A DNA stretch of 64,000 nucleotides, from contig JAUIEA010000002.1 of the NCBI GenBank assembly GCA_030429045.1, positions 1 to 64,000 of the forward strand, in the 5' to 3' direction. The notes below the pieces were generated by a model. It saw nothing but the letters and a program-made list of their open reading frames with translations. It searched no databases and had not been told where the DNA came from. Numbering within the stretch: position 1 is the stretch's first letter; every line of letters begins with the position of its first letter. Shown here in pieces: positions 1 through 64,000 of the stretch. This DNA is from Bacteroidia bacterium (GTDB lineage: Bacteria > Bacteroidota > Bacteroidia > Chitinophagales > Saprospiraceae). The position numbers and the translations under genes are program-made.

Positions 1-296
1 GCAAGACAGCCTTTTACCATTTACCTATTACCGGCCCAGAGGGAGCCTGCTGCCAGAGTGGCGACAGCCACTGACGTAATCAGGCGAATAGCGAATAGCA
101 AACAGCGAACGGCCGTATTAACCTCACCCCAACCCTCTCCTTGCAAAGGAGAGGGAGCAGATTTCGGTATATGATTCACGGTTTTCCAGTATTCAGGGCA
201 AGACAGCCTTTTACCATTTACCTATTACCGGCCCAGAGGGAGCCTGCTGCCAGAGTGGCGACAGCCACTGACGTAATCAGGCGAATAGCGAATAGC
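1..296. repeat. 99-bp direct repeat, copies at 1-99 and 198-296 (offset 197 bp); the first copy may continue past the window edge
   Basis: Both copies read gcaagacagccttttaccatttacctattaccggcccagagggagcctgctgccagagtggcgacagccactgacgtaatcaggcgaatagcgaatagc. Confidence 0.9.
133..155. repeat. Perfect hairpin ccctctcctt-gca-aaggagaggg, REP-like intergenic palindrome
   Basis: 10-bp perfect stem with 3-nt loop, preceded by acctcaccccaa. Confidence 0.7.
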
Positions 297-307
297 GAAT
301 AGTAAAA

Positions 308-1852
308 TTACCCGCAGATCCGATCAAAATCCCCCATAGCCTTCTCCAGGCGGGCCAGACTGCGATCCTTGCCTAGGACTTCCATCATCTCAAAGACGCC
401 AGGACCTTTCATGGTGCCCGCCAGGGCGAGTCGGAAAAGAGGCAGGACGGCACCGAATCCGAGCTGATGTTCCTCCAGGTAGTGCTTGACCAGGTCTTCC
501 AGTTCCTCAGAAGTGAAGGTGTCCTGCGCCTGTAACCGGGTCAGGATGGCTTCCAGATGCGCTCGCGAATCTGGCTTCCAGCGCTTCCGCACCATGGCTT
601 CATCATAGGTCCCCACATCGGTGAAGAAGTAGGATCCCTGTGTCGGAATATCCCGGGCATAGCTGACCCGCTCTTTCATGAGATCACAGACCTGTGCCAG
701 AAAGGAGGGGTCTCGTTCCCAGCCTTGTGCCTCCACCAGCGGTGCGATCAACGCTGCCAGCTCCGAAGCAGGCGTGGAGAGAAGATATTGCTGGTTATAC
801 CACTGGGCCTTATCGAAATCGAAGCGCGCTCCGCTTTTATGGATACGATCAATCGAGAATGCTTTGATCAACTCATCCATGCTGAAGATCTCCTGCTCGG
901 TGCCCGGATTCCATCCCAGAAAGGCCAGGAAATTGACCACTGCGCGGGGATCGAAACCAGTCTCCCGAAAGCCGGTGAAGGAATCCTCTTCCGTTTCCCC
1001 CTGCCAGGAAAGTGGGAACACAGGCATGCCAAATCGGGCACCGTCCCGCTTGCTGAGTTTTCCCTTTCCGTCGGGCTTCATGATCAGGGGGAGGTGAGCA
1101 AAAGCGGGCATGGTGTCTTCCCAGCCCAATCCGCGATAGAGGAGTACATGGTGGGCTGTGCTGGGCAGCCATTCTTCACCACGAATGACATGAGTGATGC
1201 CCATCAGGTGGTCATCGACGATATTGGCGAGGTGGTAGGTGGGCATGCCGTCGGTCTTGAGCAGTACTTTATCGTCAAGTTCATCCGACTGGAAGACCAC
1301 GTCGCCTCGGATCTCATCCCGGACATGGATCTCCTGCCCCGGTTCGATCTTCAGGCGGATGATGAAGTCCTCTCCGGCTTCCATGCGATGGGTCACATCT
1401 TCCGGGTCCATGCTCAGGCTGTTGCGCATATCCATGCGAATACGATGGTCGTACTGGGCTGCCGGATTCCCCGCCTGCTTGAGTCGCTCGCGCATGGCAT
1501 CCAGATCCTGCGGACGGTCGAAGGCATAATAGGCGTGGCCACGCTCGACCAGTTGCTCTGCATATTGGCGGTAGAGGTCCTTGCGTTCAGACTGGCGGTA
1601 AGGCCCCACCGATCCACCCTGAGTGGGCCCTTCATCCGGAACGATCCCACACCAGGCCAGGGCCTCGAGGATATAGTCTTCTGCTCCCGGAACGTACCGA
1701 TTCTGATCGGTGTCTTCGATACGCAGCAGGAAGGTACCCCCGTGTTGGCGGGCAAAAAGCATATTATACAAGGCGGTACGTACACCCCCGATATGCAGGG
1801 CCCCGGTAGGGCTGGGTGCGAATCGTACGCGGACGGGTCTGTTCTGAGTCAT
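308..1852 (-). CDS. gltX: Glutamyl-tRNA synthetase
   Basis: RFAPSPTGALHIGGVRTALYN (HIGH region) and KLSKRDGA (KMSKS region); full-length 514 aa. Confidence 0.96.
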   Translation of the reverse strand: MTQNRPVRVRFAPSPTGALHIGGVRTALYNMLFARQHGGTFLLRIEDTDQNRYVPGAEDYILEALAWCGIVPDEGPTQGGSVGPYRQSERKDLYRQYAEQLVERGHAYYAFDRPQDLDAMRERLKQAGNPAAQYDHRIRMDMRNSLSMDPEDVTHRMEAGEDFIIRLKIEPGQEIHVRDEIRGDVVFQSDELDDKVLLKTDGMPTYHLANIVDDHLMGITHVIRGEEWLPSTAHHVLLYRGLGWEDTMPAFAHLPLIMKPDGKGKLSKRDGARFGMPVFPLSWQGETEEDSFTGFRETGFDPRAVVNFLAFLGWNPGTEQEIFSMDELIKAFSIDRIHKSGARFDFDKAQWYNQQYLLSTPASELAALIAPLVEAQGWERDPSFLAQVCDLMKERVSYARDIPTQGSYFFTDVGTYDEAMVRKRWKPDSRAHLEAILTRLQAQDTFTSEELEDLVKHYLEEHQLGFGAVLPLFRLALAGTMKGPGVFEMMEVLGKDRSLARLEKAMGDFDRICG

Positions 1853-2049
1853 AACCTGGATTGAGCGTTTCCATGCCCGAATTCAACGTGCCTGGAAAGA
1901 AATTGTAAAAAAAGAGAGCGCCCTGGCAGCGCTTCGGATCACTCCGACGTTTCCTTGCCGTAGGCAAAGGATCGCCCGGTTTTCCGCACGCAAAGGTAAA
2001 CATTCGCAAACGGAGATATTCAAGTGAACCTTCTGAGCTGAAAAACATT

Positions 2050-2736
2050 TTGTTGAGCACTGTCACTATGTATCTCGTTCGCACTCCACGCATTATCCAG
2101 TCTCTCTTTCCGAGATTTACCTGGCGTCTCCCTGAAAATGACAAGGTCGTCCATCTCACCTTCGATGATGGCCCCATACCCGAGGTCACGCCCTGGGTGC
2201 TGGAGCAACTCGAGCGGTATGATGCACGTGCCACCTTCTTCTGTGTGGGACACAATGTGGAAAAGCATCCGGATATCTATCGCCAGGTTGTGGAGGCCGG
2301 TCATCTCACCGGAAATCACACCTACAATCACCTGGACGGCTGGACCACCGACAATATGACCTACCTGCGCAATGTGCGCAAGGCTGCTCGTATGGTCAAC
2401 TCCAATTTGTTCCGTCCGCCCTATGGTCGTATCCTCCCCAGCCAGGCCCAATTCCTGCAGCGCCACTACCAGGTGGTAATGTGGGATGTGCTCAGCGGTG
2501 ATTTTGACCCCGATCTGTCTGCCGATGACTGCCTGGCCAATGTCATGAATAATGTCAGCCCCGGGTCTATTGTGGTGCTCCATGACAGTCTCAAATCCTT
2601 CGAGACCCTGAAGTTTGTCCTCCCTCGACTGCTGGCTCAGCTGGATGCGCAGGGTTACCGGTTCGAAGTCGTACCACAGGCAGTAGAAGCAGAAGAGCTG
2701 GTACCCCAGGGCATTCCTGCTTTGCAGACGGCCTGA
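2050..2736 (+). CDS. Polysaccharide deacetylase (NodB homology) family protein
   Basis: HLTFDDGP, GNHTYNH and FRPPYG motifs. Confidence 0.9.
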   Translation: MLSTVTMYLVRTPRIIQSLFPRFTWRLPENDKVVHLTFDDGPIPEVTPWVLEQLERYDARATFFCVGHNVEKHPDIYRQVVEAGHLTGNHTYNHLDGWTTDNMTYLRNVRKAARMVNSNLFRPPYGRILPSQAQFLQRHYQVVMWDVLSGDFDPDLSADDCLANVMNNVSPGSIVVLHDSLKSFETLKFVLPRLLAQLDAQGYRFEVVPQAVEAEELVPQGIPALQTA

Positions 2737-3160
2737 TACCCATTTCTATTTGATCCATTAATTTTTCGGCTGGATTGTGCTCGTACAATTCGTCTGAATA
2801 CACCAGTGCTTTCTGATTCCGACATGGCATACCTTCTCTGAGTGGTACGGAGGGCGGTTATTCGTTAATGGGTTTATTCGTTTATGAGAAACTAAGTGAC
2901 TGTCGCCAAATATGGTATTCGGTATTCGCTGGGTACGGTAAACTTGGAGGAACGTATCCTGATGGGTTGGTAATGGGTAATGGGTAAAGGGCCCTGAATT
3001 CCAATGTAGAATCTTATTGTAGCAGCGCACCTTTCCCCCGAGGAATCGGGGCTGAGCAATTCAGTGGCTTCACCACTTGGCATTAACTTTCCTTCATATG
3101 ATTAGGTAAATGGTAAAGGGCAAAAGGTAAAGACCAAAACCGGCTGACAGTCAGGGGTTA

Positions 3161-3198
3161 TACCCGGACGATCCGCCAATAGGCGGATCGTCCGGGTA
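3161..3198. repeat. Perfect 17-bp inverted repeat with 4-nt loop
   Basis: tacccggacgatccgcc-aata-ggcggatcgtccgggta. Confidence 0.9.
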
Positions 3199-3471
3199 CA
3201 AAGGAGCTCAAGTAAGTCTTCCTCCAAATAAAGTATTCAATCCAAAACGATTGGCTACCAGCCTGCTGTGGACATAGCTCAACATATAACTTGAGCGCAC
3301 GTTAAACGTTGAACTGGTGCCCTGATCCATCGGGGCTACCTTGAACCTTGAACGGCCAAGCGTTTGATTCAGATCCCAAATCCAAAACCTGCGAACAAGA
3401 ATGAAACCAGCACCCACACAAAAGGGCTCAGGACAACGTTGATAGCAAAGAACAATAGAAATACTTGACTC

Positions 3472-4683
3472 ATGAGACCTCTCATTCTATGCTTGTTCCT
3501 CTCTCTTTTTGCTTGCCAAAAAGATACCCTGCCTGCAGATCAAAATCCCATATCCGCTGAGGATGTTGCCGATGTTGCCCAAATGAGCCAGTCCCTGGCC
3601 TGGGATCTCTTTGCACAGGAAAAATTGGCCAAACCTGGTGAAAATGTGTTGCTTTCCCCGTTCAGTATTCACACGGCCTTGCTCCAGGCCATCAACGGTG
3701 CGCGGGGAAACACCCGGGACGAACTCTTCAAAGCACTGCATTGCCAGGGCTGTTTGATCGACGAGATCAATCCCCTCCAGAAGGATCTGACCACCCTCCT
3801 TACGCAACAAAGTGGGCAGCCACAGGTGACAGTCGCCAACCACTTCTTCTATGATGCCAGTCGAATGACCGTCAAAGGCCCATTTCTGGAAACCCTTCAT
3901 ACGTATTACAATTGCGAATCGTCAGATCTGCCTTTCGATGATATCCAGAACGCACTGTCCCAGATCAATGGCTGGGTCAAAGACCATACACAGAACAAGA
4001 TCGATGGTATCCTGGACAAGATTGCTCAGGAGGATGTCGCCTTTCTGATCAATGCCCTCCATTTCAAAGCGGACTGGGCTACGGGATTTGATGAAGAACA
4101 GACCGTCCAACTTCCCTTTACCAAAGAAGATGGGCAGCAAGTGACAGCGTCATTTGTCAATGCCGATCGAAACTTCAACTTTGTCCAGAGTGAGGATTAC
4201 CGGTTGGTCGATATCCCGTTTCAGGATTCGACCTACAGCTTCAGTTTGGTCCAGCCAGTGGCCTCCAATCAGGCAACGGATTGGCATGCAAACCTGGATG
4301 CCGCTGTCTACCAGAATTTATTGGATCAGATGGTCTTTGACCGGGCCATGGTCTTCTTCCCCCGATTGAAGCTCGCCTATAAAAATGACCTGATCCAGAG
4401 TCTGAAAAACCTCGGTGTCCAGGATGCCTTTTCAGACAGAAATGCCGACTTCACCCTTATGGGGACAGCCAGTCAAAACATCTTTATCAATCAGATCAAA
4501 CACAAGGCGATCCTGGAAGTAGATGAACATGGCGCAGAAGGAGCGGCTGTCACCTCCATCGGTTTTGGCATTACCTCTGCACCTCCCCTGTTCAAGTATG
4601 ACCGGCCCTTTGTCCTGGTATTGCGTCATATCCCGACCAATACTCCAATGTTTATCGGCTATGTGGCCGATCCGACCAGCTAG
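3472..4683 (+). CDS. Serpin family protease inhibitor, probable lipoprotein
   Basis: N-terminal LFLSLFAC lipobox; FSIHTALLQAINGARGNTRDEL; hinge EHGAEGAAVTS; C-terminal DRPFVLVLRHIPTNTPMFIGYVADP. Confidence 0.93.
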   Translation: MRPLILCLFLSLFACQKDTLPADQNPISAEDVADVAQMSQSLAWDLFAQEKLAKPGENVLLSPFSIHTALLQAINGARGNTRDELFKALHCQGCLIDEINPLQKDLTTLLTQQSGQPQVTVANHFFYDASRMTVKGPFLETLHTYYNCESSDLPFDDIQNALSQINGWVKDHTQNKIDGILDKIAQEDVAFLINALHFKADWATGFDEEQTVQLPFTKEDGQQVTASFVNADRNFNFVQSEDYRLVDIPFQDSTYSFSLVQPVASNQATDWHANLDAAVYQNLLDQMVFDRAMVFFPRLKLAYKNDLIQSLKNLGVQDAFSDRNADFTLMGTASQNIFINQIKHKAILEVDEHGAEGAAVTSIGFGITSAPPLFKYDRPFVLVLRHIPTNTPMFIGYVADPTS

Positions 4684-4929
4684 GAACCTGGAAATACGAA
4701 TTAAAATTCGTGGTCAATCAAAAAACAATACCCGGTCATGGATACCGGTTAGAATAAACCGCGAAAAGATTGCCACTGAATTTGAAACCCTTTCTTCGCA
4801 GCGACACCCGTCCCCAGGTCTCTGCTGACCTGGCCTTCGAATCCGATAACCTATCTGAAGGCCGAATCGAAGATAATTGTCCCATTGCATCAGACCCATA
4901 TTCCATAAAACCATTGTTGCCGGCATTCT

Positions 4930-5709
4930 CTATTTAGTGGAATTGGTGTCTTTGTCGGTCATTGCATTCAGCATGAACAACCATTCCTGTTCCAGGTCGT
5001 ACAGACTTTTTCCGATATGTCTCTTCAAGCTCTTTCTGCCTTTTGTCCAGATAAGCTTAATCGTTTCCCTCCCATAAGTGTCATCTATGAATTTCACAAA
5101 TCCACCTAACAAGGGATATGCAACCATAGAGTCATATTTTCTCAATCTTTTTGCCAGTTTTCCGATAGAAACATACTTGTCATTTTCTACAAAATATTTT
5201 GATAATTCATATAGATCACGCCCATTCCAGGCGTTGTCAGAATACACCGCCATTCCCTCATTGATCCAGGTCTTGGGATAACCCCATACATTCATCGAAA
5301 TTAAATGGAATAGCTCGTGGTTGCTATAAACTGATTTTATGGTTTCAGAAAATATGCCGGTTACATAGTTGTTCTTTGGATCTGCATTCCCATTTATTGT
5401 ACGTCCTAGAAGAATTTCCATTCTTCCCCTATCCTCAACAATAAAGTAGTGAATAGGATTATCGTACGATTCAACACCGACAAAGCCCAACGTATTGATC
5501 AAGTGGCGACTTACCCTTTCCTTCAGTCTTTCCCTATTTTTTTCAGCATAGCTATTTTTCTCATAATACAGCGTCATGTTCATTTCCAAAGTGTCGGTTA
5601 CCCATTCAAAATTTGCATGATTTCGCAACTTGTCGAGACCCTTCTGTCCGAAAGCACTCAGATTACACAGGAAAATCGTCGCAATAAAAACAATTACATT
5701 TTGCTTCAC
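4930..5709 (-). CDS. Secreted peptidase MA-like zinc metalloprotease
   Basis: Signal peptide; HELFH (HExxH) followed by NEGMAVY; AT-rich gene. Confidence 0.6.
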   Translation of the reverse strand: MKQNVIVFIATIFLCNLSAFGQKGLDKLRNHANFEWVTDTLEMNMTLYYEKNSYAEKNRERLKERVSRHLINTLGFVGVESYDNPIHYFIVEDRGRMEILLGRTINGNADPKNNYVTGIFSETIKSVYSNHELFHLISMNVWGYPKTWINEGMAVYSDNAWNGRDLYELSKYFVENDKYVSIGKLAKRLRKYDSMVAYPLLGGFVKFIDDTYGRETIKLIWTKGRKSLKRHIGKSLYDLEQEWLFMLNAMTDKDTNSTK

Positions 5710-6261
5710 GGTCGTCTTTTGATTTGCGTCATTATGATAACATATTCACTTCTCTATTGCCGATACCCTGAACGTTTACATCCAGTTGTCTTCGGCATAT
5801 CAGGCATATCCAACTCCGGGCAACTTCAAGCTTGATCACACCACCAATGGTTCCAAATTTTAAGCAGAAGAACACACTCACATTCGGCCAACATCAAAGA
5901 AAGGGTGCATAGTTGATTTTCTCATTTTTTTTGGATTCTTTCATTCCAATTCTGAAGCATTTTAATTCATGCCCTTTTGGCCAATGTTACAACCCTGGCG
6001 GACCGACCCAATACAACTGATCCGGTTCTATTGAGTACCCGATGCCACAAGGACAAAAAACAACCTCACCATCCCACCATTCCCGCAGCCAGGCTGTCCT
6101 GCTGATCCTGTACCCTTTAGCCTCCAAGTTCGGAGGTTTTGAGAAAACGGAATGATCGCCACCAACCAGGCCCAAAAATGATCTTATGCATTCGACCCAT
6201 CAGATCGAAAGATGCGCCACCATCCTACCTGCCCTGATTCCCTCACTCCCTATCTAAATCC

Positions 6262-6269
6262 TATCTTTG
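6262..6269 (+). promoter_or_regulatory. Possible Bacteroidota -7 element TATCTTTG
   Basis: Matches TAnnTTTG 20 nt upstream of the ATG at 6289; no clear -33 TTG. Confidence 0.35.
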
Positions 6270-6288
6270 GCGCAAAATAGTTCCCTTT

Positions 6289-7950
6289 ATGATGCGCATA
6301 TTGACTTTTCTCCTGCTTGGATCCATGATCTATGCCATGAGCTCCTGTTCTGCGGAGGCAGAAAACACTGACGGAATGGAAACACAGGATTCTACGGCCA
6401 TGGCCATGCAGGCCCTGCTCGGCAAGTATACTACCGTGAAGTTGACGACCGATATCTCAGCTCTTTCTGCTGCGGAACGTCAAATGATCCCGATCCTGAT
6501 CGAAGTGGCCAGGATCATGGATACCCTGTTCTGGTACGAAGCATACGGAGATCGGGATGAACTCCTGGCATCCATCGAAAATGAGGATATGGGCAGATTC
6601 GCCGTGATCAATTACGGCCCCTGGGACCGCCTGGGCGGGAATGCACCCTTTGTGCCGGGCGTAGGCGAAAAACCAGCCGGAGCCCAGTATTATCCGGCAG
6701 ATATGACCAAGGAAGAATTCGAAGCAGCTGATCTCCCCGATAAAGCGAGCCTGTACACATTTGTCCGCCGCAATGAAAATGGCGATCTGATGACCATTCC
6801 GTACCGGGAGATGTTTGCCGACCAGATCGGTCGCGCAGCCACCCTGTTGGACGAGGCCGCAGAACTGGCCGAAGATGCCGGACTGAAGAAATATCTCTCC
6901 ATGCGCGCAGAAGCCCTGCGGACGGATAACTACCAACCCAGCGACCTGGCCTGGATGGACATGAAGGACAATCATATTGATTTTGTGGTCGGTCCGATCG
7001 AGACATATGAAGACCAGCTTTTCGGGTACAAGGCTTCACACGAAGCCTATGTCCTGGTCAAGGATATGGAATGGAGCCAGCGCCTGGAAAAATATGCAGC
7101 CTTCATGCCCGAGCTTCAGAAAGGATTGCCCTGTGCAGATCAGTACAAAAAGGAGAAGCCCGGAAGCGATGCCCAGTTGAACGCATACGATGTCATCTAC
7201 TACTCCGGAGATTGTAATGCCGGTAGTAAGACCATTGCCATCAACCTGCCCAATGACGAGGAGGTGCAGTTGAAAAAAGGCACCCGCCGCTTGCAATTGA
7301 AAAATGCCATGCGGGCCAAATTTGACAAGATCCTGATCCCGATCGCACAAGAGCTGATCGACCCTTCACAGCAAAAGCATGTCATTTTCGATGCCTTTTT
7401 TGCCAACACCATGTTTCATGAGGTGGCCCACGGACTGGGTATTAAAAATACCATCAATGGCAAAGGCAGTATTCGTGAAGCCCTCAAGGAACATGCTTCT
7501 GCCCTCGAAGAAGGAAAAGCAGATATCCTGGGATTGTATATGGTCAACCAGCTCTTTAAAAAAGGCGAACTGACCGGTGCCACCATGGAGGATTATTATG
7601 TGACGTTCATGGCCAGCATTTTCCGTTCTGTTCGATTTGGTGCTTCCAGTGCACACGGCAAAGCCAACATGATCCGATTCAATTTCTTCCAGGAATATGG
7701 CGCGTTTGTTCGTGATGAAACAACCGGCACCTACAAGATCGATTTCGACAACCTGCAGAAAGCCACCGACGCATTGGGTGCGCTCATTCTTCAGATCCAG
7801 GGTGATGGTGCCTACCAGCAAGCCGCAGATCTGGTGACACAAAAAGGGCAGATCACCCCGCAGCTCCAGGCCGACCTGGATCGCCTTTCGGAAAAAGGCA
7901 TCCCGGTTGATGTTGTATATGAACAGGGCATAGAGGCACTGGGCCTCTAG
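6289..7950 (+). CDS. Dipeptidyl-peptidase III (M49)-like zinc peptidase, secreted
   Basis: Signal peptide/lipobox MSSCS; FHEVAHGLGIK then EEGKADILGLY, the M49-type second metal motif. Confidence 0.7.
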   Translation: MMRILTFLLLGSMIYAMSSCSAEAENTDGMETQDSTAMAMQALLGKYTTVKLTTDISALSAAERQMIPILIEVARIMDTLFWYEAYGDRDELLASIENEDMGRFAVINYGPWDRLGGNAPFVPGVGEKPAGAQYYPADMTKEEFEAADLPDKASLYTFVRRNENGDLMTIPYREMFADQIGRAATLLDEAAELAEDAGLKKYLSMRAEALRTDNYQPSDLAWMDMKDNHIDFVVGPIETYEDQLFGYKASHEAYVLVKDMEWSQRLEKYAAFMPELQKGLPCADQYKKEKPGSDAQLNAYDVIYYSGDCNAGSKTIAINLPNDEEVQLKKGTRRLQLKNAMRAKFDKILIPIAQELIDPSQQKHVIFDAFFANTMFHEVAHGLGIKNTINGKGSIREALKEHASALEEGKADILGLYMVNQLFKKGELTGATMEDYYVTFMASIFRSVRFGASSAHGKANMIRFNFFQEYGAFVRDETTGTYKIDFDNLQKATDALGALILQIQGDGAYQQAADLVTQKGQITPQLQADLDRLSEKGIPVDVVYEQGIEALGL

Positions 7951-7972
7951 ACCGTTCCGATCGACCAGTCAA

Positions 7973-8010
7973 AACAAGAGGCCTTCCTGTGAAGGCCTTT
8001 TGTTTTTTTC
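7973..8010. terminator. Rho-independent (probably bidirectional) terminator
   Basis: aaaacaagaggccttc-ctgt-gaaggccttttgtttttttc: 16-bp near-perfect stem with flanking A/T tracts. Confidence 0.75.
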
Positions 8011-8404
8011 GGACCGATATCAGCCCAGGCTTCATCGCAGGTTTCCAAAACAATATCCAGTTACCCGCAGGATTTTTCCTGGACATCACCGCCGCTTATC
8101 AAGGCCCCTGGATCTGGAGGGGAACCATCCAGATCGAAGCGACCAGTGAATTGAATATCGGTGTACGAAAAGATTTTTTAACAAGCAATTGCAAGTGCGG
8201 CTGTCGGCAACCGATATCTTCAACAACGACAGTGATTATCCCTATTATGGAAATTATGGCGGCCTGGAGATCAAGGGTGAATACCGGGCAGACAACAGGC
8301 GATTCGGCGCGACCCTGACCTGGAAGTTTGGCAATCAGAAACTCCAGGCACTGAAGAAACGGAAGTCCGGATTAAATGACGAATTAAGGCGTATTTCTGA
8401 CTAA
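8005..8404 (+). pseudogene. 3' remnant of an outer-membrane beta-barrel (TonB receptor-like, OMP_b-brl family) gene
   Basis: FIAGFQNNIQLPAGFFLDITAAYQGPWIWRGTIQIEATSELNIGVRKDF in one frame, then NKQLQVRLSATDIFNNDSDYPYYGNYGGLEIKGEYRADNRRFGATLTWKFGNQK in another; 1-nt shift in a T6 tract near 8174; no 5' part. Confidence 0.65.
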
Positions 8405-8405
8405 C

Positions 8406-8948
8406 CTAATCGCGGGTGTCTGAAAAATGATCCAGGATCAATTCCCAGTATCCCACGTCGATCCATTGACCGAATTTAAACCCGACCTCCCTGAAGTGGG
8501 CCACTTTTTCATAGCCGAGACGTTCGTGTAAACGGATACTGGGTAGATTGGGGAGGGCGATCCCGCCAATGGCAACGTGGTGCCCCAGGCTCTTCAATAA
8601 GGAAAGAAGCTGATGATACAAGGGAAGCCCCAGCCCGTTCTGTACATGCCGGGGATGGATATAGATGGTGGTTTCTGCAGTCTGTTTATATGCCTCCCTG
8701 CCCTTCCAGGCAGATGCATAGGCATACCCGATGACCTGGCCTTCCTTCTCAGCCACCAGCCAGGGATGACCGGCTTGAACAACAGTCATCCTTTTTTGCA
8801 TCTCCTCATGGCTGATCGGATCCAATTCAAATGTGGCTACAGTCCTGGCGATATAGGTATTGTAGATCCCGGCAACAGCGGCTGCATCTCCGGGTGTGGC
8901 CACCCTGATGCCCTTTTCAGCAGAAACCTGTGGTAAAAGAAAAGCCAT
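8406..8948 (-). CDS. GNAT N-acetyltransferase, phosphinothricin acetyltransferase-like
   Basis: IRVATPGDAAAVAGIYNTYI, TAETTIYIHPRHVQNGLG, NLPSIRLHERLGYEKVAHFREVGFKFGQWIDVGYWEL. Confidence 0.85.
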   Translation of the reverse strand: MAFLLPQVSAEKGIRVATPGDAAAVAGIYNTYIARTVATFELDPISHEEMQKRMTVVQAGHPWLVAEKEGQVIGYAYASAWKGREAYKQTAETTIYIHPRHVQNGLGLPLYHQLLSLLKSLGHHVAIGGIALPNLPSIRLHERLGYEKVAHFREVGFKFGQWIDVGYWELILDHFSDTRD

Positions 8949-9030
8949 CGATCAGGATTTTTTCAAAGATACCAGACTTGTCGCATGCACTGTCCAGGCA
9001 GGCCCAACAATCAGCTTATTCTTGCTGACC

Positions 9031-9597
9031 TCATGTATCGGACCAGGATTCCTGACCAGGCTTTGAACTAGCTACAATTCGCTTCGTGGACACCATTTTT
9101 CTTGCCGCAGTATAGCAGGCCCACCCTGTGGGCAGGGTAAAGACAACAAAAACCAGCAGGGCAACCAGGAACCCACTGAATTGCATGTCCTCCCCCAACT
9201 CCACACGAAAGGCATCCATATTTCCCAATATATCTATTAGCAGGGGTGCAGCAACCAGGATGACAAGGAGCAGATCAAGTAAAAATGCAAGGGTCCACAA
9301 CCCATTCATCCGATCCATCAACGCCCTTGACATCAGGAAAAGACAGATCAGGACCAGGAACCCCACGATCAGGGTCACAGCAATCCCTTTCGGAAGCTGG
9401 ATCAGTCCAAGGGAATATCCGGCATAATCCGGATCGAGGATACCGCGAAACGGGGCCACCAGATTCACCAGCAGATAGGGTAAATGAGCCCAGGCAAAGA
9501 GAGCCATGGACCGGCTGGGCCTGTGGGTAAAAAACAAATATCCGAACCAGAGGATATAGCCAAGGAGAAGGGGGAGTGCAAATAATAACCAATTCAT
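9031..9597 (-). CDS. Multi-pass membrane protein of unknown function
   Basis: Several hydrophobic segments; no recognised family. Confidence 0.6.
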   Translation of the reverse strand: MNWLLFALPLLLGYILWFGYLFFTHRPSRSMALFAWAHLPYLLVNLVAPFRGILDPDYAGYSLGLIQLPKGIAVTLIVGFLVLICLFLMSRALMDRMNGLWTLAFLLDLLLVILVAAPLLIDILGNMDAFRVELGEDMQFSGFLVALLVFVVFTLPTGWACYTAARKMVSTKRIVASSKPGQESWSDT

Positions 9598-9717
9598 AGT
9601 GCAGATTTTTATTCAAGTGATGGTATTCTTTCCTGTCGGAATGATTTGAGGTAGCATACCTCTCCCGGTCCAAAGAGTGGCACTCCTGGAAAATTGATCT
9701 ATTCGGATAATTCAAGA

Positions 9718-10107
9718 TTACGCCCCGAAATAGGCGCGCATGGGGGTAAAGTAGTGGTCTTCCCAGCCCTGTTCATAATCGGGCTGACCGTCTGGAATCT
9801 CACTATGGATAAGAGTCAGCTCACATCCTTCTCCGGAAGGATTGAATTGAATTTCCAGTCGGGAAGGAGGATCTTCTTCTCTAAAATCCAGGGTACGCCA
9901 GGATTGGACGATGACTTCATTCGGTTCGAGTCGAAGATTCTGTCCGAAGATATAGCCATCCCAGGCCGTAAACGTGTCTCCCATCTGTTGACCACAGGTG
10001 GCTTCTCCTCCGGTCATGGCAGCGTGTTCGTCGCTGTCCAACCAGGCATGAAAAAGTCGTTCCGGTGTGACCGGGAACACTTTCTTCATCGTAAAGCTGT
10101 GCGGCAT
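9718..10107 (-). CDS. SRPBCC/AHSA1-like domain protein
   Basis: VTPERLFHAWLDSDEHAAMTGGEA, GDTFTAWDGYIFGQNLRLEPNEVIVQSWR, GWEDHYFTPMRAYF. Confidence 0.85.
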   Translation of the reverse strand: MPHSFTMKKVFPVTPERLFHAWLDSDEHAAMTGGEATCGQQMGDTFTAWDGYIFGQNLRLEPNEVIVQSWRTLDFREEDPPSRLEIQFNPSGEGCELTLIHSEIPDGQPDYEQGWEDHYFTPMRAYFGA

Positions 10108-10237
10108 GTCAGGTGGTTTTGTTCTCGAATTAAATGAACTGCCCGAACAGTCCTTTACAGGACGAAAAAACAGGCTTCCAGGTTGTCTGGAGATCCAACT
10201 ACCACAGGAATAAATCGTTTACGAACTGCCCTCAGGC

Positions 10238-12490
10238 CTATTCTTCCGGATTGAGGATCAACTCATTGAGCACCTTGACCATGCGATTGGAGAAGAGTGC
10301 AAGATTTCGAAACTCCGCCAGGTAATTCAGATAGAGTACACTGTTGCGCGTCCCGATTTCCTGATTTTTAATCCGTTTGATCTGGTTCTTCCGGTAAGTG
10401 CGAATCAATTTGACGTAATGGTCGAATTCCATTTGGAGCTGATGCATATTAAGAGACTCAGGATTGGAAAACGCTTGCACAGTAGCAGCCATCTGTCCTT
10501 TCAGTTGCTCTTGAATAGCGGCCAGCTCTTCTACCTGAAGTGAGGTCAACGGTTTGTGATTATTATCGACATGATCCAGGTTGGGCTTCACGATATGACT
10601 GACATTGGTGGTCATTTCATTCAGATAATCGGCCACCAGAATATAGAGATGTGCCGCTTCGATATGCTCATCTTCAACCTTTTCAATGGCCTTGTTTGCC
10701 CGTCGTTTGATCTTCTGCGAACGCTTGTGAATGTCCAGGAATTCGGTGTAAGCTTTATTGAGTTTGGGCAGGTCTTCCAGGGCCAGGCCTTCCAATGAAC
10801 GATCCAGCACTTCACTGACACCACTCAGGATCCGGGCGATATTGGTTCCTGCCAACTGGATCACCTGATCCTTGTTCAAGCCATCTTCCTCCATACCTTT
10901 TTCAAAGGCCATTTGTTCCTCCAGCCGTTCGCCGTGATAACGGTGAGAACGGTATACCACGATCACAGCAATGATGAGCACAACCAGAATGGCGATCATA
11001 CCGCCGAAGTAGAAAATATTGGCCAGGATGAAGGCAATGACAAAGGCAGACAAAGCGGTAAAGAACCAGCCGCCAATCACGGAGAGCACTCCGGAAACCC
11101 GATATACTGCGCTTTCACGACCCCATGCACCATCCGCGAGTGAGGCACCCATAAAGACCATAAAGGTCACATAGGTGGTCGACAGGGGTAATTTGAGGTT
11201 GGTCCCGATGGTGATCAGGATGCTGGCGACTACCAGGGTGACAGATGCCCGGATCAAGTCGAACGATGGCGCTTCGTCTCCCAGATGGGCCTGTTTTGCC
11301 GAGAAGGGGCGTTCGTCAAATTGCTTTTCCATCGTCCGCATGAACCCGGCGGGTAAGGCGCGGGTGATGGAAGCACTCATCTTGGAGAAATTCCTGACCA
11401 GCCGCCGTGAGACAGTATAGGAGGTGAATCGTTCTGCTCCTTCATACTGGCGACCCAGATCCAGGGAGGTCTTGACAACCGATCTGGCCTTCTTTGAAAA
11501 CCACAATGTAACGGTCATGATAATTCCCGCTAATAACAGGAGTATGGTCGGTGTCGGCACCTTGCCGGCCAAGCCATCCATCAGCAATCCGTCCGGAGAG
11601 GCACCACCGGACGCTACCCAGATCTCGTAAGCGTTGTATCCTGCCAGAGGTACGCCGATGAAATTGACCAGGTCATTCCCGGCAAATGCCATGGAGAGGG
11701 CAAATGTGCCGATCAGCACGATCAACTTGAGGATGTCCACTTTGGTGAACATGGTAAGTAATTGCAGGATGGCCGTCCAGGCCACAAAACTGATAGAGAG
11801 GATGGCCCATGTATTGTTCATGATCGTATCCTTCAGTCCGTCATCCATGAAGGAAGCCCCTTTGGAGCCCTTGATGAGCAGAAAGTAGGTGATCGATGCA
11901 ATGGCCAGACCGCCCCAGATGGAGCCGAAGTACTTGAGTCGGTGGCTGTATTCGAAGGAGAAGAGCAGGCGGGTCAGAAACTGGATCAGGACACCTGCAC
12001 TGAAGGCAATCACCACGGAAAGGAGGATGCCAGCAATGATGGCCAGGGCTTTCCCCGAATTGATGTACTCGCCCAGGTCCAACCCGTCTTCAGATGTATA
12101 GATCTTGATGATGGAAATCGCTACGGCTGCGCCGAGCAACTCAAACACGATGGATACCGTGGTGGAGGTGGGCATACCATAGGTATTAAAGGCATCCAGG
12201 AGGATCACATCGGTCACCATGACCGCCAGGAAAACCAGGATCAACTCCGAAAAGTAGAAGTGTTCGGGATGGAAAATGCCCTTTCTAGCTACTTCCATCA
12301 TACCACTCGAGAAGGTGCACCCGACGATGATCCCCAAAGCGGCCACCGCCAGAATCGTCTTGAAATGAGTCGCTTTTGAACCTACCGCTGAGTTGAGAAA
12401 GTTCACAGCGTCATTACTGACGCCTACGATAAGATCCGAGATCGCTAATAGAAAAAGGACACCAATAATGACCAGGTAAAATATTTCCAT
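10238..12490 (-). CDS. Inorganic phosphate transporter (PiT family) with C-terminal PhoU-like helical domain
   Basis: SNDAVNFLNSAVGSKA, FAGNDLVNFIGVPLAGYNAY; C-terminal ~200 aa helical region. Confidence 0.9.
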   Translation of the reverse strand: MEIFYLVIIGVLFLLAISDLIVGVSNDAVNFLNSAVGSKATHFKTILAVAALGIIVGCTFSSGMMEVARKGIFHPEHFYFSELILVFLAVMVTDVILLDAFNTYGMPTSTTVSIVFELLGAAVAISIIKIYTSEDGLDLGEYINSGKALAIIAGILLSVVIAFSAGVLIQFLTRLLFSFEYSHRLKYFGSIWGGLAIASITYFLLIKGSKGASFMDDGLKDTIMNNTWAILSISFVAWTAILQLLTMFTKVDILKLIVLIGTFALSMAFAGNDLVNFIGVPLAGYNAYEIWVASGGASPDGLLMDGLAGKVPTPTILLLLAGIIMTVTLWFSKKARSVVKTSLDLGRQYEGAERFTSYTVSRRLVRNFSKMSASITRALPAGFMRTMEKQFDERPFSAKQAHLGDEAPSFDLIRASVTLVVASILITIGTNLKLPLSTTYVTFMVFMGASLADGAWGRESAVYRVSGVLSVIGGWFFTALSAFVIAFILANIFYFGGMIAILVVLIIAVIVVYRSHRYHGERLEEQMAFEKGMEEDGLNKDQVIQLAGTNIARILSGVSEVLDRSLEGLALEDLPKLNKAYTEFLDIHKRSQKIKRRANKAIEKVEDEHIEAAHLYILVADYLNEMTTNVSHIVKPNLDHVDNNHKPLTSLQVEELAAIQEQLKGQMAATVQAFSNPESLNMHQLQMEFDHYVKLIRTYRKNQIKRIKNQEIGTRNSVLYLNYLAEFRNLALFSNRMVKVLNELILNPEE

Positions 12491-12884
12491 AAACCTACAT
12501 CAATGAATTTTGAACATTTACTGCTTTACATTCACATGATCAGGACCTCCGCTTCGCGCTCTTAGAGGAGCTGTCCTTCAAATGTGCAACTCTTCCGGTG
12601 CCTCATACATAGACGCCGATTTATGGTTGGCAATATAGGGCAAGAATGATACACCCCAACAGCATCTGCCGGATGTTTCTTCACCTAGCTTAAAGTTAGG
12701 CAATCCTCCCGGGAGGGATCTTATTCAACTGCGAAATCTTTACCTTGAACAGGATTGATCCAGGTCATCTGGAAAACCAATCCTGTTGCCGATAGACGAC
12801 AGGATAATCATTGTAAGAAAATACATACTTAATGTGCTTACACAGAGCAGGGTATATCACTGAAGAAAACCTGATCCGATCAAT

Positions 12885-14644
12885 ATGACCTTCGGACCAG
12901 GCGACATCTTGACCATTCTGGGATCTCTGGGCCTCTTCCTGTACGGCATGAAGGTGATGAGTGATGCCCTGATGGAGGTTGCCGGTGATCGGATGCGGAC
13001 CATCCTGGCTTCGCTGACCAGCAATCGGTTCTTCGCAGTGTTCACCGGTTTTCTGATCACCGCGGTCATCCAGTCCTCATCGGCAACCACCCTGATGGTG
13101 GTCAGCTTTGTCAATGCCACACTCCTCACACTGACAGAGGCGGTTGGTGTCATCCTGGGTGCCCATATTGGTACGACCATCACCGCCTGGCTGATCACCC
13201 TGCTGGGGTTCAAGGTCAGCATGAGTGCCATTGCCCTTCCGTTAGTGGGATTCGGTTTTTTAATGCTGTTCTCCAAGAAGAACAGGACACGTCAATGGGG
13301 CCAGTTTCTGATCGGATTTGCCATCCTCTTCATTGGCCTTCAGTTTATGAAAGAGGCGGTCCCGGACATCAAACAGAACCCGGATGTCCTGGCTTGGTTG
13401 ACCTCCTACACGGATATGGGATTCCTCTCGGTCCTGCTGTTTCTCGCGATCGGGACCCTGCTGACGGTCATCATCCAATCGTCCAGTGCCACCATGGCCC
13501 TGACCCTGGTGATGTGCTATGAAGGCTGGATCCCCTTTGACCTGGCAGCGGCCATGGTGTTGGGAGAAAATATCGGACCACCATCACGGCTAATCTTGCA
13601 GCCATCGTGGCCAACTTCCAGGCAAAGCGGGCAGCCCGAGCCCATTTCATTTCACAAACGATGGGAGTCATCTGGATGCTCTTCTTCCTCTATCCTTCCC
13701 TCCGGTTTATCGATACGTACACACAGATCGGTCATGTATCTGCATTTGATTCACCTCTGGCTATCCCCGTAGCCCTTTCTGCCTTTCATACCACCTTCAA
13801 CATTCTGAATACCCTCATCCTGATCTGGTTCATTCCCATCATCGTGAGGATCATCGAAAAGATGGTTCCGGCAACTGCAGATCCAGAACCGGCCATCGAC
13901 CAGCCCAAATTCCTGAACAAGGACGCACTCCGCTATCCGCAAACAGCCATCCAGGCCCTGGTCAATGAGTCCAAGCGACTGTTTGAAGGCCCGACCTACA
14001 AGATCGTTGCTCATGCCCTCAATCTCCATCGAACGGACATCGCCTCCGGGATCAAACCAAAAAAACTGATCCGATCCTCCACGGAAGTCATCGACATTGA
14101 TATCGATGAGCTGTATTACACCAAGGTCAAGTCGATCTACAGCTCCATCATCGAATTCGGAACTACCACCCTGACCCTCTTTTCACTGTCCCCGGCCAAG
14201 GTGGAGGCGATCAACAAGCTGAAACTGGCCAACCGCCATGTCGTGCAGGCGATCAAAGATGCTCGTGAACTTCGGGACAATGTCAATCGATACATGTTTT
14301 CCGAAAACGAGCATATCCAGAAAGAATACAACAACCTGCGCAAAAAGGTCGTCCGTGTGCTTCGTGAGATCCATCTGACCCGGGTCGACACACATCCTGC
14401 AAGCCATCTGAAGTCATTGGAAAAGCTGAAAGAAAAGATCAGAAGATCTGATGTGCTGGTGGATGGCACCCTGGATGAATTGATCCGCAACCAATTGATC
14501 ACAAGTGAAATGGCCACTTCCCTGGCCAACGACAGCAATTATGTAACCGGGATCTGCAATGACCTCATCAATGCGACCGAGCTGCTGTATATCAAGAGTG
14601 ACACCCTGCTGGCAGGCTTTCAGTCGGAAGACAGCATGGAATAA
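12885..14644 (+). pseudogene. Na/Pi cotransporter family protein with PhoU-like C-terminal domain, frameshifted (ORFs 12885-13772 and 13607-14644)
   Basis: ILGSLGLFLYGMKVMSDALMEVAGDRMR, QSSSATTLMVV, GAHIGTTITAW; frame change at about 13576 in GENIG|TTITANLAAIVAN. Confidence 0.85.
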
Positions 14645-14649
14645 AGACT

Positions 14650-15182
14650 CTGTCAGGGTTGCTTGCCAACTCCATTCTCACCCCGCAGTGAGAACCACAA
14701 AGCTGATCGCTTCCTGGTCAGGTAGTCGATCTCCAGCTCGTTGGTGGCCACGGCAATGGCTTCATCCAGAAACTGGATCGCCTGGCTCCCCTACTTTGTC
14801 CGGATAAATTACTCGGCATACCAACCGTAATAGAGGTAGGCCCGATGTTCCAGCTCCCCGACATGGATCTCCTCCAGCAGGGCCAGCGCCTCTTCATAAT
14901 CTGCCAACTGAAGATGGACAATACACAATCCCAGTCGAGAGGATGCGGATGGGACCAGAGTATTCAGGTGGGCATACCAGTGCCGGATCTTCTCCCAGTT
15001 GGTGGCTTCAAAGGAAGGGGGCTCCTACCAATTCCTTGCTTTCCACAAACGGTCCATCGGACACCATCTTGTGCGGTCCGGAGACGCACTTGCCCATCTG
15101 TCCCTGCAACTGCTCCGGAGACAAACCCAGTTCTTCGTAATTGGCACCGATAAAGATCATCATGAAGTCTTTCATGTTTCAA
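14650..15182 (-). pseudogene. Degraded YCII-family protein N-terminus followed by C-terminal region of a DUF6596-type sigma factor
   Basis: Manual reverse-strand reading: MKDFMMIFIGANYEELGLSPEQLQGQMGK ... SGPHKMVSDGPFVESKELVGAP ... NWEKIRHWYAHLNTLVPSASSRLGLCIVHLQLADYEEALALLEEI ... ELEIDYLTRKRSAL, spread over several frames. Confidence 0.6.
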
Positions 15183-15382
15183 TCATTTTAATGCGTAGAA
15201 TCAATTTCACCCCCATGACGAAGCTGATCGGGAAGAAGGGGACAATTCGATCAAAGAAAATGAAAAATTGCATCAACTTCCACCTCAAGTGCAGCTGACT
15301 CCGGTTGAAAACGGTCATGTCCACCTTCTCCTCGGCTCCTATCTTCAATCATAAGGAGCCAGTGCTATCATTCGGGCGCTCT

Positions 15383-15463
15383 TCAACCCCTTCAGGGTTG
15401 ATCATGGATCACCCATGCACCCCGGGCTGTGCCCGGGGCTATTTTCTTGAACCCCTCCAGGGT
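15383..15463 (+). repeat. 81-bp dispersed hairpin module, copy 1
   Basis: tcaaccccttcagggttgat...ccccgggctgtgcccggggctattttcttgaacccctccagggt; matches the reverse complement of 34847-34927. Confidence 0.85.
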
Positions 15464-15897
15464 GCATGCGTCAGACCCCTTTCGAAAGATCAGAATAACC
15501 ATTCTCCTTCCCGCCTCGACACCTCGACTATCATCGTCATACTCGTCAGTGGCTGTCGCCAATCGGACAATAGCCTTCCTTCCAGACCAGATATGGGTAT
15601 TTCAAGCCCTCTCGTTCTGGCTTCCATCTCCACCCTGAACTGTAGTGTTTATTTCGCCCCTTCAGGGCTCCTTGGATCCGTAGATTCACAGCATTGGGCG
15701 TCGCCCAACGCTGTGAGATTTCGCCCCTCAGGGCTGATCATCCGGATTCCCTTTTTCGAAATAATTCAATAGCATTTCTCCTCGACACCTCGACTTGAAA
15801 AACATCGGCGAACATTCAACCACTCCGTGGTTGCATTGTCCCTCACTTGACACCCCGGGTTTTACCCAGGGCAATTCATATTGAACCCCTCCGGGGT
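15383..15897. repeat. Array of short GC-rich hairpins, two alternating types
   Basis: CCCC-GGG type stems at 15420-15438 and ~15853; NCCC-CTYCR-GGGN type stems near 15383, 15450, 15656, 15723, 15818 and 15883. Confidence 0.75.
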
Positions 15898-15955
15898 TCT
15901 CTTTGTGATCGAAATAACCCAATCTCAACTCAACGTGTCTTCCACTGGCATTGGC

Positions 15956-18900
15956 CTATTTCTTATCCCATTCCGGGAAACGGCCGGGCGTATAAGGCGC
16001 CCCGGCCTGTTCGAGCATCTGCTCCAGCGACTGAATCCAGGTATCCACTTCGCGCATCTCTGCCAGCACCTGATCAAAGTCTTCCCTCGCTTCCTGATAG
16101 GCCCTCTGGAAAGTACCCGTGGTGTTAGAGGTTGTGGACCACAATGCGTAGACGATCAGATCGACTTTCCCCTTCAGGGACATTCTTCCCTGCCCTTCAT
16201 ATTTGGGCAACAATGGATCTCCGTTCAGCTTTTCCTGGATGGTTTTCAACCGCATCTTGATCGCAGAGAGATCCGCCAACCATTGAGGCTGAAGCACGGG
16301 TGCATTTCTCACCGCCTGATCCAGGTAAGGCAAATTGGATTCCAGGTGACTGCGATGCGCATCTGCTGCCGACATGGCCCTGGACAGTCGGGCCACTTCC
16401 TTATTGAAGCGATCCAGGATCACCTGCTCGGAAGGGGTAATACTGACCTGATGCAAGGGCCGGCAGGTCAGGACCTGCGGTTCAGACAGGGCTGTCATCT
16501 GCCCGGCATCCACCCGGTACATCGAAACCAGGTACTGACCGGGTACGACCATGTATCCCAATTCAGGAGAATTCCAGGGAACCGAATTGTCATAGGGTTT
16601 CAGCGAAACCGGACCGACCGGGCTCGTCCGAAAATCCCAGATCACCTCCTGCACCCCGGTGGCCATGGCCTGCTTGAGAGTGCGTACGGTCCGCCCTTCC
16701 AGATCCGTGATGGCAAAGAGTACATAGGGTTCTTCTTCGGCAGCCTCCTTTTTCAGGGTCTCATAGCTCGGATGCCGGACATCCTTGCCAGCTTCCTGGG
16801 TCTTCTTTTCGGATTCGTTTCGCTGATCCTTCAGTGATTTGAATTCATCCTTGATATAATAGCGAATGACCGCACCCACCTCGGGGTTGGGAGCGGTGTA
16901 ATAACTGGCACCCTGGAAGCCCACACCCGGAAAACCGAGGGGATCCGCTTCGATGAACATCAATCCTTCATCGACAGGAAAGAGGACAGCATCTTCCTTC
17001 AACGTTTCCGGAGTCAAGTCCCGGAGGGGTGAATAGTCATCCAGGATATAGACGCCACGGCCAAAGGAGGAGACCACCAGGTCCGTTTCATCCCGCTGGA
17101 TATCCAGGTCCATGACGCACATGGAGGCAGGCAGGCCTGCTTTCAGTTGCACCCAATGCGGGGAGGGCGTATTGGATACAAAGACCCCGTACATCGTGCC
17201 CACAAACAAGAGATCAGGATTGACGTGATCCTCACCGATGGTATAGGTCACTCCCTTCTCTGGCAGGTTGGCATTGATGAGGTTCCAGCTCTGTCCTCCA
17301 TTGGTGGTCTTATACAGATAGGGCTTAAAATTGCCGGCAAAGAAGTCGTGGCAGGCTGCGTAGGCCACGGCGGTGTCATGGGCAGATGCAATAATGTGAT
17401 GGATCCGTGCATATTCCGGTAATCCGTACAGCTGCCCCCGTTCCCAGTTTTGTCCACCGTCATGTGAATAATGCAGCAAGCCATCGCCTGAGCCGGCATA
17501 CAGGATGTCTTCATCCAGTGGAGATTCTGCGATGGTAACGATATGTGCAAAGGAGGATTTGGCGACCATTTCGTCAATACTCCAGCTGCGGCCCATCAAC
17601 CGGTGCAACTCTTTGGGCACACCACGGGTCAGGTCGGGACTGACCTCCCGCCAGCTCTCGCCGCGATCATCTGAACGCATGACTTTGTTTCCGCCGTGAT
17701 ACAAGCGTTTGTGATCATGTCGGGAGATCAGCAGGGCGGCATCCCAGTCAAACCGGTAGGCCTCTTCCCCCTTCCCTTCAAAGCTGCGCAGGTAAAGCCG
17801 TTCCCCCGTTCGTTTGTCATAGCGGGTCAGGTTGCCGAATTGCGACTGGGAGTAGACGATATTCGGGTCCGCCCAATCCACCTGGGTTTCAAACCCGTCA
17901 CCTCCCAGGGTGAAATACCAATCTGCATTGCTGATCCCACCGGAATTGATGGTCCGGGATGGACCGCCCAAGCTGTTGTTATCCTGGGTGCCGATATAGA
18001 CATTGTAGAAGGGCTTGGCATTGTCTACCGTCACCTTGTAACATTCCGCAAGAGGCAGGTTGGCCTTGAAATGCCAGGTCTTTCCCCGATCGAAACTCTC
18101 ATACACGCCACCGTCGCAACCGGAGATCATATGTCGCGCATCTGTGGGTTCGATCCAGAGAGCGTGATTGTCGACATGCTTTTTATCCTCTCCGAACCGG
18201 CTCCAGGTCACGCCTCCATCAATACTCACCTGATTGAAGACATCCATCCCGTATACCCGGTTGATATCGACCGGATCACAGACCAGTTTCTGGCAATAAA
18301 AGGCATAGGAGGTCACATAGTCACTTACTTTGGTCCAGCTGGCCCCGGCGTCGGTACTCTTGTAGGTACCCTTGTTTTCCTTGGCATCCACCACGGCAAA
18401 AAGGACATCCGGATCGACGGGAGAAACATCCATCCCGATCCGTCCCACCATGGTCTGTGGCAATCCGCCTTTCAATCGATTCCAGGTCTCACCGCCATCC
18501 GTCGACTTGTAGATCCCGCTCTCATCACCGCCTGTGACGATGGTGGTCAGATAACGCTGGCGCTGATGCGCGACGGTGTACAGGACATCCGGATTGCGCG
18601 GATCGATATGCAGCTCCCAACACCCGGTGTACTCGCTGGGGTGCAGGACATTCTTCCAGGTTTCGCCTCCGTCCCGGGTCATAAAGACACCCCGGTCGCC
18701 TCCCGGCTGTCGGTGCGGGCCATAGGCCGCCACCCATACGATATTCGAATGGGTCGGATGAACGAGAATATCCCCGATCTGCTGCGATTCCTTGAGTCCC
18801 TTATTGACCCAGGATTTTCCGCCATCCTCACTCTTGAACACCCCGTCTCCGGGAATGACGTAGGAATGGGCATTGTTCTCACCGGTCCCGACCCAGACGA

Positions 18901-19240
18901 CATGAGGGTTGGACGGATCCAGGGCGACAGCCCCCATCGGATAGGTAGCCTGGCCGTCAAAGATGGGCGAGAAGGTGACACCGGCATTGGTGGTTTTCCA
19001 CAGGGACCCGTGGCCCGAGGCGACATACCACTCACTGGGATCAGATGGATTGACCTCGATATCAATGACGCGCCCACTGGTCACAGCCGGCCCGATCGTA
19101 CGAAAGGTCAATCCGCTCATGCCGACCTTTTCCAGGGTGGGATCCTGTGATGAGTCTTTGTCAGTTGCCTTTTGTGCAGCCATCCACAAGGGAAGGATCA
19201 GGATCAACAGGAGCGAGAGAAAACGAGGATAAACAGTCAT
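15956..19240 (-). CDS. Secreted BNR/VPS10-like beta-propeller (glycosyl hydrolase-like repeat) protein
   Basis: Signal peptide; repeated SxDGGxxW-type motifs (GSLWKTTNAGVTFS, VFKSEDGGKSWVN, FMTRDGGETWKN, IYKSTDGGETWNR). Confidence 0.88.
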   Translation of the reverse strand: MTVYPRFLSLLLILILPLWMAAQKATDKDSSQDPTLEKVGMSGLTFRTIGPAVTSGRVIDIEVNPSDPSEWYVASGHGSLWKTTNAGVTFSPIFDGQATYPMGAVALDPSNPHVVWVGTGENNAHSYVIPGDGVFKSEDGGKSWVNKGLKESQQIGDILVHPTHSNIVWVAAYGPHRQPGGDRGVFMTRDGGETWKNVLHPSEYTGCWELHIDPRNPDVLYTVAHQRQRYLTTIVTGGDESGIYKSTDGGETWNRLKGGLPQTMVGRIGMDVSPVDPDVLFAVVDAKENKGTYKSTDAGASWTKVSDYVTSYAFYCQKLVCDPVDINRVYGMDVFNQVSIDGGVTWSRFGEDKKHVDNHALWIEPTDARHMISGCDGGVYESFDRGKTWHFKANLPLAECYKVTVDNAKPFYNVYIGTQDNNSLGGPSRTINSGGISNADWYFTLGGDGFETQVDWADPNIVYSQSQFGNLTRYDKRTGERLYLRSFEGKGEEAYRFDWDAALLISRHDHKRLYHGGNKVMRSDDRGESWREVSPDLTRGVPKELHRLMGRSWSIDEMVAKSSFAHIVTIAESPLDEDILYAGSGDGLLHYSHDGGQNWERGQLYGLPEYARIHHIIASAHDTAVAYAACHDFFAGNFKPYLYKTTNGGQSWNLINANLPEKGVTYTIGEDHVNPDLLFVGTMYGVFVSNTPSPHWVQLKAGLPASMCVMDLDIQRDETDLVVSSFGRGVYILDDYSPLRDLTPETLKEDAVLFPVDEGLMFIEADPLGFPGVGFQGASYYTAPNPEVGAVIRYYIKDEFKSLKDQRNESEKKTQEAGKDVRHPSYETLKKEAAEEEPYVLFAITDLEGRTVRTLKQAMATGVQEVIWDFRTSPVGPVSLKPYDNSVPWNSPELGYMVVPGQYLVSMYRVDAGQMTALSEPQVLTCRPLHQVSITPSEQVILDRFNKEVARLSRAMSAADAHRSHLESNLPYLDQAVRNAPVLQPQWLADLSAIKMRLKTIQEKLNGDPLLPKYEGQGRMSLKGKVDLIVYALWSTTSNTTGTFQRAYQEAREDFDQVLAEMREVDTWIQSLEQMLEQAGAPYTPGRFPEWDKK

Positions 19241-19373
19241 TCGTAAATGCCTTTTAGTGGGAAGAAAGGGTGGGTTTCTGAAACCAAAGGCATGAAGATA
19301 CGGTACGACCGCAGAAGTGGGAATGAAGAACCCGACAGAACATCAGGAATGTTCCAAATGCCATGGCACCCCA

Positions 19374-20687
19374 CTATTGCCTGATCCGGGCACCCTCTTC
19401 CTGCAGGGCGGTCAGGGCATTGGTTTGCTCTGCAGTGAGGACTCCCGTCAGCAAATCATCTTGCTCATACGGGTCATTGATCAGATCGTAAAACTCCTCC
19501 TGTCCATTGTTCAGACGGATCCATTTGTAGGCGTCATCCCGTACGGTGTACCCCGATTTGTTGGGTGTGGCATTGAGGATCTCCGCGTACAGAAAAGATC
19601 GTGATCCGGAAGAAGACTGAGAAAGGAGAGGGTAGAAACTATAGCTGTCTTCTATTTCCGGTTGAACCACGCCGGCCATTTCCAGGATGGTTGCAAAGAG
19701 GTCAGTGCTACTGATCAGGGCAGCCTCGCGTTGCTCTTTCCGGGTCACTCCTTTTCCGGCAATGACCAGGGGGACGTGCAGTCCACCCTGATACAGGCTC
19801 CCCTTCCCTTGTCCGGTAGTATACGGTGCCTGCAACACCTGCGGCGGTGAACCATTGTCCCCGATAAAGATGATGATGGTATTCTCCAGATCGCTGGCAG
19901 GAATATGATGCATCAGTCGCCCCATTTCGTTGTCGACACTTTCCGTCATGGCCATGTAATAGGGCAAGGGATTGGCATCGATACTGGCCTGATCCGAAGG
20001 CAGTATACCCTGACTGTGCAGGGAATCCGGTGGCAGGTGAAACGGCGTATGGGGAGCGGTATAAGCCACCCAGCAAAACCAGGGTTTTGTTTGATCTCCG
20101 ATCCAGTCAATGGCAAGATCAGTGATTTTGGTGGTGATATATCCGGCATACTGGGCTGTTTGGCCATTCTGGGTGAGGGGCCAGGTAAAATAATCCTGGA
20201 CGGCACCGCCCAGCAGTCCTGTATAATAGCCTACTCCCATATCCGTAGGGCGATTCGGCTCCCCGTTAGACAGGTGCCATTTGCCGATAATGGCATGACT
20301 GTAGGCATGATCGGTAGCCTCATCCAACGCGGTTTGCAGGGTGGTTTCGGTGATGGGAATGGTGGAGGCACTCTCTGCGTTGAGGACTCCGGTTCGATAG
20401 CCGTATCGCCCGGTGAGGATGGATGCACGGGTGGGTGAACACAGAGGAAAAGACCAGACATTGTCGAAGGTGATCCCGCTTTGGGCCAGTTTCTCCAGAT
20501 GGGGCATAGTTGGCTTGATCGCACCGATAGGATAGCCCGGGGTTGCTTCGATCCCCAGGTCATCTGCAATGATCAGGAGGATATTGGGTCGGGTATTCCC
20601 GGAGGGGTCGCCGATGATGGCCTTGTCCTTCGTGCAACTGGAGACCAAAACAAGGAGCAGAAAGATGACTGGGCGAATGTTGTGCAT
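19374..20687 (-). CDS. Sulfatase, Cys-type, probable lipoprotein
   Basis: RPNILLIIADDLG; CSPTRASILTGRYGYRTG (CxPxR maturation motif); GKWHLS; FIGDNGSP. Confidence 0.93.
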   Translation of the reverse strand: MHNIRPVIFLLLVLVSSCTKDKAIIGDPSGNTRPNILLIIADDLGIEATPGYPIGAIKPTMPHLEKLAQSGITFDNVWSFPLCSPTRASILTGRYGYRTGVLNAESASTIPITETTLQTALDEATDHAYSHAIIGKWHLSNGEPNRPTDMGVGYYTGLLGGAVQDYFTWPLTQNGQTAQYAGYITTKITDLAIDWIGDQTKPWFCWVAYTAPHTPFHLPPDSLHSQGILPSDQASIDANPLPYYMAMTESVDNEMGRLMHHIPASDLENTIIIFIGDNGSPPQVLQAPYTTGQGKGSLYQGGLHVPLVIAGKGVTRKEQREAALISSTDLFATILEMAGVVQPEIEDSYSFYPLLSQSSSGSRSFLYAEILNATPNKSGYTVRDDAYKWIRLNNGQEEFYDLINDPYEQDDLLTGVLTAEQTNALTALQEEGARIRQ

Positions 20688-20872
20688 ATGCCTTAGATAA
20701 ATGTGGGCAGGTCGGGTTTAATCACCAGATGATCAGAAAGGTATAGGGTACCTTCTCATCTATGTGAATATACCCTATCCCTGGATGCGAACCCAATGTG
20801 GTTTACAAGTGTTCAAGGCATTAATCATCCAAATATACAGAACTGAACTTTGGCCAGTAGAGGAAAAGGAGA

Positions 20873-21355
20873 TCAAGCAACCCCTCTAATTGTCCCCCAA
20901 ACGACTAACGCAAACCCGCAACATGTCGTTATAGTTCGCACAATATGATACGACCACCATTGATCCCTCAGGGTTGTCCAGTCCGCTGGTGGAGTGGCTT
21001 TATCCCATGTCATGACAATGGCGTTGATCGGTTGGTTGCCAAATCGAGTGGTTAACCCACTGGCGATCATGAAACCTGCGGCGATCAAGAGCGTCACCAT
21101 GATGGTGCGGTCGTCCTTATGCTGGTACGATGCGGTCAGTGTGAGGATGATCGTAAGTAACCCCAGCAGAGGCATTAATGTATTCAAGGCCATGATCGTC
21201 GACTGCTGCTGTTCAATATACGTCTCGGCAGAATACCCCCGCGGATTGTACCCTACCCAGATCACAAATACAGCCCCGGCCATGATTCCGGCCATAATGA
21301 TGTTCAGAAAACGAACCAGTTGAAGACTCATATCAATCAAATTGTGTGGTGACAT
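20873..21355 (-). CDS. DUF1772-family membrane protein
   Basis: Four-TM architecture; GNQPINAIVMTW, RDQWWSYHIVRT. Confidence 0.7.
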   Translation of the reverse strand: MSPHNLIDMSLQLVRFLNIIMAGIMAGAVFVIWVGYNPRGYSAETYIEQQQSTIMALNTLMPLLGLLTIILTLTASYQHKDDRTIMVTLLIAAGFMIASGLTTRFGNQPINAIVMTWDKATPPADWTTLRDQWWSYHIVRTITTCCGFALVVWGTIRGVA

Positions 21356-21636
21356 GTTAGAAAAACAGAAACCTCAACACTTTCCTTGAAACTGGACCGT
21401 TGGCAATCCTCTGACCTATTCTGACTCGCAAAATGAAAAGGTACAGTGGGATATGAAAAATGATCTATTCCAAAATATAAAGGAGTCCAAACGGGCAAAT
21501 TGCAAATCCCTGAGGACGCGAGAAATCGATGAACCAAATGTAATTCTTCCTATTCATTTAAAAACATTTTTTTTCGCCGGAAGAATCCCCTAAACGAGAT
21601 AGTAAACAGGCCAGAAAATCATTTCGCCTTCCGAGT

Positions 21637-21658
21637 CCGTATTTTGCCGCAAATACGG
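21637..21658. repeat. Perfect 8-bp hairpin immediately 5' of the radical SAM gene
   Basis: ccgtattt-tgccgc-aaatacgg, 7 nt before ATG 21666. Confidence 0.6.
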
Positions 21659-21665
21659 TTACTCC

Positions 21666-23861
21666 ATGGGCCCCGCCTATCTGATCACGCCTCCCTTCAC
21701 CCAGCTGAATACCCCGTATCCGGCCACCGCATACCTGAAGGGGTTTCTCCGCAGCCGGAATATCCCTGCTCGCCAGGACGACCTGGGCATTGAGGTGATC
21801 CTGAGGCTCTTTAGCAAGGAAGGCCTGACCGATCTCTTCAATCAGATAAAACCAGGGGATACTCCGTTATCAGAGAATGCCCGACGGATCAATGCCTTGC
21901 GGGAAACCTATATCCACACGATCGATGCGGTGATCGCCTTCCTCCAGGGGAAGAACCCCACTCTGGCCCATCGCATCTGCCAGGACCACTTCCTCCCGGA
22001 AGCCTCCCGCTTTGCCCAACTGGACGATCTGGAATGGGCCTTTGGCGCCCTGGGTATCCAGGACCAGGCCAAACACCTGGCCACCCTCTATCTCGAAGAC
22101 CTCTCCGACCTGATCCAGGAATGTGTGGACCCGCATTTCGGCTTCAGCCGTTATGCCGAGCGACTGGGACGATGCGCTTCTACCTTCGATGAGATCTATG
22201 CAACCCTGCAGGCACCCTTTACCTATATCGACACCCTGCTGGTCGACCTGTTTGAAGAACGGTTGGTGGCCATCCAGCCGGGCCTGGTGGCTATTTCGGT
22301 CCCCTTTCCCGGGAATCTGTATGCCGGCTTCCGCTGTGCCCAATGGATCAAAACCCACCATCCCGACCTGCCCGTGGCCATGGGTGGCGGTTTTGCCAAT
22401 ACCGAACTGCGCTCCCTGACCGATCCTCGGGTCTTCGAATTTTTCGATTATATCACCCTGGATGATGGTGAGGCGCCCCTCGAACACCTGATGGAACACC
22501 TGGCAGGCAAGCGGCCGCAAGTGTTGTTAAAACGCACGTTCGCCCTGGTGGATGGCAGGGTGGATTATCTGAATTTCTCCCTGGACAAGGACTACAAACA
22601 AGTGGACTGCGGCACGCCGGACTATAGCGATCTGCCCCTGGACCGCTACATCTCCGTCCTGGAAGTGGCCAACCCCATGCACCGGATGTGGAGCGATGGC
22701 CGGTGGAACAAGCTGACCATGGCCCATGGATGTTACTGGGGCAAATGCACGTTTTGCGATATCTCCCTGGACTATATCCAGAAATACGAGCCACTGACCG
22801 CCCAACTCCTCTGTGACCGGATGGAGGAACTGATCGCCGCGACGGGAGAGACCGGCTTCCACTTTGTCGATGAGGCCGCCCCGCCAGCACTGATGCGTGA
22901 ACTGGCCCTGGAGATCCTCCGGCGCAAACTGACCGTCACCTGGTGGACCAATATCCGGTTTGAAAAGAGCTTTTCCCGTGACCTGTGCAAACTGTTGCGT
23001 GCTTCGGGATGTATCGCCGTATCTGGTGGATTGGAAGTCGCCTCCGATCGGCTGTTGGATCTCATCCAAAAGGGGGTGAGTGTATCCCAGGTGGCTCAGG
23101 TGACTCGCAATTTCACGGAGCAGGGGATCATGGTCCATGCCTATCTGATGTATGCCTTCCCCACCCAGACCGAGCAGGAGACTATTGACTCGCTGGAGAT
23201 GGTGCGACAACTCTTTGAGGCCGGGGTGATCCAGTCGGGATTCTGGCACCAGTTTGCCATGACGGCCCACAGTCCGGTGGGATTAAAACCGGAAGCATTC
23301 AGCGTGGAATCTACCACCACTACTCTGGGTACCTTTGCCAATAATGACATGGACTTTGTGGATGCAACGGGCATAGATCACGACCAGTTCAGCTATGGAT
23401 TGAAAAAATCGCTGCTCAACTATATGCACGGCATCGGCTTTGATTTTCCCTTGCAAGAATGGTTTGACTTTTCGATTCCTGAAACCACCATTCCAGAGGA
23501 CTTTATCGCAACTGCATTGCAGAAACCGGAGGCCGATAAATGGAGACCCAGTGCCAAAGTGGTCTGGTTGGGTGGCCCCATCTCAGGGCGTACCATAACA
23601 CGACTTTCTAAGAAAGAAGATATCCCCGGGATGGAGTTGACCATCCATGATCTGCATGAATCGGTGACCATCAAATTACCCAGGGCGGAAGGCGAGTGGC
23701 TGTTGGATATGCTACCCCGATTATCCGTTGCCCACGAGGAACGAATGAATCTCGGCGAATTAATGAATCAATTCCCTACTGATGGAAATGTCCCATTTGA
23801 GATGTTTTGGGAAGGCCGGGAGATGAAAAAGGTGAGGGAGAGGGGGCTGGTGGTGGTGTGA
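21666..23861 (+). CDS. B12-binding-domain radical SAM protein
   Basis: N-terminal MGPAYLITPPFTQLNTPYPATAYLKGFLRS; HGCYWGKCTFCDISLDYIQKYE cluster motif; SGGLEVASDRLLDLIQKGV. Confidence 0.85.
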   Translation: MGPAYLITPPFTQLNTPYPATAYLKGFLRSRNIPARQDDLGIEVILRLFSKEGLTDLFNQIKPGDTPLSENARRINALRETYIHTIDAVIAFLQGKNPTLAHRICQDHFLPEASRFAQLDDLEWAFGALGIQDQAKHLATLYLEDLSDLIQECVDPHFGFSRYAERLGRCASTFDEIYATLQAPFTYIDTLLVDLFEERLVAIQPGLVAISVPFPGNLYAGFRCAQWIKTHHPDLPVAMGGGFANTELRSLTDPRVFEFFDYITLDDGEAPLEHLMEHLAGKRPQVLLKRTFALVDGRVDYLNFSLDKDYKQVDCGTPDYSDLPLDRYISVLEVANPMHRMWSDGRWNKLTMAHGCYWGKCTFCDISLDYIQKYEPLTAQLLCDRMEELIAATGETGFHFVDEAAPPALMRELALEILRRKLTVTWWTNIRFEKSFSRDLCKLLRASGCIAVSGGLEVASDRLLDLIQKGVSVSQVAQVTRNFTEQGIMVHAYLMYAFPTQTEQETIDSLEMVRQLFEAGVIQSGFWHQFAMTAHSPVGLKPEAFSVESTTTTLGTFANNDMDFVDATGIDHDQFSYGLKKSLLNYMHGIGFDFPLQEWFDFSIPETTIPEDFIATALQKPEADKWRPSAKVVWLGGPISGRTITRLSKKEDIPGMELTIHDLHESVTIKLPRAEGEWLLDMLPRLSVAHEERMNLGELMNQFPTDGNVPFEMFWEGREMKKVRERGLVVV

Positions 23862-23891
23862 ATTTTTACCACATATAGAAATAGAAATACC

Positions 23892-24968
23892 CTATTCGCA
23901 ATTTGGTACTTCAGTATTCAGTTTTTCGAAATATGCATGGGCATAAGATTTAATCCCTTTATCCAGCCTTCTATCCTCCAATATCTTAAAACACTTCCGC
24001 TCCAGTTTTTCAATTTTCTTCCTTTCTTTCTCCACATTGACCCCTAATTTTTCTGAATGATATATAGATCCTGCCTCAACGAGGAGCAATCCAAGATCCT
24101 CACATTGAATGCTATTTAAACATGAAATCACTCTTGTAAGATTTTGAAAACTGATAGACTCCAGAAACCATTTCAATCCATTTTCATAAAGAGCTGATTC
24201 AAATAGGCTCGATCGCTTGATAACTTCAGCATGTGTCAATTGGAGTCCCGAGGAATCAACCATATTATCCAAAGGATAACAAACTCGAATACGCTCAATT
24301 AACAATTCAATGCTCGCCAAATCCTTGATTGAAACTCCATTGGAAAGCTTGTAAATGGGTGAGCATTTATCCAGAAATAAAGCTCCATTATATGCAGAAT
24401 CGAAGTCATCTTGATAATAAACCTCCAAAATTAACCACCTATAATCATCTTCAGGATGAAAGGTGAAGTTGTATTGCTCCCATTCCCCGGAAACCACTTG
24501 AGGAGATTTATCCAACAATTCAGCCTTGTCACAGGGTGAATTCCCACCGAAAATTCTCAGGATAGTAGGTATTGTATAGTAGACCCGATCACCTCTCTTA
24601 TTAGGGCTTAAATAATCTTTAGATCGGGCCAAAAAAACAGAGAACTGATACTCTTCTCCCTTTCTTAATGGAAATGACAATACTTGAGAAACACTCTCCC
24701 AGGTATAATTGTCTCTGACTACCATGGCCAAATACGTATTCCCGTCTTGCGGCGGAAAAGTATTCCCGAATATTAAGTTATCAGAGTCAGAGCTTGGCTG
24801 AGTGTCGGGTGGCGTCTCATTCGGAAACCCGCAATCAAACCACCCTTGAGGAGGAAAATTTGCACGAGGCTCATCTTCAAATGATGGATTCTCCAGGTAG
24901 ATGATTTCCTGCCCTGGCAGACAGGAACAGACGATCATTGCGCACAATATAATATACAATCGAATCAT
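23892..24968 (-). CDS. Secreted/lipoprotein hypothetical with N-terminal NPSFE jelly-roll-like domain
   Basis: Signal MIRLYIILCAMIVCSC; YLENPSFEDEPRANFPPQGWFDCG; AT-rich. Confidence 0.65.
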   Translation of the reverse strand: MIRLYIILCAMIVCSCLPGQEIIYLENPSFEDEPRANFPPQGWFDCGFPNETPPDTQPSSDSDNLIFGNTFPPQDGNTYLAMVVRDNYTWESVSQVLSFPLRKGEEYQFSVFLARSKDYLSPNKRGDRVYYTIPTILRIFGGNSPCDKAELLDKSPQVVSGEWEQYNFTFHPEDDYRWLILEVYYQDDFDSAYNGALFLDKCSPIYKLSNGVSIKDLASIELLIERIRVCYPLDNMVDSSGLQLTHAEVIKRSSLFESALYENGLKWFLESISFQNLTRVISCLNSIQCEDLGLLLVEAGSIYHSEKLGVNVEKERKKIEKLERKCFKILEDRRLDKGIKSYAHAYFEKLNTEVPNCE

Positions 24969-25032
24969 ATTATACGAATCTAATAAAAGTACATTCATCT
25001 ATCATTGCCATAAGTGAAGTCTTTGAAAAAAA

Positions 25033-25476
25033 TCAATTCTCCTTCAGGTCAAACTTGTCTAAAACCAACTTCTCAACCTGCTCGGCCTTAAAGTCAAACC
25101 AGTCTTGACGATATTTGGAATCATCGATCAGGCGCCTGAAATGCTGAAACGGTTTCCGCCCATTCAACACATCCATCAGGTTTCTTTGAAAAAATGGATC
25201 TTTCAGTTGGTCAACAAATGCTTCCATTATCTTGAATCCTTCATAGCTTGTTGGCGGTTCTATCCGAACATAATCGGATTCATTCTTCGTGACTTCATCA
25301 ATAACATGTTGAAATACCTCCAGATATTCCTGTTCATCGTGATGACTCAAAGACTCTGGAATGTCAATTACCTCATAGGTCAATTTATTCAAGTAACAAA
25401 CGTATCCAGCCTCAAGACTTTGTACAATACTTTTGAGGATGGGCCTTAATCTATCCAAAGAAACAGCCATACGCAT
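25033..25476 (-). CDS. UPF0158 family protein
   Basis: ESDYVRIEPPTSYEGFKIMEAFVDQLKDPFFQRNLMDVLNGRKPFQHFRRLIDDSKYRQDWFDFKAEQ. Confidence 0.85.
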   Translation of the reverse strand: MRMAVSLDRLRPILKSIVQSLEAGYVCYLNKLTYEVIDIPESLSHHDEQEYLEVFQHVIDEVTKNESDYVRIEPPTSYEGFKIMEAFVDQLKDPFFQRNLMDVLNGRKPFQHFRRLIDDSKYRQDWFDFKAEQVEKLVLDKFDLKEN

Positions 25477-25792
25477 CTTCGTTTATGGTTAACAACAGAT
25501 CCTGGAGCCTGGGTGAATGCTCGTGAGGAAGATAGGCATTCCATTTCAAACTGGCTCTCATCCAGTACAGCTTCCAGATCCTTCTGGATTTAATGTATCT
25601 GATCTTCGCAAATGGTTCTTTGTGGAACACTTGCGGATCGTTCCAAGCGGGACGGATCTCAAAGAGCTCTATGGTATGGTTAGTATACGTATACCCATAG
25701 TCAAGCTTGGCCCTTATTTCAGGATTCTCTGGTCGCAGGGATGCAATGAAGGCCTCAACTTCCTTTTCGTTTAAATCGATTATTTCTCCCAT
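25451..25792 (-). CDS. DUF3024 family protein
   Basis: IELFEIRPAWNDPQVFHKEPFAKIRYIKSRRIWKLYWMRASLKWNAY; overlaps the start of the UPF0158 gene. Confidence 0.8.
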   Translation of the reverse strand: MGEIIDLNEKEVEAFIASLRPENPEIRAKLDYGYTYTNHTIELFEIRPAWNDPQVFHKEPFAKIRYIKSRRIWKLYWMRASLKWNAYLPHEHSPRLQDLLLTINEDAYGCFFG

Positions 25793-25816
25793 AAGGAAAG
25801 GGTATTATCAGTTCGC

Positions 25817-25950
25817 ATTTAACGGTTTCGGGCTTTGCGTTGGTGGGCTTTTGAAACCGAAAACTGTCTACCAGTACCAACGTTTATTAATTGCTCAAAT
25901 GTTTCTATTCGTACTTTCCGCCCACTAACGCAAAACCCGTGTTATAGGGC
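25817..25950 (-). other. Putative integron attC recombination site
   Basis: Reverse strand: R'' GCCCTATAAC (25950-25941), L'' gggttttgcgttagtgggc (25938-25920), L' gcccaccaacgcaaagccc (25848-25830), R' GTTAAAT (25823-25817, fits GTTRRRY); L''/L' pair over 19 nt with 2 mismatches; begins 20 bp after the GNAT stop. Confidence 0.65.
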
Positions 25951-26514
25951 GTTTTTCTTTCGTCCATTGTCAAGTCAGTTTATAAATCAATTCTTCAATT
26001 TCTGTTTGTCGGGCATTTGCAAAACCTTTGTCCGAACCGATTTTTACAAAACCACATTTTTCTAATACTTTTTGCGAACCAAAATTGTCAAACGCAACTC
26101 GTCCAAAAATTGGCCTGCTCGTTTCAATATCAAGAAAGTTTTTTAGCGCTTTTGTCGCAACACCTTGTCCCCAAAATTTTCTGTCAATCCAATATGTGAT
26201 TTCCGTGTCGCCTTCCATAATAAACTTAGCTATACTTCCAACAATTATGTTGTCTATGACGATTGTTTGATTATTTACTGTCGGTTCACCTAGCAATTTT
26301 GTGTACTTAATTATATATGCTGCTTTGTCTGTCGGGTCTTTTGGCATAAATGCAGCCAAGTACCCACCTTCTTTGTCAAGTTGAAATTGAAACAAAGTAT
26401 CTAAGTCCGAAATCTGTGTTGGTCTAAGTTTTAAGTCAAGTTTATTGGTTGTCATTGTTGTCTAATTACTATGAAATTATTGTCTGTTCACGGTCGTCCT
26501 ATAATGCCCTATAA
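25823..26514 (-). mobile_element. Putative integron gene cassette (~692 bp) carrying a GNAT gene
   Basis: Left boundary GTTATAGGGC (26515-26506 on the reverse strand) is the exact complement of R'' GCCCTATAAC at 25950-25941, as expected for a circular cassette. Confidence 0.6.
25970..26455 (-). CDS. GNAT N-acetyltransferase, cassette-borne
   Basis: LKLRPTQISDLDTLFQFQ, ITYWIDRKFWGQGVATKALKNFL, NFGSQKVLEKCGFVKIG. Confidence 0.9.
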   Translation of the reverse strand: MTTNKLDLKLRPTQISDLDTLFQFQLDKEGGYLAAFMPKDPTDKAAYIIKYTKLLGEPTVNNQTIVIDNIIVGSIAKFIMEGDTEITYWIDRKFWGQGVATKALKNFLDIETSRPIFGRVAFDNFGSQKVLEKCGFVKIGSDKGFANARQTEIEELIYKLT

Positions 26515-26765
26515 CTTTCTTATATCCGCAACTACCCACTTGTCCTTCCCTTCACTTTTCTGCTAGTGCCCATTCCCTGGTCTCCTCATAATCAGCACGC
26601 TAGCCACCCACAAACGTTTATAACCGTTTGTCATCACTTATGAGGACATCGACAAATTGCAAGTTGGCAGTGCAGGTCCTTTTAAGTGACCTAAGATACA
26701 TTGTTCGTCAGATACATCACAGGTTGGCTTCCTCAGATCGGTCCATCTGACTTCAGACAGACAGA

Positions 26766-27905
26766 TCAGTCAAACTCGCGTAGATACTCCTCAAACACAA
26801 AGACGCGGTTTCGGTCATATCCCGTCACTTCCTTTAAAATTCTCACCTGAATAAATTCCTGGACCAGGGAATTTGCAGCGTTATAGCTCAACCCGGTCAT
26901 TTCCTTCACCTGATTGACACTGACTATGGGTTTCTCGAACAGACCGCGAAGGAGTACCAGACCCTGTTGGCTTCTGCGGCCAAACTCCTGATTGATCTTG
27001 GTTTCAAGTTTCTTTTGCAAGTCCAAGATCCGAACCAGTATCTGCGAAGATTTTTCCGCTGTTTCAACAATGCCTTCCAGGAAATAGGTCAGCCATTGTT
27101 TCATGCCATGCCTATTCCGGACCTTGGTCAGACTGTCATAATACATCCCTTTATCGCGCTCAAAATAGGCCGATAGATAAAGCAGCGGACTGGTCAGTAT
27201 CTTCTTCTCTACGAGGAACAGAGTGATCAGCAAACGCCCTATCCGGCCATTCCCATCCAGAAATGGATGGATGGTTTCGAACTGATAATGCGCAATGGCA
27301 ATTTTTACCAGGTCGGACATCTGGATCTCCTCGTTGTGGATAAAATTCTCCAGATCACCCATCAAGTCTTGGACATGGTCCGGATGAGGCGGTATAAAGG
27401 TGGCATTTGCAAGGCTATTTCCACCGATCCAATTCTGACTGGTGCGAAACTGTCCGGGCAGTTTATGTTCGCCTCGGGCACCTTCCATCAACAATTTATG
27501 CGTGTGTCTGAGCAACCTGGAAGAAAGGGGCAATTGATCCAGGTTGGTGATCGCTTGTTGCAACGCCTGGATATAGTTGTTGACCTCCTTCCAATCATTC
27601 CTCCGCTCGGGAGAGATATCCTCAACTTCCATCAATGCCTCATCCATCTGGGTGCGCGTCCCTTCGATCCTGCTTGAGATCACGGCTTCCTTCGTGACAT
27701 AGAGTTGTATAAAGAGCCTCAAATCAGGCACTAACCGAGAATAGGCATTCAATTCACCAAGTTTGATGGCTGCCTGTTCGATCAATACATTGATCTCCTG
27801 GTCCTCCCAAATCCAGTGATCATTGATCTTTGTTGGCAAGAAGTAATCGTATCCTGCGTTGGTGCGCAGGAGCTGTCCAGCTCGGTATGTTTCCAATTGA
27901 ATCAC
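26766..27905 (-). CDS. Fic family protein
   Basis: HPFLDGNGRIGRLL Fic motif; N-terminal SSRIEGTRTQMDEAL; C-terminal winged-helix-like region. Confidence 0.95.
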   Translation of the reverse strand: MIQLETYRAGQLLRTNAGYDYFLPTKINDHWIWEDQEINVLIEQAAIKLGELNAYSRLVPDLRLFIQLYVTKEAVISSRIEGTRTQMDEALMEVEDISPERRNDWKEVNNYIQALQQAITNLDQLPLSSRLLRHTHKLLMEGARGEHKLPGQFRTSQNWIGGNSLANATFIPPHPDHVQDLMGDLENFIHNEEIQMSDLVKIAIAHYQFETIHPFLDGNGRIGRLLITLFLVEKKILTSPLLYLSAYFERDKGMYYDSLTKVRNRHGMKQWLTYFLEGIVETAEKSSQILVRILDLQKKLETKINQEFGRRSQQGLVLLRGLFEKPIVSVNQVKEMTGLSYNAANSLVQEFIQVRILKEVTGYDRNRVFVFEEYLREFD

Positions 27906-28117
27906 ACTTGGATCATTGTCGGAATGTCAGCCTTATTTCATTTTATCGCCTAAAAGTACAATATAATAATCTATATCTCAAGTTTAACCTCAAAAGTGAA
28001 ATATAGCTGCTCTTAATTCACTTTGGGGACTTATACTGCAATATGAAGGTGTCTCATTCAAGCGATTTAACCAGATGGTTCTTGGATCCATATCTAATAG
28101 GACAATCTTATAATAAA

Positions 28118-28597
28118 CTATGTGGCTTCTCCCAGCTCCACCATCTTCCTGATCAACGACACCTGGCCGAGATGGTAGTAACTGTGCTCGATGATCCCCT
28201 CGATGTTCCGGCGAAAGGTGCCGTATTTCTCGTCGATGAATACGCTGTCCAGCTGTTCCTCGCTCATTCGCTCTACATGGGTGGCAAACTGCACGGCATC
28301 CGTGAACAGTTTCTGGCACAACCGCTGCCAGTCAGCCTCGTTTCTGATCTCCGGCAGGTCAAAACTGAATTTATCCCGGATGGTCAGATCACCCCCTTCA
28401 AACACCTGCAGGACGCCGGCAATATAATAGTGGATATGAAAGGTCAATGCCGCCAGGTTATTCAATGACCCGACCTTTTTCGTGGCCACTTCCCAGGTTA
28501 CCGTCGACAGTTGATCCTGATAATTGGTATTGGCGATCCATTTTCCATTCAACGTAACCTCCCTGAAACGGGTGGCGAGGTCTTGTGCGGTTTCCAT
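28118..28597 (-). CDS. DinB-like (DUF1572-type) family protein
   Basis: NLAALTFHIHYYIAGVLQVFEGG ... IEGIIEHSYYHLGQVSLIRKMVE, DinB-type histidines. Confidence 0.8.
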   Translation of the reverse strand: METAQDLATRFREVTLNGKWIANTNYQDQLSTVTWEVATKKVGSLNNLAALTFHIHYYIAGVLQVFEGGDLTIRDKFSFDLPEIRNEADWQRLCQKLFTDAVQFATHVERMSEEQLDSVFIDEKYGTFRRNIEGIIEHSYYHLGQVSLIRKMVELGEAT

Positions 28598-28688
28598 CTT
28601 TCCGGTTGTGAATCATGAATATCTCGATGCATGAAAATAGGGAACATTCGAAACCTGACCGGTCCAACCAGGGCCTGGAGACCCTGTT

Positions 28689-29048
28689 TCAGGTCCTCTG
28701 ATCCAGGTGAAATGCCTTCAGCTTCCACTCCACCCGCAGGATCATCACGACCGTCGCCAGGATCACTATCCCCAAGCCGATCAGGAAGCCCGCAGCTTCG
28801 GCAGGCCTGACCAGATATCCGAGCAAGGACAACAGGCACAAGCCCACTCCTGCCCTGATCATCTCCCTGGATGAATACTGCTGGGCCAGGTCCCAGCTGG
28901 CCTGATCCCGCATGGATCGACGGGTCCGATATCCGAAGAGAGGATTGATCTTCTTCGGATAATACCGGAGCAGGACCAGTCCCATCACTAGAAAAATAAC
29001 TCCAGTAACCAAAGGAAGGATGGTAATCGAACTCATTGCTTTTGACAA
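28689..29048 (-). CDS. SdpI family membrane protein
   Basis: YYPKKINPLFGYRTRRSMRDQASWDLAQQYSSREM. Confidence 0.85.
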   Translation of the reverse strand: MSKAMSSITILPLVTGVIFLVMGLVLLRYYPKKINPLFGYRTRRSMRDQASWDLAQQYSSREMIRAGVGLCLLSLLGYLVRPAEAAGFLIGLGIVILATVVMILRVEWKLKAFHLDQRT

Positions 29049-29062
29049 TTTGACGCGAATTT

Positions 29063-29566
29063 CTATTGGATACGCACACCGACCGTGGCAAACGAAAGGC
29101 CCTGCTGTCCCATCGTCGAGTTCATAATTCCTTCAAACAACGGTTCAGGGCAATTCTCGGGGATCTTCCATTCAATGAGGAAATTCGATCCCGTTCCACC
29201 TGAAATATCGAGCTCATCAATTATGATCTCTGTCGTTTCCATCGGGGCCAGATACACCGGGTGCTCAAAGTAGGTTCGCACCGGATTCCCATGCGTGTCA
29301 AAATATTCTGCCTTGAGCAGATAGATGGTATCCTGGTCACTTGTGTTGCGCATACTCACCATGGCCGTGAGATTATGGGTCTTATGCTCTGAAGTACTGT
29401 AGATCTGAGAATAGATTGACAGATAGGTCTTCCCGTATTCCAGGGAATCAAGGCTGCTGATCTCTGCTCTCCTTTTCGCCCAGTTTTCAGGATTGATTGA
29501 GCTGATCTCGTCCGTTTGCATGCACCCCGCAAAGAGGAGGACTGTCCATGCCAGTATGTATCTCAT
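29063..29566 (-). CDS. DUF3124 family lipoprotein
   Basis: Lipobox LLFAGC; YLSIYSQIYS, MRNTSDQDTIYLLKAEYFDTHGNPVRTYFEHPVYLAPMET. Confidence 0.8.
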   Translation of the reverse strand: MRYILAWTVLLFAGCMQTDEISSINPENWAKRRAEISSLDSLEYGKTYLSIYSQIYSTSEHKTHNLTAMVSMRNTSDQDTIYLLKAEYFDTHGNPVRTYFEHPVYLAPMETTEIIIDELDISGGTGSNFLIEWKIPENCPEPLFEGIMNSTMGQQGLSFATVGVRIQ

Positions 29567-30020
29567 ATCTGCAAATTTACATTTCAACTTACTGAAACCT
29601 TTATCCAGGAAATCGTTCATGTGCTTTTTCGCCTGTCGACGAATGATTCTAAAGATACGTCAGGATCTTTGCCCCATTCCTCATGGTGCCGCATTGTAAA
29701 CCTGGTTCTCCTTCCTGGTATCACAAAGACTCATCCTGACGGTCAGAAAGCCAGCCGGCATCACTTCTCACAGGCTCCCGGGCCTGTGTCACTCCCGGAC
29801 TCGGAGAGTCACCGGCCTCTTCAATTCAGTTGGCCCCCGCCAAGCCTCGTGACAAAGGCGAAGGATAATCCAACCGGCTCCCTGAACCAGAGCTGAAGCG
29901 CTGATCGAATCGATCTGGATCGGGTAAAGCCAAAAGTCCATCCTGAATTCCCGTTCATCCGGCATCTGGTGCAGTGCTCGGATACCAGTTCCTGTCAAAA
30001 TCGTATTTTCAAGGCCTGAC

Positions 30021-33000
30021 ATGTGTAATGCCCTCCGCTATAGAGCCTTTCTGCTGGCCATTCTCTTCCCGATGGCCCTCTCTTCCCTTGCCCAATGTGA
30101 TCAGAATTATGACTGGGCTGTCTGGGATGGATTCACGGGTATGGAAGCCACTGGTACCATCTCCACCCCGAATGGCCCGATCTCGGTCAGCATGACCACC
30201 AACTACACCTTCGACTCCACTCCGGGAATATACAACTACGGCGTTTTCAGCGCCTTTAACGATCCTCCTCCCAACAATACTGTTCCACGGACCACCTGGG
30301 CATCCGGTCCGGGAGGTGAGACCACCATGTGTTTTTCAGAGACCGTCTCCAATCCTGTCCTCCTTCTCAGTTCCGTTGGCAACCCCGGCCTCCCTGTGAC
30401 CCTGGAATTCTCCCTGCCCTATCAGGTCGTCTTTGATGGAGGCGGCATGACCTGGGTGAACAACACCACTCTCATTGGCCAGGAAGGCTATGGGATCATT
30501 GTCTTTCCCGGTGACTTTGATTGCGTCACCATCTATTCCTCCACTCCTGAAAACTATACGAACATCACCTGGGGAATAAACCCGCCCCTTTTTGAAGTTG
30601 AGATCGAGGGCGACACTGTGGCCTGTGTCAGCACCACACTGACCGCCTCGGGAGGACTGACCTACCAGTGGGATGGCGGGCAAAATCCAAACTCTCCCAG
30701 CAACACCTTTACGGAAAGTGGCCAGTACGGGTTGACGGTGACGGATGCAGACGGATGTGAGGTGATCACCTCGATCATGGTGACCATTCATCCGGAAGCA
30801 CAGGAAAGTCTCGAAGCCGCCATCTGTGAAGGAGAGAGCTATCTGTTTGATGGCCAGTTGCTCGATCAGCCCGGCTATTACGAAGCCTATTTGCAAACCC
30901 AATTCGGCTGTGACAGCATTGTCGGCCTGCTCCTGGATGTCTGGCCCGTGCATTGGGAAGATCTCACCGAGACCATTTGTGAGGGAGAGTTCTATCTCTT
31001 TAACAATGATGCCCTCGATCAATCCGGATTCTACATTGCAGAGCTCCAGAATATCCAGGGTTGTGACAGCACCGTCACCCTGGAACTCATCGTCCTGCCC
31101 ACCTCGACTGAAGCCATCGATCTGCAGATCTGCGAAGGGGAATTCCTGGATTTTCACGGACAAACCCTGACCGATCCGGGAATCTATACCGCAGATCTCC
31201 AGAACAGTTGGGGTTGTGACAGTACGGTCATTCTTTCCCTGGATGTCCTGCCATCGATCACAACACCAGTAGAGGTCGATCTGTGCACCGGCGATTATTA
31301 CATCTTTGCCGGAGATACCCTGACCCAGCCGGGCAGCTACCAGGCCGACCTGCAAACCCAGGACGGATGCGACAGCACCCTGTTGCTGACCCTGGACGTC
31401 CTGCCTGCAACCTCCTCCAATATAGCCTCTGCCATCTGCCAGGGCGCGTCCTATGTCTTCCATGGAGATACCCTCTCCTCCGCGGGAACCTACTCCTTCA
31501 CCCTGGCCAATCAGGCCGGCTGTGACAGTATCATTACCCTGGAACTGCAGGTAAATCCGGCACCCTCCATCGTTCTCCAGGCTCAGATCTGTTCCGGGCA
31601 GACCTACCCCTTCCAGGGCATGGACCTCAGTACACCCGGCATCTATACCGCAGACCTGCAGACCAGCCTGGGTTGTGACAGTACCATCCAGCTCACCCTC
31701 GATGTCGTGGCGGTGATCCAGGAATCTGTGGAAGCAGCAATCTGTCAGGGATCAACCTATTCCTTCAACGACCTCGACCTTTCTGCCCCGGGGACCTATA
31801 TGGATACTCTCCTGTCCGGCGGCGGGTGCGACTCGGTCGTCACCCTGACACTGGATGTCTTGCCTGATCCGACCACTGATCTGAATGCTGCAATCTGTGA
31901 AGGAGACAGCTATGACTTTCAGGGAGATTTGTTGACCACCACAGGGCAGTATATGGAAGTTCTTTCCAGCTGGACGGGATGCGACAGCACCGTTACCCTG
32001 GACCTGACCGTACACCCGCAGGCAACCACCTCACTACAGGCCCAGATCTGTTCCGGACAATCCTTCTACTTCGACGGGCAATCCCTGACCAGTCCCGGGT
32101 CTTACATCGCCGATCTGCAGACCGCCCAGGGTTGTGACAGCACGGTCAACCTGACACTCCAGGTGGCTACCATCCTGGAAACATCCCTGGATGCCGCCAT
32201 TTGTGCCGGGGAATCCTACCTGTTTGGCACGGATCAACTCACCACTCCCGGGATCTATCTGGATTCCCTTTCTTCATCGGGCGAGTGCGACTCCCTGGTC
32301 ACCCTGAACCTGGCCGTCTATCCGGATGTCACTGAAGAAACCAGTATGGCCATCTGCCAGGGAGAACAATTGGTCTTCGAAGGAGATACACTGTCCACCC
32401 CCGGGCAGTACAGCGCTTTATTCCAAACCATCCATGGCTGCGACTCGACCCATATCCTGAACCTTGCCATCTATCCCACCTACGACCAGATCGACATCGT
32501 CCAGGCCTGTGATGTATATACCTGGCCGGTCAATGGACAGACCTACACCCAGAGCACCACATTCACCTCAAATGGCCAGACCATCCATGGTTGTGACTCC
32601 TCCCGCCAGCTCATCCTCACCATCCACCCCTCCTGGACAGATGTGGACAGCGTGACCACGAATAGTGCATCCTATATCTGGCCCGTAAATCAGGTCAGCT
32701 ACGGGCAGTCCGGCACCTATTTCGCCAACAGTACGACTGCGGCGGGTTGCGACTCGGTACACATCCTTCATCTGACCCTGGTACGCACCGGAATCTATAT
32801 CCCGACTGCCTTTTCTCCCAATCAGGACGGCATAAATGACCGGTTTACGATTTATGGCGGGGAAGATCTGGCCCTGATCGAATCCATGACCATCTACGAT
32901 CGCTGGGGCAATAAACTGGCCACCTACGCTGACCTGCCTCCTGGCAATCCGGAGTTTGGTTGGGATGGAAAAAGCCGGGGCATCTTCTTGGATCCAGGTG

Positions 33001-33080
33001 TCTATATTTTTACGGGGAGCCTGTTGATGTCCGATGAAAGCCAGCGGTTTGTGAAGGGGGAAGTGACACTGGTGAAGTGA
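30021..33080 (+). CDS. Large secreted repeat protein with T9SS type B (gliding-motility-associated) C-terminal domain
   Basis: C-terminal IPTAFSPNQDGINDRFTIYGG...MTIYDRWGNKL...FGWDGKSRG..LDPGVYIFTG; ~51-aa repeats. Confidence 0.92.
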   Translation: MCNALRYRAFLLAILFPMALSSLAQCDQNYDWAVWDGFTGMEATGTISTPNGPISVSMTTNYTFDSTPGIYNYGVFSAFNDPPPNNTVPRTTWASGPGGETTMCFSETVSNPVLLLSSVGNPGLPVTLEFSLPYQVVFDGGGMTWVNNTTLIGQEGYGIIVFPGDFDCVTIYSSTPENYTNITWGINPPLFEVEIEGDTVACVSTTLTASGGLTYQWDGGQNPNSPSNTFTESGQYGLTVTDADGCEVITSIMVTIHPEAQESLEAAICEGESYLFDGQLLDQPGYYEAYLQTQFGCDSIVGLLLDVWPVHWEDLTETICEGEFYLFNNDALDQSGFYIAELQNIQGCDSTVTLELIVLPTSTEAIDLQICEGEFLDFHGQTLTDPGIYTADLQNSWGCDSTVILSLDVLPSITTPVEVDLCTGDYYIFAGDTLTQPGSYQADLQTQDGCDSTLLLTLDVLPATSSNIASAICQGASYVFHGDTLSSAGTYSFTLANQAGCDSIITLELQVNPAPSIVLQAQICSGQTYPFQGMDLSTPGIYTADLQTSLGCDSTIQLTLDVVAVIQESVEAAICQGSTYSFNDLDLSAPGTYMDTLLSGGGCDSVVTLTLDVLPDPTTDLNAAICEGDSYDFQGDLLTTTGQYMEVLSSWTGCDSTVTLDLTVHPQATTSLQAQICSGQSFYFDGQSLTSPGSYIADLQTAQGCDSTVNLTLQVATILETSLDAAICAGESYLFGTDQLTTPGIYLDSLSSSGECDSLVTLNLAVYPDVTEETSMAICQGEQLVFEGDTLSTPGQYSALFQTIHGCDSTHILNLAIYPTYDQIDIVQACDVYTWPVNGQTYTQSTTFTSNGQTIHGCDSSRQLILTIHPSWTDVDSVTTNSASYIWPVNQVSYGQSGTYFANSTTAAGCDSVHILHLTLVRTGIYIPTAFSPNQDGINDRFTIYGGEDLALIESMTIYDRWGNKLATYADLPPGNPEFGWDGKSRGIFLDPGVYIFTGSLLMSDESQRFVKGEVTLVK
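30819..32781 (+). repeat. Tandem coding repeats: 11 canonical ~51-aa units plus 2 diverged units
   Basis: Each unit reads xICxGxxYxFxGxxLxxPGxYxxxLQxxxGCDSxVxLxLxVxP. Confidence 0.9.
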
Positions 33081-33182
33081 GTTATGGAGTTAAGGTACTG
33101 TGTTTAAATCCTAGCATATTCAGGGTTATCTTCTAACTTTAACACTTACAAGGAAGGTGCTCTTTTGAGCCATCTATCCCGT

Positions 33183-33209
33183 GTAGCTCCGATGTCACAT
33201 CGGAGCTAC
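33183..33209. repeat. 27-bp perfect palindrome overlapping the IS110 transposase stop codon
   Basis: gtagctccgatgt-c-acatcggagctac; reverse strand encodes V-A-P-M-stop. Confidence 0.85.
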
Positions 33210-34271
33210 TTCTAATTCTAAGACGGCTGCTCGGTTTGCCGATCGTTCTGCTTGATATCTTGTTTTATCAAAGCGTTCATCCCTCTTCCAAAGTGTGTAT
33301 ATCAACACCAGCAGTTTGCGTTGTATAGCTACAACTGCTTTCATCTTGATGCCCCCGGTTCGTATCACTAATCGTAGATACAAACTGTAAAATGGCTCCA
33401 CTTTACTTCCTATCATACTTAGAGATGGCATATATAGTGCGGCTCGTATTCTTGCATTTCCTTGTTTGGAAATTTTCGTTTTTCCGGTGAATTTTCCGCT
33501 ATTATTTTCGACTACATCATATCCGGCATAACTGACTAACTGTTTGATCGATGTAAATTCTTCAAATCCATTTGTCTCGGAGACTATTATCAAGACGGTG
33601 AGTACCCCAAGGCCCTTGACAGATTCTGCTATTTGACTAATCTTTCTAAAAAACGGCTCATTCTGTTTTGCCAATTCTATCGCTTTCGCCTGAGCTTTGT
33701 CAATTTCTGTGTTCAACTCCTTGATCATCCGACGCAAGGAACGCTCTGCCACGCGTTCTTCGGCTGCCGCATGCTTTAAGGCGTGAAGCTGATTTTCAAA
33801 CTGCACCCGAGCCGCAATCAAGGCTTTACGATGACGCAACAGTGTTCGGATCGAATGAATCTGCGGACTAATTGGCTTCCAGCGGATCAGCTTGCGCTCG
33901 CATGCCATTTGGGCAATACCCCGTCCATCCAGCTTGTCATTCTTCGACTTATGGCCAATGGATTGAATGTACTTCTTGACCCGCTTTGCCAATTCCAAAC
34001 ACACGGGGAAGCCCTTAGAATGAAGATGGTACAACAAGCCTTCATGATACACTCCGGTCACTTCCATCAGGATCTGCCAGTCGAGGGTCTTTTCCTTTCT
34101 GTTCTTTTCCAACCATTCCACCAGTTCGTCAAAACCCTTCTTCGAATTTTTAAACTGACGCTGGGCGATAACTTTAAACTCACCTTCCTGAGTATATCCA
34201 CCCAGACATGCATGGAAAGTGTCCTTACTCATGTCCAATCCCAATCCATAACGAATCCATCTTGTTGCCAT
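33195..34271 (-). CDS. IS110 family transposase (DEDD recombinase)
   Basis: GLDMSKDTFHACL, MEVTGVYHEGLLYHLHSKGF, NDKLDGRGIA, SETNGFEEFTSIKQLVSYAGYDVVENNSGKFTGKTKISKQGNARIRAALYM. Confidence 0.95.
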   Translation of the reverse strand: MATRWIRYGLGLDMSKDTFHACLGGYTQEGEFKVIAQRQFKNSKKGFDELVEWLEKNRKEKTLDWQILMEVTGVYHEGLLYHLHSKGFPVCLELAKRVKKYIQSIGHKSKNDKLDGRGIAQMACERKLIRWKPISPQIHSIRTLLRHRKALIAARVQFENQLHALKHAAAEERVAERSLRRMIKELNTEIDKAQAKAIELAKQNEPFFRKISQIAESVKGLGVLTVLIIVSETNGFEEFTSIKQLVSYAGYDVVENNSGKFTGKTKISKQGNARIRAALYMPSLSMIGSKVEPFYSLYLRLVIRTGGIKMKAVVAIQRKLLVLIYTLWKRDERFDKTRYQAERSANRAAVLELEVAPM

Positions 34272-34846
34272 AGTCTTTACGATTTAAGAAATGAAGACTA
34301 ATCGAAAACCCCTCTTCACCTTTTCTCATAATTGATCCCGGATATCAATAGCTTCGATTGATTCCATCAGTACTGTTCAGGCTCTAAGAGAGAACCAGGC
34401 AGGTCTTACCTCAACTCGTATATCAGTATCTTTACCGTATTTAGGAGTAAAATGTGTTTACCTGCCCGGCTTCGATTCATCCTGATCAAGATGAACCAAA
34501 TTCTCTGCTTTTACAAACATATGAGGAGTTAAGGAGAAAATACGCGAAGCCACAGCGACGCGAAAATCCATTCTCGAAAATGGTTATTTCGTTATTGAAT
34601 TACTGCCACGGCAGTCTGGATTCCGAATTCTGGCACCCTTCTCAAGATTGGACCAAATAGTTGAGAAGTGGAGGAGATAAGGAGTCGAGGAGCAAATCAC
34701 AATAGTCCGAAGGCTTGGGATACGGATCCAGAACTTTTAATCCAGATCAAAGTATGTGGGCATCCCCAAAAAGCGGGATCATCTGGGCACGAAATTCTCT
34801 GCTCATAAATACAAATACATTATTTTGATTCGGTCCAGGTTGGTGA

Positions 34847-34927
34847 ACCCTGGAGGGGTTCAAAAAAATAGCCCCGGGCTGTGCCCGGGGTATTTATATG
34901 GTTTGTAATCAACCCTGAAGGGGTTGA
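34847..34927 (-). repeat. 81-bp dispersed hairpin module, copy 2 (inverted relative to 15383-15463)
   Basis: accctggaggggttcaaaaaaatagccccgggctgtgcccggggt...atcaaccctgaaggggttga. Confidence 0.85.
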
Positions 34928-35278
34928 AGATCTCCCGATCAATATGAAAAATGCCCCTGAAACCAGATGGGTGAGCTTCTTCGTCAGAGCAAGGTGCTAT
35001 TTCGAATAAAGTAGGACATGAGTCAAAATAATACCTTACTGAAATCTCGAAATACGAATCCTGAACTGGGTTAGGGAGATCATTCCGGGGTAATTTTAAC
35101 CAGGATAAAAGAGTTTTAGATCACCCTTTACACAAGCGCAAGTAGCCCAGGGGTTCCTGACCGCCGGAGGAGGTTAACCCTGGGAACAATCGAATCGGAA
35201 GCATGTAAATGGTTTTAACCATTTACCCAGCCAACATGACATTCAAAATAATTACACCCCCGAGTTCAGGAATGCACA

Positions 35279-38068
35279 TCAGGCATTCACCGCCCCCTCC
35301 TTATACTTCCCTTTGCTCTTCCGGATCCGCACGGCAACGACCTTGTACTCCGGACACATGGCCTCGGAGTCGTGCTCGTCGGAGGTCAGGTTGTTGACCA
35401 TGATCTCCGGGAAGTGGAAAGTTGTACTCAGGACTCCCGGCCGCACTTCGTCGGTCACCTTGGCCTTGATATCCACCTTCCCCCGGGGTGACTCCACACA
35501 GATCATATCTCCGTCATTGAGGCGATAGGCGGCAGCATCATCCGGATGGATCATCAACGTGTCCTCGGTGAGGATCTCCACGTTTCCGGTCCTGCGCGTC
35601 ATGGCGCCACAGTTGTAATGTTCCAGTTCGCGGTTGGTGGTGAGAATGAAGGGATAGTCCTTCTGATTTGTCAGCAATTCCCCACTCTCACGCCAGTCAA
35701 AGAATTCGAAAAATCCTTTCCCCCGCTTGAAGGTCTCTCCATGCAGGATCTGGGTGTCCTTGCCATCCGGGGTCACCGGCCATTGCTTACCGTTATCGCC
35801 CAATTCTTCCCAGCGGATGCCGGCAAAGAAGGGCACGATCTGGGAGATCTCTTCCAGGACACCAGCTGCGGTATAATCCGCTTGCTTGTATCCCATCCGG
35901 TTCATGATGTCGGCAATGATCTGTCCATCCGGCTTGGTGCCGGGTAATGGCGGGATGACCGCATTGACCCGTTGCACCCGGCGTTCGCCATTGGTAAAGG
36001 TGCCGTCTTTCTCCAGGAAGGAGGAGGCCGGCAGGACCACATCCGCCAGCTTGGCGGTCTCGGTCATAAAGAGTTCCTGAACCACCAGCAGTTCGAGATT
36101 CTCGAGCGCCCTGGTCACCTTGGCGGTGTTGGGGTCCGTCTGGACAACGTCTTCTCCGATGAGCCAGAGCGATTTGAGGTCGCCTGCGATGGCTGCATCG
36201 AACATTTCCGGGATCTTGTACCCATCACCACTCGGCTGGGGCACCCCATAGTGTTTGTTGTATCGCTCGATCACCTCTGGCTTGGTCAGGTCGAGGTATC
36301 CGGCACCCTGATGAGGCTGGCAACCCATGTCTGCCGCCCCCTGCACATTATTCTGGCCACGAAGCGGGTTTACACCTACGCCAGGCCGACCGATATTGCC
36401 GGTGATCATGGCCAGGTCGGCGATCTGCATCACGGTAAACGTACCCTGGGTATGTTCGGTCACGCCCAGTCCGTGCCAGGACATGGCATTCGGTGCAGTC
36501 GCATAGGCGATGGCTGCTGCTTCTACATCCTTCCGATCGACGCCGGTCACCTTTTCGGTCTCATCGAGATTGATTCCCAGGATGCCTGCTTTAAACTCAG
36601 CATATCCCTCTGTCCGGGTATCCACAAAGTTCTGGTCCACCAGGTCATTGGTGATGATGTAATACAGGAACATATTCAGCAGGGCTACGTTGGTGCCCGG
36701 CCGCAGTGCCAGGTGGTGGGTGGCATACCGGGCCAGTTCGGTCCGCCGAGGATCGATCACGATGGTGGTCTTGCCCTTCATGGCAAACTGCTTGAGCTTG
36801 GCCCCGGTCACCGGGTGCGCATCCGTCGGGTTGGCGCCGATCACCAGGATGCAATCGGTGTGCTTGATATCGGCGACCGAGTTGGTGGCCGCTCCTGTGC
36901 CGAAGGTCCGCTGCATGCCCAGGGCGGTAGGAGAGTGGCAGACGCGGGCACAACAGTCGATATTGTTCGTTCCGATGACACTACGGATAAACTTCTGCAT
37001 GAGGTAGTTTTCCTCATTGGTCGCCCTGGCAGAGGAGATGCCGGCGATGGCATCCGGTCCGTGGTTGGTGCGAATGTCGGTCAGCTTGTTGGCAATAAAA
37101 TCATAGGCTTCATCCCAGGTAGCGGGTTCGAGGACGCCATTGCGTTTGATCAACGGTGTGCGAAGGCGATCGGGGTGATCGTAGAAGTGGAAGGCATACC
37201 GACCTTTCAGACAGGTGTGCCCCTGGTTGACCTCGGCATCATACGGTGCCTGAATACTCAGGATCTCACCACTGGTACTGGAGACTTCCAGGTTGCAGCC
37301 CACACCACAGTAGGTACAGACGGTCCGGGTCTTTTCGGTGGCACGAACGGATTTAGACTGGTACACATCCGAGATGGCGGAGGTCGGAAAAGCCTGGGCA
37401 CAGGCACCACAACTCACACAGTCCGATTCAAAAAAGGACTGGTTCATGCCCTTGGCAATGACGGAATCAAATCCGCGACCGGCCATGGTCAGGACCATCT
37501 GGCCCTGCACTTCATCACAAGCACGGACACAGCGGTAACAGTTGATGCATTTACTCAGGTCAGACACCATATAGGGGTGACTGAGGTCCTTTTCCCGATC
37601 CAGGTGGTTGGCCCCTTCGGGGTAACGCACATCCCGGACACCGACCATGGCCGCGACATCCTGGAGTTCGCAATTGCCGTTCGCCTCACAGGTCAGGCAA
37701 TCCAGGGGGTGATCCGTCAGGACCAGCTCGATAATGTTTTTTCGGACCCGTTGTACGTTGGCACTGTGCGGTGAAATGTGCATCCCGGAGGCCATGGGGG
37801 TATGACAAGAGGCTACTGTCCGTGCTGAACCGTTGGCCTGCATCGCCACATCCACACTGCACACCCTGCAGGAGCCAAAGGCTTCCAGGTTGGGCGCATC
37901 ACATAGGGTCGGTACAAAGTCTTGTCCCTTGTGTCGGCGAAGGAACTGGAGGACGGTCTCACCGGGGATCAATGAATAGGGGCGGCCGTCGATATAGGCG
38001 GTGCTGGCACCATTGCCATTCAGCTTGGTGGTATCAGCGACGTCTTTGGTCAGTGTGGTTGGTGTCAT
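35279..38068 (-). CDS. NAD-dependent molybdenum formate dehydrogenase, alpha subunit (NuoG-like N-terminus plus catalytic domain, Cys form)
   Basis: N-terminal 2Fe-2S/4Fe-4S ferredoxin region; VCTYCGVGCNLEV; CCARVCHSPTALGM with Cys where Sec forms have U. Confidence 0.92.
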   Translation of the reverse strand: MTPTTLTKDVADTTKLNGNGASTAYIDGRPYSLIPGETVLQFLRRHKGQDFVPTLCDAPNLEAFGSCRVCSVDVAMQANGSARTVASCHTPMASGMHISPHSANVQRVRKNIIELVLTDHPLDCLTCEANGNCELQDVAAMVGVRDVRYPEGANHLDREKDLSHPYMVSDLSKCINCYRCVRACDEVQGQMVLTMAGRGFDSVIAKGMNQSFFESDCVSCGACAQAFPTSAISDVYQSKSVRATEKTRTVCTYCGVGCNLEVSSTSGEILSIQAPYDAEVNQGHTCLKGRYAFHFYDHPDRLRTPLIKRNGVLEPATWDEAYDFIANKLTDIRTNHGPDAIAGISSARATNEENYLMQKFIRSVIGTNNIDCCARVCHSPTALGMQRTFGTGAATNSVADIKHTDCILVIGANPTDAHPVTGAKLKQFAMKGKTTIVIDPRRTELARYATHHLALRPGTNVALLNMFLYYIITNDLVDQNFVDTRTEGYAEFKAGILGINLDETEKVTGVDRKDVEAAAIAYATAPNAMSWHGLGVTEHTQGTFTVMQIADLAMITGNIGRPGVGVNPLRGQNNVQGAADMGCQPHQGAGYLDLTKPEVIERYNKHYGVPQPSGDGYKIPEMFDAAIAGDLKSLWLIGEDVVQTDPNTAKVTRALENLELLVVQELFMTETAKLADVVLPASSFLEKDGTFTNGERRVQRVNAVIPPLPGTKPDGQIIADIMNRMGYKQADYTAAGVLEEISQIVPFFAGIRWEELGDNGKQWPVTPDGKDTQILHGETFKRGKGFFEFFDWRESGELLTNQKDYPFILTTNRELEHYNCGAMTRRTGNVEILTEDTLMIHPDDAAAYRLNDGDMICVESPRGKVDIKAKVTDEVRPGVLSTTFHFPEIMVNNLTSDEHDSEAMCPEYKVVAVRIRKSKGKYKEGAVNA

Positions 38069-38264
38069 TGGTAACAGGTTTGACAGAAAAGCTTTTCAAG
38101 TTAGGGGAATCCGTTGATTTTCCCTAAAAACCAGGCCTTTCTTATTGTTTTCTAACCGTTTGTCTGCTTCAGATAGCCGAAGCGTGACTACGGTTTTTTC
38201 TGTTTCATTTGCGATCCAAACGAGGTATTCATTCCTCTCCTCAACTCCTCCCCTCCTAGACTCC

Positions 38265-39905
38265 TTAACTGAAGTATTGCTCCAGCTCTGCCTGAAAATA
38301 CTGCAGACTGTTGCGCACTGGCAAGGGAATGCCGCCGCCATGGGCACAGAGAGAAGCCGTTTGCAGGGTATGCAGCAGGTCATCAAAGAGGACCTTGTCG
38401 ATCTTGTAGGTTCCACCTTCCGCTTTTTGCAGCATCTCGGCAGCACGCTGGGTGCCCAATCGACAGGGGAAACATTTGCCACAGCTCTCATAAGCGGCAA
38501 ACTCGAAGAGATGCGTCAGGTATTTCACCATGGGCATCCGCTCCGGGATCGAAACTACGGAAGCGTGTCCGAGCAGGAAGCCTTCGCGGCTGAACGCTTC
38601 GAAGTCCACGGTCAGATCCCCGATCTTGCTGACCGGTACAATACCGCCCAGAGGACCGCCGATGTGCAGTCCCTTGACCGGCTCGCGGAATCCACCGCCC
38701 AGTTCATAGACCACCTCCTTGAGTGAGGTGCCCATTTCCACTTCCAGCATACCAGGCCGGTTGAACAGGCCGTCCAGGGAGATCAGCTTGGTGCCGGATG
38801 ATTTCTCCGTACCCAGATCCGCATAGGCTGAGCCACCTTTCTCCAGGATCCAGGGCAAGGCGGCCAGGGTCTCTACATTGTTGACCACGGTCGGTTTGTT
38901 GAACAGCCCCTGGACAGCCGGGTAAGGCGGCCGTACCCGCACTTCCGGGCGCTGCCCTTCAATGGAGTTGATCAGGGCGGTCTCCTCACCACAGATATAG
39001 GATCCCTGGGCATGGATCACCTTGATCTGGAAGTCGAATCCCTTCCCGGATATGTTTTGCCCCAGGAGGCCTTCCTGATTCAGTTGTTTGACCAGATCCT
39101 CTGTCATGCGTACCGCTTCCGGATATTCAGCCCGGATATACATCACGCCCCAATGAGCCCCAGTGACGTAGCCCGCAGTCAGCAGCCCCATCAGGACGGC
39201 CACGCTTTGTTTTTCGAGGAGGTAGCGATCAGAATATGCCCCCGGATCTCCTTCGTCGGCATTGCAGATGACAAACTTCTCCGTACCCGGCGCTTTGCGG
39301 CAAAAATCCAGCTTCATGCTGATGGGGAAACCCGCTCCACCGCGTCCACGCAATCGGGACTGTTCGATCTCCTTGAGCCAATGCTCGGGGGACTGGCTCA
39401 GAAGCCGGTTCACATGGGTACGGGCATCGACCACCGGACCGGTGAGAACCGCAGTCCCGGTACTCCGAACAGCATAATCATCCATGGGCATTTTGTCGCC
39501 ACTGAGGATGGCGGCAATCTCGGCCGGTGATTTTGCGGAATAGTTGTTTCCCTGGTAGAAAAAGGCTCCATTCTCGTGACAGCGCCCCAGGCAGGTCATA
39601 TGACCGATCTCGTCGGGTTTCAGGTGCTTTTCCAATTCGTGGTGGACCGCTTCCTGGGTGCCGGCACACAGACAGGCCGAACCGTTACAGACATAGGCCT
39701 TCTTTCCCCGGTTTTCCTCGCGGGTGAAATCATAAAAGGAGGCCGTCCCGTAGGTATTCGCAGTACCGATCAGAAATTCCCGGGCCAGGTCCTCCAGTGC
39801 TTCAGCGGAGGGGGCTCCTTCTTCAACGGCAGTATCGCCAAGGCGGGCAAACAGGTTATCCTTCAACCCTTTTCGGCCGGATAACTCACTCAAATTCTTG
39901 GACAT
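38265..39905 (-). CDS. Formate dehydrogenase diaphorase subunit, fused NuoE-like and NuoF-like domains
   Basis: CNGSACLCAGTQ...CLGRCHENGA (NuoE-like 2Fe-2S); RLRGRGGAGFPISMK, CNADEGDPGAYSDR, ESCGKCFPCRLGT (NuoF). Confidence 0.92.
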   Translation of the reverse strand: MSKNLSELSGRKGLKDNLFARLGDTAVEEGAPSAEALEDLAREFLIGTANTYGTASFYDFTREENRGKKAYVCNGSACLCAGTQEAVHHELEKHLKPDEIGHMTCLGRCHENGAFFYQGNNYSAKSPAEIAAILSGDKMPMDDYAVRSTGTAVLTGPVVDARTHVNRLLSQSPEHWLKEIEQSRLRGRGGAGFPISMKLDFCRKAPGTEKFVICNADEGDPGAYSDRYLLEKQSVAVLMGLLTAGYVTGAHWGVMYIRAEYPEAVRMTEDLVKQLNQEGLLGQNISGKGFDFQIKVIHAQGSYICGEETALINSIEGQRPEVRVRPPYPAVQGLFNKPTVVNNVETLAALPWILEKGGSAYADLGTEKSSGTKLISLDGLFNRPGMLEVEMGTSLKEVVYELGGGFREPVKGLHIGGPLGGIVPVSKIGDLTVDFEAFSREGFLLGHASVVSIPERMPMVKYLTHLFEFAAYESCGKCFPCRLGTQRAAEMLQKAEGGTYKIDKVLFDDLLHTLQTASLCAHGGGIPLPVRNSLQYFQAELEQYFS

Positions 39906-39923
39906 AGGTAGATTGTGTTGGTC

Positions 39924-39942
39924 TTGCCATGCGGCATGGCAA
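39924..39942. repeat. Perfect hairpin in the 5' leader of the formate dehydrogenase operon
   Basis: ttgccatg-cgg-catggcaa, 18 nt upstream of the start at 39905. Confidence 0.6.
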
Positions 39943-40351
39943 CTCGAAAGTTAGTGGTTATCCTTGGGAACCGGAAACACTGGAAGTGGAATCTGGGCGT
40001 TTGCAGATACAACTGGGAACTTCAATTCGCATTCCCAACAGAGCCTTGTAAAGAAGAATAGCCCTGTCGCGGTAAGATTTGGGACCCAGATCGGGGCATT
40101 CCGGTTGAGAATTCGGATTAGAATACGAAGATCTTATTAGGGAAGGATTAACGGAGCTTATCGGTTGGTCCTGTGTGAAAATGATGAACGTACCAATCCT
40201 TCTCAAAAGGTCTCCTTTGGCTTTCGGTTGTCAACCAAAGGGCTTTACTCGACATTCACAGGACGGTAACACTCGTTAAAAAAGAACGAAACCCCTTTCA
40301 ATACTTCATCATCAAGCGGAATTCCCTCATTTTTGCCGCAAACCTATCGCT

Positions 40352-41107
40352 ATGAAACAAACACTCACTCTCGTTTCCCTGGTCCTGTTTTTGGGACTCT
40401 CATCGCTCCACGCCCAGCGTGAGATCGGTTTGATCGGCCTTGATTTCCAGATCGGACTTCCCCAGGGAGCATTTCAGGATGAATATGATGAGGTCGGTTT
40501 TGGCGGTGGCCTGGATCTGTATTTCAAGATCAATCAAGACATGCCCCTTTATGCCGGATTCAATTTGTCGATGATGGGATTCGAACAACTCCGTCGCGAT
40601 TTTACGGTACTCCTGCCAGGCGGATTTTATGGGGATTATCGACTTCGCACCTCCTCCAATCTCTTTTCCGGGTATGGCGGACTGCGGATCATGCCCGAAA
40701 CCAATGGCTGGGTGAGACCCTATGCGGAAGGCTTGATCGGATTCAAGAATTTCTATATCTCCAAGCGACTGGAAGCCCGACAGGATCTGTTTGATGACAA
40801 CTGGCAGGAACAGGATCGGGATACGGATGGTGACTGGACGCTGGGATTCGGAGGTTCAGCAGGCCTTCTGCTGTTCTTCGGCAACTCCGGGGTTGCCCTG
40901 GACCTGAAGTGCAGCTATCTGGCTGGCGGAGAAGCCACTTTCTTCAAACTGAAGGATGATTTTGATGAGGCCGAATTTGAGGAAAACCCGTTCAGTGCCT
41001 TCGACCCGGTGAAGGCCACCACCAATATGCTGATCCCCCAGATCGGGGTCGTCTTCCAGATGCGCACAGAGCCCAAAGAGGACACCCCGCCGGTGGAGGT
41101 AGAATAA
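40352..41107 (+). CDS. Outer-membrane beta-barrel protein
   Basis: Signal peptide; alternating aromatic/amphipathic beta strands with glycine-rich turns. Confidence 0.7.
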   Translation: MKQTLTLVSLVLFLGLSSLHAQREIGLIGLDFQIGLPQGAFQDEYDEVGFGGGLDLYFKINQDMPLYAGFNLSMMGFEQLRRDFTVLLPGGFYGDYRLRTSSNLFSGYGGLRIMPETNGWVRPYAEGLIGFKNFYISKRLEARQDLFDDNWQEQDRDTDGDWTLGFGGSAGLLLFFGNSGVALDLKCSYLAGGEATFFKLKDDFDEAEFEENPFSAFDPVKATTNMLIPQIGVVFQMRTEPKEDTPPVEVE

Positions 41108-41257
41108 GTCAGCTGTACAGAGGTCGCCCTTAGCGTGCGCCCTGGACTGAAAAATTATTGATGGCCTTCCCGGTTTTTTCCCGTAGAAAGTGCTCGCACT
41201 GACCTGGATCATCTATTTATCTCCTGATTCTGCCTATTTTCCCAAAAATCAGGTCAG

Positions 41258-42718
41258 ATGAAACGGATCCTCCCAGTACTTTGCCTGCTCTTCGCATGGT
41301 GGAGCGGCAGCAGCCAAATCGATATCCAGGTGACCACCCTCGACTCCTTTGCAACCACCGGCATCGGGCAGCAGGGGGTAAACGGACTATATTGTACCAC
41401 CTGGGACAGCCTCATCCATCTCAGCTATTTCTATAGTGACAGCGAAGCACGCACCTGGCTCCTCTATAGCATAAGGGGAGAAAATTCCTTTTTGACGGAT
41501 ACAGTACTGGAAATCCCCGACTACAGCAAGTCCCTGTCCAATACGGCTATCCAATTCGACTCGACCGGTACACCGTGGATCTATGCCGGGTATAATTCGA
41601 ATAATGTCCGGAGCATTCATGCCTATACCCGCACAGATTCCTCGTGGATCGAATCCTTCAGTGTGAATGTATTGGGCACGCCCGAACTGTTCGTGGCGGC
41701 TGCCCCTCATGGCCGGGAGGTCGGATTTGCCTTTAACGGCATACGCATCCCCCCAAACAATCATTACCCCATTCAATATGCTTCCTTTGATGGGACTGCC
41801 TGGAATCAGGTGACCGTATCAGAGGTCGGTAAATCCGAAAAGACAAAACCCAGTATCGTTTCCAGGGATGACCGCCTCTATCTGGCCTTTGCCGAAAGTC
41901 GTTGCCCGGATACCCTGATCACAAGGGTATATGTCAAACAAGACAGTGCATGGACCATCAGCTTTGAGGACAGCTGGTCAGGTGATTATGGATGCGACCC
42001 TCTGGGAGCATACACGACAAAGCTGGGTGCCGATGATGACGGGGTATATCTGTTGCAGGATATCCATCTGGATGAACCATTCCCACAGCTGTACCGGCTT
42101 GCAGACAGCACCTGGGAGCAAGCTCCGGTTCTCTTCGATGAGGATTGGGTGCACCCCTTCAACATGGGATCGAATATCCATCTGGATCCCTTTCATACCG
42201 TGTATTGGATCAACCAGGAAAAACAGGATGAACCAGGCCTGAGTCTCATCCGCACAGACGGGGGAAGCGGGTATATCGCCTTACCGCATGAAGCGTATAA
42301 TATTACCCTGCAGGATATGACCATCTACAAGGGATGGGTCCATATCTATTATTTTGAAGGGAGCTACAACTGGCCCTGGGGCAAGCCCATCACCTTTAAG
42401 GAAGCGCGTGTCAAGATCAGTAAGATCACCAGCACCGAGACTCCAGCTCCCTCCACCACCATTCAATTGCATCAGAATGCCCCCAATCCATTCAGCAACC
42501 GGTCCACTATTTCCTTTTCGATACCTCATCCGATGAATGTCAACCTCACCGTATTTGACCTGCTCGGCAAGCCTGTCCAGACAATTGTCTCCGGCCAATT
42601 ATCCGGTGGAGATCATATGTTTACAGTCGATGGATCGGGATTGTCCAATGGGATGTATTTCTGCAGGCTGTCTGCCAACGGGGAAGTACGTACCTGTTCC
42701 ATGATCGTGTCCCGCTGA
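41258..42718 (+). CDS. Secreted protein with T9SS type A sorting domain
   Basis: C-terminal LHQNAPNPFSNRSTISFSIPHPMNVNLTVFDLLGKPVQTI...LSNGMYFCRLSANG. Confidence 0.9.
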   Translation: MKRILPVLCLLFAWWSGSSQIDIQVTTLDSFATTGIGQQGVNGLYCTTWDSLIHLSYFYSDSEARTWLLYSIRGENSFLTDTVLEIPDYSKSLSNTAIQFDSTGTPWIYAGYNSNNVRSIHAYTRTDSSWIESFSVNVLGTPELFVAAAPHGREVGFAFNGIRIPPNNHYPIQYASFDGTAWNQVTVSEVGKSEKTKPSIVSRDDRLYLAFAESRCPDTLITRVYVKQDSAWTISFEDSWSGDYGCDPLGAYTTKLGADDDGVYLLQDIHLDEPFPQLYRLADSTWEQAPVLFDEDWVHPFNMGSNIHLDPFHTVYWINQEKQDEPGLSLIRTDGGSGYIALPHEAYNITLQDMTIYKGWVHIYYFEGSYNWPWGKPITFKEARVKISKITSTETPAPSTTIQLHQNAPNPFSNRSTISFSIPHPMNVNLTVFDLLGKPVQTIVSGQLSGGDHMFTVDGSGLSNGMYFCRLSANGEVRTCSMIVSR

Positions 42719-42762
42719 GGTTCGTGATAAAATCTCGCTTACTGCATCAGAAATACCCCTGA

Positions 42763-43155
42763 ATGAATCATGTATCCACTCCTCTGATCGGGCACAAATC
42801 CCTCTCCGTCCTGCGATGGGTGGCCCGGATCTGGGGGTCATTAAGCGTGGCTTTTCTCCTTTTTATGATCCTCGGGCATATTATCGATGGTGATGAACCC
42901 TTCACATCCGGTTTTACCTCCACGAAGGAGGTCCTGATCTTTTTCCTGTTCCCTGTCTGCACCCTCATCGGATTGTGGATGGCCTGGCGTATGGAATTAC
43001 TCGGTTCCCTTATGGCCCTGATCGGGGTAGCCGGCCTGTTTCTATTGCGACAGGATTTGATCCTGGATCTATGGATCTGTGTGATCGTTGCACCTGCCGT
43101 GCTCTACCTGATCGCATGGTGGTTCAGCAGGAAAGGAAAATCGGATACCTCCTGA
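42763..43155 (+). CDS. Small multi-pass membrane protein, unknown
   Basis: Four hydrophobic segments. Confidence 0.6.
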   Translation: MNHVSTPLIGHKSLSVLRWVARIWGSLSVAFLLFMILGHIIDGDEPFTSGFTSTKEVLIFFLFPVCTLIGLWMAWRMELLGSLMALIGVAGLFLLRQDLILDLWICVIVAPAVLYLIAWWFSRKGKSDTS

Positions 43156-43220
43156 ACCGGTTCCATCGGAGCCGGGTACGAAATCAGGAACCGGGGCCGT
43201 TATACCCTGAAAACCGGAAG

Positions 43221-44324
43221 ATGCCCAGGCTGATCTCAACGCTGTCTTTTCTGATCGTCATCTGTACAGGATATGGGCAAAACCTGGTCCCCAATCCCTC
43301 CTTTGAGGAGGTGAACAAGGTCGAAAAAAAATGGTGCGGGACCGATGGGGAATTCAACAGGAATATGAAATACTGGGATTCACCGACCCAGGGATCTCCG
43401 GATATATTATTCCTGGATTACCTGGGGCAGATGTTCCCCCCGAGGGAACTGGTCGACCTGTCTGCCCACACGCCCAGGACAGGGAAGATGATGATCGGCA
43501 TCAAAACCTATGGTTGTCCGTCCAGGTTCTCACCCTGCAAAGAGTACCTGCAGGTCAAATTAAAGAAATCACTTCGCACAGGCCAGAAATACTATTTCGA
43601 ATACTGGGTATGCCCCATTCAACCCAGTGTAAAAGTCAATTCTTTTGGCATTGCATTGGCTCGAAACCGGACCAGCGCAACAATGGAACTGGGCACCTTG
43701 GATCTCCAGCCAATGTCAATAAATAAAGAAATCATTTCGTGTGATTCCACTTTATGGCATCGGATATCCGGCGTATTTGAACCCGATGACACCTATGCCT
43801 ATCTGGTCATTGGCAATTTTGCACCGGATCCATCCATGGCCTCCAGGAAAGAACCGGATGGATTGGACTACGGCTATTATCTGGTGGACGATGTATTGGT
43901 CAAAGCCCTCGATGCGTCACCGGTCCAGGAATTCATCGTCAATGAGACCCTGACCCTGGAAAATATCCTCTTTGAATTTGACCGGGCCATCCTCAAACCA
44001 TCATCCAGGGAACCACTTGATGAACTGGTCCAATACCTCCAACACAACCGTGAATTAAACCTGGAAGTGATCGGACATACAGACGCCATTGGGAGCACCG
44101 AATATAATCTGGAACTCTCCCGTGATCGAGCCAATGCCATTCAGGCCTATTTGGTGGAACAGGGAATTAAAAGCTCCAGGATCACCCCCGTTGGCTTGGG
44201 AAATAGTGTACCACTGGTGCACAATGACACGGAGGAAAACCGGCAACTGAACAGACGGGTAGAGATCAGGATCACCCAGCAAAAAAATACCGATCCGAAC
44301 TCTGGATCCATGCACCGGCCATGA
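43221..44324 (+). CDS. OmpA family protein with N-terminal NPSFE jelly-roll-like domain
   Basis: Signal MPRLISTLSFLIVICTGYG; NLVPNPSFEEVN; OmpA core ILFEFDRAILKPSS..LEVIGHTDAIGSTEYNLELSRDRANAIQAYLVEQGI. Confidence 0.9.
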   Translation: MPRLISTLSFLIVICTGYGQNLVPNPSFEEVNKVEKKWCGTDGEFNRNMKYWDSPTQGSPDILFLDYLGQMFPPRELVDLSAHTPRTGKMMIGIKTYGCPSRFSPCKEYLQVKLKKSLRTGQKYYFEYWVCPIQPSVKVNSFGIALARNRTSATMELGTLDLQPMSINKEIISCDSTLWHRISGVFEPDDTYAYLVIGNFAPDPSMASRKEPDGLDYGYYLVDDVLVKALDASPVQEFIVNETLTLENILFEFDRAILKPSSREPLDELVQYLQHNRELNLEVIGHTDAIGSTEYNLELSRDRANAIQAYLVEQGIKSSRITPVGLGNSVPLVHNDTEENRQLNRRVEIRITQQKNTDPNSGSMHRP

Positions 44325-44439
44325 ACGCCTCCAGTCAGAAATACCTCCTGAACGGATAGAGAAAGACCAGGAGATCATTGATTCTAATCAGCGGCATGAT
44401 TTCCTTTTCAGCCTCCGGTTACCCGACATCCGACCTCGA

Positions 44440-45702
44440 TCAATGCTGGTGTGCTTCTCCCTGATTATTCATTTTGGCCAATAAAAAGAATCCACCCCGG
44501 GTCACAAACCGGGCGTCCGCCGGCACTTCTTTCAGGAGGGTGACAGCGGTATAGCCCAGCTCGCTGGTACCCTTTTTTATCGGGATCCGCTCAAAGAAAA
44601 AGGCGTCTGGCTCATGGTGGTAAGGATCCTTCCCCTGCGCCGGATCACCCACATCGTGAGTATGGTTGTCCTCCATTTTTCGGACCATAAAAATATAGTC
44701 CTGCCCTTCATGATTCACCACAGCCTCTGAAGGCAGCGCAGGCACCCGTTCATCGTTGACATTCAACTGTGCGGTCACATTCATTCCTTCGATGAGGCCG
44801 TCGATCTTGCCTTTGACCTCACAATGGATCGCTATGGCCTTGCTGTCATTTTCAAAGGTGGTACCAATGGAAAACACTTCTGCCTGATAACTGCGGCCGG
44901 GTTGGTTGGTCAGGATAAAGGTGATCGACTGCCCTTTTTTCACATAGGGAAGATCCTGCTCATAGATATGTAGATCCAGGTGAAGCTGTGAATTGTCGAC
45001 AACGTCTGCCACCAATGTGGCTGGTCCGACAAATTCACCCATATGGACCATGACGTTGCCGATCGTCCCCCGGATCGGTGACCGGACGACGATCTCCGTA
45101 GACAGGTTTTCCGGGGTCAGCTGGTCGATCCCGATGCCCATCAGGGTCAGCTGCCGACCCAGGGCGGCCCTTCGGATGCGAAGCCCTTCCAGGTCAGCGA
45201 TGGCCGCCTGCAGGTTCTTTTGAGCGCCCGCCTGTCCGGCAACCAGATCTTTCTGTCGTTGCAAGTCGGATTCTGCCAGGGAGATCCGGGGTGCCAGGGA
45301 GAGATACTCCTCCTGGAGGGAGATGATGTCCGTATTGACCAGACTGGCAATTGCCTGTCCCGCCGACACCACACTCCCCGGGCGGACATGGATCTTCCGG
45401 ACAATTCCACTATACAGACTGTTGACCGCGGCCTTGTTCTGGCTGGGGACATTCAACAGTCCATTGGCTTTGATACCGGTTGTCAGATTTCGTTGTTCAA
45501 TACTGCCAACATGCAGCTCGATGCTTTTCATCTGCTCTGCTGTCAGGCCAACCGTGGTCTCCTCATGCCCGGCTTCACCCACTTCAGCAGCGGGGCCATG
45601 ACTATGGCTAAAGGCACTATCCTGTTCATGACCATCTCCGGCTTGCTGACAAGCCGACAAGATGAGCATGGCGCCAAAGAGGATATAAATAGATTGTTTC
45701 AT
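44440..45702 (-). CDS. RND efflux periplasmic adaptor (CusB/CzcB-like)
   Basis: KIHVRPGSVVSAGQAIASLVNTDI, VVRSPIRGTIGNVMVHMGEFVGPATLVADVVD; His-rich N-terminus. Confidence 0.92.
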   Translation of the reverse strand: MKQSIYILFGAMLILSACQQAGDGHEQDSAFSHSHGPAAEVGEAGHEETTVGLTAEQMKSIELHVGSIEQRNLTTGIKANGLLNVPSQNKAAVNSLYSGIVRKIHVRPGSVVSAGQAIASLVNTDIISLQEEYLSLAPRISLAESDLQRQKDLVAGQAGAQKNLQAAIADLEGLRIRRAALGRQLTLMGIGIDQLTPENLSTEIVVRSPIRGTIGNVMVHMGEFVGPATLVADVVDNSQLHLDLHIYEQDLPYVKKGQSITFILTNQPGRSYQAEVFSIGTTFENDSKAIAIHCEVKGKIDGLIEGMNVTAQLNVNDERVPALPSEAVVNHEGQDYIFMVRKMEDNHTHDVGDPAQGKDPYHHEPDAFFFERIPIKKGTSELGYTAVTLLKEVPADARFVTRGGFFLLAKMNNQGEAHQH

Positions 45703-45748
45703 CAGATGTATATTTTTTATTCCCGGGAAGGAAGTTCCGGAGATGGTT

Positions 45749-48700
45749 TTAGTTCGATTGGAAAAGGAATTGATAACGGATCATGGACTGGTTGTATGCA
45801 TTCAGCGCATCCAGGTGGTTTTGCTGTAACATCACTGCCTGGGTGACAAACTGCATCCAGTCGGCAAAACTGATCTCACCCGCCTCGTATGTACGAAGGG
45901 CTATCTCCTGTATCTTCTGTGCCTGGGTCAGTCCATGCTCTTCATAAAAAACCAGGGCCTGTTCACAACGTGCCACCTGCTCCCGGGCCTGGGCGAGGGC
46001 GGTGTTCATCCGGAGCGTTTCCGATTGGAGGGCGACCTGCTGCAGTTGGTGATCGATCCGGGCAGCTTCCACGCGTTTGCGTTGGCTCTTGCTGGCCAGG
46101 GGCACGCCCACCGTCAACGAAAAGCCGGAGAACGGAGGATCCACACCATACAACCGCTGGGTAAAGACGCGACCACTGTATTCCGGCAACAGACCCATTT
46201 GCTGGACCCGAATACCCGTTTCGGCAAATCGGACCAGAGCCTGTTGCTGCTCGAGAAGTGGATGCATCCTCCTTCCGGATGTAGCATCCATCCCGATCCG
46301 GGTCAGTGGTTTTGCCTCGGGCAGGATCGCCTTTCCGGTATTCATGGCCCGCATCAACGATTCCTGTTCGATCGCCAGGTCGTGTGCCAGTTGCTGGCGG
46401 ATCATCCGGGTTTCCTTCGCCTTGGCATCTGCGGCCAGCTGGTCGAGGACCTGCCCGTCACCAGACCGCACCCGAACGGCCGTGGCAGCGGCCATTCCCG
46501 CATAGAGGCTGTCCAGGGTCTGGAACAGGTTCGCCTTGTTTTCCAGATACCACATCTGATAATAAGCCGACCGGACATCACGAATCAGTTCGGCCTCGGT
46601 CAGGGAAAGACGCGACTCGGCCAAGCGGACCTGTTGTTCCAGCACCTTCTTTCGCGCCTTGTACAAGCCGGGTGTCGCCATACTCTGGGAGAGTCCGATC
46701 TTCAGGATCCCCTTCGAATTGTCCGGCAGCAGGTCCTCATTCTCGACAAAGACACCGGTCTTGGGCAGGTCCAGCCAGGTTCCCACCAGGGTCTGGTTTT
46801 TCAACACCTCCAGTTGGCCTGCCTGCATATGAAGATTGCCCTGCCGGGCCTCCCGGATCACCTCGTCGAGCGGTACACGTTGTGTTATCTGAGCCTGGAG
46901 GTTATATCCCGACAGCATCAACAGGAAAAGCATGACGGACAATGCCTTTTTCGAGATCAGCTTTCTCAAGGGCCGGTCTGCCGTGATGAGGTAAAAGAGG
47001 GGCAGGACCACCAGGGTGAGGAAGGTGGCCGTGATCAGTCCGCCGATCACCACCGTGGCCAGGGGTTTTTGCACTTCGGCACCGGCTCCGGTCGAAAGGG
47101 CCATGGGCATGAACCCGAAGGAGGCCACCATGGCCGTCATCAGGACGGGTCGGAGTCGGATCCGGGTACCTTCAATGACGCGCTGGAGTGTATCGGTCAT
47201 GCCGTCCTTCTTCAATTGGTTGAAGGTGGCAATGAGTACGATCCCGTTCAATACCGCCACCCCGAAGAGCGCGATAAACCCGACCCCGGCTGAGATGGAA
47301 AAGGGCATGCCCCGGATCAGCAGGGCAAAGACACCACCGATGGCACTCATCGGAATGGCCGTAAAGATCAATGCAGCCATCTTGACAGAATGAAAGGTAA
47401 AATAGAGCAGGAGGAAGATGAGGGCCAGGGCGATGGGGACGGCGATCTTCAATCGGGCATTGGCCTTTTCGAGGTTTTCAAAGGTCCCGCCAAATGTATA
47501 GTAATAGCCGGCTGGAAGCGAGACCTCCTGATTCAGCTTGTCCTGGATCTCACTGACCACGGACTGGATATCCCGGTCCATCACGTTGAAGCCGATCACG
47601 ATGCGTCGCTTGCCATCATCCCGGCTGATCTGGGCCGGCCCCTGCTGAAAACTCACCGAAGCGACCTGATCCAGGGGGATCTGATTGCCGGTGGGTGTCG
47701 GCACATACAGATCGCCCACATCCTCGAAGGACGCCCGATGGGCGCTGTCCAGCCGGACCACCAGATCAAAGCGTCGTTCGTTTTCAAACACCACGCCCGC
47801 CTTCTCTCCGGCAAAGGCTGTACTGACCGTATGGTTGACATCTTCGACACTGATCCCATAGTTGGCCAGGCGATTGCGGTCGTATTGAATAGTGATCTGG
47901 GGCAGGCCGATGGTCTGCTCCATCTGGGGGGCACTGATCCCCTCCACTGTCCGGATGACCTCGGATACCCGGGGTGCCAGGGCCGCGAGGGTGTCGATAT
48001 TTTCACCAAAGATCTTGACCGCCACATCCTGGCGGATGCCGGTCATCAATTCATTGAAACGCATCTGGATGGGTTGATTGGCCTCGAAGAAAATACCCGG
48101 GATGGACTCCAGCTTTTCGAGCATGAGGTGGGCCAGCTCCTGATAATCATCCGTGGTGGTCCACTCAGATTTGTCTTTGAGAATGATCATCATATCCGTT
48201 GCTTCCGGCGGCATCGGATCTGTGGGCACTTCTGCGCTTCCTGTTTTTCCGACGACCATCTTCACCTCAGGAAAGGACTTCAGCAGCCGTTGGGCCTGCA
48301 TGGAGGTCTCCAGGCTCTGCGACAAAGAGGAGCCCATGGGCAGGATGCAGTGAAACGCATAGTCGCCTTCTTCCAACTGGGGAATGAATTCACCACCGAT
48401 TCGCGAAAAGAGGAAAAGGCTGAGAAGGAACAGGCCAATGGTCAATCCCATGGTGATCCGTTTGAACCGAATGGCCAGCTGCAATGACGGAGAGTACAGC
48501 CGCTGGAAGAAAGCCATCAGTCGATCTGAGAAAGTCTCTCCCTCAGGCATCTGCTTGGGCAGAAAACGGGCGCACATCATGGGGATATAGGTGATGGACA
48601 AGAGCAGCGCTCCCAGGATGGCAAAACCCACGGTCTGGGCCATCGGGGTAAACATCTTGCCTTCAATGCCGACCAGGGTGAGAATGGGAATATAGACCAC

Positions 48701-50071
48701 CAGGATGATGATCTCCCCGAAGGCGGCACTGTTCCGGATCCTGGAAGCACTCTGAAAGACCTCTTCATCCATTTCATCCTGGGTGAATCGCCGGCTCAGT
48801 CGCCGCAGACCGAGATGATGGAGGGTGGCTTCCACGATGATCACAGCCCCGTCGACGATCAAGCCGAAATCGATGGCTCCGAGTGACATCAGGTTGGCAC
48901 TGACCCCGAATACGTTCATCATCCCCAGAGCAAACAGCATGGACAGCGGGATCGCGCTGGCGACGATCATTCCCGCGCGCAGGTTGCCCAGGAATACCAC
49001 TAGCACAAAAATGACGATCAGAGCACCCTCCACCAGGTTTTTTTCGACCGTGGTGATGGCCCGGCTCACCAGGTTTGTCCGATCGAGAAACGGCTCGATA
49101 ATGACATCATCGGGCAAGGAACGCTGGATGGTGGCCATCTTTTCCTTGACCCGTTTGACGACGTCGGCACTGTTGGCGCCTTTGAGCATCATGACCATAC
49201 CGCCCACAGCTTCCTTTTCCCCGTTGTAGGTCAATGCGCCGTACCGGAGCGCACTTCCGAAACGCACTTCAGCAACATCATTGATCAGTAGCGGAATGCC
49301 ATTGGGACCGAGCTTGACGATGATATTACGAATATCCTCCAGGGAGGTCACCAGGCCGATCCCCCGGATAAACCAGGCGTTTGGTTTCTTGTCGATGTAG
49401 GCCCCTCCGGTATTTTCGTTGTTGTTTTTCAGGGCACTGAAGATTTCCGGTATGGTGACATCCATGGCCCGCAACCGGTCCGGGTTGACCGCCACTTCAT
49501 ATTGCTTGAGATGGCCACCGAAGCTGTTAACCTCTGCGATGCCCGGAGTCCCGTACAGCTGGCGAGCAACGATCCAGTCCTGCATGGTCCGCAGGTCCAT
49601 ACCGGTGTACTTGTCTTCACTGCCCGGCTTCGGGTGGATGACATATTGATAGATCTCTCCCAGTCCGGTGGAGACGGGTGCCAGTTCCGGCTTACCGATC
49701 CCCTCCGGGATGAGGTCTTCCGCTTCACGAATCCGCTCCCCGACGATCTGGCGGGCAAACCAGACATCCACATCATCAGCGAAAACAAGGGTCACAACGG
49801 ACAGCCCGAACCGGGATATGGAACGCAATTCTTCCAATTCGGGCAGGTTGGCCACGGATTGCTCCAGGGGATAGGTGACAAACTGTTCAACCTCCTGGGC
49901 TGCCAGCGTCGGACAAATGGTCAGGATCTGCACCTGATTATTGGTGATATCCGGTACAGCATCCACCGGAAGACGGGTAGCACTCCAGATACCCCAGACC
50001 ACCAGAAATACCGTCATCAGGAAGATGACGGGTTTGTTCTTGATGGAGAAGTAGATGATTTGATTCAACAT
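45749..50071 (-). CDS. CusA/CzcA-type heavy-metal RND pump fused to a CusC/TolC-like outer-membrane factor
   Basis: Start at MLNQIIYFSIKNKPVIFL; RND motifs VPDITNNQVQI, GAIDFGLIVDGAVIIVEA; C-terminal ~400 aa coiled-coil TolC-like after ALSVMLFLLMLSGYNLQAQ. Confidence 0.92.
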   Translation of the reverse strand: MLNQIIYFSIKNKPVIFLMTVFLVVWGIWSATRLPVDAVPDITNNQVQILTICPTLAAQEVEQFVTYPLEQSVANLPELEELRSISRFGLSVVTLVFADDVDVWFARQIVGERIREAEDLIPEGIGKPELAPVSTGLGEIYQYVIHPKPGSEDKYTGMDLRTMQDWIVARQLYGTPGIAEVNSFGGHLKQYEVAVNPDRLRAMDVTIPEIFSALKNNNENTGGAYIDKKPNAWFIRGIGLVTSLEDIRNIIVKLGPNGIPLLINDVAEVRFGSALRYGALTYNGEKEAVGGMVMMLKGANSADVVKRVKEKMATIQRSLPDDVIIEPFLDRTNLVSRAITTVEKNLVEGALIVIFVLVVFLGNLRAGMIVASAIPLSMLFALGMMNVFGVSANLMSLGAIDFGLIVDGAVIIVEATLHHLGLRRLSRRFTQDEMDEEVFQSASRIRNSAAFGEIIILVVYIPILTLVGIEGKMFTPMAQTVGFAILGALLLSITYIPMMCARFLPKQMPEGETFSDRLMAFFQRLYSPSLQLAIRFKRITMGLTIGLFLLSLFLFSRIGGEFIPQLEEGDYAFHCILPMGSSLSQSLETSMQAQRLLKSFPEVKMVVGKTGSAEVPTDPMPPEATDMMIILKDKSEWTTTDDYQELAHLMLEKLESIPGIFFEANQPIQMRFNELMTGIRQDVAVKIFGENIDTLAALAPRVSEVIRTVEGISAPQMEQTIGLPQITIQYDRNRLANYGISVEDVNHTVSTAFAGEKAGVVFENERRFDLVVRLDSAHRASFEDVGDLYVPTPTGNQIPLDQVASVSFQQGPAQISRDDGKRRIVIGFNVMDRDIQSVVSEIQDKLNQEVSLPAGYYYTFGGTFENLEKANARLKIAVPIALALIFLLLYFTFHSVKMAALIFTAIPMSAIGGVFALLIRGMPFSISAGVGFIALFGVAVLNGIVLIATFNQLKKDGMTDTLQRVIEGTRIRLRPVLMTAMVASFGFMPMALSTGAGAEVQKPLATVVIGGLITATFLTLVVLPLFYLITADRPLRKLISKKALSVMLFLLMLSGYNLQAQITQRVPLDEVIREARQGNLHMQAGQLEVLKNQTLVGTWLDLPKTGVFVENEDLLPDNSKGILKIGLSQSMATPGLYKARKKVLEQQVRLAESRLSLTEAELIRDVRSAYYQMWYLENKANLFQTLDSLYAGMAAATAVRVRSGDGQVLDQLAADAKAKETRMIRQQLAHDLAIEQESLMRAMNTGKAILPEAKPLTRIGMDATSGRRMHPLLEQQQALVRFAETGIRVQQMGLLPEYSGRVFTQRLYGVDPPFSGFSLTVGVPLASKSQRKRVEAARIDHQLQQVALQSETLRMNTALAQAREQVARCEQALVFYEEHGLTQAQKIQEIALRTYEAGEISFADWMQFVTQAVMLQQNHLDALNAYNQSMIRYQFLFQSN

Positions 50072-50243
50072 AATGCTTCGTTGAGTCTTGTTCGAAAGCG
50101 CATTCGCTTTCTGTTTTCCAATGATCTGAAGAAATGGAACGGAGTACAGCCTTATCCTGACCGGTCCCATGAACAAGAACGATCAGGCAGACGGCCACAG
50201 GTCATTGACCAGTGGACACAGTACTCCAGACGAAAAAACTCAA

Positions 50244-50573
50244 TTAGGAAATGGGAGGGCGATCCAGGGCCTGGTGGTGGGCCGAGGTGATCGGTGACTG
50301 AAAGATAAAATCAGTCGTTGAATAGACCAGTACAGGCAGGCTCATGGGCAGGCCATCTACCTCCGGGGTAATGGTCACGGTACCACAGCAGCTGCACTGA
50401 CAAAAGGGACTGCAGTAATCCGCACAGTCGGAATGGCTGTGTTCGGCTTCTCCCCCGGTCATCTCGATGGATGCGAGGGCCCCTTCATCCTGATGTTCAT
50501 GTTCGCCATCATTGCAGGGTACGCACGCCAGGGCGAGCAGGTACAGTGCAAAGATCTGCGTGAACAACTTCAT
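50244..50573 (-). CDS. DUF6660-like small Cys/His-rich protein
   Basis: MKLFTQIFALYLLALACVPC...HSDCADYCSPFCQCSCCG. Confidence 0.7.
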   Translation of the reverse strand: MKLFTQIFALYLLALACVPCNDGEHEHQDEGALASIEMTGGEAEHSHSDCADYCSPFCQCSCCGTVTITPEVDGLPMSLPVLVYSTTDFIFQSPITSAHHQALDRPPIS

Positions 50574-50741
50574 CCTGCAAAGATAGGGGATTGGATGTAG
50601 ATATGACACTTGAAGCTCTGCACCCTCTACATTAGAATGAATCCAGATCCAGGTTGAGCATTCCAAACGATCTATTTGCCCAGCCCTGCCTGTCAGTAGT
50701 CCGCTTCAAAGGATTTGCCTGACTCCCATTATCTTGGATGC

Positions 50742-52730
50742 ATGATTCGATATGCAATGCTGTTCGCCCTGGCCCTGGCTTGCCAGTTATCGGCTCAGCC
50801 ACCTTCGCGCTGGCAACCGGCATCTGATCTGTCTTCCATCCGATGGTCGGTCACACCTGGCGATACCCATGCAGATCATGTGGAGATGAGCGGATTGCAG
50901 CTCTCAGCCATTGTCCATTATGGTGTAAAAGAAGGCAAGTGGCAGCAACGGGTTCAGCTGGTCTTTCCAATGTTGCGCACCCTTCCCAATGATACGCATG
51001 CCAGTCTGATGCATGAGATCGACGTTTCCGGTCTTCCATCCCTGCGCATCAACGGCAAGGATGTAGGGTGTGAGGTAACCTCTTTTGCGTTCGACGGTAT
51101 GCTCACGACCCATCTGACCACTGGAGAAGGCCTTCGGATCCAGAGGCAATCCTTCCCCTCCACCACCCGGCCGGTATTCATGGATCTGATCACAGTGGTC
51201 AATACGACTGACCAATCATACACCGTAGAGGTCCCCAGCCTCTCGTACCGGGACACCACCCCTGCAGACCGGGGCCTCCAGGGAGCTTATGTCATCGAGG
51301 CAGACTGTAGGGATCCGGGGCAGAGAGCGCTTCCTCCCGGGCGCAGTTTCCAGTACAGTATGATCTATTCTGCCAGACCTGTGCAGGAGCCGGCCCGTAT
51401 CTGGTCGCCCGCCTATGAAAAGGAGAAAAGACTGGATCTGATCTGGCAGACCCGGTCCGATCTGGTATTGGATACCCCGGATGATGTGATGGATCAGATG
51501 TTTGCCTTCGCCAAATTGCGGGCAGTGGAAAGCATCTATGACACCCGGGGTGGTCTCATGCACGGGCCTGGAGGGGGCCGGTATTATGCTGCTATCTGGG
51601 CCAATGACCAGGCGGAATATGCCAATCCCTTTTTCCCATTGCTGGGCAACCCGGAAGGCATCGAATCGGCCATCAATTCCTTCCGGCATTTTGCCCGATA
51701 CATGAATGAAGATTTTCGGCCCATCCCCAGTTCCATCATCGCTGAAGGGACGGACTACTGGAACGGAGCCGGCGACCGGGGTGACATGGCCATGATCGCC
51801 TATGGGGCTTCACGCTTTGCCCTGGCCTATGGTGATGAACAAACCGCTCGCGAGCTCTGGCCCCTGATCTCCTGGTGCCTGGAGTACTGCCGGCGAAAGA
51901 TAAATGTTGACGGCGTTGTAGCCTCCGATTGTGATGAACTGGAGAATCGCTTCCCGGCCGGAGATGCCAACCTGCACACTTCCTGCCTGTATTACGACGC
52001 CCTGCTCTCAGCGGAGATGCTGGGTCGTGACCTGCACATCGAAGAGGACATCACCCGGAGATACCACACTGAGGCGCTGGCCATCCACCGTGCGATTGAA
52101 TCCCATTTCGGGGCACAGGTCCAGGGCTATGACACCTATCGCTATTTTGCCGGCAATGAGGTACTTCGCGCCTGGATCTGCACGCCATTGACGGTCGGGA
52201 TCCTCGACCGGGCACAGGGTACCATCGAGGCCCTGTTTTCCAAAGATCTGTGGACAGATGACGGTCTGGCCACAGAAGCCGGAAAACCCACTTTCTGGGA
52301 CCGGGCAACACTGTATGCATTGCGGGGGGTACTGGCCGCCGGTGAAACCACGCGTGCGCTTCCCTTCCTGGAATACTATTCCCGCCGACGGTTACTGGGT
52401 GAACATGTGCCCTATGCCGTTGAAGCCTGGCCCGAGGGCAATCAGCGACATCTATCCGCCGAGAGTGCCCTGTACTGCCGGGTCATCACCGAAGGACTCT
52501 GGGGCATCCGACCTGAAGGACTGCATGCTTTTTCCTGTACGCCCAGATTACCGGAAGGATGGAATGAAATGCAGCTTTCTCGTATCCACCTGATGGGGCA
52601 GATCTATGACTTGCGGGTGGTGCGAAAGGCCGGCAGGATCGAGATCCAGGTGAAGGAAAACGGAGTGGTGATCCTGGATGAACCATATCGAGAAGGGACG
52701 GCTGTGCGAATCAATAGAGGCGGGAATTGA
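50742..52730 (+). CDS. Secreted six-hairpin (alpha/alpha toroid) glycosidase-like protein
   Basis: Signal MIRYAMLFALALACQLSA; GRYYAAIWANDQAEYANPFFPLLG, WPLISWCLEYCRRK. Confidence 0.7.
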   Translation: MIRYAMLFALALACQLSAQPPSRWQPASDLSSIRWSVTPGDTHADHVEMSGLQLSAIVHYGVKEGKWQQRVQLVFPMLRTLPNDTHASLMHEIDVSGLPSLRINGKDVGCEVTSFAFDGMLTTHLTTGEGLRIQRQSFPSTTRPVFMDLITVVNTTDQSYTVEVPSLSYRDTTPADRGLQGAYVIEADCRDPGQRALPPGRSFQYSMIYSARPVQEPARIWSPAYEKEKRLDLIWQTRSDLVLDTPDDVMDQMFAFAKLRAVESIYDTRGGLMHGPGGGRYYAAIWANDQAEYANPFFPLLGNPEGIESAINSFRHFARYMNEDFRPIPSSIIAEGTDYWNGAGDRGDMAMIAYGASRFALAYGDEQTARELWPLISWCLEYCRRKINVDGVVASDCDELENRFPAGDANLHTSCLYYDALLSAEMLGRDLHIEEDITRRYHTEALAIHRAIESHFGAQVQGYDTYRYFAGNEVLRAWICTPLTVGILDRAQGTIEALFSKDLWTDDGLATEAGKPTFWDRATLYALRGVLAAGETTRALPFLEYYSRRRLLGEHVPYAVEAWPEGNQRHLSAESALYCRVITEGLWGIRPEGLHAFSCTPRLPEGWNEMQLSRIHLMGQIYDLRVVRKAGRIEIQVKENGVVILDEPYREGTAVRINRGGN

Positions 52731-52820
52731 CCCCGGGCTCGAGCCCTGCAGCCCTGGTCCGGAAACATCCTGTTTATAGCATTACAGAAATAGTGGCAGG
52801 TAAATAAACGGCACTTGCCT

Positions 52821-53318
52821 TCAATCCTGCAGGAGTTTCTCATACACCACTCCCGGCATGCCATGAAAATCCATGGTGGCGATCCTTTTCATCCCCACCT
52901 TTTCCAGGACACGGATGGACGCTTGATTCTGGATGACGGCCCGGCCGATGACGCGCGTATACCCGAGCGATTCCCCATATTCCATGCTCGCCCTGGCAGC
53001 TTCTGTGGCATAACCCTGTCCCCAATATTCCCGAAAGATCCGAAAGCCCAGATCGACCTCACTTGTCTCTTTATCCAACCGGAGCCCACACCAGCCCAGC
53101 CAGGCACCATCTTCCTGGCGGAGCATGGCCATGCGGCCCAGCTTGTGTCGGGTAAACTGGTCATATCCTTCCAGGAATGCACGTGCATCCTGAACACTGG
53201 CAAAGGCCTGGTCGCCCGTATAGCGCAAGACCTCCGGGTCCTGGTTCAACCGATAGAACTGTTCTGCATCCGCCGGATCCAGCGGGCGCAAGTGGAGACG
53301 AGGAGTGGTGAGAAGCAT
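52821..53318 (-). CDS. GNAT N-acetyltransferase, RimJ/RimL type
   Basis: LTTPRLHLRPLDPADAEQFYRLNQDPEVLRYTGDQ, REYWGQGYATEAARASMEYGESLGY, NQASIRVLEKVGMKR. Confidence 0.93.
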   Translation of the reverse strand: MLLTTPRLHLRPLDPADAEQFYRLNQDPEVLRYTGDQAFASVQDARAFLEGYDQFTRHKLGRMAMLRQEDGAWLGWCGLRLDKETSEVDLGFRIFREYWGQGYATEAARASMEYGESLGYTRVIGRAVIQNQASIRVLEKVGMKRIATMDFHGMPGVVYEKLLQD

Positions 53319-53632
53319 GAATAAAATTACAACGAAAGGGATAGTCGCCCTGAATGGAAAGCAGGCGTCATATAAACTGGCACCATTTGTACCCGATCGA
53401 TTTGAAGATGACAACAGGGGAAGACACCGACCAGGGATGGTCCGGCTACTACCTTCGGTACGAACAGATGAAAGCTCTCGTTTGCAGCCAGTCAAGGCGT
53501 ACCCCGGTACTTTCCTCTGCCTGTTCTCCCCTTCTCTGGCCCTGGATGCCTTTCCGGGATCCGATTTGGCAAGTGGCCTGTATACACTCCGGGAGAAAAG
53601 GCTAATTTGGCGTCCTTCTTCGTTATTCCTCT

Positions 53633-54922
53633 ATGTCTGTCACCCTTCGGAAGATTGGCGCTCGCAGCGCAACCGCCCTGGTCATTGCCAATATGATCGG
53701 CACCGGTGTGTTTACCAGTTTGGGGTTCCAGCTGGTGGACACCCAAAACTCGATCAGTATTCTCCTGCTATGGGTGTTGGGTGGAGCCATCGCGCTGGCC
53801 GGTGCATTCAGCTATGCCGAACTGGGATCTTTTTTCAAGCGGTCGGGCGGGGAATACCACTACCTCTCCGAACTCTATCATCCCCTGGTCGGTTACCTGT
53901 CCGGCTGGGTATCCCTGACCGTCGGTTTTGCTGCTCCTGTCGCCCTGGCAGCCATGGCCATGTCGGCTTATCTGGCAGAAAGCATTCCTGTCTCAACCAC
54001 CTGGATGGCCACCCTGGTGATCCTTCTGGTATCCATTGTGCATTCGGTCAATATTCGCCGCAGCAGTCGGTTTCAGCTGGTGACTACGGCCTTGAAAGTG
54101 GTCCTCATCTTTGGCTTTATTGTCCTTGGATTTCTGCTCGCCCCTGCCACACCCAACGCCCTGGACTGGTCGACTTCGTGGCAAGGTGAGATCGTTCTAC
54201 CGGCATTTGCCGTTTCCCTGGTTTATGTCACCTACGCCTATTCCGGGTGGAATGCTGCTGCCTATATCGCCGAGGAGATCAGGCAACCGACCCGCAACCT
54301 GCCACGCGCCCTCATTCTGGGGACACTGCTGGTCACCATTCTCTATGTCCTCCTGCAATGGGTCTTTCTCCGTCAAGCCGGTCTGGAGGCCTTATCCGGA
54401 AAGGTTGAAATCGGACAGGTGGTCGCCGAACAGCTCTTTGGCAGATCAGGAGGTCAATGGATCAGTATGGCTATCGCATTATTTCTGGTTTCCAGTATCA
54501 GTGCGATGGTCTGGGTGGGGCCCCGTGTCAGCCTGGTCATGGCTGAGGATCACCGGTTGTGGCGATTCCTTTACCAACGGAATGAAAATGGCATTCCCGT
54601 GCGGGCGGTCTGGTTTCAATCGGCCCTGAGTATCCTCCTGGTCTGGTCGGGTACATTTGAGGAAGTCCTGCTGTATTGTGGATTTATCCTTCAGCTCTTC
54701 GCCTGCCTGGCCGTGGTGGGCACCTTTATTCTCCGTCACCGGAAAGAACACCTGCCCTACTGCAATCCCACCCATCCGTGGTTGCCCCTGCTCTTCATCC
54801 TGGCATCCATCTGGATCCTCAGCTTCCTACTGATGGAACGCCCGTCTGAAAGTCTCTTCGGGTTGGCTAATTTAGCGGCTGGATGGATCACCTACCGAAT
54901 TTCGACAAACCGCTGGATATGA
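53633..54922 (+). CDS. APC family amino acid permease
   Basis: IGARSATALVIANMIGTGVFTSLGF, FSYAELGSFFKRSGGEYHYL, YAYSGWNAAAYIAEEI. Confidence 0.93.
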   Translation: MSVTLRKIGARSATALVIANMIGTGVFTSLGFQLVDTQNSISILLLWVLGGAIALAGAFSYAELGSFFKRSGGEYHYLSELYHPLVGYLSGWVSLTVGFAAPVALAAMAMSAYLAESIPVSTTWMATLVILLVSIVHSVNIRRSSRFQLVTTALKVVLIFGFIVLGFLLAPATPNALDWSTSWQGEIVLPAFAVSLVYVTYAYSGWNAAAYIAEEIRQPTRNLPRALILGTLLVTILYVLLQWVFLRQAGLEALSGKVEIGQVVAEQLFGRSGGQWISMAIALFLVSSISAMVWVGPRVSLVMAEDHRLWRFLYQRNENGIPVRAVWFQSALSILLVWSGTFEEVLLYCGFILQLFACLAVVGTFILRHRKEHLPYCNPTHPWLPLLFILASIWILSFLLMERPSESLFGLANLAAGWITYRISTNRWI

Positions 54923-55587
54923 AATATCTTCTCTTTTTCACCATGCTTCTGACGGCCCAGTGGGCCTGCGCCCAACATGATCATCACGGTCACAAGCACG
55001 ACGCCAATCACCATATGAATCAGCGACCCTTTGAGGAGCTGGTCGCTCATTTTGAGGATCCCGCTCGTGACGAATGGCAAAAACCGGAGGCTGTCCTGGC
55101 TGTGCTGGGAGATCTCCAGGACAAAACAGTCATGGACATCGGCAGTGGGACCGGGTATTTTTCCTTTCGCATGGCCCGGGCCGGTGCCAGGGTCATTTGC
55201 GCAGATGTAGACGAGCGTTTCCTGGATTACATTGCCCAAAAAGTCGATCAAACGGAGCAATGGGCTGGGTCCCGGATCGAGACCAGGAAAGTACCCTTTG
55301 ACTCACCTGCTCTGGCAGCACATGAAGTCGACATCGTCCTGATCGTGGATACCTATCATCATATCGAAGATCGCATTTCCTATTTCAAATCGGTACGCCA
55401 GGGTTTAAAGCCCGGAGGCAAGCTGGTGGTGATCGATTTTTTCAAGGAGGAGGCCCCGGTGGGCCCCCCGGTCAAAATGAAAATGTCCGAAGAACAGGTG
55501 GCCTCTGAATTACACAAAGCCGGATTCCAGAGTATCGATATTGATGTGGAGACTTTGCCGTATCAGTATATCATTACGGTCTGGTAA
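54919..55587 (+). CDS. Secreted class I SAM-dependent methyltransferase
   Basis: Signal MKYLLFFTMLLTAQWACA; VMDIGSGTGYFSFRMARAGARV; ATGA overlap with the upstream permease. Confidence 0.88.
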   Translation: MKYLLFFTMLLTAQWACAQHDHHGHKHDANHHMNQRPFEELVAHFEDPARDEWQKPEAVLAVLGDLQDKTVMDIGSGTGYFSFRMARAGARVICADVDERFLDYIAQKVDQTEQWAGSRIETRKVPFDSPALAAHEVDIVLIVDTYHHIEDRISYFKSVRQGLKPGGKLVVIDFFKEEAPVGPPVKMKMSEEQVASELHKAGFQSIDIDVETLPYQYIITVW

Positions 55588-55937
55588 TCCCGGGAATTCC
55601 AGATTCGTGCCGAGTCTGAATCGTTATTGAGTTATTGGGTTATTGAGTTATTTCGAAAAATGGAATTCGGTGTTCGGTAATGGGTAATGGGTAATGGGTA
55701 AAAAAATTACTCAAAGACTAGAGAAAACAAGAATACATCATTTTATTCTCCCACCATTAGCAAGCCCTAAAGTGGCGAATTCGCTTCGATCCATTTACCC
55801 GTTGTGGAATTGGGTATTCAGTAAAAACCATTATCTAAAATACCTGGGTAATCAGGAACCTGCCCCGAGTTCTCGGGGGAGCAAACACAGGAACCAGGAA
55901 TATGAAATCCGACGGTTGGCGGAGTGTCAGGAATTTA

Positions 55938-56312
55938 TCATTTGATCCGAATCCCCAGGAATTCTTCAGACCGTCCCTGGGTTTTATCCAGATAGAAATA
56001 CAGGGTATCATTGAGGAGATGGACAGTCAGGGCTTCGTAGCCTTTTGATCCCACATCTGAAGAATCGACCTCCTCGAAAAAATCTCCCTGCTCATTGGGC
56101 TGATAAAAGAAAAAGTCGGTTCGAAAGCCATCTCCGGCCCGGGCGACCTCATAGGTCTTGGTGGTTGTCGAATAACTCCCGATGGTGGTGCCTGGAAGGA
56201 AATCGACCTTTTGCGATAAACCGCTGTAGAACCCACATTCCGGACAGTCGTCATTCTTGGTACACGACAAGACAAACAGGAGGAGGAGCAGACCCAGGAT
56301 GCGGAAGTTCAT
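55938..56312 (-). CDS. Small lipoprotein, unknown
   Basis: Lipobox LLLLLFVLSC; 124 aa. Confidence 0.6.
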   Translation of the reverse strand: MNFRILGLLLLLFVLSCTKNDDCPECGFYSGLSQKVDFLPGTTIGSYSTTTKTYEVARAGDGFRTDFFFYQPNEQGDFFEEVDSSDVGSKGYEALTVHLLNDTLYFYLDKTQGRSEEFLGIRIK

Positions 56313-56475
56313 GACGTGTACTATTTAGGTATCAATATTACGGAGAAGTGTGGAGAAATCAGGGATGTGGGATGAGGGATGATCCATTCCAAATGGATAT
56401 CCATGTTTATCCCCCTGACGAAAGGCGAACAGCGAATCACTCTTGATATCCCACATCTCCGGGATTGATCCATCA

Positions 56476-57159
56476 TCACCAGGGAATCACTGTCTTGTCT
56501 CGCCAGAATTTGCCGGTCGGGATGTCCGGTTCCAACGCAAGCCAGACCGCTGTCTCCGCACCTTTTTCTACCGGGCGATCCGCTCCCGGTCCACCCATAT
56601 CCGTACGTACCCATCCGGGACACATGGCGTGGACACCGACATGTGCAGGTGCATCACCCGCCAGGAGCATGGTCCATCCATTCAGGCTCCATTTGGAAAG
56701 CCGGTATGCCGCATAATTGCCCCGTGGCTGATCGGCCAGGCTGCCCATCCCGCTGGAAATATTGATGATACTGGCTGCCTTGCTTCTGACCAGTAAGGGC
56801 CAGAGGGCCCTGGTGATCTGGATGGTGCCAAACAGGTTGGTATTCATGACGCTGTTCAGCTGGTCCAGGTCAAAGTCAGTGGCGGACATGTTCCCGATGA
56901 TCCCGGCATTATTGACCAGGACATCCAGATGATCAAAACGCTTTTCGACCAGCGTGGCCAATAAGGCACACTGATCCAGTTTCCGAATATCCCCCACCAG
57001 GGGGATCACCCCCATCCCAAGCTCGTCAGCTGTTTTTTTGATGGCTACCGGATCCCGGCCAACTGCAATTACCTGGAGGCCCCTTTCTGCCAGTTGCCGA
57101 ACGATCTCCCTGCCGATACCCCGGTTGGCTCCGGTGACTAAGGCTACTTTCTCTCCCAT
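56476..57159 (-). CDS. SDR family oxidoreductase
   Basis: VALVTGANRGIGREIV, LVNNAG, YAAYRLSKWSLNGWT. Confidence 0.93.
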   Translation of the reverse strand: MGEKVALVTGANRGIGREIVRQLAERGLQVIAVGRDPVAIKKTADELGMGVIPLVGDIRKLDQCALLATLVEKRFDHLDVLVNNAGIIGNMSATDFDLDQLNSVMNTNLFGTIQITRALWPLLVRSKAASIINISSGMGSLADQPRGNYAAYRLSKWSLNGWTMLLAGDAPAHVGVHAMCPGWVRTDMGGPGADRPVEKGAETAVWLALEPDIPTGKFWRDKTVIPW

Positions 57160-57258
57160 CCTTAAATATACCACCTTGTGACCAGCTGACAAATTTGCCG
57201 CTTCAGCCCACGTTTGCCCCCCGAAAAACGTTTTTTTGCGGTACAAACCTCTTACCGC

Positions 57259-59589
57259 ATGTTAAGACCCCTACTACTGGTCCTCTGCCTGGGCTTTCTC
57301 CATTTGTCCCCGGCACAGGAATCCCGGACCTATACCATCTCCGGCACGCTGGAAGATGCCGACTCCAGGGAGATGCTTCTCGGCGCCACAGTGTTTGACC
57401 AGAACAGCGGCACCGGAACCGTGTCCAATACCTATGGCTTTTTCAGCCTGACGATCCCTGCTGGCACATCTGAACTGGTCTTTTCCTACATCGGATATAC
57501 ACCGGTGACCCTGTCCATCGACCTGCAGAAAGACACGACCATGGTGATCCGGCTCCGGGCGGGCACCCAGCTGGAAGCGGTAGAGGTCAAGGCTGATCGA
57601 CTGGAGAAAAATGTCCAACGCAGTCAGATGAGCACCGTAGATGTGCCGGTCGAATTCATCAAGAAGGTGCCCGCTCTCCTGGGAGAGGTCGACGTGCTCA
57701 AGGTCATTCAATTGCTTCCCGGGGTGCAGTCCGGCGGGGAGGGGCAAAGCGGCTTCTATGTACGTGGCGGGGGACCGGATCAAAACCTCATCCTGCTGGA
57801 CGGGGTGCCCGTCTATAATGCCAGTCACCTCTTCGGATTTTTCTCGGTCTTCAACGCCGAGGCGGTCAAGGATGTCACCCTGATCAAGGGTGGATTCCCG
57901 GCCCGATATGGGGGTCGGCTTTCCTCCGTCCTGGACATTACCCTGAAGGAGGGCAACATGCAGGAATTCCACTCGGCTCTTTCACTGGGTTTGATCGCCT
58001 CCAGTGCCATGGTCGAAGGGCCCATTATCAAGGACAAGGTGTCGTTCATCCTCACGGGACGACGCACCTATATCGATCTGTTGATCCGCCCCTTTCTATC
58101 TGCAGAGGATGGGACAAGTGGCTATTATTTTCATGACATCAACGGGAAGATCAACTGGCGGATCAGCGACCGAGACCGGGTCTACCTGTCCATGTATACC
58201 GGCCGGGATAAATTCTATTACCGATATGAGGAGAAGAACTACCAACCGAAATATGAGGAGGAAGCTTCCTTCGGGTGGGGAAACCTGACCACGGCCTTGC
58301 GCTGGAATCATGTGTGGACCAAGAATCTGTTCAGCAACACCACCCTGACTCTGTCGGATTATGCCTTTGACACGGACAATCAGTACAAGGAAACTTCCGG
58401 GTCCACATTGGTCTCCGAACAAAAGCTGGCCTATACATCCGGTATTCGCGACTGGGCCGGGCGAATCGATTTCGATTATTTGCCGGTGCCCAAACACTAT
58501 ATCCGATTCGGGGCAGGAGCGATTGCCCATACCTTTGACCCTGGCGTCTTTGACCTGCTGAATTTCAGTGACGGTGACCGGATCAGCACACAGATCGGCC
58601 AGCCTAAGATCACCGCTGCCGAGTGGTTTGCTTATGGTGAAGATGATGCCGAGCTACTCCCGGCCCTGAAGGTCAATTATGGCCTCCATCTGAGTGGCTT
58701 CCAGGTCGAGGACAAACATTATATCAGTCTTCAGCCCCGGATCTCTGCCCGCTATCTCTTGCGTGATGACCTCTCTGTCAAAGCATCCTTTAGTACGATG
58801 CGGCAATACATCAATCTGTTGTCCAATGAGAGCATCGGGCTTCCTACGGATCTCTGGCTGCCGGCGACCGACCGGGTCAAGCCCCAGGATGCCTGGCAGG
58901 TTGCCGTGGGTGCTGCCTATGACTGGAAAGAATATGAACTGAGTGTCGAAGGCTATTACAAGGATATGGACAACCTCCTGTCCTATACAGAAGGATCCAG
59001 CTTCTTTTCGTTTACCAACTGGCAGAACAGGGTCACCCAGGGATCCGGTGACAGTTATGGTGGCGAAGTGTTTCTCCAGAAAAAAAGAGGGACCTGGACC
59101 GGTTGGATCGGATATACGTTATCCAGAAGTAACCGGCAATTTGATGAACTCAATTTTGGCCGGAAGTTTCCGTATAAATATGACCGGAGGCATGATTTCG
59201 AAATCGTTGTCAATTATAAAAAAAGTGACAAATTCGATATCGGTCTAACCTGGGTATTTGGCACCGGAAATGCGATATCGCTTGCCGCAGAATCCTATTA
59301 TTACGCCCCTCCGGGATCCAACCCCAATTCGTTCTACCGCTATTATATCGAGCATTTTGAAGATCGAAACAACTTCCGGATGCCCTCCTATCACCGCGGA
59401 GATATCGGCTTCAACTTTCACCGGATCCGACCGCATTATCAGCGGACGATATCCTTCGGTGCATATAATGTCTACAATCGAAAAAATCCCTTCTTTGTCT
59501 TTACGGAGGAAACCAACAATCAGGTCCAGTTGAAACAAGCCAGCCTGTTTCCCATCATTCCGTTTATCTCCTACAATATCAAATTCTGA
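57259..59589 (+). CDS. TonB-dependent receptor with carboxypeptidase-like regulatory N-terminal domain
   Basis: SGTLEDADSREMLLGATVFDQNSGTGTVSNTYGFFSLTIP; VKVIQLLPGVQSGGEGQSGFYVRGGGPDQNLILLDGVPVYN plug. Confidence 0.94.
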   Translation: MLRPLLLVLCLGFLHLSPAQESRTYTISGTLEDADSREMLLGATVFDQNSGTGTVSNTYGFFSLTIPAGTSELVFSYIGYTPVTLSIDLQKDTTMVIRLRAGTQLEAVEVKADRLEKNVQRSQMSTVDVPVEFIKKVPALLGEVDVLKVIQLLPGVQSGGEGQSGFYVRGGGPDQNLILLDGVPVYNASHLFGFFSVFNAEAVKDVTLIKGGFPARYGGRLSSVLDITLKEGNMQEFHSALSLGLIASSAMVEGPIIKDKVSFILTGRRTYIDLLIRPFLSAEDGTSGYYFHDINGKINWRISDRDRVYLSMYTGRDKFYYRYEEKNYQPKYEEEASFGWGNLTTALRWNHVWTKNLFSNTTLTLSDYAFDTDNQYKETSGSTLVSEQKLAYTSGIRDWAGRIDFDYLPVPKHYIRFGAGAIAHTFDPGVFDLLNFSDGDRISTQIGQPKITAAEWFAYGEDDAELLPALKVNYGLHLSGFQVEDKHYISLQPRISARYLLRDDLSVKASFSTMRQYINLLSNESIGLPTDLWLPATDRVKPQDAWQVAVGAAYDWKEYELSVEGYYKDMDNLLSYTEGSSFFSFTNWQNRVTQGSGDSYGGEVFLQKKRGTWTGWIGYTLSRSNRQFDELNFGRKFPYKYDRRHDFEIVVNYKKSDKFDIGLTWVFGTGNAISLAAESYYYAPPGSNPNSFYRYYIEHFEDRNNFRMPSYHRGDIGFNFHRIRPHYQRTISFGAYNVYNRKNPFFVFTEETNNQVQLKQASLFPIIPFISYNIKF

Positions 59590-59592
59590 CCC

Positions 59593-60462
59593 ATGTTACG
59601 CACGATATCTCTCCTCCTGTTTTCAGCATTGATCTTCTCGGGCTGTGAAGATGCATTTACCACTGTGATCGATGCCGATCCACCACCCTTTACCCGAAAA
59701 ATGGTGGTCCACAGTTACTGCGAAGACACCCCGGACACTCCGCAGAAACTCTATCTAGAAACCAACCGGAATATTTTTGATGCACAAGATCAGAGTCTGC
59801 CGATCACGGATGCCACGATCGAGATCCTGGAAGATGGTCTGGTTGTGGGGCAATTTGTGCATGGTATCTCTCCTGCTCAAAATGAGTATGTCACCTCCCA
59901 GGATAACCTGTTCTCAAAAGTGGGTGCAGAGTACATGATCCGCTTACGTGCGCCGGGTATACCAGATGCAGAATCACGCCAGTTCCTCCCGGCTCCAGTC
60001 CAGATAGCAGACGCCTTGTATGTAGAAGATCTTGCCGTTGATGAAGATGGCGATCGGGTCAATGGGTTCAAGGTGACATTTTCAGACTTGCCTGAAGAGG
60101 GGAATTATTTCCTGTTGGAATGTTATGACCTGTCCATCCCGGATTATCGCCTTCCGCTGGAGAGCACCGACCCGTATGTCCGAGCCTTGGGAGATGGGTT
60201 TATATTGATTTCGGATGCCGGGAATAATGGTTTTGATCAGGCATTCGAAATGTACGCCTATCAGGCCAATGCCTCAGGCGATTATGAATTTATCCTTTAT
60301 CATATCTCCAGGGATCTCTATCAATACCTGTTGAGCATTGACAAGCATATTAACAATGACATCGACTTTTTCAGCGAACCGAGCTTTGTCAGTAGCAATA
60401 TCGAAAACGGCCTGGGTATTTTTTCGCTGTCGAGCAAGACCCGGAAAGAGGTGCGGAAGTGA
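59593..60462 (+). CDS. DUF4249 family lipoprotein
   Basis: Lipobox LIFSGC; placed directly after a TonB receptor; fold-typical beta domain. Confidence 0.8.
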   Translation: MLRTISLLLFSALIFSGCEDAFTTVIDADPPPFTRKMVVHSYCEDTPDTPQKLYLETNRNIFDAQDQSLPITDATIEILEDGLVVGQFVHGISPAQNEYVTSQDNLFSKVGAEYMIRLRAPGIPDAESRQFLPAPVQIADALYVEDLAVDEDGDRVNGFKVTFSDLPEEGNYFLLECYDLSIPDYRLPLESTDPYVRALGDGFILISDAGNNGFDQAFEMYAYQANASGDYEFILYHISRDLYQYLLSIDKHINNDIDFFSEPSFVSSNIENGLGIFSLSSKTRKEVRK

Positions 60463-60614
60463 GGATTGAGTTGAGGAGTTGAGGAGAAAAATAATTTATC
60501 CAGGGTAAATCGTGATTATTGAACTTTGTTTTCACCTTGGGCCTTTTACCCTTTACCTATTACCCATTACCTTTTACCTTTTACCTCATTATTCAATTGC
60601 TGAATGAATGACCG

Positions 60615-61223
60615 CTAACTCTTTTTTCCAATAAAGCGGATCACCTGACCAAGGCCAGAATGATAGGTGCCTTCCTGCAGCATCACCTCTTTTTCTTCCA
60701 GGACAGAAAATTCTATTCCGGGAAATTCAGTTGGTATCTGGTCCAGTGCATAAAGTAGTGCCGAATCTTTGGGTCCACCGGAGCCATGCTCCTGCTGGTA
60801 GTGCAGCTGACCGATGCTGAAACATTCAAAGATGACATAGCCACCCGGTTTTAACCACTTGATCCAATTTGGAAACAACTGTCGCCGGAGGGCTTCAGGG
60901 AAATGAGAGAAGATCAACGCTATGGCATCCAGGGATGATGCCGGATAATGGACCTCTCCTGCATCGGCAACCTGATAGTTGATCTGCACACCATTTTTCC
61001 GGGCCAATTGTTCGGCTTTTCGTTTGCCTTCCTCACTGTAATCAAATGCTTCGACCTCCCATCCACATTGGGCCGCATAAACGGCATTGCGCCCTTCCCC
61101 TTCGGCCGGAAACAGGATCTTCCCGGGTGGAAGTCCACCCAGACATTCTCTGAGCCATTCATTGGGTGATTCACCGTAAACGTATTCTTCCTGACTGTAT
61201 CGATCGTTCCAGAAGGATTGCAT
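60615..61223 (-). CDS. Class I SAM-dependent methyltransferase (TehB-like)
   Basis: FWNDRYSQEEYVYGESPNEWL, LFPAEGEGRNAVYAAQCGWEVEAFDYSEEGKRKAEQLA. Confidence 0.9.
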   Translation of the reverse strand: MQSFWNDRYSQEEYVYGESPNEWLRECLGGLPPGKILFPAEGEGRNAVYAAQCGWEVEAFDYSEEGKRKAEQLARKNGVQINYQVADAGEVHYPASSLDAIALIFSHFPEALRRQLFPNWIKWLKPGGYVIFECFSIGQLHYQQEHGSGGPKDSALLYALDQIPTEFPGIEFSVLEEKEVMLQEGTYHSGLGQVIRFIGKKS

Positions 61224-61379
61224 GGAGGTGAGGAGTTAAGGAGTTAGGAGGTTATGAGGTTATGAGGTTATGAGGTTATGAGGAAATAGTGGTACTGGAT
61301 GAACTGGTCGTTAGAATTCAAGGCCGTTTTCATATTAGGCCCAATACCTTTTGCCCATTACCTTTTACCACCCTTCATC

Positions 61380-63413
61380 CTATGTCCCGGGAAAACGGGA
61401 TTTCAATTCCTTTTTCAAGGCTGCGGCCTCGTCCCGGTATTGGGCAGCGGACATGAAGTCATATTCCTTGGCGGCGGCTTTCATCCGGTCTTCCGTTTCC
61501 TTGATCATTTTTTCGATCTGGTCCCGGGTGGCATGCTGGACGATAGGATCGGCGGCCACGCTGGGCGCTTCCGGCTCCAGGTAGGCGTTGTGTTTCTTGC
61601 CCCGAATATCCAGGATAGACTTTTGGGCCAGGATCTCCTCCTTGGTTCGCAAAATGGTCTGGGGTGTAATGCCGTGTTCTTCGTTGTAGGCCATCTGGAT
61701 GGTCCGGCGGCGGTTGGTTTCACCAATGGTTTTTTCCATGGATTCAGTCATTTTATCAGCATAAAAAATGACCAGTCCATTGGCATTTCGGGCGGCCCTT
61801 CCGGCTGTCTGGGTCAGGGAGCGATCATTCCTGAGGAAGCCTTCCTTATCCGCATCCAGGATCGCCACCAGGCTCACTTCGGGCAGGTCGAGGCCTTCCC
61901 TCAGCAGGTTCACCCCGATCAGTACGTCAAAATCTCCGATACGCAGATCACGAAGGATCTCCACCCGTTCCATGGTATCCACCTCGGAGTGGATATACCG
62001 GCACCGGATATCCAGTTTGAGCATATAGGCACTCAATTCCTCCGCCATGCGTTTGGTCAGGGTGGTTACCAGGGTGCGTTCATTCCTGGCAGTTCGCTGG
62101 TTGATCTCATCCAGGAGATCATCGATCTGATTGAAACTCGGACGCACCTCGATGGGCGGATCCAGCAATCCGGTAGGACGGATCAGCTGCTCGACGATGA
62201 CGCCACCGGTGGCCTCCAGTTCATAATCGCCGGGAGTGGCACTGACGTACACGACCTGATTGACGATCCCTTCAAATTCTTCGAAGCTGAGGGGCCGGTT
62301 GTCCAGTGCCGAGGCCAGGCGAAAACCATAGTTGACCAGGTTGATCTTGCGGGCCCGGTCCCCGCCCCACATACCCCGTACCTGGGGCACTGTCACATGG
62401 CTCTCATCGATGATCATCAGATAATCCTCCGGGAAATAATCGAGCAGGCAGAAGGGACGCGTGCCCGGCTCACGGCCATCAAAAAACCGGCTGTAGTTTT
62501 CCACGCCGCTGCAATACCCGAGCTCCCGCATCATTTCCAGATCGAAGCTCACCCGCTCCTTGATCCGGCGCGCTTCCAGAAGGCGACCTTCCTTCAGGAA
62601 ATACTTCTCCTGGGCATGCAGTTCGTCTTCGATATCCCGAATGATGGAGTGGATCCGTTGCTTGGGGGCCACGTACAGGTTGGCCGGAAAGATGGCCGCA
62701 TGTTCGATGGCCTCGATCTTCTTACCGGATTCGATCTCCAGAGTCTCAATGGATTCGATCTCGTCGCCAAAGAAGGTGATCCGATATCCATAATCCACAT
62801 AGGGGAGATTGATGTCCACCGTATCCCCTTTGACCCGGAAGGTTCCCCGTTCGAGCGTGGTTTCCGTCCGGCTGTACAAGGCCTCGACCAGACTGTAGAG
62901 GAAGGCATTGCGGCTGACCACCATCCCCTTGTACAGGCGGATGATCCCCGCCTTGTAGTCCTCTGGATTCCCCATACCATAGATGCAGGAAACGGAAGCG
63001 ACGATGATCACATCACGCCGGCCGGACAACAGGGAGGAGGTGGCGCGCAATCGAAGTTTGTCGACCTCTGAATTGATGGACAGGTCCTTTTCGATAAAGG
63101 TGTCCGATACGGACATATAGGCCTCGGGCTGGTAATAATCGTAGTAGGAGACGAAATATTCCACAGCATTATCCGGAAAGAATTCCCGGAACTCGCCGTA
63201 CAGTTGAGCGGTCAGGGTCTTGTTGTGGGTGAGGACCAGGGTGGGCTTGTTCAGCTGGGCGATCACATTGGCGACCGTGAAGGTCTTCCCGGATCCGGTC
63301 ACCCCGAGCAGAACCTGCCCGGGTTCGCCGGCGTTGACGCCATCCACCAGTTGCTGAATGGCCTGCGGTTGATCACCGGTCGGAGAAAAGCGGGATTCTA
63401 ATTTGAAGGACAT
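61380..63413 (-). CDS. uvrB: Excinuclease ABC subunit B
   Basis: SFKLESRFSPTGDQPQAIQQLVDG, LLGVTGSGKTFTVANVIA, YYDYYQPEAYMSVSDTFIEKD, GVNLLREGLDLPEVSLVAILDADKEGFLR. Confidence 0.97.
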   Translation of the reverse strand: MSFKLESRFSPTGDQPQAIQQLVDGVNAGEPGQVLLGVTGSGKTFTVANVIAQLNKPTLVLTHNKTLTAQLYGEFREFFPDNAVEYFVSYYDYYQPEAYMSVSDTFIEKDLSINSEVDKLRLRATSSLLSGRRDVIIVASVSCIYGMGNPEDYKAGIIRLYKGMVVSRNAFLYSLVEALYSRTETTLERGTFRVKGDTVDINLPYVDYGYRITFFGDEIESIETLEIESGKKIEAIEHAAIFPANLYVAPKQRIHSIIRDIEDELHAQEKYFLKEGRLLEARRIKERVSFDLEMMRELGYCSGVENYSRFFDGREPGTRPFCLLDYFPEDYLMIIDESHVTVPQVRGMWGGDRARKINLVNYGFRLASALDNRPLSFEEFEGIVNQVVYVSATPGDYELEATGGVIVEQLIRPTGLLDPPIEVRPSFNQIDDLLDEINQRTARNERTLVTTLTKRMAEELSAYMLKLDIRCRYIHSEVDTMERVEILRDLRIGDFDVLIGVNLLREGLDLPEVSLVAILDADKEGFLRNDRSLTQTAGRAARNANGLVIFYADKMTESMEKTIGETNRRRTIQMAYNEEHGITPQTILRTKEEILAQKSILDIRGKKHNAYLEPEAPSVAADPIVQHATRDQIEKMIKETEDRMKAAAKEYDFMSAAQYRDEAAALKKELKSRFPGT

Positions 63414-63492
63414 GAGGTAAAGATAAGGCGCATTGGTGCTAGAAACGTGTCCAAACGATGAACGTTCATCCGGTTCCATATGTTTGCTCCCC

Positions 63493-64000
63493 ATGATCCT
63501 TCATCACAAGATCCAGGGCCACGGCGATCCGTTGGTCATCCTGCACGGCCTGTTTGGCACGTCGGACAACTGGGCGACTCTGGCCCGGCGCTGGGCCGAT
63601 CATTTCACCGTTGTCACTGTAGACCTGCGGAATCACGGGCGGTCCTTCCATGCCGATGAGATGAACTATCCGGTGATGGTCGAGGATGTGGTCCGGCTGA
63701 TGGAGCAGGAGTGGATCCACAAGGCCCATATCCTGGGCCATTCCATGGGCGGCAAGGTGGCCATGCATCTCGCCCATGCTCACCCCGACCTGGTCGATCA
63801 GTTGCTCGTGGCAGACATCGGCACCAAAGACTATCCGGGTGGCCATGAAACCATCCTGGATACCTTGAATGCCCTGCCTCTTGATCAGCTGGACAGTCGA
63901 ACGGATGCTGAAGCGTTTCTGCGGCGCAATATCCATCAGGACAGCGTAGTGCAATTCCTGCTCAAGAACCTGGCCCGCGACGGGCAGAATGGATTTCGCT
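63493..64000 (+). CDS. Alpha/beta hydrolase (YbfF-like), truncated by window end
   Basis: Manual translation MILHHKIQGHGDPLVILHGLFGTSDNWATLARRWADHFTVVTVDLRNHGRSFHADEMNY...HILGHSMGGKVAMHLA; absent from the supplied ORF track. Confidence 0.9.
   Translation, partial: MILHHKIQGHGDPLVILHGLFGTSDNWATLARRWADHFTVVTVDLRNHGRSFHADEMNYPVMVEDVVRLMEQEWIHKAHILGHSMGGKVAMHLAHAHPDLVDQLLVADIGTKDYPGGHETILDTLNALPLDQLDSRTDAEAFLRRNIHQDSVVQFLLKNLARDGQNGFR

Follow-up and report, generated by a model that had tools for sequence, protein, structure and literature searches.

The integrons built on IntI, both the sedentary chromosomal ones with VCR-type arrays and those of class 1, are the described systems most like the one reported here. 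The two have in common that cassettes run in one direction, are bordered at G|TT and carry a folded attC site. They also share the complementarity of R'' and R' within the cassette circle, an attI beside the integrase, and cassettes mostly with a single ORF. Acquisition of the I2 helix is the stated origin of single-strand recombination by the integrase; this helix has been reported in no other protein, and its loss inactivates IntI1 (PMC7790495). Extrahelical bases in the L box act as strand landmarks for the canonical integrases (PMC7790495). The Bacteroidota system differs from this scheme. Its integrase has no IntI-specific insertion with the I2 helix and falls below the TIGR02249 cut-off, its R box is cassette-specific and about 10 bp long with a conserved mismatch at position 11, and its stem has conserved C.A and G.T mismatches and no bulged extrahelical base. 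In a survey of Treponema integrons, the integrases were termed intI (PMC3607928).

Two other known groups have to be considered. XerA and XerC/D (PDB 5hxy, 4a8e and 1a0p; NCBIfam NF040815) are the closest sequence matches of the Bacteroidota recombinase, with the same catalytic residues and no I2 insertion. Unlike them, the Bacteroidota recombinase goes with cassette arrays and attI, it forms a clade outside XerA and sister to IntI, and its long members are extended at the N-terminus by a further domain of some 75 residues. Group IIC-attC introns (PMC7923331) are similar to the introns in the genome under study, which occupy the attC bottom strand at TTGT/T inside R''. The target here, however, is the attC of an I2-less integron, and the class of these introns is assigned from Rfam only. 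No earlier description of an I2-less integron class was found in the open-access literature (subscription papers and preprints were outside the scope), and the class, widespread in Bacteroidota, appears to be undescribed.

A gene cassette in the window

The window is the whole stretch of DNA analysed, 64,000 nt from a Saprospiraceae genome (Bacteroidota; contig JAUIEA010000002.1, positions 1 to 64,000). The first-pass annotation had proposed an integron-type cassette here, with an R'' box, two stem arms, a GTTAAAT and, about 50 bp upstream of the gene start, the exact 10-nt complement of R''. All of these elements were confirmed in place. As inserted, the cassette occupies 25823..26514 of the minus strand, 692 bp between two G^TT crossover points. 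It begins at 26515 with GTTATAGGGC (26506..26515, minus strand), the half of R' that is its own. The cargo gene (25970..26455, minus strand, stop at 25970) encodes a GNAT N-acetyltransferase of 161 aa (Pfam PF13302, E=1e-16). It is followed on the same strand by the R'' box GCCCTATAAC (25941..25950), the exact complement of the cassette start, by the 19-nt 5' stem arm GGGTTTTGCGTTAGTGGGC (25920..25938) and, 71 nt further on, by the 3' stem arm GCCCACCAACGCAAAGCCC (25830..25848), both arms given in cassette orientation. GAAACC comes next, and then the resident GTTAAAT from 25823, which matches GTTRRRY as membership among integron cassettes demands. The resident R' half left by the insertion is GTTAAATGCG (25814..25823, minus strand). 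The attC-like site as a whole is 127 nt long and folded (25820..25946), and is assigned to the plus strand, that is, to the better-folding bottom strand of the cassette.

The start of the cassette agrees with its own R'' at 10/10 positions, and position 11 is the conserved mismatch of the family. The arrangement is beyond chance. The 10-mer of the cassette ends has three occurrences in 4.27 Mb, two of them at this cassette. The GC content is 37% in the cassette, as against 52% in the surrounding DNA. The flanking genes, identified by Pfam, are a Fic gene upstream (26766..27905, minus strand) and a DUF3024 gene downstream (25451..25792, minus strand). The downstream DUF3024 and UPF0158 genes were considered as further cassettes and ruled out, as they have no complementary R''. 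The intergenic region between Fic and the cassette contains an unexplained palindrome, ACAAACG-TTTATAAC-CGTTTGT (26610-26631). Homologues of the GNAT protein, 47-80% identical, have a patchy distribution in 7 other genomes of the class sample, and none is present in the same-family and same-order genomes listed there. None of the GNAT homologues, including the one on a Hymenobacter plasmid, was found as a cassette, and no copy of the window cassette itself was seen elsewhere. We conclude with high confidence that this segment represents one gene cassette, belonging to an integron class of Bacteroidota; function is inferred from anatomy.

Folding and family of the site

When rejoined as in the circle, the window site has a folding energy of -31.4 kcal/mol (z = -6.8) on the plus strand, the bottom strand of the cassette, versus -27.1 kcal/mol (z = -4.6) on the other, top strand. 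The first-pass annotation had proposed to fold the bottom strand and look for extrahelical bases. No base is bulged in the consensus stem, and a conserved G.T wobble and a C.A mismatch occur instead. Consequently the consensus stem does not have the extrahelical L-box bases expected of an attC; the expected single-strand folding is supported by the bottom-strand z value, by covariation and by slid controls. The spacer of the consensus site is asymmetric.

Relatives of the window site were found independently, and a covariance model was built from 16 sequences including the window site, which scores 159.3 bits against it (E = 3e-42). This model detects no second site in the window or in the rest of its genome. 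The paired-arm pattern is present in 14 of the 395 class genomes and gave 0 hits in the controls. The site core, loop included, has a mean column identity of 95% and recurs across Bacteroidota orders, and the flanks of sites sharing this core are unrelated to one another. When 84,980 species were searched for the exact pattern, 44 stretches were obtained; almost all have Bacteroidota titles, and they include isolates of Flavobacterium, Pedobacter, Algoriphagus, Litoribacter and Schleiferia. At E <= 1e-6 the covariance model finds sites in 99/396 genomes of the phylum, only 8 candidate sites per genome having been scored. A search for the site and the cassette in plasmid records, phage records and IMG/VR found no site.

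In an alignment of 142 distinct sites, 97.1% of the main-stem cells are paired, and compensated changes occur in all 18 pairs of that stem. There are 767 compensated cells compared with 244 after shuffling; for covariation, the structure scores 0.608 and the shuffles 0.151 (slid controls, <= 0.057). The alignment was fitted to the model structure, so absolute values favour that structure, and the slid and shuffled controls answer this only partly. At one pair of the stem, 131 of the 142 sites have G.T when the bottom strand is read; on the top strand this would be A.C.

Cassette arrays and their cargo

Many of the sites form arrays in one orientation, for example 15 sites within 17 kb in locus L145. 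Agreement of the cassette start with R'' was scored over 6 variable positions in 60 array cassettes, each flanked by adjacent sites. The score is 5.02 for the cassette's own R'', 2.28 for the next cassette and 2.41 at random, and a permutation test of this complementarity gave 0/5000. Position 11 is a near-constant mismatch. The initial proposal was a foreign integron-type cassette whose ends complement its own R'' and mismatch the resident R'; it holds statistically in these array cassettes as well.

The longest ORF follows the cassette orientation in 50 of 51 cassettes, and the distance from its stop to the site has a median of 14 bp. This closeness to stop codons, and the good folding of the hairpin, would suit an RNA element or a terminator at the 3' ends of genes in place of a DNA recombination site. 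Rfam, however, gives the site only sub-threshold matches and no family at gathering score, and a hairpin of that kind would leave unexplained the cassette-specific ends, the G|TT borders at which shared units end exactly, the attI, the association with a recombinase and the introns at TTGT/T. We find this explanation barely credible, and read the hairpin as a recombination site.

A merTP-type cassette of 1015 bp (MerT and HMA domains) is 99.8% identical between L079 (6704-7718), from a Flavobacteriales assembly, and L157 (9507-10521), from genome G310, and the two hosts belong to different Bacteroidota orders. The homology starts and stops exactly at G|TT, with no target duplication. By this case, the requirement that cassettes move as units bounded at G|TT is met. 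The cargo of L071, L079, L084, L145, L150 and other loci includes the defence-like GmrSD, CAP12/Pycsar TIR, AIPR and DndB, and also beta-lactamase-fold proteins. From the window alone one could imagine a transposon- or MITE-like element that has a hairpin and short inverted repeats at its termini and is moved by a transposase, as GTTATAGGGC marks one end, its complement is close to the opposite end, and the pair resembles terminal repeats. Such an element is nevertheless very improbable: the repeats differ from cassette to cassette, the hairpin lies outside one of them, the one-directional arrays adjoin a tyrosine recombinase, and shared units stop at G|TT without duplicating a target. Gene cassettes remain the preferred reading.

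The recombinase associated with the arrays

A XerA-like tyrosine recombinase is present in 61/99 genomes with sites and in 57/297 without (odds ratio 6.8, p = 1.3e-14). In the same sample of 396 phylum genomes, IntI is present in 108 and is negatively associated with the sites (odds ratio 0.39; 15 genomes with both, 27 expected). Both tests assume that the genomes are independent. Of the 99 site-bearing genomes, 38 have nothing that reaches the chosen cut-off with the recombinase profile, and 33 of these are also without IntI; fragments, divergent enzymes and remnants are possible readings. The recombinase lies 5' of the array for 47/50 ORFs, or about 44/47 distinct genes, some loci in this count having been chosen because they have sites. 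Long enzymes (about 345-500 residues) mostly point in the direction of the cassettes, and Treponema integrases likewise do so (PMC3607928). Short enzymes (about 300 residues) are mostly divergent from the array. Short I2-less integrases (about 250-320 aa) in divergent, canonical orientation were observed in L227, L240, L243, L244 and L150, and the first cassette at the 5' end of the integrase, clear in L227, L240 and L243, constitutes a second layout within the clade. In family f84, four loci (L229, L230, L231 and L233) represent genomes that have a canonical IntI and, on a separate contig, an I2-less integrase of about 500 aa with its own sites.

In those array-linked clade enzymes that could be measured, the KG-KDR motif and HxLRH are 58-63 residues apart (58-59 in nearly all), as against 100 in 25 IntI sequences. 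From this spacing it follows that the 41-residue insertion with the I2 helix is missing, and the array-linked enzymes thus do not have the additional domain specific to IntI. The catalytic residues R-K-H-R-H-Y (R236, K261/K264, H326, R329, H352, Y361), also expected of an integrase, are invariant in 26 sequences. Four array-linked enzymes and the one in the window's own genome score 192-243 bits with TIGR02249, a true IntI scores 496, and the curated cut-off of 265 bits is not reached by the enzymes tested. In the phylogenetic tree, IntI (100/100) is the sister of the array-linked clade (85/95), and both lie outside XerA (97/81). An AlphaFold model of the I2-less enzyme (pLDDT 84.8) has IntI4 bound to attC (2a3v) as its best structural match, followed by XerA. 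The N-terminal domain of the long integrases (for example L084, 6711-7847) has conserved Trp residues, and a role in nucleic-acid binding is possible. Its identification as DUF5710 was not accepted, the Pfam match being below the cut-off, and is kept only as a hint. By strict membership the array-linked enzyme is not IntI, and the system is integron-like by its anatomy.

These data also bear on whether the system is simply a canonical integron, with an ordinary IntI moving the cassettes in trans and the arrays being CALINs. The unit order R''-L''-L'-R', the frequency of IntI in the phylum and the structural match to IntI4 are in keeping with this. However, IntI and the sites tend to exclude one another, sites and the I2-less enzyme occur without any IntI in genomes that consist of a single contig (for example G194, G439 and G434), and it is consistently an I2-less enzyme that stands at the attI end of the arrays. 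We therefore consider a canonical integron improbable, and assign the arrays, by association, to the I2-less enzyme.

The attI and the history of the window copy

At most long-type loci, the complement of the first site's R'' locates the first cassette start 69-126 bp past the integrase stop; in the short, divergent types the attI is at the 5' end of the integrase. The 16 bases before the first cassette start have the consensus TTGCACATATAAACAA, followed by |GTT, and a profile of them recovers matching sites beside integrases that were left out of its building. In L076, two attI-like motifs (2611 and 2649) lie 38 bp apart in opposite orientation.

Directly 5' of the window cassette is TTGCGGATATAAGAAA (26516..26531, minus strand). 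It scores 16.2 bits, which ranks first among the 1563 GTTs of the window (second, 5.8), and the training attIs have leave-one-out scores of 6.9-21.2. This rank indicates that the cassette lies in an attI-type site and not in an arbitrary secondary one. The initial choice between a CALIN and a secondary-site insertion is refined by this result, and insertion at a secondary site was demoted as the main reading once the profile had put the window flank first.

The same-genus genome G732 lacks the window segment in the same gene context. The neighbours are conserved (DUF3024/UPF0158 83%, Fic 86%; DUF3024 has 77% protein identity), and the synteny of Fic is common to both. On the right side, homology reaches the crossover at the resident R' half (CC|GTTAAAT in the window and CC|ATTGAAA in G732). 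The left side of G732 does not align to the window and consists of a ParE-type toxin gene and unrelated sequence. The proposed comparison with relatives lacking the segment was thus successful only in part: such a relative exists, and a clean empty site was not found in it, only the right flank being alignable. In G732, the ParE-type toxin gene and a likely antitoxin (L241, 8613-9181) stand where the window has the GNAT cassette, and this spot may be a hotspot.

Within the same system, the window copy could be the final cassette remaining from an earlier array that lost its integrase by deletion, as opposed to a single insertion at a later time. In favour of this are the strong attI match of the flank and the expectation of an integrase roughly 100 bp upstream, a place that now has none. 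On the other hand, the core and the ends are intact and not decayed, G732 has neither a site nor an attI match at this spot, and a search of the window in six frames found no integrase remnant. This history is possible, and we entertain it only tentatively.

An integron and group II introns in the same genome

The first-pass annotation saw no integrase. This is correct insofar as no IntI over the cut-off is found in this genome and no integrase remnant in the window. The statement does not extend to other integrases, as contig C2 carries a non-IntI integrase with attI and cassettes. This integron of the same class (39464-43487, L162) lies at the contig end. Its integrase (C2 39464-40576) is followed, 86 bp past the stop, by the start of the first cassette (GTTGTTGGGCGTAATG), and the cassettes contain a cytochrome c gene and an alpha/beta hydrolase. 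An integron platform, with integrase, attI and cassettes in order, is therefore present on C2 and across the phylum, and the window itself has only the attI and one cassette of it. The suggested search of the genome for intI and further sites accordingly yielded neither an intI over the cut-off nor any further model-detected site, and did yield this integron. The covariance model misses the C2 attCs because they are short and split by introns. The C2 attI scores -13 with the main attI profile and does not match the window attI, so the enzyme of this genome need not have placed the window cassette. The genome is an assembly of 256 contigs, and mis-binning of C2 is possible in principle, though its GC content matches.

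A group II intron (RF02001, 47.4 bits, gathering 32), lying on the opposite strand, interrupts the first C2 attC, and both RF02001 and RF01998 exceed their gathering scores on it. The borders are GTTGT|GTGTG...CTACTCGAT|TGGGCG, with the exon junction GTTGT|TGGGCG, and the joined exon ends, GTTGTTGGGCGTA, have 13 nt identical to the cassette start. The same intron end begins at the second C2 attC, where the contig ends, and the contig end thus falls in a repeated group II intron. There are three copies of the intron end (C2:41704, C2:43390 and C126:15699). The two on C2 are inside the R'' boxes of attCs; the C126 copy is outside any obvious attC and has a reverse transcriptase-like reading frame. 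On C2 the intron position, on the attC bottom strand at TTGT/T within R'', is that required of a group IIC-attC insertion, TTGT/T inside R'' being the reported target of these introns (PMC7923331). The introns therefore provide independent support that the sites are attC.

Proposed mechanism and implications

As far as sequence can tell, the cassette unit, its borders, the folded site, the arrays, the attI, the adjacent recombinase family without the IntI insertion and the identical cassettes across orders are established. That the I2-less enzyme recombines folded attC is inferred, being assigned by association, and there are no recombination, binding or excision data. In the proposed mechanism, the adjacent XerA-like tyrosine recombinase would bind the folded bottom strand of attC and cut at G^TT. 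The circular cassette would then be joined to attI or to another attC, and resolution of the junction would fall to replication, as it does in integrons already known. The cassette in the window would have been delivered into an attI-type site without a neighbouring integrase, either because the integrase gene was lost there or because an attI-like chromosomal site was used instead.

On balance we favour, with some reserve, the existence of a second integron class in Bacteroidota, independent or ancestral, in which a XerA-like integrase without I2 recombines folded single-stranded attC. The cargo of its cassettes includes mercury transport and several defence-like genes, and one cassette is nearly unchanged between orders. 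If this reading is true, recombination of hairpins would not need I2, because the clade is the sister of IntI. Either the state before I2 would be preserved in these bacteria, or the hairpin would be read in another way, for example by the extra N-terminal domain or by recognition of the mismatches. With a sister clade that lacks I2 and has complete attI-attC arrays, the I2 account becomes directly testable.
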